Origin: a virus
Reading direction: 5' to 3' (one strand)
IMG/VR virus record: IMGVR_UViG_3300018079_000025
Span: 1 to 33,794 of that record
DNA length: 33,794 bases
Each line of letters begins with the position of its first letter. Position 1 is the stretch's first letter. Shown here one piece after another: positions 1-33,794 of the stretch. Under the pieces are notes generated by a model that saw only the letters and a list, made by a program, of their open reading frames with translations, searched no databases and was not told where the DNA came from. Both the position numbers and the translations under genes were made by a program.

Positions 1-1569
1 ATCAAAAACACTGCTGGTTATAAGCGAAGTACTAGAAGCACTCCCGGCTAAATTAACCGCCATTTTTATGGCCAGCGCAACACCTATAACACCAACAGTC
101 AACCAATTTAACACAGTTACAGTGCCAGAGGACCAAATAGCATTATCCCACAAATTTACATCCCACATGGCGCCAGACGGTGTTAATATAGTGACTGATG
201 CAGTAAGCGATACATCTCCAAAATCAACGTCTACGCCTATTGACGGAGTAATTGAACCATCTGCGACCAACATAGGCCGCAACATACTCATATATTTATT
301 TCTACCTGGATCATCAAAATAATTAAATGCACACTTTAAAGTTCCAGGTATAGCTGTAATTAGATCAGTAGAGCCTGCATATGCTAGATTAACATTACCA
401 TCGTTGTCACCGAAATATAGACTATCGTTAAAAATTTCAAAACAGTTAGCCCCCCATCCTGTAATTCTAAACCATCCCCCCGTTATACTATTCATAACAA
501 ATTGGTTTTGAGACGCTAACTCCTGCACTGGAACATTCATTACCAATAAACTTTGTTGGGGAAATGATATAGCCTGCCAACCAAATAAATCTTTGCCTAT
601 CTGTGCAGCACTAAGCATAGCATTTTGTATTCTATTTGTAAGTGCTACGCTTCTAACTCCTGAAGGATCAAACGGTAAAGATTTAGATATGGGTATTAAC
701 CCCTCTAATGTTATAATTACTAAATCTGATCCATATGGCAATAAACACCTTCTAGAAAGTGGTTTAGGTCCATTAAATACACCAACAAGCGCCCAGGCGT
801 TAGCATTAGCGGGGTCAGTACCTTTATATACTATTAATTGTCCTTCACTCGATATAAATACAGCTAAATCGTCTGGACCGTTCCCACCATCTACTGTCCA
901 AGTTCCCATGGCAGTTAAAGAACCGCCTTTAGACATAAACGCACCTAGATCAAATACGTTTGCTGTTCCCTGAATCGCATCAGTAGCTAAGTACCAAGCT
1001 CTTGTACTATTAGCTTCTATAAACCACACCCTTCTTTTATGTATATTTATATTTATTAGTGTAGAAGCAGTTACGCCTGTGATAGCTGGGTTGCTCCAAA
1101 CAGTACCATTATACAGTAGTGGAGTATTTGCACCATTTACTGCGTATAAATAATTAGCACCCCCGGCAGGTGTAAAATTAGTGTGTTGAAACCTGGCGCT
1201 ATTTAAACTAGAAACTTCTACAGTGGCTATCCCGTTAGAACTTACATCCCAAATTGTTGTATCCGATGCAGCAAATAATTGTTGTGATGCCCCGGATGGT
1301 CTATAGGTCATTAAAGTTTCAACAGACGATCCTATAGCTTGAACCCAAGCGTTATATCCGCCGCGAATTTCACACCAACCAGGGCGAGGAACAAAATTAT
1401 CTAAAACTACGGCGTATTTGGGCTCCATATTGGACAATGGAGAAATGGCATCCCATCCACCAACAGGTGCACCGATAAGTTTAGATTCAACGTCGTGAGC
1501 GAAATATGGTAATTTCCCAGCCAGCAATTCAGAATGATTTTTATTGACATATCGTTGAATTATTGACAT
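1..1569 (-). CDS. tail/head-closure structural protein, P22 gp10-like (partial at window edge)
   Basis: The leftward frame is open from an ATG at 1569 to base 1, giving 523 codons without a stop, so the C-terminus lies outside the window. The protein is rich in Gly, Asn, Thr and aromatic residues and reads like a beta-propeller virion protein. An N-terminal segment (VVLDNFVPRPGWCEIRGGY, about residues 54-72) resembles the opening of P22-type DNA-stabilisation tail proteins. Repeated blade-like stretches include MTYRPSG, LYAVNGANTPLLYNG, LAVFISSEGQLIVYKG and GGWFRITGWGANCFEIF. The gene follows the adaptor gene and an HNH gene; its start overlaps the HNH stop by one base (TAATG). Inference: it closes the portal/tail channel. 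The family call comes from context and sequence style, not from a search. Confidence 0.6.
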   Translation of the reverse strand, partial: MSIIQRYVNKNHSELLAGKLPYFAHDVESKLIGAPVGGWDAISPLSNMEPKYAVVLDNFVPRPGWCEIRGGYNAWVQAIGSSVETLMTYRPSGASQQLFAASDTTIWDVSSNGIATVEVSSLNSARFQHTNFTPAGGANYLYAVNGANTPLLYNGTVWSNPAITGVTASTLININIHKRRVWFIEANSTRAWYLATDAIQGTANVFDLGAFMSKGGSLTAMGTWTVDGGNGPDDLAVFISSEGQLIVYKGTDPANANAWALVGVFNGPKPLSRRCLLPYGSDLVIITLEGLIPISKSLPFDPSGVRSVALTNRIQNAMLSAAQIGKDLFGWQAISFPQQSLLVMNVPVQELASQNQFVMNSITGGWFRITGWGANCFEIFNDSLYFGDNDGNVNLAYAGSTDLITAIPGTLKCAFNYFDDPGRNKYMSMLRPMLVADGSITPSIGVDVDFGDVSLTASVTILTPSGAMWDVNLWDNAIWSSGTVTVLNWLTVGVIGVALAIKMAVNLAGSASSTSLITSSVFD

Positions 1570-2081
1570 TATATATCTTCCAATGCATCGTAATCTCTAG
1601 CAAATATTTTATATTCCTTCACAAAATTATCTGCTTCAATTTCAGTTTTAAAAGTTCCTAAATATATACTAGTAACGCCACTTTTTGTATCTGCTTTAAT
1701 TCTTCTTATTATAACCCAACCTTTTGCTTGTTTTCTATATGATTTAGATACCCCAATGTTATCACCATATTTTTTATTAGTATGCTCCTCTATAGTTAAT
1801 TCATCTAAGTTATCCGGTCTATTGTTTAAAGGATTTCCATCTTTATGATCAATGTGGTGTTTATCTTTAGGCCATTTTTTATGTGTTAAAAACCAAACTA
1901 AATGGGATAATGATATCACCGATCTTTTAGCTTTATACGCTATTTCAACATGAACTTTATAATAAAGTCCTTTGCCTTCAACCAGCCCTTTTTCTATATT
2001 CACTTGAAATGTCTTTAATATATATTCTTTAAATTCTTCTGAATTTTTAGCCTCAGCGCCTTTTACTCTTTTAGACGGCAT
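1569..2081 (-). CDS. HNH homing endonuclease with AP2-like DNA-binding domain
   Basis: This 170-aa protein has a central HNH fold: SLSHLVWFLTHKKWP, then HHIDHKDGNPLNNRPDNL, with the catalytic His-His-Asp and the two Asn of the NNRxDNL signature at about residues 80-105. The C-terminal part (GVSKSYRKQAKGWVIIRRI, then YLGTFKTEIEADNF) looks like the AP2/ERF-type domain often fused to phage HNH enzymes. Such enzymes cut DNA and spread their own gene. It sits between the adaptor and tail genes, starting directly after the adaptor stop and overlapping the next start by one base, so it is a free-standing insertion without an intron. A second HNH-AP2 gene lies at 21758-22300. Confidence 0.88.
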   Translation of the reverse strand: MPSKRVKGAEAKNSEEFKEYILKTFQVNIEKGLVEGKGLYYKVHVEIAYKAKRSVISLSHLVWFLTHKKWPKDKHHIDHKDGNPLNNRPDNLDELTIEEHTNKKYGDNIGVSKSYRKQAKGWVIIRRIKADTKSGVTSIYLGTFKTEIEADNFVKEYKIFARDYDALEDI

Positions 2082-3050
2082 TTATTGCCCCATGCTGGTA
2101 TCTGTGCCAGATGGATAGTACCCGTCTTGAACATTACTTGGACTAATTAATACACTCTGCGGCTGAGATGATAAACTTAATGTTGGCGCGCCGCCATCCC
2201 GAGCCATTAATCTCTCAACGTAGTCATCATATTCTTTTCTTTTACTTAGCCAATTAAACCCTTTTTGCTCCCAAAATCGCCACTTTATACCCATTATAAT
2301 GGCACGATCATCTAATAGCGGAATATCGGTATCAGTAGCCCACAAAAATGCAAAACTCGTAGTAGAGCCTGCTACCCTGACTCTATTTTGAGATTGATAT
2401 TCAAAAACTATTTGCAGTGGATCAGTAATTTCAGCAGGCGGTGGCCAAATTCTATAATTATTCGGGAATGGGCCTACTTGCCTGAAATATCTACGAGGAC
2501 CAGTCGCTACTATACCAGATAAATGCCATTGGTCTATTTGTGGTGACAGTGGCCCAAGTAAACTCCACCTATTTGTTCTATCCCACCAAGTCTGATTAAT
2601 AAAATGATCAAAATCGCTAGGCTCGGGATACATATCTTGAGAAAAAATCAAGTCTGCGCCGATTTCAGTGCCGGTAATCTCCATAGTTAAAGTAACTTGA
2701 GTTGCGCTATCCACAGATAATATCCTAGCGCCTACAGGTACATTATCGCCACTTACTGAAAAATAATTAGCAGATAGTGTTGCAGTGCTTGGAATACCAG
2801 TTATAATGGGGCTATTATCAGTTGTATTCCCAGTAGTTTCTAAAGGAGGGTTAACTGCTAAATTATATTCAAACGTTAAAGCAGTCCAGTCGTGTTTTTT
2901 ACCTAATTCTTCTATTTCTGATTGTGCAAACCCCAACAACTGAACAGCATTGGGATCAGTACTGCTAATAACAGCAGTAGTGATCTGAAGCCCAAATTCC
3001 CGTTGCACAGCGTTTATGATATTTAATAAAGTTCTGTTTTGACCTGGCAT
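2082..3050 (-). CDS. head-tail adaptor / head completion protein, gp4-like
   Basis: This 322-aa protein has a helical N-terminus (LLNIINAVQREFGL, then FAQSEIEELGKKHDW, about residues 8-60). That resembles gp4 of P22-type phages and the gp11-type tail tube proteins of T7-like phages, which dock on the portal ring. The middle (residues 60-150) is beta-rich, followed by a conserved-looking RRYFRQVGPFPNNYRIWPPP stretch and a C-terminal helix ending in LMARDGGAP. It lies downstream of coat and decoration genes and just upstream of the tail protein, which is the usual adaptor position. The assignment to the adaptor class is by context and overall pattern. Confidence 0.6.
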   Translation of the reverse strand: MPGQNRTLLNIINAVQREFGLQITTAVISSTDPNAVQLLGFAQSEIEELGKKHDWTALTFEYNLAVNPPLETTGNTTDNSPIITGIPSTATLSANYFSVSGDNVPVGARILSVDSATQVTLTMEITGTEIGADLIFSQDMYPEPSDFDHFINQTWWDRTNRWSLLGPLSPQIDQWHLSGIVATGPRRYFRQVGPFPNNYRIWPPPAEITDPLQIVFEYQSQNRVRVAGSTTSFAFLWATDTDIPLLDDRAIIMGIKWRFWEQKGFNWLSKRKEYDDYVERLMARDGGAPTLSLSSQPQSVLISPSNVQDGYYPSGTDTSMGQ

Positions 3051-3085
3051 ACCAATACCATATATTTAAGTCAAAGAGACTAAAA

Positions 3086-3511
3086 TTAATTAGTATTCGC
3101 ACTTCCGAGTACAGCCCAAGTACTCACTGTAAGCGGATAACTAATAAGAGTTCTACCTCTTTCTACACTCAATCCAGTTGTACCCGCTATAGATACTAAG
3201 CTACCAAAAAAAGTAACAACACTACCTAAATCATTATTAGCTGCAAACACACTAATAATTGCAGCACTAAGATTTACAACTCTATATTCACTACCCAGCT
3301 GCCCGCCACCTGCCGGGCCTTCACCGCCTATTTTAGGAAGCTTTACGGCGCTAGTTCCAGTATTAACGATAGTAGTAAACTGAGTACCTGGAATCTGTGC
3401 CGCACTTCCAACAACTGTACCCACGGCTGTAAATAACGTAGGCGTATCACCAAGTAGATCAGCCATAAATGGCTGCATCCCTAGGCCCATTAAATCAGTT
3501 TTCTTTGTCAT
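3086..3511 (-). CDS. small structural protein of unknown function
   Basis: A 141-aa protein of mostly small residues (Gly, Ser, Thr, Val, Ala) with an N-terminal MGLGMQPFMADLLGD segment. The rest looks beta-rich (TQFTTIVNTGTSAVKLPKIGG, YRVVNLSAAIISVFAANNDLG, IAGTTGLSVERGRTLISY) and would suit a small jelly-roll or spike-type fold. The start at 3511 has an AAGGA motif about nine bases upstream and overlaps the previous gene by 17 bases. Its position between capsid and tail genes suggests a virion protein. The style recalls the spike-base-like protein at 19625-19897, but I do not claim homology. Confidence 0.55.
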   Translation of the reverse strand: MTKKTDLMGLGMQPFMADLLGDTPTLFTAVGTVVGSAAQIPGTQFTTIVNTGTSAVKLPKIGGEGPAGGGQLGSEYRVVNLSAAIISVFAANNDLGSVVTFFGSLVSIAGTTGLSVERGRTLISYPLTVSTWAVLGSANTN

Positions 3512-4322
3512 TTAAACATTCCTTTTTAGCTAAATCCATTAAATGTGCTAATAAACCACCGCCGTGTACTGTAATTTGCATTCTATCCGCGTAAATTCGC
3601 AACATTTTTTGAAAATCAAACAACTGTCCTAAGTGGTATCCAGCTACGTAAAACTTTTTGCCTTCAGGCCCCCCTAGCCTAATCTCCGTAATATTGCCTA
3701 TTGTTTCTTTTTCAGGGTCAGTAAATTCATACGCATGGTGTTTAAAATTTTCATCAAGACAAGTATCGAAGCCAAAAAGGTGTAAATTATTAAAGCCCAT
3801 ACCAAGTGCAAGGCAAATGGCTCTAGTTCCAACTGTACAGCCTCCACCGATAACTGCTCTATTGCCAAATTCAGAAATGTCAAAATTATTACCCCCTGCA
3901 TGCCAAATACAAGAGGTATATTTTTCTAAATGTTTAAATATACTTGGATGACATTGTGAGGCTAATAAATAAATAGTTGCACTACACGGTTTTTGCAAAT
4001 AATTAATCATTATCTCATCTGGATCACACACTACGCATATATTGGGGTATATTTTATTTTCAATTAAATAATCATGTGATGAGCCACAAGCTACAATCTG
4101 TCTATAGGGCCCGAAGACTGTTAATTTATTATATTGCTTTAATTCTTTAATAGTTAATTTAAGAGATGGGCCACCTCCAACTATTGCAATTGGTACGCTC
4201 TCTCTCCAAAAGCCACTATTTGTAACTTCAAAATAATTATGTTTAACATTTTCCTTTATATTTGCAATAATTTCATCCGTAGATTTAGCAGTAGTAACGT
4301 TGCACTCATCTATTTTAATCAT
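3495..4322 (-). CDS. MptE-like / DUF115 Rossmann-fold protein, copy 1
   Basis: A 275-aa protein with the DUF115 (6-hydroxymethylpterin diphosphokinase MptE-like) signature. It has a Rossmann glycine loop AIVGGGPSLKL (about residues 46-56), then IVACGSSHDYLIENKIYPN, CVVCDPDE, GGGCTVGTRAICLALGMGF and LHLFGFDTC. The same domain occurs in Maf flagellin-glycosylation proteins and in many phage genomes, where the substrate is unknown. It is a clear paralogue of the gene at 5071-5979: ACGSS, CDPD, GGCTVG, FGFDxC/WGFDSC and AGYHL are shared in the same order. The start overlaps the stop of the preceding gene by eight bases. Inference: modification of a virion or cell-surface component. Confidence 0.75.
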   Translation of the reverse strand: MIKIDECNVTTAKSTDEIIANIKENVKHNYFEVTNSGFWRESVPIAIVGGGPSLKLTIKELKQYNKLTVFGPYRQIVACGSSHDYLIENKIYPNICVVCDPDEIMINYLQKPCSATIYLLASQCHPSIFKHLEKYTSCIWHAGGNNFDISEFGNRAVIGGGCTVGTRAICLALGMGFNNLHLFGFDTCLDENFKHHAYEFTDPEKETIGNITEIRLGGPEGKKFYVAGYHLGQLFDFQKMLRIYADRMQITVHGGGLLAHLMDLAKKECLNDKEN

Positions 4323-5061
4323 TAATCTGGTCTTCTACTTGTGCAACTGGTTTCCTACCCCTACGCTTAGCTACATCACTAGTAACGTGCAAGCTATTTA
4401 TTCTTTCAGCCTGTACATCGTGACTAGGATCAAATGGAGGCTGAAGCTTATTCATGTCTGGATTTCTAGTAGCTGCTATTAATTGATCAACTTGAGATAT
4501 CAATTTAGATACTTGGTCATCCCTTATTTTAAGAACCTGTTTAAGTTTTGTTATTTCATCTTGAAGCTTTAGAAAAGCAGTGCCATCAGATGCGTTTTCT
4601 AAATACGACTTAGCTATATTCACATATTCTTGCCCGCCCATCCCTATATTATCAACAGCATTGGCAGTTAATTTAGAGCACTGTTGAATTGTATATATAC
4701 CATACCCCTTAAGATTCTCAGCTACAGCTGGATTATTAGGAAACAACAAATCTATAGGGGTCCCATCGGGAATTTGTGTTTCATTTTGAACAAATCTAGA
4801 CCACTGTACGGGAAATCTATCTTTGTCCACGTCTAAAACAGGCCTATCTACTATATTTAATCTTTCCCCCGGCTCATGTATCCTGATAAAAATTTTGTTT
4901 TCAAAATGTCTGGCCCCGGCGCCAACTTCCATAGATTTAGCTGGATTTTCCACTGGCCTAGTATAAAAAACAACTACTTTTTGATTATCTTCGCCAAATC
5001 TAACAGTTCCGTAGTGAGACCCAGCCCAATTTACACCAGTCGGCTTAGCAAAATCACTCAT
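4315..5061 (-). CDS. conserved phage protein with C-terminal coiled coil, unknown function
   Basis: A 248-aa protein. The N-terminal half has a short beta-rich part (YGTVRFGEDNQKVVVFYTRP), then RFPVQWSRFVQNETQIPDGTPID and a helix-hairpin-like stretch KGYGIYTIQQCSKLTANAVDNIG (in pieces, about residues 115-140). The segment at about 155-200 (FLKLQDEITKLKQVL, then QVSKLISQVDQL) has heptad spacing typical of a coiled coil. The C-terminus is basic (AKRRGRKP). The RFxxQW/GTPI/gyGIyTIqqcsklt pattern recalls small proteins encoded next to coat genes in other podoviruses; no function is known to me. It is sandwiched between the two DUF115 paralogues. Confidence 0.6.
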   Translation of the reverse strand: MSDFAKPTGVNWAGSHYGTVRFGEDNQKVVVFYTRPVENPAKSMEVGAGARHFENKIFIRIHEPGERLNIVDRPVLDVDKDRFPVQWSRFVQNETQIPDGTPIDLLFPNNPAVAENLKGYGIYTIQQCSKLTANAVDNIGMGGQEYVNIAKSYLENASDGTAFLKLQDEITKLKQVLKIRDDQVSKLISQVDQLIAATRNPDMNKLQPPFDPSHDVQAERINSLHVTSDVAKRRGRKPVAQVEDQIND

Positions 5062-5070
5062 TTTATTTTC

Positions 5071-5979
5071 CTAGGCTGCTTTCGTGTTTAGTTTCATGTG
5101 TTCTTGCATATTTCTACATACGTCAGCTATTAAACCTCCACCGTGGAATGTAGGTATAAAACATATATGAAAAACACTATAAAATCTTTCAAAATGAAAA
5201 GCCTGGGCTAAATGATAACCAGCACAATTATAGACTTTAGAGTCTTTATGCACATTTTGGTAGCTTCCTACTTTAATATCGTAAAAATTACCTAGCCCAG
5301 CAATTTCTGCTTTGTCACTAAAACCATACGCATGGTGTTCATTTTCTTCTCCCATGCAGCTATCAAACCCCCAAAAATGTATATTTGTATATCCGAGCAT
5401 CATAGATATGCAGATAGACCTTAAACCAACTGTGCACCCCCCAGATATGCCTTGGTAAATAACTCCAACTTCACTATCTAATTTAGATACTTCTGCTGCT
5501 CTTTCGTCACTATGACAATGCCATAAATATACATTATAATTTTTTAAATAGTCAAAAACAACTTCATCACAAGATGACGCTACTAAATATGTAGTATCTT
5601 TGTGTGCTTTTTTGAGATAGTTAATCGTAACAGGGTCAGGGTCGCATATTGTACAGTAATCAGGTATAACTCCGCTATCTACTAGCCAATCATAAGACGA
5701 CCCACAGGCTATTACGGGGTAACCAGATAATTTAAAATCTATAATCCTATCTAGTTCTAGCTTTATAGAAGGCCCCCCACCTATAAGAGCTATGGGGTTT
5801 TCATTGCCCTTTATCTTTTGAAAAGACTCCATTTCATGAAATCTTTTGAGTCCTCTTTTTACATTTTTTTTAACATTGTCCATAAATACGCTAACAGAGG
5901 TAGCTGTATAGCACTCTATTTTATTTATTCTAATATATTCTAGATCAGTAGGTGAAGTATTTACAGCTATATTTTCCAT
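5071..5979 (-). CDS. MptE-like / DUF115 Rossmann-fold protein, copy 2
   Basis: A 302-aa paralogue of the 3495-4322 product. It has the glycine loop IALIGGGPSIKLEL (about residues 62-75), then PVIACGSSYDWLVDSGVIPDY, CTICDPDPVTINYLKKAH, YLVASSCDEVVF, GGCTVGLRSICISMMLGY, IHFWGFDSC and a final FHGGGLIAD. The family folds like MptE/DUF115, a nucleotide-handling Rossmann domain also found in flagellin-glycosylation factors. Two diverged copies around one small gene point to an old tandem duplication. The role in the phage is unknown; a surface or nucleotide-sugar related role is a guess. Confidence 0.75.
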   Translation of the reverse strand: MENIAVNTSPTDLEYIRINKIECYTATSVSVFMDNVKKNVKRGLKRFHEMESFQKIKGNENPIALIGGGPSIKLELDRIIDFKLSGYPVIACGSSYDWLVDSGVIPDYCTICDPDPVTINYLKKAHKDTTYLVASSCDEVVFDYLKNYNVYLWHCHSDERAAEVSKLDSEVGVIYQGISGGCTVGLRSICISMMLGYTNIHFWGFDSCMGEENEHHAYGFSDKAEIAGLGNFYDIKVGSYQNVHKDSKVYNCAGYHLAQAFHFERFYSVFHICFIPTFHGGGLIADVCRNMQEHMKLNTKAA

Positions 5980-6012
5980 AAATACTTCACCATGACCCTG
6001 GTCAACACTAAA

Positions 6013-6597
6013 TTACGCGCTATTAGACACAGAAATAAGGATACCCGGCATAATGTAACTAAACCCAACAATTTCACCAGCAGTACCGCTTGCGGTAACA
6101 GCAGCTTGTAACCCATTTAATCTCTCATTAGAGCCACCTGTAGGGGCAACCCTACCAGCAGTGCTGCATACATATAAAGCACTACCAGGAGCAACGGAGC
6201 CGTCTGTTGCTACATTAACTTTAGCGCCACCAATCACTTTCATGAGAGCGTAGAAAAATTGACTAGCATTTGCTACACCAAGTGGTGCAGTTCCTGCGCT
6301 AGTTTGTCCTGTTTGAAACTCCGCAATCCCAAAAGCATAGATACCAGAGGCTAAAATCGCAGTAGTGATGTTTCTAGCCTGTAAGTTTCTATCAATTGCA
6401 ACCACATTAAAAGCAGTTACAGTAGCAGATGCTTGTACGTATGCCCATTCACTAGCGTTATTTCCCTGCACCCTTTCACCTAAATTGATAGGCTGCATAG
6501 GAACTTCAGGTAGCGCAGAAGCATCTACAGATATTGGAGTATTTAAATCTACTCCAATCTTTCCGTCCATTGGGAACCATTGAGTTCTAACTGTCAT
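6013..6597 (-). CDS. probable capsid decoration protein
   Basis: A 194-aa protein encoded directly after the coat gene. It is low in charge and rich in Ala, Gly, Val and Thr. Segments such as LGERVQGNNASEWAYVQASATVTAFNV (in pieces), VAIDRNLQARNI, GIAEFQTGQTSAG and ALYVCSTAGRVAPTGG fit the small beta-barrel decoration or fibre-knob proteins found beside coat genes (DUF2190-like in style). Starts at ATG 6597 with GGAG about six bases upstream. Inference: it sits on the outer capsid surface. Confidence 0.55.
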   Translation of the reverse strand: MTVRTQWFPMDGKIGVDLNTPISVDASALPEVPMQPINLGERVQGNNASEWAYVQASATVTAFNVVAIDRNLQARNITTAILASGIYAFGIAEFQTGQTSAGTAPLGVANASQFFYALMKVIGGAKVNVATDGSVAPGSALYVCSTAGRVAPTGGSNERLNGLQAAVTASGTAGEIVGFSYIMPGILISVSNSA

Positions 6598-6637
6598 TGT
6601 AATATCTCCTACATGCTGTTACTGTTATATTCTTGAA

Positions 6638-7669
6638 TTACGCGGAAATTAAACCCTGAAGAAAAGCGTTACTAATAGTCATATTTCCGGCCCATCCAAG
6701 AATCCTAACCATGGCGTCCTGGTTAATAGAAAACCTATCAGGATCAAGTGGAACCATGTTCCTTTGAGCATGTGGCCTAAAGTGAATATAATTAGTATTC
6801 AAGAAGTACATCGTATTAGTGGGGGCACCGCCAACAGAACTAGTACTAGTGCTTGTTTGGAATGGAATTGGATCACCAGAGAATCCCTGGAATCCACCAT
6901 CTAAAACAACATCACTAGACATATATTTAAGTGATTCAAACCCTGCTTCCGCAAGATCAGGAGCACCCCCATCAGTAGTAATACGTTGAATAGCTTGGAG
7001 CGCTTGGAGATAAAACCTAAACATGTTGTTATCTGCAACAATAAGATCGGGTTTATCACGACCCCTTAAGAGTTGCACATACAACGTATCCATATACTGA
7101 AGAATATTAGCGGCATTAGCGGCTGCGCCACCACTAGTTGACGCACTAAATACAAGATTGCGCCAAAATGCCCATTGTGAACGATCAATACCACCAACCG
7201 TACCAGTAGAGGGGCTAGCAGCGACTAAAAGCTGCAATCCACTGATAGAACCACTAGTAGTTCCATCTCCGTAGATACCATTAGAAAGACCGTTCATAAA
7301 GGTCATTTCACCATTTTCTACACGACCTTCAAGAAGATCAATAATGGCTTCTTCGCCACTGTTCTGAATTTCTTCTAGGCCAGATATACTAACTGCGAGT
7401 GCGGCTTGACGAATAGGAAATTCAGCAGCGGTAAAGACCTGCGAAGGATTAATATTAATGGTCTGATAACCGCTGTACCAAGTGAACGTAGTATTATTCG
7501 CATAGTTTAGTTCTTGAACAATAGTACGTCCACCAGAGAAAGTCTTGATCCTTCCCTTGCGGTTTAGTCGAGCAAGCAGTGCATTGTTGCGAGATACGTT
7601 ATCTTGCAAAATACCTGTTCTGTTACGAAGCGTAGTCGTAACAATTTCAGAAAGATTTGGAAAAGCCAT
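6638..7669 (-). CDS. major capsid protein, HK97-like fold
   Basis: A 343-aa protein with the sequence pattern of podovirus coat proteins. The N-arm SEIVTTTLRNRTG...DNVSRNNALLARL (residues 7-35) is followed by TFSGGRTIVQELNYANNTTF, then YSGYQTININPSQVFTAAEF (E-loop/P-domain region, about 65-95). Next come LEGRVENGEMTFMNGLSNGI, DKPDLIVADNNMFRFYLQAL and a C-terminal MVPLDPDRFSINQDAMVRIL. It follows the scaffold gene by 20 bases and precedes the decoration gene. It builds the icosahedral shell. The N-arm motif is repeated in a different protein (17763-18275), which is unusual. Confidence 0.88.
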   Translation of the reverse strand: MAFPNLSEIVTTTLRNRTGILQDNVSRNNALLARLNRKGRIKTFSGGRTIVQELNYANNTTFTWYSGYQTININPSQVFTAAEFPIRQAALAVSISGLEEIQNSGEEAIIDLLEGRVENGEMTFMNGLSNGIYGDGTTSGSISGLQLLVAASPSTGTVGGIDRSQWAFWRNLVFSASTSGGAAANAANILQYMDTLYVQLLRGRDKPDLIVADNNMFRFYLQALQAIQRITTDGGAPDLAEAGFESLKYMSSDVVLDGGFQGFSGDPIPFQTSTSTSSVGGAPTNTMYFLNTNYIHFRPHAQRNMVPLDPDRFSINQDAMVRILGWAGNMTISNAFLQGLISA

Positions 7670-7689
7670 TGATTAGCTCCATTAATAAA

Positions 7690-8952
7690 TTAATTTCTAG
7701 CTTCCTGTATGGCGGACATAATACTGTCCCTAACGGAAGACTTATTAGATTTTCCACGAGTATTGGCTTGCTCAGAAATATCACCAGAAGGAGAAGATGG
7801 TTTTAACCCAACGCTAAGAGATTTCGCCTTATTTACTTTAGCCTTGTTTTCAACAACTTTCTGTTTTCTAGCAGCTTCTACATTAGCGAATTTATCGTTA
7901 TCTCGCTCTTGTAAAACTTGCTCGCGTATTTCTGGATGTGTATAACAAGCAGATTCATACGCGGCATCTAAATCCAAGCTGCCATTAACTAGCGGTATAG
8001 AACCACCAGCTAATAAATTAAACATATGTTGTCTAACTTGGGAAAAATAAGGCTTATTCTTATAGGTTCCATCTTGCTGTAGACCAGCCCAATTACTTAC
8101 AGATTGTTCAGCAGTCAATTCTCTTTGCCGTTGATGATTAGATCGTAAATCTGATACTTCAGAGTACATACTCTCAAGTGCAGTTACTAATCTAGGATCG
8201 ACAGGTTGATATTGAGGCGAATCATCTTGGTAATTAGTTTTCTGATTTTGTCCTACTGCTCCATTCTGCTTCTGATTATTTCCAGAGTTTTCAACATACA
8301 AAGCTGGTAAATCAATTCCAAAGTCTTGTGCTAGTTGCTGAATTGCCTGATATTTATTGGGTCCAGCAAGCGCATTCATCCATTGAAACAATCTATCAAC
8401 AGTCTGCGCCGGCGTCACACCTAGTTGTCTAATAGACCCCTGATACGGTGCAATGGCAGCATCAATATCTTTGTATTGAGCTACTTTACGTCCCAATTCA
8501 GCTTTTGTATCAGAAAGCTCTTTCTGAGACTTAGTGATATATTGCTGAGTACTAGAAGATAACTTAGCCCAGTCTTTTTGTACCTCTTTAGGAATAGTTG
8601 TAGGTACGACAACTTTAGCTTCTACTTCTTTTGATGCTTTTTCTTTAGCTTCTAGTTCTTTTGATGTTTTTTCTTTAGCTTCTACTTCTTTTGATGCTTT
8701 AGCTGATGCTTTTTCTTTAGAGTCTTTTACATCCGTTTTATCGTCTTTGATTTTTTCTTCTTCGTCTAATATAATTTTCTGTTCAGATTTATCATCTGAG
8801 TCATCTTGTTCTTTTGCGTCATCTTTTAATTCATCATCTATTACCGTATGCTCCTCAACGGCTGCTTTAATAGCATCCCTTACGGAGAGGGGCTGTTCCT
8901 CTTCGAGGTCTTCCTGCTCAGTCTCCTGACGATTCCGGGGATTCTTTGCCAT
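7690..8952 (-). CDS. capsid scaffolding protein
   Basis: A 420-aa, highly charged protein upstream of the coat gene. Residues 1-60 are very acidic (EEHTVIDDELKDDAKEQDDS, DDKSEQKIILDEEEK). Residues about 75-115 are a Lys/Glu/Ala repeat (units like SKELEAKEKA) encoded by near-identical 30-base DNA repeats at about 8620-8710. The middle is helical and Gln-rich (KSQKELSDTKAELGRKVAQY, DQLFQW-like helices, QIAQQ-type stretches) and the end is basic (KQKVVENKAKVNKAKS). Scaffold proteins of this class guide coat assembly and are then lost. The start codon lies almost at the predicted start point of an internal promoter. Confidence 0.75.
   Translation of the reverse strand: MAKNPRNRQETEQEDLEEEQPLSVRDAIKAAVEEHTVIDDELKDDAKEQDDSDDKSEQKIILDEEEKIKDDKTDVKDSKEKASAKASKEVEAKEKTSKELEAKEKASKEVEAKVVVPTTIPKEVQKDWAKLSSSTQQYITKSQKELSDTKAELGRKVAQYKDIDAAIAPYQGSIRQLGVTPAQTVDRLFQWMNALAGPNKYQAIQQLAQDFGIDLPALYVENSGNNQKQNGAVGQNQKTNYQDDSPQYQPVDPRLVTALESMYSEVSDLRSNHQRQRELTAEQSVSNWAGLQQDGTYKNKPYFSQVRQHMFNLLAGGSIPLVNGSLDLDAAYESACYTHPEIREQVLQERDNDKFANVEAARKQKVVENKAKVNKAKSLSVGLKPSSPSGDISEQANTRGKSNKSSVRDSIMSAIQEARN
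8625..8715 (-). repeat. 30-base tandem repeats in scaffold gene
   Basis: About three units built on the + strand pattern ttctttagcttct followed by acttcttttgatg, encoding Lys/Glu/Ala-rich SKE(V/L)EAKEK(A/T) units. Copies differ at single bases. Length variation here would keep the reading frame. Confidence 0.7.
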
Positions 8953-8959
8953 GTCTTTC

Positions 8960-8987
8960 TCTATACATACTCAATGTTGATTGTCAA
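8960..8987 (-). promoter_or_regulatory. internal late promoter before scaffold gene
   Basis: Leftward TTGACA (8987-8982) and TATAGA (8965-8960) with a 16-base spacer ending in TATG. The predicted start point is at about 8953, next to the scaffold ATG at 8952, so the transcript would be nearly leaderless for scaffold and mainly supply coat and downstream genes. A 7-base inverted repeat (TGTAACT/AGTTACA, 8991-9007) sits just upstream of the -35 box and could bind a regulator. Confidence 0.5.
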
Positions 8988-9002
8988 TACTGTAACTAGT
9001 AG

Positions 9003-9353
9003 TTACACTTTCCTGCCGTTCTTAAGCTCCCAAATAGCTCTCTTTACATCATCGCGTCTTTCTCCTGTATTTAATTTTTTAACCCTCCGTTGTTTTAACA
9101 ACGGTGCTGTATCATTACCAACTTCTATACAGCCTCTAGCTCTAGTCTCATCTCTAAATTTTTTCTTAGATGTGTAGTATTTATTATTAGCCATATGTCT
9201 AGTCGGATTCATTTCGTCTGAATTATAGTATATTTTAACAGCGGTATTACCTTTCATCATTTGAAGATGAGCAACTTTCACGTATTTATTAAAATAGTAT
9301 TCTTCGCTTGTAATCAACTTGTCTTGTTTAATATCATATACAAAACTAGGCAC
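9003..9353 (-). CDS. small basic conserved phage protein next to portal, unknown function
   Basis: A 116-aa basic protein. The middle (DEMNPTRHMANNKYYTSKKKF, in pieces, then RDETRARGCIEVGND, about residues 48-80) follows a pattern I recall from small proteins encoded beside portal genes: a polar region with His and Tyr, then a K(K/Q)FR...GCIEVGN block. The C-terminus is Arg/Lys-rich (KQRRVKKLNTGERRDDVKRA), so nucleic-acid binding is possible. It overlaps the portal stop by eight bases, so the two are probably translated together. Function unknown. Confidence 0.6.
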   Translation of the reverse strand: MPSFVYDIKQDKLITSEEYYFNKYVKVAHLQMMKGNTAVKIYYNSDEMNPTRHMANNKYYTSKKKFRDETRARGCIEVGNDTAPLLKQRRVKKLNTGERRDDVKRAIWELKNGRKV

Positions 9354-12183
9354 TTGGATTACCTTTCTTATCTTTACGTGCTTTGTCTTTTTCTTTAATC
9401 TGTAACTTCATTTGATCCATTTTTTGGGTATGCTGCGCTTTTGCTTGTTTATTTTGTAACTGAGTTTGTTCCATAGTTTGTGCATGTTGTTTTTCCCCCT
9501 GTTCTAAAGTCTGTTGATGTTCAACTTGAGATTGATGCATCTGCATATTGGATTGTGTTAATTTTTGCTGGTTTTGTTGATGTGCAATCTGTGATTGCTG
9601 ATTCATTTGCTGAGATTTAATATTAAGCTCACGCATGGAAATTTCATGCTTCATCTGCATCTCTTTAAGTTTTAATTGATGCTCTGCTTGAGCATGCTGC
9701 ATTTCCATTTGGTTAAGTTGACCTTGCCTTTGATCCTCCATATGTTGTTTTTGTAAATCACGTTGATCGTTCATTTGTTGAGATTGCTGCTCCATTTTAA
9801 TTTCTTGTTGCCTAGACTCCATTTCCATTTTTTGCTGTTGAATAGCAAGCATTGCTTTAGCTTGCTCCATCTGCATTTCTTGCTGTTCTGGAGAAGCTTG
9901 AGGATTCTTTATAGCATCTTTAGCCTTCTTATCCATTTGATTGACAAATAAATCAATAGAAGACTCTAAATCCCTACCTACTCTAAATTTACGAACTCCA
10001 AACTGTAAAAATCTACCAAATAACGGAGTAACTTCTGGCAATTCTTTGGCAACAGTAGACGCTTGAGTTAAAAATTGCATAGTAGCTGTAATAAATTCTA
10101 CAGCATCTTGCCGCTCCTGAGCAGCATCCCCAAAAATAGTACTATCAGTTTCAATATCTATGCGATAACACCTAGGAACATCACTTCTTAATAATTTAAT
10201 AGCCTTATCTAATTTAACTACTACCATTTCAGCGGGGTCAAACATCTGTTGAGCTAGCATGTTTTGCATATTTTGCAGCATATTATTAGGCTGTGTCATA
10301 TTAGGTGCTTGGCCCCCTTGGAACGGCACCACGTTGCTCCCAGGAGGCCCCTGGGGCGCTTGGAGCTGGCCACCCCCACCCATGCTTGGAATCGTTGCTG
10401 GCAGGCTTCCTAGGGCTCCTTGCGGGCCTCCTGGTTGGGTGAGTTGTAGGGGCTGTGGTTGTTGTGGTTGTTGTGGTTGTTGTGGTTGTTGTGGTTGTTG
10501 TGGTTGTTGTGGTTGTTGTGGTTGTTGTGGTTGTTGTGGTTGTTGTGGTTGTTGTGGTTGCTGCCCACCAAACATACCAGCCAAGCCATTACCTTGCTGC
10601 TGATCATTCTTAGGTAATTTAGACTCAAATTCTTCCTTTAAAACTTCAGGCGATAATTCATCATCATACAAAATTCCACTTGATTCTATGAGAGTTTTAA
10701 CACTGAAATGCTTTGCTGCAATCTCTGCAACGATTGCAACCGTATCTCTAGCAAATCGAGCTACTTCGTTTTGACGGTCAGATAATCTAGTCCCAGCATT
10801 GTTACTTTTAAGCCTGATTCCCCCAAGTGTTTCGCGACTATCCGTAGTTCCTCGGATAACGTCTGAAATTCCTGTAACAAGGTCTAAATCTTGCATTAAT
10901 TGTTGACGAACTTGTTGTAAGGTTTGAATAACCTTCTGTATTTCGTCTATAGGAAGGAAACTTATCCCGCCCTTAACTCCGCCTTTTTCTGCATGAACAG
11001 CCCAACTATCTACAGGCAGTAGTTCGTTTTCTACACCTTCAGTAAGTAACCTCTTTAGTGGTGCATTAGACGAATCATATGTACCTGCAACCTTACAAGC
11101 TTTAGTTAAAAGAGCTAAACGTTGAGTAAGTTCATCTATTTGTATAGCTTGGTCTTGATACTCGTAATAATCAGGTACAGGTATTAAACTATTACTAGTA
11201 AGTGTAGAAAATAACGGAGGTGGCACAGGAAAAAATTTCTTTAATTTAAGATAATCATCTTTAACATCTGCTAAGAAATCGTACCCTGGTGACACCCAAT
11301 AAATTTTTCTATCTGTTTTGTTCCAAATCTCATATATAGTTATACTTCTTTCATTAACATCCCTAAAAATAGGTGTATCGGTGTAAGATTGTCTATTACT
11401 AGATTGACCAAGGGGGGTAGTGTCCCCGCGCATATCGGAACCAATTTTATTTCCAAACCTTTGCTTAGCTTCTTTTTTAGATATATATACTCTTTTAGCT
11501 ATAGCTTGAACCTCTTCCCAAGTTCTTACTTTAGATGGGAATACTAAGAAATCATGCCAATCTATATAATCTACAGGAGCTTGCTCAGATAACAATTGCT
11601 CTCCAGTATTTTCAAGTTTATTAGATTCTTCGCTGTCTTCGTCCTTACCATCTATCTCTGCTAGTTCATCTTCTACACCACTTTCAGTTGTTATAGGTAA
11701 ACTATCTCCGCCACCTATCTCTGGCTCATATCTTACCCAAACAGTACCTCTCCCTGGCAAAAGATAATCCATAACTGCTTTATTTATGGCTTCGTGTAAA
11801 CCATTTTCATCTAATTGATTTCTTGTTGTTCTCTCAAGTATTACAGAACTTAACCTTGCAACAGGATCACGCTGTAAAAATTTACGCTCTATTACTGGTA
11901 TAGGTTTTTTACCATACAAAGCAGGTTTTAATATTTTAATATTGGTCCAAAGAACGTTTAACCTTCTTAAAGTACTTTCATCGGCTTTAGTGCGCTCATC
12001 TCTAAATCGCTTTACAACTTCATTACCTTTTTTTACCCAAGCTCTATTCTGTTTTTCAACAAACTCAATTTGTTCTTTCCAAAACGCAGCTAATTTACGA
12101 GATTGTTCGTTTTCACCTGGTTTTATATCAGATGAATCATTATTTTCTACTAGTTTTAAATTAGCTTTTTTTGTTTTAGCCAT
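9346..12183 (-). CDS. portal protein, P22-like, with Gln-rich insertions
   Basis: A 945-aa protein; P22-type portals are about 700 aa, so this is long. The first about 480 residues carry the portal core: helix FWKEQIEFVEKQNRAWVKKG, VVKRFRDER, NVLWTNIKILKPALYGKKP, VIERKF, then RDVNERSITIYEIWNKTDRK. The stem-like region is ITGISDVIRGTTDSRETLGG and RLSDRQNEVARFARDTVAI (about 440-490). A low-complexity insertion rich in Pro-Gln follows (about 545-680), then a return to fold (AVELIKL-like helix, DIETDSTIFGDAAQERQDAV). A very long Gln/Met-rich coiled-coil tail (about 770-930) recalls the P22 portal barrel, which extends into the capsid. It forms the dodecameric DNA channel and docks the terminase. 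Confidence 0.85.
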   Translation of the reverse strand: MAKTKKANLKLVENNDSSDIKPGENEQSRKLAAFWKEQIEFVEKQNRAWVKKGNEVVKRFRDERTKADESTLRRLNVLWTNIKILKPALYGKKPIPVIERKFLQRDPVARLSSVILERTTRNQLDENGLHEAINKAVMDYLLPGRGTVWVRYEPEIGGGDSLPITTESGVEDELAEIDGKDEDSEESNKLENTGEQLLSEQAPVDYIDWHDFLVFPSKVRTWEEVQAIAKRVYISKKEAKQRFGNKIGSDMRGDTTPLGQSSNRQSYTDTPIFRDVNERSITIYEIWNKTDRKIYWVSPGYDFLADVKDDYLKLKKFFPVPPPLFSTLTSNSLIPVPDYYEYQDQAIQIDELTQRLALLTKACKVAGTYDSSNAPLKRLLTEGVENELLPVDSWAVHAEKGGVKGGISFLPIDEIQKVIQTLQQVRQQLMQDLDLVTGISDVIRGTTDSRETLGGIRLKSNNAGTRLSDRQNEVARFARDTVAIVAEIAAKHFSVKTLIESSGILYDDELSPEVLKEEFESKLPKNDQQQGNGLAGMFGGQQPQQPQQPQQPQQPQQPQQPQQPQQPQQPQQPQQPQPLQLTQPGGPQGALGSLPATIPSMGGGGQLQAPQGPPGSNVVPFQGGQAPNMTQPNNMLQNMQNMLAQQMFDPAEMVVVKLDKAIKLLRSDVPRCYRIDIETDSTIFGDAAQERQDAVEFITATMQFLTQASTVAKELPEVTPLFGRFLQFGVRKFRVGRDLESSIDLFVNQMDKKAKDAIKNPQASPEQQEMQMEQAKAMLAIQQQKMEMESRQQEIKMEQQSQQMNDQRDLQKQHMEDQRQGQLNQMEMQHAQAEHQLKLKEMQMKHEISMRELNIKSQQMNQQSQIAHQQNQQKLTQSNMQMHQSQVEHQQTLEQGEKQHAQTMEQTQLQNKQAKAQHTQKMDQMKLQIKEKDKARKDKKGNPSA
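10456..10562 (-). repeat. 9-base tandem repeat coding for (Pro-Gln-Gln)n in portal
   Basis: About twelve nearly perfect copies of the 9-base unit read on the + strand as tggttgttg. In the portal frame the unit encodes Pro-Gln-Gln. The copies are identical apart from the ends, which suggests recent expansion by slippage; any change in copy number keeps the frame. The opposite strand is also open here, encoding a Gly-Cys-Cys shadow frame that I do not consider real. Confidence 0.9.
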
Positions 12184-14775
12184 TTAATTTGCTTCTTCCG
12201 GCGTTTTTCGTCTAACAGTCACAGCGGGAGTTCTGCGGCGAACTTCTTCCCGCTGTCTTCGTAATCCTTCTGGGCCCAGTCTAGTTAAATACTCTCTTAC
12301 TTCTTGCATAGGGGCTATATTAGTAAAATCTTCCCCCCTTGGGGATATTCTAATAGGGTGCGTAGGTTCTCTAGTACTGCCACCATATCCATATACTTTA
12401 GAGGCCATTACCCCTCTCCTTATACCATCCTCACGTATAAACGCCCTACGAACCCCGTCTGCATCATATTTAATTTTTGGTGTAAGTAAATCATTTAATC
12501 TTCTAGCTATTTGTGTGTAAGGAGTCCCCCTATCTCGTAAACTTACAATAAACTCAGAAACCAGTGGTTCTCTATACTGTAGTGGTCCTCCGTGTGTTCC
12601 ACCTTTTAATTCTTGAGTTTGTAGTCCTCTTAGTCCTATATCTGGCTCGCCTAGAATTCTATTATACACTCGATCATCTATATTTGCTAAATGGTGGCCA
12701 TGCATACGCCTTTGTGTAGGCGGCCCCGAAAAGAAATTAGTAAATACTCTTTGGCCTGCATCTCTTAATTCACTTGGCGTCACTTCTCTTTGTGTTCTTC
12801 TCATCCAATCCGGTGATATTCTATTTGGTGGACTAACGCCTAAATCAGATTCTGCAAATGAAAATCTTGTTTGCCGAGATGGTGGAAGACTTAGCGGTAA
12901 ATCTAATTGTTCTGTAGATCGTACTCTCTGCACGGCTTCAGGCATATTAGTAGAATACCTGGGAGCCTTACTTGGAGAAATTAAAAATTGTCCAGACGGA
13001 TCAGTAGATAATCTATGCCTAAGTGCGTCTATAAGTACATCTGCATCCCTATATGATTCACCACCTACGTTTCTAGTAAGCCCCTTATTTTCTATGTGGC
13101 GAGGGTTAGCTAAAATATCTCCAGTATCAAATCTTCTACCAATTTTAGTTCTATCTGGTATTCCTATGTGCCTATCTATTGGTACTCTAACATCTAAATT
13201 CCTAGTCAAAGGATTAGTAATACCAGCATGTCTGTCTATAATATTAATATATACACTTCCGCCTTTATCTTGTTTTATTGTATGAGGCACACCAGATTCA
13301 GTTAGCCAATTAGTCACTTTATCAATAGTATCACGTGCCTCCCTTGGTACTCTTACTCCTTTAGTTTGTAACTGACGCAAAGTATCAGTCATTTGATTAC
13401 CGGGGCCCCTAGCACCAGGACCAAATCTATCCCCCCGCATTCTTGTTCGTGGGTCTAATTCCCCAAACCCACTTGTCGGCTCTAACCTACCACTTGCTAC
13501 ACGCTGTTCTGCCGAGCCCGGAACGGTGTGAGGCTTATGTTTACCTATTTGTAAATCCAGTTTATTTTCTAGTTCATTAAGTCTTCTCTCATACATCAAC
13601 ACATATCTATCTAACATCTCTCTTTGAGATAAAAATCTAGGGTCATTAGGAATTATTTTTAATCCGGTAGATATGTTTCTGTCTAAGGCTTGTATTTGTT
13701 CTCTTAATTTAGTTAAATATTGAATTTCTCTTTCTAAATTTTCAGGCTGCTGTCTTTGCCCCCAACCCCTAGGATTAGTTGGTATAATATTTCCAGCATT
13801 TGCGTTTATAATCTCATGACTAGACGCACCGCCACTAATCATTTCATCAAACTGTTGACGAGTTAGCGGTGGTAATTCTCTTTCAAACCTAGCTACGTTA
13901 ATTCTATGAAAAGCATCGCTAGATGCAGGCGGAGGTACAGTTTCGCCGCTACCAGTAAACCTCCTATTTATTGGTAGCCTATCAAAATCAACCCTAGGCA
14001 TTTCAGGAAGGTCTAGAGACCTACGTGCAACATTTAATGCATTAAACGCCTCATCTGCGCCTACATCTCGACCGCCTTGAAATACTCTAAATTGATGCTC
14101 GCTGCGCCTTTCTTGCTGTGTTAATCTACGAGAAAGAGCGTCGTTATATTCATTACCACGTATAATATTTCTATTACCAGGCTCACCTATTGTTACTGCG
14201 CCTCTGGCATTGGCTGCATGCTCATCAAATATATCGCCGGTACGCCTCCTAAATTCCCTTTCGGGGACTATTGTCCTAGCAACCCCCGGGGTATCTGTTA
14301 AATCTCTAATTGTTGGAGCTTCTCTTATTGTTGATTGAATTTCTGGTGTTTGCCTAAGCGCAGGTGATAATTCTATCCTAGGCTGTATTCTAGCTGTTCT
14401 AGATGTAGTGAGGGGAAATGCACGTCCCATTCCAAATCCCATACCAGATATTAAGCCTTCTAGCCTCTCATCTGGCGTAGCATCTTGCCTGGATGCTGTT
14501 TGTGTTGATTCAACTAATTGCTGGGGTATCCCCTGAATTACACCTAACAACCTATCTAATATATTATGCTGCCCTAAAGCTTCCCTAAGTGGTTCTTTAC
14601 CTACTACATCACTTCCCCTCTGCAATATACGCCTGGGAATTAATCTATCCGCCCTGGGTCTTTCCCTAGGCGCAATAGGCGGTGGTAAAATTTGGCCACC
14701 TAAAGTTGGATCAACAATAGGTCTTCTAAATATAGAGGTATTAGGTGGTTCTTCTAAATCTTCGTAATAGCTCAT
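12184..14775 (-). CDS. large Arg-rich protein of unknown function between portal and terminase modules
   Basis: An 863-aa protein. The N-terminus is Pro/Arg-rich (PPPIAPRERPRADRLIPRRI, about 31-50), followed by a long region with few clear motifs. At about 480-545 is a compact beta-type segment (GVPHTIKQDKGGSVYINI, then IDRHAGI). Near residues 740-775 is a helix-turn-helix-like stretch, FIVSLRDRGTPYTQIARRLND, in the style of GcrA/Tc1-type HTH motifs. The stop directly abuts the portal start, and the start overlaps the upstream gene (ATGA), so it belongs to the late operon. It could be an internal virion protein ejected with DNA. I do not recognise the family. Confidence 0.6.
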   Translation of the reverse strand: MSYYEDLEEPPNTSIFRRPIVDPTLGGQILPPPIAPRERPRADRLIPRRILQRGSDVVGKEPLREALGQHNILDRLLGVIQGIPQQLVESTQTASRQDATPDERLEGLISGMGFGMGRAFPLTTSRTARIQPRIELSPALRQTPEIQSTIREAPTIRDLTDTPGVARTIVPEREFRRRTGDIFDEHAANARGAVTIGEPGNRNIIRGNEYNDALSRRLTQQERRSEHQFRVFQGGRDVGADEAFNALNVARRSLDLPEMPRVDFDRLPINRRFTGSGETVPPPASSDAFHRINVARFERELPPLTRQQFDEMISGGASSHEIINANAGNIIPTNPRGWGQRQQPENLEREIQYLTKLREQIQALDRNISTGLKIIPNDPRFLSQREMLDRYVLMYERRLNELENKLDLQIGKHKPHTVPGSAEQRVASGRLEPTSGFGELDPRTRMRGDRFGPGARGPGNQMTDTLRQLQTKGVRVPREARDTIDKVTNWLTESGVPHTIKQDKGGSVYINIIDRHAGITNPLTRNLDVRVPIDRHIGIPDRTKIGRRFDTGDILANPRHIENKGLTRNVGGESYRDADVLIDALRHRLSTDPSGQFLISPSKAPRYSTNMPEAVQRVRSTEQLDLPLSLPPSRQTRFSFAESDLGVSPPNRISPDWMRRTQREVTPSELRDAGQRVFTNFFSGPPTQRRMHGHHLANIDDRVYNRILGEPDIGLRGLQTQELKGGTHGGPLQYREPLVSEFIVSLRDRGTPYTQIARRLNDLLTPKIKYDADGVRRAFIREDGIRRGVMASKVYGYGGSTREPTHPIRISPRGEDFTNIAPMQEVREYLTRLGPEGLRRQREEVRRRTPAVTVRRKTPEEAN

Positions 14776-15443
14776 CTACGTCCTAAAATTGCCTCTAATA
14801 ACATTTCTATTGAATTTAATTCTCTGGATTGCCTTCTCCTTGGTAAATCTCTTGCATATCCACCAAAAGGATTAAGGAACCCAAGTGGATTTGTGTCCCC
14901 CGTTGCCATTCTTCTACGTTCTGCATCATCTATTCCACTTCCCGTAAGCCGCGTCATTATTCCGCCACCAGAATTAGAAAGCCAAGTGGGCAGATCACCT
15001 ATAGCTTGTGGAGGAGGTTGCGGCGTGTTAATTGGTGCAGGGGGAGGTGTATTAATTGGTGCAGGGGGAGGTGTATTAATTGGTGGTGGTGGCGAAAATG
15101 GACCCACCCCAGCGGGCAGATCACCTAATGTACCTTGTCTCTGTATATCTTGCATTGGAGGCGGTGGTGATAGTACGTTAGGTGGAATTGTTGGTGTTGT
15201 TAAACCTCCTGCCGCTCCGGGGCCAGGAACTAACCCGCCCGATCCTGGCAATCCTCTAGGTCTTATTTGTGAAGGTAGTTGCGGTTGAAATTGAGAAGGC
15301 TGCGGCTGTGGTGTTTGTGGCTGTGGTGGCCTAATTACACCCATATTGGGACGCTGCCTAAATTGTCCTAACCTAGGATGCATAGCTTCTGGATAGATAT
15401 CTCTGTAGAGTTCTCTTATCCAGTCTGGCTGTTCTTCAAACAT
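14772..15443 (-). CDS. proline-rich protein of unknown function
   Basis: A 223-aa protein starting at MFEEQPDW. I chose this ATG (15443) because AAGGTG lies about eight bases upstream and it starts after the terminase stop; a longer frame from 15497 would overlap the terminase. Residues about 25-140 are Pro/Gln/Gly-rich (QPQPSQFQPQLPSQIRPRG) and contain a tandem repeat (PPPAPINT, three units, 24-base DNA units at about 15026-15095). The C-terminus is Arg-rich and helical (RRRQSRELNSIEMLLEAILG). Low complexity suggests a flexible virion or assembly linker. It ends overlapping the 863-aa gene (ATGA). Confidence 0.55.
   Translation of the reverse strand: MFEEQPDWIRELYRDIYPEAMHPRLGQFRQRPNMGVIRPPQPQTPQPQPSQFQPQLPSQIRPRGLPGSGGLVPGPGAAGGLTTPTIPPNVLSPPPPMQDIQRQGTLGDLPAGVGPFSPPPPINTPPPAPINTPPPAPINTPQPPPQAIGDLPTWLSNSGGGIMTRLTGSGIDDAERRRMATGDTNPLGFLNPFGGYARDLPRRRQSRELNSIEMLLEAILGRR
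15026..15095 (-). repeat. 24-base tandem repeat coding for Pro-rich units
   Basis: On the + strand the unit is gcagggggaggtgtattaat followed by tggt, present about two and a half times, with a further diverged copy. In frame it gives repeated Pro-Pro-Pro-Ala-Pro-Ile-Asn-Thr in the proline-rich protein. Confidence 0.8.
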
Positions 15444-15456
15444 TAGATTAACACCT

Positions 15457-17064
15457 TTAATTAATCCTAGCTTTATTAAAATTACTGTGAGTAACAATGC
15501 TATTTAAATCATCATGTATAGCTATAGATGAAATATTGATGCCAAATGTGTTGTCTTTCTTACGTAATAAATCTCTAACCATATTATCACTATATGATCT
15601 ATGGTAGGGTCTACTCATGCAGGCGTATCTGATTTCATCAGGAGCGTGATCTTCGCCCTTTGTATCTACATCTTCAGGTTTATTTTCGTCATGTTGCATA
15701 GCTGGTAGTGTTCTTATAGCTTCAGGGCAGCTATCCATAAAATAAATCATCGGTCGACCATCTTCCCCCATTAATCGTTCACGCACTGCATCCCAGCCAC
15801 CCATGGCGCCGCCCTTAGCAACACGGGAATTATCTGCTTTCCTGAAGTGTAGATGATAGGGATATTTTGACATTCTTTCTGTGATAGATGGCCCGCCATC
15901 TTCTTTAGTAGCGGATGGATCAATAACTCTGTAGGTAAGTCGTGCCCTACCGTTCTCATTTTTAGGCTCCGATTGCTCTCTCAAACATATACCTTCAGCT
16001 ACTTTAGATGCGTCTAATTTGAGACCTACATTGGGAACGGTTAGCCCGTTTTTATCTTTCGGTGCTCCGTACCATTCTTTATACCTTACAATAGCCCCTC
16101 TAGGGAGTAGTAACCGCTTATTGTCGACCCAAGAATTGATTTCAGGAGTCATTCCATAAAATTTCTGATTATAGTCTATAAAATCAAACTCATCTGGAAC
16201 AATAGCCCACCAGCCAACAGAAAAAGGTTTAGCGCTGCCCCAATCCATAGACATAAATCTAGTCCAACTGTCGGGGACCTTAAACGTTTTAATTACATGG
16301 TTAGCAGTATCCCATTCCTGGAAAAATGCACCAAGCATTACATTCCAATCGCCCATAAGCCAAGCACGAACAAGCTGCTCGTTGCCAGCCATGTACAGAT
16401 TACCAATGTACTCATTAGTATAAGTATATTTATTATCCGTAACCTTTGAAGGTATAAAAATTCTCTCTTTTTTAATAGTTTCATTCGTGAATGGGTTTTT
16501 ATACTCGGTTGGTAGTATTTTCATTCCAAGAGGCGCAGGGTCTATATATCGCTGCTTTATCCATAAATGCCCCGGACCACCAGGATTAGCAGTAGCAATA
16601 AACCTGGAAGACACATCAGGGTTACGTCCAAGAGTTGCAATAAGCTTTTTAATGGGGGCTTCATTTGGAAATGTTCCCATTTCTTCAACGTATACTCTAG
16701 TATAGCTGTGCCCCTGGTAACTCATAGCATCGGAATCATTCTCTAAATAAGCAAATGTAAGGCGAGCACCTCCAGGAAAACGCCACATTTTATCTACTTC
16801 ATTAAACTTAGCCCCAAGAAGACTGTAGATAATCCTACTACGCTCAATAAGCTCACGGAGTTGTGTTCTTTCGCGCCTAACACATAAACCAATAGCAGCA
16901 CTGCCATACATATCAGCATGAACGGCAAATTCACCCAATACTCCGTCTGATTTACCGCCGCCTCTCGCTCCGCCAAATAATGTCTCAAATACGGGGCAAG
17001 TAATGAGCCAACTCTGCGGCCCAGGTAACGGTTGCCACGCTATATTTAGTTTAGGTTTATCCAT
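15457..17064 (-). CDS. terL: terminase large subunit
   Basis: A 535-aa DNA-packaging motor. The ATPase domain shows the Walker A loop GGARGGGKSD (residues 31-40), Walker B RVYVEEM with the catalytic Glu (about 123-129) and the coupling motif FIATANPGG (155-163). The nuclease domain begins with the metal-binding Asp in FMSMDWGSAKPFSVGWW (Asp at about 274), and DAVRERLMG and HAPDEIRYA follow near the C-terminus. It translocates DNA through the portal and cuts concatemers. The length and motif order fit the family. The probable small subunit is not adjacent but lies at the head of the operon (19948-20385). Confidence 0.95.
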   Translation of the reverse strand: MDKPKLNIAWQPLPGPQSWLITCPVFETLFGGARGGGKSDGVLGEFAVHADMYGSAAIGLCVRRERTQLRELIERSRIIYSLLGAKFNEVDKMWRFPGGARLTFAYLENDSDAMSYQGHSYTRVYVEEMGTFPNEAPIKKLIATLGRNPDVSSRFIATANPGGPGHLWIKQRYIDPAPLGMKILPTEYKNPFTNETIKKERIFIPSKVTDNKYTYTNEYIGNLYMAGNEQLVRAWLMGDWNVMLGAFFQEWDTANHVIKTFKVPDSWTRFMSMDWGSAKPFSVGWWAIVPDEFDFIDYNQKFYGMTPEINSWVDNKRLLLPRGAIVRYKEWYGAPKDKNGLTVPNVGLKLDASKVAEGICLREQSEPKNENGRARLTYRVIDPSATKEDGGPSITERMSKYPYHLHFRKADNSRVAKGGAMGGWDAVRERLMGEDGRPMIYFMDSCPEAIRTLPAMQHDENKPEDVDTKGEDHAPDEIRYACMSRPYHRSYSDNMVRDLLRKKDNTFGINISSIAIHDDLNSIVTHSNFNKARIN

Positions 17065-17089
17065 ATTCTCTAATTAAAGCTGGATGGTG

Positions 17090-17377
17090 TCAAACCTTAA
17101 TCCTCCGCATTGCAGGACGCTTACCATAACTATTGCCACTACGCACACCACCAAATCTATGCGCCGTACCTTTTACCAGAGATATTTCTCTGGGTGAAGC
17201 ATTAGATTGTCCTTTAGTGATGTATTTATCTTCCCAACCACTTACAGGAGAACGCTTAGGCACACCTTTATTAAATTCGTAGTCTTTTTTAAACCGTGTT
17301 TCTTGCTCTTCGGCTGTGTAGGGCTCGCAAACAACAATAGTTGGGGGTGCTTCGTGGAGTTTTTTCTTTTTAGGCAT
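17090..17377 (-). CDS. small basic protein, unknown function
   Basis: A 95-aa protein starting MPKKKKLHEAPP. I chose the ATG at 17377 because GAGGTG lies about four bases upstream; a TTG start four codons earlier is less likely. The sequence is basic (KKKK; KYITKGQSN; C-terminal NSYGKRPAMRRIKV) with no hydrophobic segment. Its location just before the large terminase and its charge suggest nucleic-acid or terminase contact, but nothing identifies it. Confidence 0.5.
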   Translation of the reverse strand: MPKKKKLHEAPPTIVVCEPYTAEEQETRFKKDYEFNKGVPKRSPVSGWEDKYITKGQSNASPREISLVKGTAHRFGGVRSGNSYGKRPAMRRIKV

Positions 17378-17378
17378 T

Positions 17379-17498
17379 TTACACCTCAATATTAACGTTA
17401 TAACTAATAAAAGTTATTTGAACTAAATCTAAGGCTTGTTGGGTAGACAACCCTATTTCTTTGGTTAATATATAAAATAAAGCATAAATATTCAACAT
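17379..17498 (-). CDS. very small unknown protein (39 aa)
   Basis: A leftward frame from ATG 17498 to TAA 17379-17381 encodes MLNIYALFYILTKEIGLSTQ and continues QALDLVQITFISYNVNIEV. It starts three bases after the stop of the 86-aa gene and ends one base before the ATG of the 95-aa gene, so it exactly fills the gap between them. No strong ribosome-binding site is visible, so it may be translated by re-initiation. The N-terminal half is hydrophobic but short for a membrane span. Confidence 0.4.
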   Translation of the reverse strand: MLNIYALFYILTKEIGLSTQQALDLVQITFISYNVNIEV

Positions 17499-17501
17499 AT
17501 T

Positions 17502-17762
17502 TTAATCAATCTTCTTAGGGCCACTTGTATTACCAATACCAGATTTAAATCCTTTACAATCGTGGCCTATTCGGTTAGATGCATTCTGCATGCCTTTGGT
17601 TGAATCACCACTATTAGTTCCATGAGCGCTGCTCATCTTACCAGATGATCGCCTAGCGGGTGATTTGCCAGTAGGTAAACATTTGTAGCCTGGAAAGTTT
17701 TGAGCTTTTGCGTGTGAACGATTAGGCGCGGGGTTGCCGTAACCTTTACTGCCGTAAGCCAT
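17502..17762 (-). CDS. small Gly/Ser/Lys-rich protein, unknown function
   Basis: An 86-aa polar protein (MAYGSKGYGNPAPNRSHAKA, then PTGKSPARRSSGKMSSAHG). It is rich in Gly, Ser, Asn and Lys, with two Cys and no predicted fold. It starts directly after the stop of the Tat-leader gene at 17763. The composition suggests a disordered virion or DNA-binding protein. I do not recognise it. Confidence 0.45.
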   Translation of the reverse strand: MAYGSKGYGNPAPNRSHAKAQNFPGYKCLPTGKSPARRSSGKMSSAHGTNSGDSTKGMQNASNRIGHDCKGFKSGIGNTSGPKKID

Positions 17763-18275
17763 TTAAATTACCTCTTTTATAGGTTTAAATATTCCGCCAT
17801 GTGCAGTACTGTGCCAAATATTTTTATTACATTCATATAATTGTTTACTTCTTTCATACTCTTCCTTAGTTTCTTCTTTAGATATCCACAAATCTTCTTG
17901 CTTAATAGGTCTTGGGGTGTGAGTAGAAGTAAATCCTGTCGTATTATTATCCATTCTCCTATCATCTAAAGCTTTAATAATTCTAGCTTTTTGTGCCTCT
18001 GGATCAATTTTATTGACTTGAACATATTTATTTTCTTCTAATCGTAGAAATAATGTATTATTTTTTGTTAAATTATTTACTAGCTCAGGTGCTCTACTTC
18101 TCAAAGTATTTCTAATTATTTCATCAAATCCAGGAGGCGCTGTTACTTTACCAAAAGTAAATCCAAAATCAACCGTAGCCACTATTTCAGCAGCTGCTTC
18201 TTTAATAAATATATATGGTACTACAGGCGCGACAGCCAATAGTGATAAAAATTTACGTCTAGATAACTCACTCAT
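17763..18275 (-). CDS. Tat-leader-like protein with a coat-protein N-arm-like segment
   Basis: A 170-aa protein. Residues 1-29 look like a twin-arginine signal: the motif SRRKFL (5-10), hydrophobic LSLLAVAPVVPYIFI, and Ala-Ala-Ala at 27-29 as a possible cleavage site. Residues 50-79 align without gaps to residues 6-35 of the coat protein: EI, TLR, R, L, N, NN, L and RL are shared, 13 of 30 positions by my count. The C-terminal half is polar (TEHTPRPIKQEDLW-like, KEEYERSKQLYECNKNIWH). Tat signals target folded proteins for export, so a phage late protein with one is odd. The leader could instead be a membrane anchor. The start overlaps the upstream stop (ATGA). Confidence 0.6.
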   Translation of the reverse strand: MSELSRRKFLSLLAVAPVVPYIFIKEAAAEIVATVDFGFTFGKVTAPPGFDEIIRNTLRSRAPELVNNLTKNNTLFLRLEENKYVQVNKIDPEAQKARIIKALDDRRMDNNTTGFTSTHTPRPIKQEDLWISKEETKEEYERSKQLYECNKNIWHSTAHGGIFKPIKEVI

Positions 18276-18448
18276 TTATGATCTCCTGGGAACACCAATC
18301 CCCATAACACAATGAACCAAGAGTTGATAGATTTAAGATAATTACTTGCCGACGCTGTTTCTTTTTTATAGAAATTCAGATAAATGTAGCGGGTTAGCCA
18401 ATAAATCGGTTTCCAAAAGATAACTAGGAGTAAGCTAAACCAAATCAT
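18272..18448 (-). CDS. small membrane protein, possible holin-like
   Basis: A 58-aa frame from ATG 18448 to TGA 18272-18274. It is linked to both neighbours by four-base ATGA overlaps, which argues strongly for a real gene. Segment 1 (MIWFSLLLVIFWKPIYWL) and segment 2 (SWFIVLWGLVFPG) are hydrophobic, separated by a basic loop (RYIYLNFYKKETASASNYLK). Two short spans and a small size would suit a holin or an inner-membrane accessory protein, but no family is recognised and no endolysin is visible nearby. Confidence 0.5.
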   Translation of the reverse strand: MIWFSLLLVIFWKPIYWLTRYIYLNFYKKETASASNYLKSINSWFIVLWGLVFPGDHK

Positions 18449-18642
18449 AGTGCCTTCTCCACTTTTAAGTCAGTTATCTTGTTGTAGTCATCCAGAGCTG
18501 TCTGCATTTTAGTGGCTAATCGATACGCTATTCCAGCTGATCTGAGACCTGTAGCTCGCAATCCTGCGTCTATTAAGCCTACATTGTTTTGTAGTTCTTC
18601 TATTGTAAACTCTATTTTTATTGTGTTAGTTGTATTTTCCAT
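18445..18642 (-). CDS. small helical protein, unknown function
   Basis: A 65-aa protein (MENTTNTIKIEFTIEELQNN, then LIDAGLRATGLRSAGIAYRL). The pattern of a short beta start followed by two amphipathic helices recalls small conserved phage proteins of unknown function in tail-gene clusters. It overlaps the downstream small membrane gene by four bases. Confidence 0.5.
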   Translation of the reverse strand: MENTTNTIKIEFTIEELQNNVGLIDAGLRATGLRSAGIAYRLATKMQTALDDYNKITDLKVEKAL

Positions 18643-18657
18643 TACCTATAGTTCTTT

Positions 18658-19413
18658 TTAAAACGCTGTCGCTCCACATGGGAACCAGTATGTTGTTCCA
18701 TTCATGTTAAATGATGCTCGATGGCCAAGATTAGTAGATGAATCAGCACCATTAGTAATTGCAGTTGCTGCGCTGGTGTTAGCTGTCGGAGTTTGATTAA
18801 CTCTTACTGTAGTTGTTTGTAGTGTAACTCCGCCAGTACCCGCCGGTGTCAGCCTTAAATCTATGTTATCTGTCCCTGTTCCAGCTGTTTCAGCTGCCCA
18901 TTCAAAATAACCTGCACCTGACTGTAACGCTTGCCGCTCATAATTAGACGCATCAGTAATGGTACGATATACCCTGAATGTTTGAGCAACTGTAGATAAA
19001 CTTAGAGATAGTATTCCAGATGCTTCAGGTATTAAATCACTTGTAACCGCTCCACCCGTATCGGATGCAAATCTTATTCTAGCTCCATTTAATAGTGAAT
19101 ATGTACCCGTGTCTATTTGAGCATTCAAAGTAGACCCTCTACCTATTTGTATACTATTACCAAACGAAACCCACCCTCCATCTGCTATACCAGAAGTTAT
19201 ATTAACGATTGCTGACGCGTTATTAATATCTAAAAATTGCAATCCAGTTATTAGTGTTTTAGAGATTTTAAATTTATCAACACTGCCTACCTGTAAATTC
19301 ATTAACAATGAATCAGCAGCCGATGCTGTATTTGTAACATTCATCTTTATAGCTGTGAATGTGGTGCCTCCAGCATTCCACGTATCAGCCATATTATAAA
19401 TATTAGTGGGCAT
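18658..19413 (-). CDS. tail fibre / spike-like protein
   Basis: A 251-aa protein of repetitive beta-type sequence: TWNAGGTTFTAIKMNVTNTA, ADSLLMNLQVGSVDKFKISK, then DASNYERQALQSGAGYFEWA and GTGTDNIDLRLTPAGTGGVT. Such TWNxxGTTFTxIKxNVTxTAS and NYERxxL blocks are common in the shaft or head-binding parts of phage tail fibres. There is no signal peptide or enzymatic motif. It ends with NLGHRASFNMNGTTYWFPCG. Inference: host attachment. The gene is preceded by a leader hairpin also found upstream of 19625-19897. Confidence 0.65.
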   Translation of the reverse strand: MPTNIYNMADTWNAGGTTFTAIKMNVTNTASAADSLLMNLQVGSVDKFKISKTLITGLQFLDINNASAIVNITSGIADGGWVSFGNSIQIGRGSTLNAQIDTGTYSLLNGARIRFASDTGGAVTSDLIPEASGILSLSLSTVAQTFRVYRTITDASNYERQALQSGAGYFEWAAETAGTGTDNIDLRLTPAGTGGVTLQTTTVRVNQTPTANTSAATAITNGADSSTNLGHRASFNMNGTTYWFPCGATAF

Positions 19414-19415
19414 AT

Positions 19416-19447
19416 TTATAGCTCTTTCCGTTCTGCACTTCGTGCAA
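19416..19447 (-). promoter_or_regulatory. leader element with mini-hairpin before fibre gene
   Basis: On the minus strand the order is GTTGCACGAAGTGCAGAACGG, then AAAGAGCTATAAATATG. A perfect stem TGCAC/GTGCA with a GAA loop lies at 19434-19446, and the GGAAAGAG ribosome-binding site follows. The element is repeated, with paired base changes, at 19918-19930 upstream of the spike-base-like gene. Confidence 0.6.
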
Positions 19448-19475
19448 CATCTTCGATGTACCCATCACCACTTAG

Positions 19476-19628
19476 TTATACTCTACTAACTAAATATTCC
19501 CCAAACCTGTCTACAATAGGTACGTCGAACCTATCCAATATAGCATTAGAAGGCACAACGCTACCACCTGTACCCTTAGTCATCTTCCAAATATTGATTG
19601 CTATGCCAATAAAACTGTACAGAGTCAT
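19476..19628 (-). CDS. small unknown protein (50 aa)
   Basis: A leftward frame from ATG 19628 to TAA 19476, reading MTLYSFIGIAINIWKMTKGT then GGSVVPSNAILDRFDVPIVD and RFGEYLVSRV. Its start overlaps the stop of the spike-base-like gene by four bases (ATGA), indicating translational coupling. It fills most of the space before the fibre gene leader. No family is recognised; a short hydrophobic N-terminus is visible. Confidence 0.5.
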   Translation of the reverse strand: MTLYSFIGIAINIWKMTKGTGGSVVPSNAILDRFDVPIVDRFGEYLVSRV

Positions 19629-19897
19629 ATCAAACCTACAAGAGATGATGCAGTTGTACTAGTGGAGTTAACTCTAATAGAAACCACAGGAAGAATACTG
19701 CCTTGTGGAACACCTATAAACTCTTGTACAGTACCCGCGGGGGTTACAAGTGTAATATTCCCCCCTACACCAACGTAAATCGCTCTAGCCATAGAATTAA
19801 AATTAACGGAGTTGGACGGTGATACACTAAATGTATCTAATGCAGGCGCTGTAAATGTCGGTGCCCCAAACGGCGTAGGACCTGTTACCGCTGCCAT
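19625..19897 (-). CDS. spike-base-like (RCAP_Rcc01079-type) small structural protein
   Basis: A 90-aa protein whose second half (ARAIYVGVGGNITLVTPAGT, then VQEFIGVPQGSILPVVSIRV, then NSTSTTASSLVGL) matches the sequence style of the small spike-base proteins found in Rhodobacter gene-transfer agents and many phages: RA(I/L)YVGxGGxxxLxTxxGT...GxPxGxxLPVxxxRVxxTxTxAxxxxxL. It is likely a virion spike or tail component. The gene follows the leader hairpin at 19918-19930 and is translationally coupled to the 50-aa gene. Confidence 0.65.
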   Translation of the reverse strand: MAAVTGPTPFGAPTFTAPALDTFSVSPSNSVNFNSMARAIYVGVGGNITLVTPAGTVQEFIGVPQGSILPVVSIRVNSTSTTASSLVGLI

Positions 19898-19899
19898 AT

Positions 19900-19931
19900 C
19901 TATAGTTCTTTCCGTTCTGCGCTTCGCGCAA
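19900..19931 (-). promoter_or_regulatory. leader element with mini-hairpin before spike-base-like gene
   Basis: On the minus strand the order is GTTGCGCGAAGCGCAGAACGG, then AAAGAACTATAGATATG. The stem TGCGC/GCGCA with loop GAA (19918-19930) contains GCGAAGC, a sequence known to form an unusually stable mini-hairpin. Relative to 19434-19446 both arms of the stem differ by one base in a way that keeps pairing. Confidence 0.6.
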
Positions 19932-19947
19932 CCACTTATATATACCT

Positions 19948-20385
19948 CTAATTTATTACTTCAATATCTTCAACTATTTTAATTTTACCGTTGCCACCCC
20001 CATTGATTAATTTCATTGGGGGCTCAAACTGCATAGTAGTTTTCAACCATGTTGTACTATCGTTTATTACTTTAGGCGCTACAACCACGAACCTATGTGT
20101 AATATCTTTCTTAACCTCGATGCTCTCTAACTTAGGCGATTGGTATGGAGCTAATTTAGATGCACACTCTATAGCTATGTTATTAAACTGGTTCATATCT
20201 TTGTGTAGAGCAACTAGCAAATCACCCCTTGATATGTTATTTTGTTCAACTACTTTAATTAAAAACAAAGCAATCTTTTCTGCTTTCTCGTGATAAAACA
20301 CCATTTTATCATAAAGCACGTCTGTAGCTTTGTATTTAGATCGTATAGAATCTCTAAGGTTACGTTTTTTTAATCTCTTGTACAT
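19948..20385 (-). CDS. probable terminase small subunit
   Basis: A 145-aa protein. The N-terminus is strongly basic (MYKRLKKRNLRDSIRSKYKA), the middle is helical (VFYHEKAEKIALFLIKVVEQ) and there is a block ASKLAPYQSPKLESIEVKK at about residues 75-95. An AAPYxxPKLxxIE block of this kind is typical of small terminase subunits in podoviruses. It is the first gene of the leftward late operon, directly behind the main late promoter. It would recognise phage DNA and load TerL (15457-17064). It lies 3 kb from terL, which is unusual but not unknown. Confidence 0.55.
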   Translation of the reverse strand: MYKRLKKRNLRDSIRSKYKATDVLYDKMVFYHEKAEKIALFLIKVVEQNNISRGDLLVALHKDMNQFNNIAIECASKLAPYQSPKLESIEVKKDITHRFVVVAPKVINDSTTWLKTTMQFEPPMKLINGGGNGKIKIVEDIEVIN

Positions 20386-20485
20386 ACATCTAACACAAAG
20401 TTAAGGGGCTGAGCTTCAGGTGTAGGTGCATCACGTCTACATGATCCTTCATGGCGGCGGACACTAAACGCTCGCGCCCAGCCCC
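20386..20485 (-). promoter_or_regulatory. structured leader of the late operon
   Basis: The minus-strand transcript from the promoter at 20492-20519 would start near 20485 with GGGGCTG, which can pair with CAGCCCC at its far end (20405-20411 with 20479-20485). Together they enclose about 65 bases with small internal hairpins. A short frame inside it (ATG near 20450, reading MKDHVDVMHLHLKLSPLTLC) stops four bases before the terminase start. It has no clear ribosome-binding site, so I list it only as a possible leader peptide. Confidence 0.4.
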
Positions 20486-20491
20486 GCATAC

Positions 20492-20519
20492 AGTGTAGTA
20501 TAGAGAATCCTCTTGTCAA
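20492..20519 (-). promoter_or_regulatory. main leftward late promoter
   Basis: Leftward TTGACA (20519-20514) and TACACT (20497-20492) with a 16-base spacer, upstream of the first late gene. It lies in the divergent gap between the late operon and the rightward early genes. Confidence 0.55.
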
Positions 20520-20529
20520 GGGTGTAAGT

Positions 20530-20640
20530 ATGAGTTACAATGCGGTAGCTAATGATATAGCTGATAATGGGGCAACAATGCTATACAATCGCATCCGCGC
20601 TTATGGAGCATCAAAAATGAAGGAGGAACATCAAAAATGA
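20530..20640 (+). CDS. very small unknown protein (36 aa)
   Basis: A frame from ATG 20530 to TGA 20640 reading MSYNAVANDIADNGATMLYN then RIRAYGASKMKEEHQK. No strong ribosome-binding site is seen. It overlaps the next small gene by four bases. Sixteen bases (20584-20599) are identical to part of the 33-base repeat unit at 24434-24449, giving the same Tyr-Asn-Arg-Ile-Arg peptide, so it may contain a stray repeat unit. Confidence 0.35.
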   Translation: MSYNAVANDIADNGATMLYNRIRAYGASKMKEEHQK

Positions 20641-20723
20641 AGGATAATACCAAAATAATCATATGGTTCACAGCTGGTTTTTTAACAAGCACAGCGTTCT
20701 GGTTAACAATATGGCCGTGGTGA
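20637..20723 (+). CDS. single-span mini membrane protein (28 aa)
   Basis: ATG 20637 to TGA 20723, with AAGGAGG about eleven bases upstream. The peptide MKDNTKIIIWFTAGFLTSTA then FWLTIWPW is one hydrophobic helix after a short charged start. Small single-span proteins in early phage operons often affect the host membrane. Function unknown. Confidence 0.45.
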   Translation: MKDNTKIIIWFTAGFLTSTAFWLTIWPW

Positions 20724-20741
20724 AATAAGAAAGATCACTAA

Positions 20742-21239
20742 ATGTCTAAATCAACAGCAATATCCAAGCGATACCCTATATTTATAGACTTCTTTGATAA
20801 ATTCGTTTCAAGAAAACAAGAAGAAATTAACAAATTAAAAGAGATGGAGTCTCTCTATTTAATAGCTAAAGAGGCTCTAGAGATGTATGATTACCCTAAT
20901 GATATTAACATCAATAACCACATCACCAGCATTCAAATAGATATAATTCTTACAGAAGATAATCACTATAAAGATTTCCTGCCTCTAGTTAGCTGTATTA
21001 CAAAGCTGCTATCAGACAAGTCTCTAAGAAATAATGAAGAGCCGTCTATCGGTCAATCAGATACTTTTATGTATTATTGGTATTGGGCTGTAGTAAATAA
21101 AAACAGTAATGTTGCTAATTTTAAAAATATAATTGTTAATCTCCACATTCCTATGAAAGGTACAAAATACTATAAAATAACAAGTAGATCAGAGACATAC
21201 ACAACTACAGTGTACGACGGATCGTGGATAGACAAATGA
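20742..21239 (+). CDS. unknown protein (165 aa)
   Basis: First sizeable gene of the rightward operon. The N-terminus is helical and charged (FDKFVSRKQEEINKLKEMES), followed by a region with Asn and Ile (NDININNHITSIQIDIILTE) and a Tyr/Trp-rich part (TFMYYWYWAVVNKNSNVANF). The C-terminus is beta-like (TKYYKITSRSETYTTTVYDG). No domain is recognised. The stop overlaps the next gene's ATG (ATGA). Confidence 0.5.
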   Translation: MSKSTAISKRYPIFIDFFDKFVSRKQEEINKLKEMESLYLIAKEALEMYDYPNDININNHITSIQIDIILTEDNHYKDFLPLVSCITKLLSDKSLRNNEEPSIGQSDTFMYYWYWAVVNKNSNVANFKNIIVNLHIPMKGTKYYKITSRSETYTTTVYDGSWIDK

Positions 21240-21427
21240 AAAAAACAGCTGTCAAAACACCTAGGAAATTCGTAGTTACTATAAACTGTGACTCAAAAAC
21301 TGAATATAAATATTTATCTGTTTGCCTACATAATATGTTAGAAGACGCCATATTATATGGTAATACCTTGTTTGATTCAGCGAGCGTAGAAGTTAGCAAA
21401 GTAGAACCTAAGCGCAGGAGTAAATAA
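21236..21427 (+). CDS. unknown protein (63 aa)
   Basis: I place the start at ATG 21236 because it forms an ATGA overlap with the previous stop; an ATG 12 bases earlier is possible. It is a basic protein (MKKTAVKTPRKFVVTINCDS, then KTEYKYLSVCLHNMLEDAIL) with an alternating beta/alpha pattern and a basic end (VEPKRRSK). The pattern suggests a small nucleic-acid-contacting fold, but no family is known to me. Confidence 0.5.
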   Translation: MKKTAVKTPRKFVVTINCDSKTEYKYLSVCLHNMLEDAILYGNTLFDSASVEVSKVEPKRRSK

Positions 21428-21606
21428 TGTGCATAGTCAAACATAAAATTACAAATATGTACATATGCTACGACATTAATCTCAAAGAGCTTGGCTGGTG
21501 TAACAGCAAAGACGATGCTTTGAATTTCGATTCTGAAAACGATGCGCGGCAAACAGTGTTCTTTATGAAGGTGAGCATAGATGATGTGGAGGTAATAAAA
21601 ATATGA
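21427..21606 (+). CDS. unknown protein (59 aa)
   Basis: ATG 21427 overlaps the previous TAA by one base (TAATG); TGA is at 21604-21606. It reads MCIVKHKITNMYICYDINLK then ELGWCNSKDDALNFDSENDA and RQTVFFMKVSIDDVEVIKI. Codon usage and tight linkage on both sides support a real gene. The small alpha/beta composition is unassigned. Confidence 0.5.
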   Translation: MCIVKHKITNMYICYDINLKELGWCNSKDDALNFDSENDARQTVFFMKVSIDDVEVIKI

Positions 21607-21761
21607 TATATGTGGCGCTGTACTTATATTTAGTTGGTGGGATTGCAATCATAATTGTTAATTACGGGGAGGAGGGCGCAGTAGATAATATTTTTTTGGC
21701 AGTGCTATGGCCTGTAGTACTTCCAATAGCAGTAATTTATTATTTGTGGGGTGGTAAGTGA
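21603..21761 (+). CDS. small two-span membrane protein (52 aa)
   Basis: ATG 21603 overlaps the previous TGA; TGA at 21759-21761 overlaps the GTG of the HNH gene (GTGA). It has two hydrophobic stretches, MIYVALYLYLVGGIAIIIV and IFLAVLWPVVLPIAVIYYLW, separated by an acidic loop (NYGEEGAVDN). The topology fits a holin- or superinfection-exclusion-like protein, but an early-operon position makes a lysis role uncertain. Confidence 0.5.
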   Translation: MIYVALYLYLVGGIAIIIVNYGEEGAVDNIFLAVLWPVVLPIAVIYYLWGGK

Positions 21762-22300
21762 CTAAAATTGTGGTGCCTCCAAAAGAAATACTGGAGTATA
21801 TTAGGGAGAATTATAGTTACGACACTCGGGGATGGATTAATGGGCCGCTGAAGGATAATATTGGAGAATTTAGTAAGAGACCCGATGGTAAAGTTATAAG
21901 AAGATTAAAAATTCAAAGAAAAAACTATAAAGTACACCACATTGTTTGGTTTCTATGTAAAAAACATTGGCCTACTTCTGAAATAGACCACATAGATAGG
22001 GATACTTTAAATAATAAAGTTGAAAATTTAAGAGATGTTGATAGTTTTACACAAAACCAAAATAAAGAAAACTACAAAGGATACAAAGGGTTCAGTGTTT
22101 TTTATGACCATAGCGAAGCTCACAGAAGAAAACAGCTGTGGAGAGTAAGAAATCAAAGCCAAGATATTTATCTTGGAAGATTTTACACCGAGGAAGAATG
22201 TTATAAAGTGATTGATAGATACTGGGAGGAAAGAGGGGAGGCTTTTAAATGGGTAGGGGGGGTTTATTTTCAGGATTTAGGGGGGAATGTTTGGGGGTAA
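21758..22300 (+). CDS. HNH homing endonuclease with AP2-like domain
   Basis: A 180-aa protein from a GTG start overlapping the previous stop. The HNH region runs VHHIVWFLCKKHWPTSEIDH then IDRDTLNNKVENLRDV (about residues 68-103), with the His-His and Asn-Asn residues of the family. The C-terminal YKGFSVFYDHSEAHRRKQLW then RVRNQSQDIYLGRFYTEEEC matches the AP2-like DNA-binding pattern. It is the distant partner of the 1569-2081 enzyme, with the same architecture but diverged sequence. It lies at the end of the small-gene operon, just before the palindrome-rich non-coding region. Confidence 0.85.
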   Translation: MTKIVVPPKEILEYIRENYSYDTRGWINGPLKDNIGEFSKRPDGKVIRRLKIQRKNYKVHHIVWFLCKKHWPTSEIDHIDRDTLNNKVENLRDVDSFTQNQNKENYKGYKGFSVFYDHSEAHRRKQLWRVRNQSQDIYLGRFYTEEECYKVIDRYWEERGEAFKWVGGVYFQDLGGNVWG

Positions 22301-22334
22301 CTTGGAAAAGTGGGGAAATCTAGGTTCCGTGCAC

Positions 22335-22358
22335 GGGGGGGCGTGGGGGGGCGTGGGG
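22335..22358 (+). promoter_or_regulatory. G-quadruplex-capable G-tracts
   Basis: Runs of seven, seven and four G separated by CGT (22335-22341, 22345-22351, 22355-22358), 35 bases after the HNH stop on the coding strand. The tracts could form a G-quadruplex in DNA or RNA. Similar G-tracts occur at 23203-23220. Their role is unknown; they might pause transcription or replication. Confidence 0.4.
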
Positions 22359-22515
22359 CATAGGACTTTTTTCTAGCAAATTTTCCTCCTTGCATACACA
22401 ATAGTTGCAGAATTACAACGAACAAACCATACACATACACAGAACTGTTGCACAACTGCAACCAACTTGAACAATCACAACGTTCATTAAACGTGTCAAG
22501 TATAATATATGTCAA

Positions 22516-22531
22516 ATCACATTATTGTGAT
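22516..22531. promoter_or_regulatory. operator-like site ATCAC-N6-GTGAT (1 of 4)
   Basis: ATCAC-ATTATT-GTGAT. The outer five bases of each arm are exact in four places in the window (here, 22842, 23352 and 32429). Preceded by ATGTCAA, as at 22842, so the matching region is longer than the palindrome. Confidence 0.5.
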
Positions 22532-22556
22532 CTTGCAGAATTTAAACAATGCAGTC

Positions 22557-22574
22557 AAGTTGTATATACAACTT
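22557..22574. promoter_or_regulatory. perfect 18-base palindrome
   Basis: AAGTTGTATATACAACTT reads the same on both strands. It could be a binding site for a dimeric protein. A looser GTTGT...ACAAC arrangement occurs at about 32407-32424, again near an ATCAC-N6-GTGAT site. Confidence 0.5.
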
Positions 22575-22584
22575 AATATAGCGG

Positions 22585-22602
22585 CGCAGCTGAATTGCTG
22601 CG
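22585..22602. terminator. hairpin downstream of the 44-aa leftward gene
   Basis: Stem CGCAGC/GCTGCG with a six-base loop, eleven bases past the stop of the 22613-22747 gene. There is no clear T-run, so it may be a weak terminator or simply part of the palindrome cluster. Confidence 0.35.
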
Positions 22603-22612
22603 ATTATTTGTA

Positions 22613-22747
22613 TCAGCACCAACGATTTGTGTGAACATAAATCCAGCCATCTACATTATCAATCAATTCATTAAGCTCCTCAAGCGTTAGCTCAGTCTCT
22701 ACAGTGTAGCGGCCTGTCCAGAATGATATCCACTTGACCATGTACAT
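22613..22747 (-). CDS. small unknown protein (44 aa)
   Basis: A leftward frame from ATG 22747 to TGA 22613, preceded by AAGGGAG about seven bases upstream. It reads MYMVKWISFWTGRYTVETEL then TLEELNELIDNVDGWIYVHT and NRWC. The balanced composition, amphipathic middle helix and good ribosome-binding site make it a convincing mini gene, standing alone in the otherwise non-coding region. Function unknown. Confidence 0.55.
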   Translation of the reverse strand: MYMVKWISFWTGRYTVETELTLEELNELIDNVDGWIYVHTNRWC

Positions 22748-22841
22748 GTGGCGCTCCCTTGATCTACCAAGCTACACAATATCACAGCTGCAAATAATTG
22801 CAACAATAATCGTGTTGTGCTGTAGCTACAAACTATGTCAA

Positions 22842-22857
22842 ATCACAATATTGTGAT
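22842..22857. promoter_or_regulatory. operator-like site ATCAC-N6-GTGAT (2 of 4)
   Basis: ATCACAATATTGTGAT is a perfect 16-base palindrome, the most symmetric of the four copies, preceded by ATGTCAA as at 22516. Confidence 0.55.
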
Positions 22858-22863
22858 GCTTTC

Positions 22864-22879
22864 CATAACATATGTTATG
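22864..22879. promoter_or_regulatory. perfect 16-base palindrome
   Basis: CATAACATATGTTATG, seven bases after the operator-like site and four bases before ATACGC-GTG-GCGTAT. Likely a protein-binding site or cruciform-forming element. Confidence 0.45.
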
Positions 22880-23132
22880 CGAATACGCGTGGCGTATAGC
22901 CGCATAATGATGCTGCTTGACAACGCTTGTTGATACAAGTGGGGCGCCGTGAGGCAGAGTTGTAGCTACAGTACAAAAATCAGAGTTATGACATAAATAG
23001 CTTAACAAAGTGACAATGAATTAGAATAATATAAACGTTCTAGGTTTGTTCTGTTACGTTATAACATTCTTGTGCAGTGCGAAATCGTCACCACTACTAT
23101 GCTCAAACATACACCATAAGCGGCAGCTGGTT

Positions 23133-23160
23133 TTGACACTTATGTATAGTTATGTATACT
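23133..23160 (+). promoter_or_regulatory. strong rightward promoter
   Basis: TTGACA (23133-23138), 16-base spacer ending TTATG, then TATACT (23155-23160). It is the best sigma70-like match in the window and would drive the 23507 gene and those after it through a leader of about 340 bases. Confidence 0.6.
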
Positions 23161-23202
23161 TACTCCTTAAAGTATGTAAATTGTATATAGTATAAGAAGG
23201 GG

Positions 23203-23220
23203 GGGTGTGGGGAGAGGAGA
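23203..23220 (+). promoter_or_regulatory. G-tracts in the leader of the 23507 operon
   Basis: A run of seven G, then TGT, then GGGG, followed by GGAGAATAGGG. It lies about 40 bases downstream of the promoter at 23133-23160 and could form a quadruplex in the nascent RNA or the displaced DNA strand. Confidence 0.35.
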
Positions 23221-23294
23221 ATAGGGCAAACCATACACAACCCTACACGGACCACGCTAACCCTTTGATCCGCCTCAACAATTCGTCTCAATCA

Positions 23295-23324
23295 ACTATA
23301 CACCGTACTATACACACTATACAC
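23295..23324 (+). repeat. three 9-base iteron-like repeats
   Basis: ACTATACAC occurs at 23295-23303, 23307-23315 and 23316-23324. Short direct repeats beside palindromes and AT-rich DNA are typical of replication origins or regulator arrays. Related CATACAC words occur at about 22423-22440 and 23230. Confidence 0.5.
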
Positions 23325-23351
23325 AAAAAACACCGTTCAGTGTTAACCTTT

Positions 23352-23367
23352 ATCACATTCCCGTGAT
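23352..23367. promoter_or_regulatory. operator-like site ATCAC-N6-GTGAT (3 of 4)
   Basis: ATCAC-ATTCCC-GTGAT in the leader between the 23133 promoter and the 23507 gene. The central six bases differ from the other copies while the arms are exact. Confidence 0.45.
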
Positions 23368-23506
23368 CGTCTTGTAGGACACATCCGTACACTTCCTATC
23401 CCCCTCTTAGCTATTTTCCGCGCCACACAACACATTTATCTTTACCCCAGCGCAATTCCGTGCTATAGTCTCTCATCAACAAATCAACCCTTGGAGGGCC
23501 ACAGCA

Positions 23507-23725
23507 ATGTCTGACAACAACATGTCACCAATTAACTCAAATTACATCCGCAATGAATACGAATGGGACTATATGGCGGATGTAAAGTGGGACGTTATCC
23601 GCAACAATCTTGCTTGTGCTCGCCGGGTTGTAAGTTTTCCTGAGATGTTCCCAAACGCTGATTTTGAATATCTACACAATCAAATCATTGAATTTGAATT
23701 GTTTTTATTGACTAACGGCAAGTAA
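23507..23725 (+). CDS. unknown protein (72 aa)
   Basis: ATG 23507 with TTGGAGG upstream (spacing about twelve bases). Acidic and aromatic: MSDNNMSPINSNYIRNEYEW then DYMADVKWDVIRNNLACARR and FPEMFPNADFEYLHNQIIEF. It looks like a compact helical early protein. No family is recognised. First gene after the palindrome/iteron region. Confidence 0.5.
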   Translation: MSDNNMSPINSNYIRNEYEWDYMADVKWDVIRNNLACARRVVSFPEMFPNADFEYLHNQIIEFELFLLTNGK

Positions 23726-23773
23726 AGGAGTCACAATCGTTTTAACCTTTGAAGAGGAGCACGAGGCATCACA

Positions 23774-23948
23774 ATGAACACCAACCAACACGCAATCAAA
23801 GCAAAGCTAAAAGCTCTACTATCCATGACGACCGATTAACGGTTGCACAGAAGATGAAGCCATGTCCGCCGCAAAATGCATACAATGCCGGGCAGTCGGC
23901 CGGAGCATCTATCAATTTGGGGCAGGCCTCAATAAACACGGAGCGTGA
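23774..23948 (+). pseudogene. frameshifted DUF2786-like gene
   Basis: ATG 23774 opens MNTNQHAIKAKLKALLSMTT then Asp and a TAA at 23837. Removing one T at 23836/23837 turns GAT-TAA-CGG into GAT-AAC-GGT, and the frame runs on as NGCTEDEAMSAAKCIQCRAV then GRSIYQFGAGLNKHGA to a TGA at 23946. The joined sequence KLKALLSMTTDNGCTEDEAM (in order) matches the start of DUF2786 proteins, which have KxxALLxKTxxNGxTExEAxxA. A good ribosome-binding site (GAAGAGGAG) is further upstream. It could be a real mutation, a +1 programmed frameshift or a sequencing error. A competing frame (23749-23961) lacks family resemblance. Confidence 0.45.
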
Positions 23949-24046
23949 ACTAATACTTTAGTTGTTTAGTTAAATACCCACAATTAATACTTTATTAATT
24001 CTTATCGTATATGTTTCTCTTTGAGACTAACTCTACGGAGGCAACA

Positions 24047-24517
24047 ATGACCACTAAAATCCTAACCTTCAAAACTTTGAAGGGCTTGGGCGCATGCAAA
24101 GATCAGCTGCTTAGATTTAAGCAGCTTTTCGGCGATAAAGTAAATGTAACTGCTGAACTCTGCAACAAACACTGCAACGAATTTGATTGGAATTGGGCTG
24201 CTGAAAGTTTGTTGCACGCTCCAGCTTTGACAGAATACCATCGCATCCACGATACGGCTTTGACGAAATATGATCGCATCTGCGCTACGGCTTTGGCGGA
24301 ATACAAGAGCATCTGCGCTCCGGCTTGGGAGAAATACAAGCGCATCTGCGACCCAGCTTTGGCAGAATACAAGCGCATCCGCGCTCCGGCTCTGGCAGAA
24401 TACCATCGCATCCGCGATACGGCTTGGGCAGAATACAATCGCATCCGCGATACGACTCTTGCAAAATATAATCGCGTCTTCGCTACGGCTTGGGCAGAAT
24501 TGTATATTAACAACTGA
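24047..24517 (+). CDS. 11-residue-repeat protein A
   Basis: A 156-aa protein. The start at 24047 has GGAGG six bases upstream and matches the paralogue's start. An N-terminal domain of about 58 residues (KILTFKTLKGLGACKDQLLR, then FKQLFGDKVNVTAELCNKHC, then FDWNWAAESLL) is followed by eight and a half 11-residue units of the type (P/T)A(L/W)AEYxR(I/V)(C/R)(A/D). The x position varies most (His, Asp, Lys, Asn), while Ala, Glu-Tyr and Arg-Ile are steady. The spacing of 11 suggests a hendecad helical rod or solenoid. Function unknown. A near-copy lies at 24849-25313 and a third at 33542. Confidence 0.65.
   Translation: MTTKILTFKTLKGLGACKDQLLRFKQLFGDKVNVTAELCNKHCNEFDWNWAAESLLHAPALTEYHRIHDTALTKYDRICATALAEYKSICAPAWEKYKRICDPALAEYKRIRAPALAEYHRIRDTAWAEYNRIRDTTLAKYNRVFATAWAELYINN
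24190..24500 (+). repeat. 33-base repeat array in protein A gene
   Basis: Units follow GCTTTGGCAGAATACxxxCG then CATCTGCGCTCCG with scattered changes. Because the unit is a multiple of three and lacks stops, several other frames are also open here; I regard those as shadows. Confidence 0.85.
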
Positions 24518-24525
24518 GAAATGCA

Positions 24526-24819
24526 ATGCGCACCTCCGCCAAACCAAACGCCAAACTAGGCCAATCCGCTGCATCTATGTACCGTTGCAGCGTTAGATCA
24601 GCCGCTAGTGACATTGAGGCTCTTGTTGACGCCTATGGTGTGCATGCTATAATACAGATCGCCAATATGGTCGAGCAGGAAATTGCCGTGCATGGTGACT
24701 CCATTCACAATTGGCAATACAATATATGGTTAAACCAACAACCATTACCAATTATTCGCAAACAAAACAGGCCGGAGAATAAACGAGGTCGGAGAAATAA
24801 AGAGACTGTAGGTGTATGA
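24526..24819 (+). CDS. unknown protein (97 aa) between the two repeat-protein genes
   Basis: Reads MRTSAKPNAKLGQSAASMYR, CSVRSAASDIEALVDAYGVH, AIIQIANMVEQEIAVHGDSI and a basic tail (RPENKRGRRNKETVGV). The middle helix is amphipathic and the tail suggests nucleic-acid binding. It ends with an ATGA overlap to a possible upstream start of repeat protein B. A promoter-like sequence lies inside it (24626-24653). Confidence 0.5.
   Translation: MRTSAKPNAKLGQSAASMYRCSVRSAASDIEALVDAYGVHAIIQIANMVEQEIAVHGDSIHNWQYNIWLNQQPLPIIRKQNRPENKRGRRNKETVGV
24626..24653 (+). promoter_or_regulatory. promoter inside the 24526 gene, before repeat protein B
   Basis: TTGACG (24626-24631), 16-base spacer ending ATGC (extended -10), TATAAT (24648-24653). 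It would transcribe the repeat-protein B gene from within the preceding coding region. It may be chance, but both boxes are good. Confidence 0.45.
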
Positions 24820-24848
24820 CAGAAAGAAGTCAAAAAAGGAAACCGACA

Positions 24849-25313
24849 ATGACCGCTAAAATCCTAACCTTCAAAACTTTGAAGGGCTTGGGCGCATGCA
24901 AAGATCAGCTGCTTAGATTTAAGCAGCTTTTCGGCGATAAAGTAAATGTAACTGCTGAACTCTGCAACAAACACTGCGACGAATTTGATTGGAATTGGGC
25001 TGCTGAAAATTTGTTACCAGCCACGGCTTGGGCGGAATACGATAGCATCTGCGCTCCGGCTTTGGCAGAATACCATCGCATCTGCGCTCCGGCTTTGGCG
25101 GAATACGATAGCATCCGCGCTACGGCTTTGGCAGAATACAAGCGCATCGCTCCGGCTTTGGCAGAATACAAGCGCATCGCTCCGGCTTTGGCAGAATACC
25201 ATCGCATCTGCGCTCCGGCTTTGGCAGAATACGATAGCACCTGCGCTCCGGCTTTGGCAGAATACCATCGCATCTGCGCTCCGGCTTTGGCAGAATTGTA
25301 TATCAATACTTAA
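24849..25313 (+). CDS. 11-residue-repeat protein B
   Basis: A 154-aa paralogue of protein A. The first 55 codons are almost identical at DNA level to 24047-24211. The same N-domain (KTLKGLGACKDQLLRFKQLF...CDEFDWNWAAENLL, in pieces) is followed by repeats such as PALAEYHRICA and PALAEYDSICA. Two units are only ten residues (PALAEYKRIA), showing an in-frame three-base loss. It ends ALAELYINT, close to protein A's WAELYINN. I chose ATG 24849 by homology; ATG 24816, which overlaps the previous stop, is possible. Function unknown. Confidence 0.65.
   Translation: MTAKILTFKTLKGLGACKDQLLRFKQLFGDKVNVTAELCNKHCDEFDWNWAAENLLPATAWAEYDSICAPALAEYHRICAPALAEYDSIRATALAEYKRIAPALAEYKRIAPALAEYHRICAPALAEYDSTCAPALAEYHRICAPALAELYINT
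25018..25300 (+). repeat. 33/30-base repeat array in protein B gene
   Basis: About eight and a half units, more uniform than in protein A: GCTTTGGCAGAATACCATCG then CATCTGCGCTCCG recurs with few changes. Two adjacent units of 30 bases (about 25131-25190) are identical to each other, which indicates recent duplication. Confidence 0.85.
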
Positions 25314-25394
25314 ATGGTGGAGAAAACGTAACACCTCAATGTCACTGTCTAAAAACCTGAAAAAGCTTTAGCACTCCGTTGGAAAGAGGGGCGG

Positions 25395-25841
25395 ATGCCG
25401 AAACACAGCATCATTCGCGCAGCCATTAGCCACGAACTCTATCACCAAGTAAGGAAAGCCATGCGCCGCTTAATAGACCGCAACAAAAAAACCCGCACCA
25501 TTGATGCAGAGTGGCGCGAGGTTCATAATTATGATCGCGTTTGGAACAAACCTAAAAACTATTACTCTATTAAAGCATTTATGGATACTTACCATCAACC
25601 CGAGGAACTTTCAATGGGTAGGAAATTATTTGGAATAGCCGTATTATCAGCTACATTTCTATTTTTGGGGTACGGCTGTAGCTTACTTGTACGGCCAGCA
25701 GATAGGCAGCTGCAGGCAGATGAATATGTAGCTAAGCAAATAGCTGCTGAGCAGTCTTGTGAAATCATTAAACTAAACAACCAATTAAAAAACAAGAACA
25801 TGCCTTGGGATTTGGTTGCTTGTGCACAGAAAGCTAGATGA
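25395..25841 (+). CDS. membrane-anchored protein of unknown function
   Basis: A 148-aa protein with GAGGGGCGG just before the ATG. Residues 1-70 are basic and soluble (HQVRKAMRRLIDRNKKTRTI); one strong membrane span follows at about 77-98 (LFGIAVLSATFLFLGYGCSL). The rest is a helical tail (QADEYVAKQIAAEQSCEIIK, then LNNQLKNKN). An internal ATG (MGRKLFG, about 25614) with GAGG upstream could give a 75-aa form that looks like a small inner-membrane protein with a periplasmic helix. A spanin-like role is possible but unproven. Confidence 0.5.
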   Translation: MPKHSIIRAAISHELYHQVRKAMRRLIDRNKKTRTIDAEWREVHNYDRVWNKPKNYYSIKAFMDTYHQPEELSMGRKLFGIAVLSATFLFLGYGCSLLVRPADRQLQADEYVAKQIAAEQSCEIIKLNNQLKNKNMPWDLVACAQKAR

Positions 25842-25847
25842 AAAACT

Positions 25848-26033
25848 ATGAAAATTTTACGAAAAGCTGTTGGAAGATACAGAATGTGGAATGGCTGGTG
25901 TCCAGAATGTAACTCAGATGCCCCATACGTAGATATTTGTAAGGTTTGTTATGGGTTACACCATAGCGGCAAACGAGTTAAAATACACGATCCAAAAATT
26001 ATATGGGAAAATTTTCAACGTAAGTTAATTTAA
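25848..26033 (+). CDS. small zinc-ribbon-like protein
   Basis: A 61-aa basic protein with CPEC (about 18-21) and CKVC (about 31-34), which make a four-Cys metal site. The C-terminus is basic with Trp (KRVKIHDPKIIWENFQRKLI). Small zinc ribbons in phages often bind nucleic acid or host RNA polymerase. A second, different four-Cys protein lies at 29641-29913. No obvious ribosome-binding site. Confidence 0.5.
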   Translation: MKILRKAVGRYRMWNGWCPECNSDAPYVDICKVCYGLHHSGKRVKIHDPKIIWENFQRKLI

Positions 26034-26083
26034 TTATTTTTTATACCTTTACTTGTAACTACAACTCTTACACCACAAAATAA

Positions 26084-26123
26084 TGAAGTCGCAGCAACCA
26101 GGGGGCTAATTGCTGCGACTTCA
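26084..26123. terminator. bidirectional terminator between convergent genes
   Basis: A perfect 14-base stem (TGAAGTCGCAGCAA with TTGCTGCGACTTCA) and a 12-base loop. On the minus strand it is followed by TTATTTTG, so it suits the end of the H-NS-like gene. A second hairpin GACGCTA/TAGCGTC (26131-26149) overlaps the H-NS stop. Confidence 0.7.
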
Positions 26124-26147
26124 CGGGGCAGACGCTAACGGGTAGCG

Positions 26148-26441
26148 TCATTTGATAATGTACTTCTCCATTTGTTTGCTGTCAAGCGTTTTCATCCAAT
26201 TGGGTCTGCGGCCTCTTCCTGTCCAGGTGTGATCACCGTTGCGGTACTTGACTGCTACCGGCTTGCGAGCCTTGGCGAACACTTCCTTGGGGTCAAAACC
26301 GAGCTTCTCGGCCTTGGTAATCAACTCGGCTCGCAGATCGTCGCGAGCCTTGGCGCGCTTGGTTTCCACAATCGTCTTGATAAGCGCAGCTGTGATTTCC
26401 AGGTCGGCGATGCTCATCTTTTCCAGATCGGCTTGCTTCAT
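26148..26441 (-). CDS. H-NS-family nucleoid protein
   Basis: A 97-aa protein starting MKQADLEKMSIADLEITAAL. I chose ATG 26441 because the protein then begins at the oligomerisation helix and AAGGGATGAG lies upstream; 24 extra codons would be possible. The N-terminal half is a coiled coil (ALIKTIVETKRAKARDDLRA). The C-terminus YRNGDHTWTGRGRRPNWM is the H-NS/StpA-type DNA-binding motif. H-NS proteins bind AT-rich DNA and silence genes; phage versions may protect phage DNA or disturb host silencing. The GC content is visibly higher than in neighbours, suggesting transfer from a bacterial chromosome. Confidence 0.85.
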   Translation of the reverse strand: MKQADLEKMSIADLEITAALIKTIVETKRAKARDDLRAELITKAEKLGFDPKEVFAKARKPVAVKYRNGDHTWTGRGRRPNWMKTLDSKQMEKYIIK

Positions 26442-26527
26442 CGTCTCATCCCTTGTGTTTGGTGCTTGCGACTTTGATTTGAGTAGTGTATTGTAGTTTT
26501 GCATCAAACGCAAGAGGATAAATCAAG

Positions 26528-26820
26528 ATGACAAAAGAAACTTTAGCTGTTGTAGCTATTAGCTGTTCAGGCTTTCGAACCTTGGCTGAGCACACGAGTT
26601 TGTGGTTGACAGCGCGAAGTAGCTGTGCTAATCTAACAATCGGAAGCTCTGGCAAGATGCCGAGGCTGAAAGCTACAAATCACTTGCCTCTGCAAAGGAA
26701 AAAGCCGGTAGGGATGCAAACTATCGGCCAGCAAACAGCGCAAACCTTGGGTCAAACCAGTTAGGCGCTGGCCATTGTTTTCAGAATGAAAAAAGAAATC
26801 CCGGGAAATTAGAGATTTAA
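26528..26820 (+). other. possible degraded gene divergent from H-NS
   Basis: Two overlapping rightward frames each look partly coding. From ATG 26528: MTKETLAVVAISCSGFRTLA then EHTSLWLTARSSCANL. In another frame after TAA at about 26629: LWQDAEAESYKSLASAKEKA then GRDANYRPANSANLGSNQLG and NEKRNPGKLEI to TAA 26820, without a start codon. The GC content is high, as in H-NS. This fits a frameshifted remnant of a transferred gene, but it could be chance. Confidence 0.3.
26606..26634 (+). promoter_or_regulatory. possible promoter before the 26824 gene
   Basis: TTGACA (26606-26611), 17-base spacer ending TGTGC, TAATCT (26629-26634). The -35 is perfect but the -10 is poor. Confidence 0.3.
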
Positions 26821-26823
26821 AAA

Positions 26824-27030
26824 ATGTCAAAACCAACCGAGGGAAACTGGGGAACCTGGAATAAAGACCAGCGATACGGTTTCATAGAGAATTTGTTAAG
26901 TAACACCTTTTATGATAGTCGCTGGGATTCTTTTTCAGAAAATATTAAAAATTTACATCGAAAACATGAGTACGAAAGATTAGATAGATTATTTTCCGGT
27001 ACTCATGTTATACACGATGAACCTCTTTAA
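26824..27030 (+). CDS. unknown protein (68 aa)
   Basis: Reads MSKPTEGNWGTWNKDQRYGF then IENLLSNTFYDSRWDSFSEN and IKNLHRKHEYERLDRLFSGT. Polar, helical, aromatic, no motif recognised. Its stop overlaps the 3' end of the convergent helicase gene by four bases. No strong ribosome-binding site. Confidence 0.45.
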   Translation: MSKPTEGNWGTWNKDQRYGFIENLLSNTFYDSRWDSFSENIKNLHRKHEYERLDRLFSGTHVIHDEPL

Positions 27031-28427
27031 TATTGACTTTTGACAATCTGCCATTTAATAGCTCTATCCCACTTAAATTTTCCAAACATTTTATCCCAGT
27101 TCTCTCTCATTGCATTTAGTTCTGGAAAAACCCAAACTATACCTGTATTGATTCGGCGCTTCTCAGCGCCTAATTTTTTAACTAGGTCCGCTTTTTTATT
27201 CATAGAAATGTTTTTTGTGTTGGTCTCTGTCTCATGTAAATAATTATAAAAACCAGTTGCGGAAATTTCATATTCACCGTCTGCGCTTAAAATGCCTGGA
27301 AAAATACCATCGTCTAGGATGGAAAAAATAGCCGATTGTAAATTTGTCTTAGTCAATTTAATTTGTGCAATTAATTCTTCTGTGTTTGGTACATCTCTTA
27401 TTGGATGCCAATCATACAGATTCATGTTCAATAAATCATAAAGCATTGCTTCACAGCCACCATGATTCATTTCAGCAAATAATCTACTAAAATATAAATC
27501 TCTAAGTAAATTATTTGCTTGACCTTTAGCATATTTATTATCTACTGCGTTAATAAAATATCTTCTAGTGTCGTCTCCGGCTGGAATAACCCATTCGGAA
27601 TTAGTAGACTGTGCTATATGTAACCTATTGGCCCCTTTAATAGCTTCTTTGTACAGATGCCTATAGGTTAAAAATTCTTGAGTTATTAATTCCTTCATAA
27701 CTCCTTCTACTTCTCTATCCCCTGGGTAATAAGCTTCGTCTGCAAATAAAAATACAAGCCTGTATAGGTGCCCATTATACTTACCAGTTAATAATTCTCT
27801 ATTGGAAATATTCATTGAGTGTTGTCCAAATATTTTACAGAAATAGTCAAATATAAAGCCTTTACCGGCCCCTTGTTTACCTTTGAATATAATACTAACT
27901 TGTGGACGTTCTGCTGGATTCTGTAAGCACCAAGCTAACCATTTGATTACGTAGTTAAATTTCTCAGGATTACTATTACATTGTATTTTATAGATATGTT
28001 TAAGTGTCCATTTCCAACCATTATTTTTTTGCTTTGGTGTAACTGCGAACCCTTCCCATAAATTTAAGCAGCCATTATGTTCTTTTGGCGCAGATGGGTC
28101 AAATATAATTGTCTTGTACTGTTTACGATCTGTGTGGTGTAGCCACCATTTACCGAGAGCTACTTGTGATTTACCTTCCTGAACTGTTTCATTGCAATAT
28201 CTAGTAAGTATGCTTTCAGGAGTGACAAACTCCAATATTTCATCTTTAACTGTTTCGTTATACACATAACTAGCCACCATAGGTTTACCACCTATAGATT
28301 CTATAAAAGCATGTTTGTTGTTCATTTTAGTTAAAAGTGGGTGCTGCGTTGTATATTTATCACTATCCTCTATATTACTTTCAATATATTTTTTTAAGTC
28401 TACTATATTGTCAGGAATATCACTCAT
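27027..28427 (-). CDS. replicative helicase, SF3/D5-type NTPase (DUF5906-like)
   Basis: A 466-aa protein. Motifs: Walker A KGKQGAGKG (about residues 185-193), Walker B RLVFLFADEAYYPG (about 230-243) and the sensor/motif C segment HIAQSTNSEWVIPAG with the DDTRRYF arginine (about 270-292). This order matches the DUF5906/D5-like helicases of phages and plasmids, which form hexameric rings on DNA. The N-terminal part (ESILTRYCNETV, KTIIFDPSAPKEHNGCLNLW) is also typical of the family. It overlaps the primase gene (ATGA), so the pair acts as a primase-helicase unit encoded as two proteins. Confidence 0.82.
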   Translation of the reverse strand: MSDIPDNIVDLKKYIESNIEDSDKYTTQHPLLTKMNNKHAFIESIGGKPMVASYVYNETVKDEILEFVTPESILTRYCNETVQEGKSQVALGKWWLHHTDRKQYKTIIFDPSAPKEHNGCLNLWEGFAVTPKQKNNGWKWTLKHIYKIQCNSNPEKFNYVIKWLAWCLQNPAERPQVSIIFKGKQGAGKGFIFDYFCKIFGQHSMNISNRELLTGKYNGHLYRLVFLFADEAYYPGDREVEGVMKELITQEFLTYRHLYKEAIKGANRLHIAQSTNSEWVIPAGDDTRRYFINAVDNKYAKGQANNLLRDLYFSRLFAEMNHGGCEAMLYDLLNMNLYDWHPIRDVPNTEELIAQIKLTKTNLQSAIFSILDDGIFPGILSADGEYEISATGFYNYLHETETNTKNISMNKKADLVKKLGAEKRRINTGIVWVFPELNAMRENWDKMFGKFKWDRAIKWQIVKSQY

Positions 28428-29500
28428 TTAACTTTATCCCCGCGTCCCATGAGAACGTCGTTCCAATCGGCTAATTTACCGTTGGAAAGCTTACGCTTGG
28501 GTGGAAAAATGATTTTTACACTGTTACTTTGTTTTTTATATCTATCGACAGCTTTAAGAGTATTAATTTTGCCAGCTTCGTCAGGATCAGGAAAAAGTGT
28601 TATATCGTAACCACTTAAATTGAGAGTAGAAAAATTATTACTGTTAATAGTACTAACGACAGATAAGCGCCCAAGATTACGAATGGATAGTGCATTTTCT
28701 GGGCCTTCGACGATACTGAGTTGTGCGCAAGGTTTACCAAACCAAATAGCACAGCCACTAATACTACCCAAAGCAGCTTTAGGAGTAGTAACATCTAGTT
28801 TTTCACCCTTTTGGCTTAGGTATATTCGATGTATAGCTGTTATCGGTCCGTCGTGAGTTTCGCTAACTCTAAAAATTAAAGCTGGAACGGTTTGCCCCAG
28901 CTCTTTATTATACAGCTTACTTATAAATTTAACGTTTGGTTCGTCTTTAATAAATATATTTCTCGATCTTAAATAGCTATCTCCTATTGTGCCTTCAAAT
29001 GGTTGTGCTAATTTCCAAGTTTTTTCTACTATTTGTAGTATTTTTAGTTTTTGTTCTTGTTGTTTATGTTCCCGTATTAAATGGGCATCTCTAGCTGGTT
29101 TAATGAATTCACCTCCATTCTTTTTGATGTTAGAGAGTTGAGATTGTAAAATTCTAGCTGCATCGCTATATGTTGAACATCCATTGAGTCTTTGACATAG
29201 ACTGATAATATCAAATCCCCAGCTGATTTCCTTGTTTGCCCCCAGGCCTGAAAAATCTTCTCTCGTGAACCCTGGTCCAAAGCTAGAAAATTCAAACTTT
29301 GTATAATTTGAGCCTGTAAAATCTGCGCCTCTTCCTTTTGAAGTGTTAAATCTGCACGCTCCATGGTTTGTATCTCCTCGGGTTGGGTTAATAAAATCAT
29401 ATTCACTATCGTTTATTTTTGTGTATTGGAGGCTCCATGAATCAAAAAGAGCTTCGATATTGGCAAGCGCCAGCTCTTTAAGCTGAGCATATCTAGACAT
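28424..29500 (-). CDS. DNA primase with Toprim domain
   Basis: A 358-aa protein. The N-terminal part (NPTRGDTNHGACRFNTSKGR, then ADFTGS) resembles the zinc-binding/primase N-domain of plasmid and phage primases but has only one Cys there. The Toprim domain shows the Glu motif LSIVEGPENALSI (about residues 265-277) and the acidic motif ITLFPDPDEAG (about 305-315). The linker IGDSYLRSRNIF and VPALIFRVSETHDGPITAIH is typical of the DUF7146/Toprim_3 group. It makes primers for the helicase partner. Confidence 0.8.
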   Translation of the reverse strand: MSRYAQLKELALANIEALFDSWSLQYTKINDSEYDFINPTRGDTNHGACRFNTSKGRGADFTGSNYTKFEFSSFGPGFTREDFSGLGANKEISWGFDIISLCQRLNGCSTYSDAARILQSQLSNIKKNGGEFIKPARDAHLIREHKQQEQKLKILQIVEKTWKLAQPFEGTIGDSYLRSRNIFIKDEPNVKFISKLYNKELGQTVPALIFRVSETHDGPITAIHRIYLSQKGEKLDVTTPKAALGSISGCAIWFGKPCAQLSIVEGPENALSIRNLGRLSVVSTINSNNFSTLNLSGYDITLFPDPDEAGKINTLKAVDRYKKQSNSVKIIFPPKRKLSNGKLADWNDVLMGRGDKVK

Positions 29501-29544
29501 TGTGCCTCGTGGTGCCTTATTATACTAGCCATAGTGTTTGTAAC

Positions 29545-29574
29545 ATAATCGCACAGTTGTATGGGGCTTGTCAA
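29545..29574 (-). promoter_or_regulatory. leftward promoter of primase-helicase operon
   Basis: TTGACA (29574-29569) and GATTAT (29550-29545) with an 18-base spacer; about 45 bases of leader to the primase ATG at 29500. Confidence 0.45.
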
Positions 29575-29582
29575 GATAGGGC

Positions 29583-29610
29583 TTGCCGCGGCGGCTTAGG
29601 TATGTATAAT
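29583..29610 (+). promoter_or_regulatory. rightward promoter of 29641 operon
   Basis: TTGCCG (29583-29588), 16-base spacer ending GTATG, then TATAAT (29605-29610). It shares the TATG-TATA arrangement with the promoters at 8960 and 23133. It is divergent from the primase promoter, only nine bases apart. Confidence 0.55.
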
Positions 29611-29640
29611 GGTTAGAGTGGTCAATGAGGGGAGAAATAA

Positions 29641-29913
29641 ATGAAACTGGTTCCATTCTACGAATGCGCAGTGTCAGCAAATGAGCAAGTAGAAAATGGA
29701 GCAACCATTTACCAAAAATTCTGGTGTGAAAATTGTAAAGCTGCTCAGCATATAGAAAACCCTAACGCTTTCTATTTACTTGGGAAGTGTGAAAAATGCA
29801 ACCATATAACAAACCTAGAAATGGTTGGTTGTAACTATATGTTGGTGGTTGAAGGCAGTAAGGCCTTAAGCTACTTGGAAAAACAAATTAAAAACAACGT
29901 TCAAGAGGTTTAA
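29641..29913 (+). CDS. zinc-ribbon-like small protein
   Basis: A 90-aa protein with CENC (about 29-32) and CEKC (about 49-52), making a likely four-Cys zinc site, and another Cys at each end. The ribosome-binding site is GAGGGGAG. It lies first in the operon that leads to the structured RNA and nrdJ. Possible regulator or adaptor; no family is recognised. Confidence 0.55.
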   Translation: MKLVPFYECAVSANEQVENGATIYQKFWCENCKAAQHIENPNAFYLLGKCEKCNHITNLEMVGCNYMLVVEGSKALSYLEKQIKNNVQEV

Positions 29914-29927
29914 TAAAGGAGACAAAT

Positions 29928-30131
29928 ATGAAAAAAGTCAACATTAAGGATTTAAAAGTAGGTGATAAGCTAAAAGCGGATGGTGGGTTTACCTGCTTAA
30001 AAAATGGAGAAGTAGTGCAAGTGGCTAAAGACCACGATGGCCTGTTTATCCCTTGTGACGAAGGAACACATACGCTTGTGGGTCAGGTAGACGATAATGG
30101 AAACTTAGTGGGTCTTGAAAAAGTAGAATAG
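29928..30131 (+). CDS. small beta-rich unknown protein (67 aa)
   Basis: MKKVNIKDLKVGDKLKADGG then FTCLKNGEVVQVAKDHDGLF and a turn-rich end (VDDNGNLVGLEKVE). The IKDLKVGDKLKADGGFTCLKNGE pattern (in pieces) recalls small SH3/KOW-like domains. A strong AAAGGAGA site precedes the ATG. Directly followed by the promoter of the structured RNA. Confidence 0.55.
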   Translation: MKKVNIKDLKVGDKLKADGGFTCLKNGEVVQVAKDHDGLFIPCDEGTHTLVGQVDDNGNLVGLEKVE

Positions 30132-30133
30132 GT

Positions 30134-30162
30134 TTGACAAAGCAGCCTATCTGTACTATGTT
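30134..30162 (+). promoter_or_regulatory. promoter of the structured RNA / nrdJ leader
   Basis: TTGACA (30134-30139), 17-base spacer, TATGTT (30157-30162); predicted start about 30169, exactly at the base of the first hairpin. Confidence 0.5.
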
Positions 30163-30168
30163 TCGAGC

Positions 30169-30331
30169 ACGTAGGATTTTTGCCTCGCCTACGTTCTTAC
30201 CTTCAAGGTTGCAGTGATCGCGATTCTCCCCCTGCGAACCTGCGATAGCCTCACAGAGGCGTAGCCTTGAAGGCCACTGGCCCTAGGTTCCTCTGGACAC
30301 GGACCCCAGACGGTGACCTAGGGCCTTTTTT
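30169..30331 (+). ncRNA. structured RNA with three-way junction and terminator, upstream of nrdJ
   Basis: Much more GC-rich than the surrounding genes. P0: ACGTAGG/CCTACGT (30169-30175 with 30188-30194). P1: a 13-pair helix CCTTCAAGGTTGC with GTAGCCTTGAAGG (30200-30212 with 30261-30273; two G-U pairs). P1 encloses P2 ATCGC/GCGAT (30217-30221 with 30242-30246) and P3 GCCTC-ACA-GAGGC (30248-30260). P4 is a terminator (30279-30331). No open frame of worth crosses it. It may be a separate small RNA or a riboswitch-like leader of nrdJ; a structured 'nrdJ motif' is known upstream of nrdJ genes in metagenomes, but I cannot confirm a match. Confidence 0.55.
30279..30331 (+). terminator. intrinsic terminator of the structured RNA
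   Basis: A ten-pair stem GGCCCTAGGT/ACCTAGGGCC (30279-30288 with 30316-30325), inner stem TCTGG/CCAGA (30292-30296 with 30306-30310), followed by six T (30326-30331). A second copy of the 3' arm, CCTAGGGGCCTT, occurs at 30339-30350 and could compete for pairing. Confidence 0.75.
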
Positions 30332-30367
30332 CTTGACGCCTAGGGGCCTTCTGCGGCAAGGTGTGAG

Positions 30368-30447
30368 TTCGGCTCCTTTTCCTCCCAAGGGTGTAGGAGC
30401 CGAGCGGCTCAGAGGGCTAATGGTCACCCCCCGCGCCCTCTGAGCCG
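30368..30447 (+). promoter_or_regulatory. paired hairpins with interchangeable arms in nrdJ leader
   Basis: Hairpin 1: TTCGGCTCCT with AGGAGCCGAG (30368-30377 with 30395-30404). Hairpin 2: a perfect 13-pair CGGCTCAGAGGGC with GCCCTCTGAGCCG (30405-30417 with 30435-30447), followed by TTTC. The core CGGCTC occurs twice and GAGCCG twice, so a third hairpin (30397-30401 with 30406-30410) can form instead of both. Such exclusive pairing is typical of regulatory leaders. Confidence 0.55.
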
Positions 30448-30487
30448 TTTCAAAATAAAAAATAAAATATAAAAAGAGGCATACAAC

Positions 30488-32260
30488 ATGACGGCTATGA
30501 ATTTCTACAGCGCTAGAAGTGTATCTTCTGCGCATGATGAATCTTATATGAAAGAGTTACAATATTTTGACAGGTTACACGCTGAAAAATACAGAGATAC
30601 AAACCAAACAAAGCAGCAACACTGTGAACGATTATCAACTAATTTAGCGTCTGATAGTGAACATAAAAATAAACTATATGAAATACTGTACTACAACAGA
30701 TTTCTTCCAGCAGGTAGGGTTCAAGCGGCACTAGGAGCAACGGAACGTGAAGTATCTCCTTTTAATTGTTCTGTATCTCAAACTATTGAAGATAGTATGG
30801 AGTCTATTATGGTGGCACTTTCAAATGCTGCAAAAATACTCCGTCTCGGTACAGGAATTGGGTATAACTTTAGTCATCTCAGACCCCAAGGTGCCGAGAT
30901 CAGAAAACTTAAAACTCAGTCATCCGGCCCATTAAGCTTTATGAAAATATTCGACGTTATGGCCAGCACCATAGCCAGTTCTGGTCATCGTCGTGGCGCA
31001 CAGATGGGAATAATGAATGTCGACCACCTAGACATTGAGGAGTTTATTGACGCAAAAATGGAAAAAGGAGCCTACAGACAATTTAATTTATCAGTTGGCA
31101 TCTCCGATAAATTCATGGATTGCGTTAAGGAAAATGCTGAATGGCCATTGTCTTTCAATGGGGGAATTACGAACATTACATCAGCTAGATTACTATGGAG
31201 GAAAATCATTAACAATGCGTATGAAAGCGCCGAACCTGGAATAATATTTATTGATCGGCTAAATGATAAAAATAACCTTTGGTACTGCGAGGAAATAGAG
31301 GCAACTAATCCTTGCAGCGAACAGCCTTTGCCACCATACGGGTTATGCACACTTGGATCGTTTAATTTAGTTGCGTACTTGTATAAACAAGATAGAAAAT
31401 TTCAATTTAACTTTGCTCAATTTTATTCTGATATTTACAGAATAGTTGAGGCCTATGATAATATATTCGACGATGCTGTGTATGCTATTCCAGAACATGA
31501 AGTCGAAGCAAAATCTAAACGAAGAATGGGCTTGGGTTTGACTGGAATAGCAAACGCTATTGAATTAATGAATGGTGAACCGTCTTATGGAGACTTTAAT
31601 TTTTGTGGTTGGCTAGGACACATAGCTAGGGAGCTATGTGTAACTGCATATGATGCCAGCGTAGAATTGGCAAAGAAACGCGGTAGTTTTCCTTTATATG
31701 ATACTGATAAGTATCTATCTTCTAATTTTATAAAAATTCTACCAGTAGAACTACAAAATAAAATAAATCGGTTTGGCATTCGCAACTCACATCTAATCAG
31801 CTACGCTCCATGTGGCACTATATCCCAAACAGCTTGGAATGTTAGCTCAGGTGTTGAACCTGTTTTTCACCATCAAATAGAACGTGACGTTTACATGAAG
31901 GATGGAAAAGAAACTATAACTATTACTGATTTTGCCTATAGAGAACACGGCTTCAAAGGAAAAACCCTTGAAGAATGCTCAATACAGGATCATTTAAATG
32001 TTGCTGAGATATGCCAAAAGTATTGTGATAGCGCAGTATCTAAAACAGTAAATGTAGCTAGTAATTGCAGCTACGATGAGTACGAGCAAATATACAGGAA
32101 AGCATACGACTTAGGGCTGAAGGGGATAACTGTTTACAGGCCTACAGAGCTTAGGGGGGTTGTAATAAAAAAAGCTGAGCCGGAACAGTTTGAGTTGCCG
32201 TTCCCCAGCTATAATCACAACCCTAATTTAAGCTGTGCTAATGGTACATGTGACCGTTAA
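30488..32260 (+). CDS. nrdJ: class II (B12-dependent) ribonucleotide reductase
   Basis: A 590-aa protein converting ribonucleotides to deoxyribonucleotides with adenosylcobalamin. The redox Cys is Cys94 (PFNCSVSQT) with partner Cys287 (YGLCTLGSFNL); the thiyl-radical Cys276 sits in the N-x-C-x-E motif NPCSEQ (274-279) with Asn274 and Glu278. Further landmarks are LRLGTGIGYNFSHLRP, ASSGHRRGAQMG and SYAPCGTISQTAWNVSSG. The C-terminal Cys583/Cys588 pair (SCANGTCDR) would receive electrons. There is no ATP-cone. Ribosome-binding site AAGAGG. It lies behind the structured leader. Confidence 0.93.
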   Translation: MTAMNFYSARSVSSAHDESYMKELQYFDRLHAEKYRDTNQTKQQHCERLSTNLASDSEHKNKLYEILYYNRFLPAGRVQAALGATEREVSPFNCSVSQTIEDSMESIMVALSNAAKILRLGTGIGYNFSHLRPQGAEIRKLKTQSSGPLSFMKIFDVMASTIASSGHRRGAQMGIMNVDHLDIEEFIDAKMEKGAYRQFNLSVGISDKFMDCVKENAEWPLSFNGGITNITSARLLWRKIINNAYESAEPGIIFIDRLNDKNNLWYCEEIEATNPCSEQPLPPYGLCTLGSFNLVAYLYKQDRKFQFNFAQFYSDIYRIVEAYDNIFDDAVYAIPEHEVEAKSKRRMGLGLTGIANAIELMNGEPSYGDFNFCGWLGHIARELCVTAYDASVELAKKRGSFPLYDTDKYLSSNFIKILPVELQNKINRFGIRNSHLISYAPCGTISQTAWNVSSGVEPVFHHQIERDVYMKDGKETITITDFAYREHGFKGKTLEECSIQDHLNVAEICQKYCDSAVSKTVNVASNCSYDEYEQIYRKAYDLGLKGITVYRPTELRGVVIKKAEPEQFELPFPSYNHNPNLSCANGTCDR

Positions 32261-32263
32261 AAC

Positions 32264-32307
32264 AACAACCCCTCCGACGTGTTTCCTAGGACACGGGAGG
32301 GGTTGTT
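32264..32307 (+). terminator. hairpin after nrdJ
   Basis: A 12-pair stem AACAACCCCTCC/GGAGGGGTTGTT with an inner CGTGT/ACACG, starting four bases after the nrdJ stop. No T-run follows, so it may be a Rho-independent terminator of weak type or an mRNA 3'-end stabiliser. Confidence 0.55.
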
Positions 32308-32325
32308 ACGAAGGAGATTTTGACA

Positions 32326-32397
32326 ATGAACAGAAACACACTAAAAGTGACAGCACACCTAGGAGACTGCCAAGAATGTACTCTACTGCAACACTAG
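32326..32397 (+). CDS. possible mini protein (23 aa)
   Basis: ATG 32326 with AAGGAG nine bases upstream, reading MNRNTLKVTAHLGDCQECTL then LQH to TAG 32397. The good ribosome-binding site is the main support; there is a CxxC pair. Confidence 0.3.
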   Translation: MNRNTLKVTAHLGDCQECTLLQH

Positions 32398-32428
32398 TAT
32401 ATGTCAAGTTGTTTCACGTACAACACTG

Positions 32429-32444
32429 ATCACAAAATCGTGAT
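32429..32444. promoter_or_regulatory. operator-like site ATCAC-N6-GTGAT (4 of 4) at a promoter
   Basis: ATCAC-AAAATC-GTGAT shares its last base with TTGACG (32444-32449), which could be the -35 of a promoter for the 32480 gene (weak -10 TAGTGT at 32468). A bound protein would touch RNA polymerase directly. A looser GTTGT...ACAAC pair lies just upstream. Confidence 0.5.
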
Positions 32445-32479
32445 TGACGTCAACTGATTGAGTGTGGTAGTGTAGATGT

Positions 32480-32971
32480 ATGCCTGAAAGCAAAATTACA
32501 ACCCATTCCAATGCTGTAGAGCATCTATCTGCTTTCGCTAAAGATACTATTATTCGTTTTGACTTAGTAGATAAAAACAACATAGCTGTTCTTCTCGATG
32601 AATTTAGAAAACTTAAACTTGTCAACGATGCTCTAGAAGCATCAATTAAACTCCTAAAAGAGATAGAGACTAATCTATCCTACAGTATAATCCCCGATAC
32701 TCTTGAAAATCTAGGTATGGACTCTGTAAAGTCTAAGGGGTATTTATACTCCCTTGGAGTGAGAGTAAATGCGTCTATACCTTTAGATCAGCAGGAAAAA
32801 GGATTTGAATGGTTGAAAACTAATGGGTTATCAGCAATTATAAAAGAAACAGTAAATGCTAAAACTTTATCTGCATCAATTAAAAGTTATACAGATATAG
32901 AAGGAAAACAGCCGCCTGAAGATGCAATAAAGATACACCGTCAGCGGTATATATCGGTGAGGAAAGCATGA
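32480..32971 (+). CDS. conserved phage early protein, unknown function
   Basis: A 163-aa protein. The N-terminal half is a long helix (VLLDEFRKLKLVNDALEASI, then KLLKEIETNL). Then IPDTLENLGMDSVKSKGYLY (in pieces) and a beta/helix end with KGFEWLKTNGLSAIIKETVN. The arrangement of helical linker, small beta sheet, then WLxxNG...IIKxTVN recalls small conserved phage proteins annotated only as hypothetical. Ends with an ATGA overlap to a 19-aa mini frame. Confidence 0.55.
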   Translation: MPESKITTHSNAVEHLSAFAKDTIIRFDLVDKNNIAVLLDEFRKLKLVNDALEASIKLLKEIETNLSYSIIPDTLENLGMDSVKSKGYLYSLGVRVNASIPLDQQEKGFEWLKTNGLSAIIKETVNAKTLSASIKSYTDIEGKQPPEDAIKIHRQRYISVRKA

Positions 32972-33027
32972 GTGAAGTACAACCAGAGCTTTTAAATAGA
33001 GCAAAACTGCCACTAATAAAATCATGA
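32968..33027 (+). CDS. coupled mini protein (19 aa)
   Basis: ATG 32968 to TGA 33027, reading MSEVQPELLNRAKLPLIKS. It is linked by four-base ATGA overlaps to both neighbours, which suggests it is translated and passes ribosomes to the 33024 gene. It may be a mere coupling device. Confidence 0.4.
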   Translation: MSEVQPELLNRAKLPLIKS

Positions 33028-33344
33028 ACCTACTAGAACTATCTAATGATAAAGAATGTCTCGATTTTGCGCAGTGGTTTAGCGAAGCCTCTTTTGGGGA
33101 TAACTATATCTATACTGTGGATGTATCTTTTTTTGAGCCTAAATCTTCTGTAAAGAAACTAGCATGGGAGTATGCCATCGATGGAAAAATATACATTACT
33201 CAAAAGAGGCTAGGTGATGGGCTGTACATGTATTTAGCTTTAAAAGCCAAACACAAACTTACGAAGCTCGTCCCCTGGGATTACTGGTATGAAAATCCAC
33301 GTAAAATATATATGAAACGACAAAAAAAGGAGGCGGAGAATTGA
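33024..33344 (+). CDS. unknown protein (106 aa)
   Basis: MNLLELSNDKECLDFAQWFS, then DVSFFEPKSSVKKLAWEYAI and GDGLYMYLALKAKHKLTKLV. Alpha/beta, aromatic, with a basic tail (RKIYMKRQKKEAEN). No motif recognised. The start is coupled to the mini frame before it, and its stop overlaps the next TTG start. Confidence 0.5.
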   Translation: MNLLELSNDKECLDFAQWFSEASFGDNYIYTVDVSFFEPKSSVKKLAWEYAIDGKIYITQKRLGDGLYMYLALKAKHKLTKLVPWDYWYENPRKIYMKRQKKEAEN

Positions 33345-33538
33345 GTAAAGAGGCAATACGCGGAGAAACGGGAATAATCTTTAGAGGGCAATGGAATTGG
33401 AGGAATTGTATAGGAGAAATAAAAGATTGGAACTTAGATAAAATAAAGCCAAAGAGCGCAGAAGCTCTTTACAATGCATGCACTGCTGTATTCAACTCTA
33501 GAAAACTACGCCCCAATGATTGGGGTAAAGTGGAGTAA
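33341..33538 (+). CDS. unknown protein (65 aa), TTG start
   Basis: A TTG start at 33341 overlapping the previous TGA, with AGGAGGCGGAG just upstream. Reads MSKEAIRGETGIIFRGQWNW then RNCIGEIKDWNLDKIKPKSA and a helical end (EALYNACTAVFNSRKL). Trp-rich and compact; no family recognised. Confidence 0.5.
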   Translation: MSKEAIRGETGIIFRGQWNWRNCIGEIKDWNLDKIKPKSAEALYNACTAVFNSRKLRPNDWGKVE

Positions 33539-33541
33539 GCG

Positions 33542-33794
33542 ATGAGAAAAAAAAGACGAAAAGGCAAAGGCGTAGAAAACCCGGCTTTGGTAGAATACGA
33601 TCGCATCTGCGATCCGGCTTGGGTAGAATACAATCGCGTCATCGCTACGGCTTTGGCAGAATACAATCGCGTCATCGCTACGGCTTTGGCAGAATACAAT
33701 CGCAGATGCGCTACGGCTTGGGTAGAATACAGTCGCATCCGCGATTCGGCTTGGGTAGAATACAGTCGCATCCGCGATTCGGCTTGGGCAGAAT
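33542..33794 (+). CDS. 11-residue-repeat protein C (partial at window edge)
   Basis: ATG 33542 with GGAG upstream; the frame is open to the last base. A short basic start (MRKKRRKGKGVENP) replaces the N-domain of proteins A and B, then units ALVEYDRICD, PAWVEYNRVIA, TALAEYNRVIA (twice in near-identical DNA), AWVEYSRIRDS and so on. The repeat type is the same as in 24047-24517 and 24849-25313 but lies 8 kb away. It supports a dispersed repeat-protein family whose array can be joined to different N-termini. Confidence 0.6.
   Translation, partial: MRKKRRKGKGVENPALVEYDRICDPAWVEYNRVIATALAEYNRVIATALAEYNRRCATAWVEYSRIRDSAWVEYSRIRDSAWAE

Follow-up and report, generated by a model that had tools for sequence, protein, structure and literature searches.

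Organization of the nrdJ locus

The window, i.e. the whole stretch of DNA analysed (33,794 nt, a 33.8-kb IMG/VR phage record), carries a gene for a class II ribonucleotide reductase, nrdJ, preceded directly by a GC-rich stretch (30134-30447) with a putative promoter, a hairpin-rich segment and an intrinsic terminator (Table 1). The identity of nrdJ, assumed in an earlier note made from the letters alone, was confirmed by a score of 455 bits against TIGR02504 (cut-off 400). The same note had described a GC-rich structured element with its own promoter in an AT-rich phage. Both were found: the GC content is 0.587 in 30151-30450 in comparison to mostly 0.33-0.45 in the rest of the window, the fold z is about -6, and the promoter motifs are separated by the claimed 17 nt. 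The element itself, placed at 30134-30331, is real, but this end is too short, as the structure runs on toward the nrdJ start codon at 30488; the part that explains the element, the nrdJ Shine-Dalgarno (SD) segment further downstream, was missed. No further copies of the leader RNA were found within the same record.

Table 1. Features of the nrdJ leader and gene (positions in the window)
Feature	Position	Strand	Basis
Sigma-70-type promoter TTGACA-N17-TATGTT	30134-30162	+	TTGACA 30134-30139, 17-nt spacer, TATGTT 30157-30162; same site and exact 17-nt spacing in L001, L002, L005, L006
Hairpin 1, 7 pairs, 12-nt loop (30176-30187)	30169-30194	+	predicted fold; arms 30169-30175/30188-30194
Anti-Shine-Dalgarno core TGCCTC in hairpin-1 loop	30181-30186	+	unpaired probability 0.99; able to pair with 30476-30481, with which it covaries in the five phages
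Three-way-junction insert, window phage only	30200-30273	+	fold; missing in four relatives; predicted outer helix 30200-30210/30263-30273
Intrinsic terminator, GGCCC-stem and T6	30279-30331	+	fold, dedicated terminator scan; T6 at 30326-30331; counterpart in 4/4 relatives
Second structured part of the leader, A-rich unpaired 3' end	30332-30487	+	fold z -4.9 (30333-30487); GC-rich counterparts in relatives
SD segment of nrdJ (GAGGCA), predicted pairing site of the hairpin-1 loop	30476-30481	+	complementary to 30181-30186
nrdJ (590 aa), adenosylcobalamin-dependent ribonucleotide reductase of class II	30488-32260	+	TIGR02504, PF02867

Several other features of the window were recorded. A long near-perfect hairpin lies just past the nrdJ stop codon (32261-32407), and a minus-strand TTGACA-N16-TAGAGT reads into it, so a short antisense RNA behind nrdJ is possible. 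Tandem repeats of 33 nt, encoding an 11-residue repeat of the ALAEYxRI type, occupy two neighbouring ORFs (24123-25362) and reappear at the window end (33483-33794). Two near-identical copies with a TCACAATATTGTGA-like, operator-like palindrome (22501-22531 and 22827-22857) lie near strong GC skew swings over 22051-23550. A 9-nt repeat (10416-10577) encodes a proline-glutamine run within a minus-strand ORF of 945 aa.

Predicted fold of the leader

The segment 30165-30332 folds with a minimum free energy (MFE) of -74.8 kcal/mol, as compared to a mean of -50.3 kcal/mol for shuffled sequences (z -5.8; none of 200 shuffles as low). The 7-pair hairpin noticed earlier was recovered at the same place. 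A helix enclosing two hairpins is also predicted, although it comprises 11 pairs and not the 13 counted before. The terminator with six T residues stood up as well: its stem GGCCCTAGGT...ACCTAGGGCC reached -29.9 kcal/mol in a dedicated scan, and a generic scan had overlooked it because of a loop limit of 8. Beyond the terminator the structured stretch reaches about 30447 and is followed by an A-rich stretch, the SD and the ATG.

Four relatives share the layout but not the RNA sequence

NrdJ searches of viral contigs yielded four relatives (L001, L002, L005 and L006; contigs of 64-66 kb) whose NrdJ proteins are 63-68 % identical to that of the window over its length. The order TTGACA-N17-(-10), hairpin, terminator, second GC-rich part and nrdJ is kept in all five phages. 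TTGACA is exact and the spacer is 17 nt throughout the relatives, with TAAACT (L001), TATATA (L002) and TATAAA (L005 and L006) as -10 elements. Their terminators have a GGCC-stem and a T run 65-82 nt past the predicted start. With the window included, the distance from promoter to strong terminator is 65-157 nt and from TTGACA to ATG 273-354 nt. Among the terminators found behind a full TTGACA-N17 promoter, that of the nrdJ leader is by far the most stable in every one of the five genomes. The short RNA is predicted to be 75-91 nt long in the relatives and about 165 nt in the window phage. In the relatives a single simple hairpin precedes the terminator, giving two stem-loops when the terminator is counted and no three-way junction.

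The RNA sequences of the five leaders are unrelated, and blastn detected no nucleotide similarity above noise between the leaders of the first three phages compared. The second GC-rich part, common to all five phages, is likewise without evident sequence similarity; its counterparts in the relatives fold with z between -1.2 and -3.7. The earlier note had counted a conserved reading frame across the region as evidence against its RNA reading. A coding explanation was rejected, as different phages have different open frames in this GC-rich stretch and the DNA is without similarity.

A GC-rich leader was present at 5 of the 83 NrdJ loci compared and at none of the other 78, which are more distant and all in viral contigs. 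In roseophages CRP-738 and CRP-9, with NrdJ about 50 % identical, nrdJ adjoins or overlaps the preceding gene without a leader. No sixth leader was obtained through NrdJ, helicase/primase or DNA polymerase alignments or through the promoter pattern. One scan of a genome collection gave a remote match only, and a blastn search of GenBank phages with the region gave no match. The comparative evidence comes from five phages, all uncultured.

These comparisons bear on the second suggestion of the earlier note, a leader that senses a metabolite. A leader responding to AdoCbl, a nucleotide or another metabolite, with the terminator as its output, would suit the position ahead of an AdoCbl-dependent enzyme and the strong structure. 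Rfam 15 at the gathering score, however, gave no match in the window and only tRNAs in the four relatives, so that no riboswitch was recognized; searches of the leaders down to E<=5 returned weak matches to unrelated families only. The nrdJ motif and cobalamin families gave no match, the former being covered only if it is among the Rfam 15 families. In addition, the relatives have no more than a simple hairpin ahead of the terminator, and there is no conserved sequence core. The idea of an aptamer came from the three-way junction, which is absent from the relatives. The metabolite reading is unsupported and we regard it as very unlikely.

The hairpin loop is complementary to the nrdJ Shine-Dalgarno region

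In L001, L002, L005 and L006 the loop of the hairpin perfectly matches the nrdJ SD region over 9 (TGATGCCTT/AAGGCATCA), 10 (TTGACGCCTC/GAGGCGTCAA), 12 (TTGTGGACGCCC/GGGCGTCCACAA) and 9 (GATGCCTCG/CGAGGCATC) pairs, respectively. Such lengths were reached in 0.013, 0.002, 0/1000 and 0.004 of dinucleotide shuffles, in the same order. The window phage has six contiguous pairs (TGCCTC/GAGGCA), which 64 % of shuffled RNAs reach and which are not significant alone. They occupy the same place in the loop as in the relatives, and more pairs follow past a mismatch. This match is the weakest of the five, and the case for the window phage rests on its position and on the relatives.

When the five hairpins were confronted with the five ribosome-binding sites (RBSs), the true assignment was the best of 120 permutations by both match length and duplex energy, with a mean match length of 9.2 in comparison to 5.5 for the off-diagonal combinations. 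In an 8-pair core of the aligned loop and SD, 95 % of cells were paired and 4 of the 8 pairs had changed on both sides. Column shuffles reached this double-sided count in 4 of 500 cases and the paired percentage in 1 of 500, and pairing fell to 34-48 % in slid registers. An 11-pair version of the alignment contained five double-sided pairs. As the register for covariation was picked for its complementarity and the permutation test weighs all combinations alike, the latter (1 of 120) is the fairer number. The loop and the nrdJ SD change together across the five phages.

Among about 100 gene starts per genome, called crudely by a simple script, that of nrdJ matched the loop of the same phage over the greatest length in L001, L002 and L006. 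In L005 the 12-nt nrdJ match was the longest among the starts listed, the gene caller having chosen another nrdJ start. Loops swapped between phages found matches of at most 5-9 nt in these genomes. Within the rest of its own leader the short RNA of the four relatives has its longest match at the nrdJ RBS, with the exception of the terminator palindrome in L001. The seed is unpaired with a mean probability of 0.99 in the window phage, 0.84 in L001 and 0.48-0.68 in L002, L005 and L006; in these last three phages the outer loop bases can also pair inside the hairpin.

Within the RNA it is the complementarity of loop and SD that the five phages keep, the surrounding sequence being unrelated. The reading of the region as a chance structure in GC-rich intergenic DNA could draw on the non-significant match of the window phage itself, but a fold z of about -6, the syntenic recurrence in five diverged phages and the outcome of the permutation and covariation tests already contradict it, and it is scarcely credible. 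A Put-like antiterminator RNA, which would modify RNA polymerase as it enters an early operon, would accord with the promoter, hairpin RNA and terminator arranged in series where the nrdJ transcript begins, next to divergent primase genes. It is nevertheless highly improbable, as no RNA sequence or fold is conserved beyond the SD-complementary loop and the covariation of loop and SD would be left unexplained.

Action in trans or in cis

In all five phages the loop and the SD are located about 200-300 nt apart on one predicted transcript. The pairing could therefore take place purely in cis, within the same read-through mRNA, with the terminator acting as an attenuator and the short RNA being waste; the covariation expected would be identical. 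Against such an arrangement stand the accessibility of the loop and the strong terminator that the RNA possesses, placed between the loop and its target.

A further argument comes from L002. A gene of 114 aa in this phage (L128 19527-19868, minus), on the same strand as nrdJ and about 12 kb away from it, has at its start AGGCGTCAACCAATG, which is perfectly complementary over 13 nt to the loop sequence TTGGTTGACGCCT; the match ends at the start codon. Its product is weakly similar to Rz-type spanins (phrog_7686, E 2.5e-4). A homologue in L006 shows a 6-nt match to the loop, and none is visible in L005. The match at the start of an unlinked gene favours action in trans and speaks against control in cis only, which we consider unlikely though still to be reckoned with. 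The second target in L002, one phage, is the main evidence suggesting that the free short RNA may act in trans.

In the window, the RBSs at 29500 (minus strand, primase gene) and 24047 (plus strand, ORF of the repeat protein) match the loop over 7 nt, one nucleotide longer than the nrdJ match. The RBSs of the neighbouring primase and helicase genes were rejected as conserved second targets, since their matches do not recur consistently in the relatives.

Proposed function of the nrdJ leader

The layout, the complementarity of loop and SD and their covariation form the part of the explanation that is supported by comparison of the five phages. Since the loop mirrors the nrdJ RBS, the RNA very probably controls the amount of NrdJ. 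The alternative of a small phage RNA, left open by the earlier note, gained ground from a promoter followed by a strong terminator in all five phages and from a loop covarying with the nrdJ RBS. Our preferred reading, which we hold to be probable, is that 30134-30487 is an nrdJ leader that doubles as a small-RNA gene, and that the terminated antisense sRNA keeps the nrdJ mRNA made by read-through of the same leader from being translated.

From the arrangement of these elements we infer transcription of the leader, the sign of regulation, action in trans and buffering against copy number, as follows. The sigma-70-type promoter would start a transcript near 30169. The majority of transcripts would be released as free RNA by the terminator, at 30331, and the remainder would read through into nrdJ. 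The hairpin-1 loop, as an antisense of the nrdJ SD region, would pair in trans, and perhaps in cis as well, on the read-through mRNA, keeping ribosomes off so that NrdJ synthesis stays low. A single promoter would then yield both the inhibitor and the message, with their ratio set by the terminator, and the NrdJ output would consequently be buffered against promoter strength and the copy number of the phage gene.

Comparison with known regulatory RNAs

The nrdJ leader RNA is best read as working like the phage c4 RNA and IsrK while belonging to neither. The c4 RNA precedes its target on a common transcript. In P1 and P7 it is a small antisense RNA against phage mRNA, about 77 nt long, which is excised by RNase P and has three stem-loops and two pairing loops, a' and b' (PMC5320573). 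Like the b' loop, the loop of the nrdJ leader is complementary to the RBS of the target (6-12 nt, covarying). The nrdJ leader RNA differs in that it is predicted to end at its own terminator, with a promoter directly upstream in place of the RNase P cut of c4, and has one pairing loop in most members. A second contact comparable to a' (at least 7 nt near the RBS) occurs only in L005 (9 nt, CACAACAAC); none was found near the RBS in the other four phages. Rfam searches gave no match to the c4 family (RF01695), down to E<=5 for the window and L006 and at the gathering score for L001, L002 and L005. Membership in the c4 family was rejected for want of an Rfam match and of a shared second contact; moreover, the relatives have two stem-loops, not three.

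IsrK of the Salmonella Gifsy-1 prophage is a terminated sRNA that activates its own read-through mRNA by pairing with the 3' portion of orf45 (PMC4825925). As judged from the letters, the nrdJ leader shares with it a phage locus with a promoter, a short RNA, an intrinsic terminator and a read-through mRNA complementary to the short RNA. The two were compared by layout. The nrdJ leader differs in controlling a ribonucleotide reductase and in a loop that would pair directly with the SD, for which repression is expected. The common layout admits an activating variant, in which the read-through mRNA would be silenced in cis by its own copy of hairpin 1 or by the second part of the leader, and the free short RNA would compete and open the nrdJ RBS, as the short RNA of Gifsy-1 activates its own read-through mRNA (PMC4825925). 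In line with this possibility, a portion of the second domain is paired to the SD in the MFE fold of L005. However, the IsrK site lies away from the RBS, whereas here the SD itself is covered in every phage, which predicts occlusion, and activation appears quite unlikely. The second part of L005 also contains GACGCCC, which is able to pair with the SD too.

Other RNAs resemble the nrdJ leader in part. The P4 CI RNA is processed and makes transcription terminate via seqA/seqC, whereas the nrdJ leader RNA would pair with an SD. Common to both is an untranslated phage leader giving a small antisense RNA against its own transcript, as described for CI RNA (PMC4825925). GraL (PMC6829880), ChiZ/IspZ (PMC7815308) and SreA/SreB (PMC4825925) are short bacterial RNAs formed by termination in a 5' leader, with the mRNA made by read-through, and act in trans. 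They are not phage RNAs, and the passages considered describe no pairing of these RNAs with the SD of the gene that follows them. OppZ and CarZ are mRNA-derived sRNAs that feed back on their own operon (PMC7398697), but they come from the 3' UTR and not from a terminated 5' leader.

Implications for phage RNA regulation

An sRNA acting on its own read-through mRNA was called the first example in the 2016 paper on IsrK (PMC4825925). sRNAs that control their own read-through mRNA are very rare, and the same design would here be present in a separate, uncultured phage lineage, at a gene of nucleotide metabolism. More tentatively, the five leaders may represent a new, fast-evolving class of phage leader RNA, a possibility to which we give less credence than to the function proposed above. 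In such a class only the complementarity of loop and SD would be kept, and one promoter would produce the antisense RNA, ended by the terminator, together with the mRNA that this RNA represses. This would amount to an RNA-only, dosage-compensating ribonucleotide reductase circuit with extra trans targets in individual phages.

That the pairing is kept while the RNA around it has changed beyond recognition suggests that family searches by conserved sequence or fold miss such RNAs. A scan for complementarity between hairpin loops and the next SD could find more of them. For these phages the leader offers a testable idea of how the level of ribonucleotide reductase may be set while the genome copies multiply.
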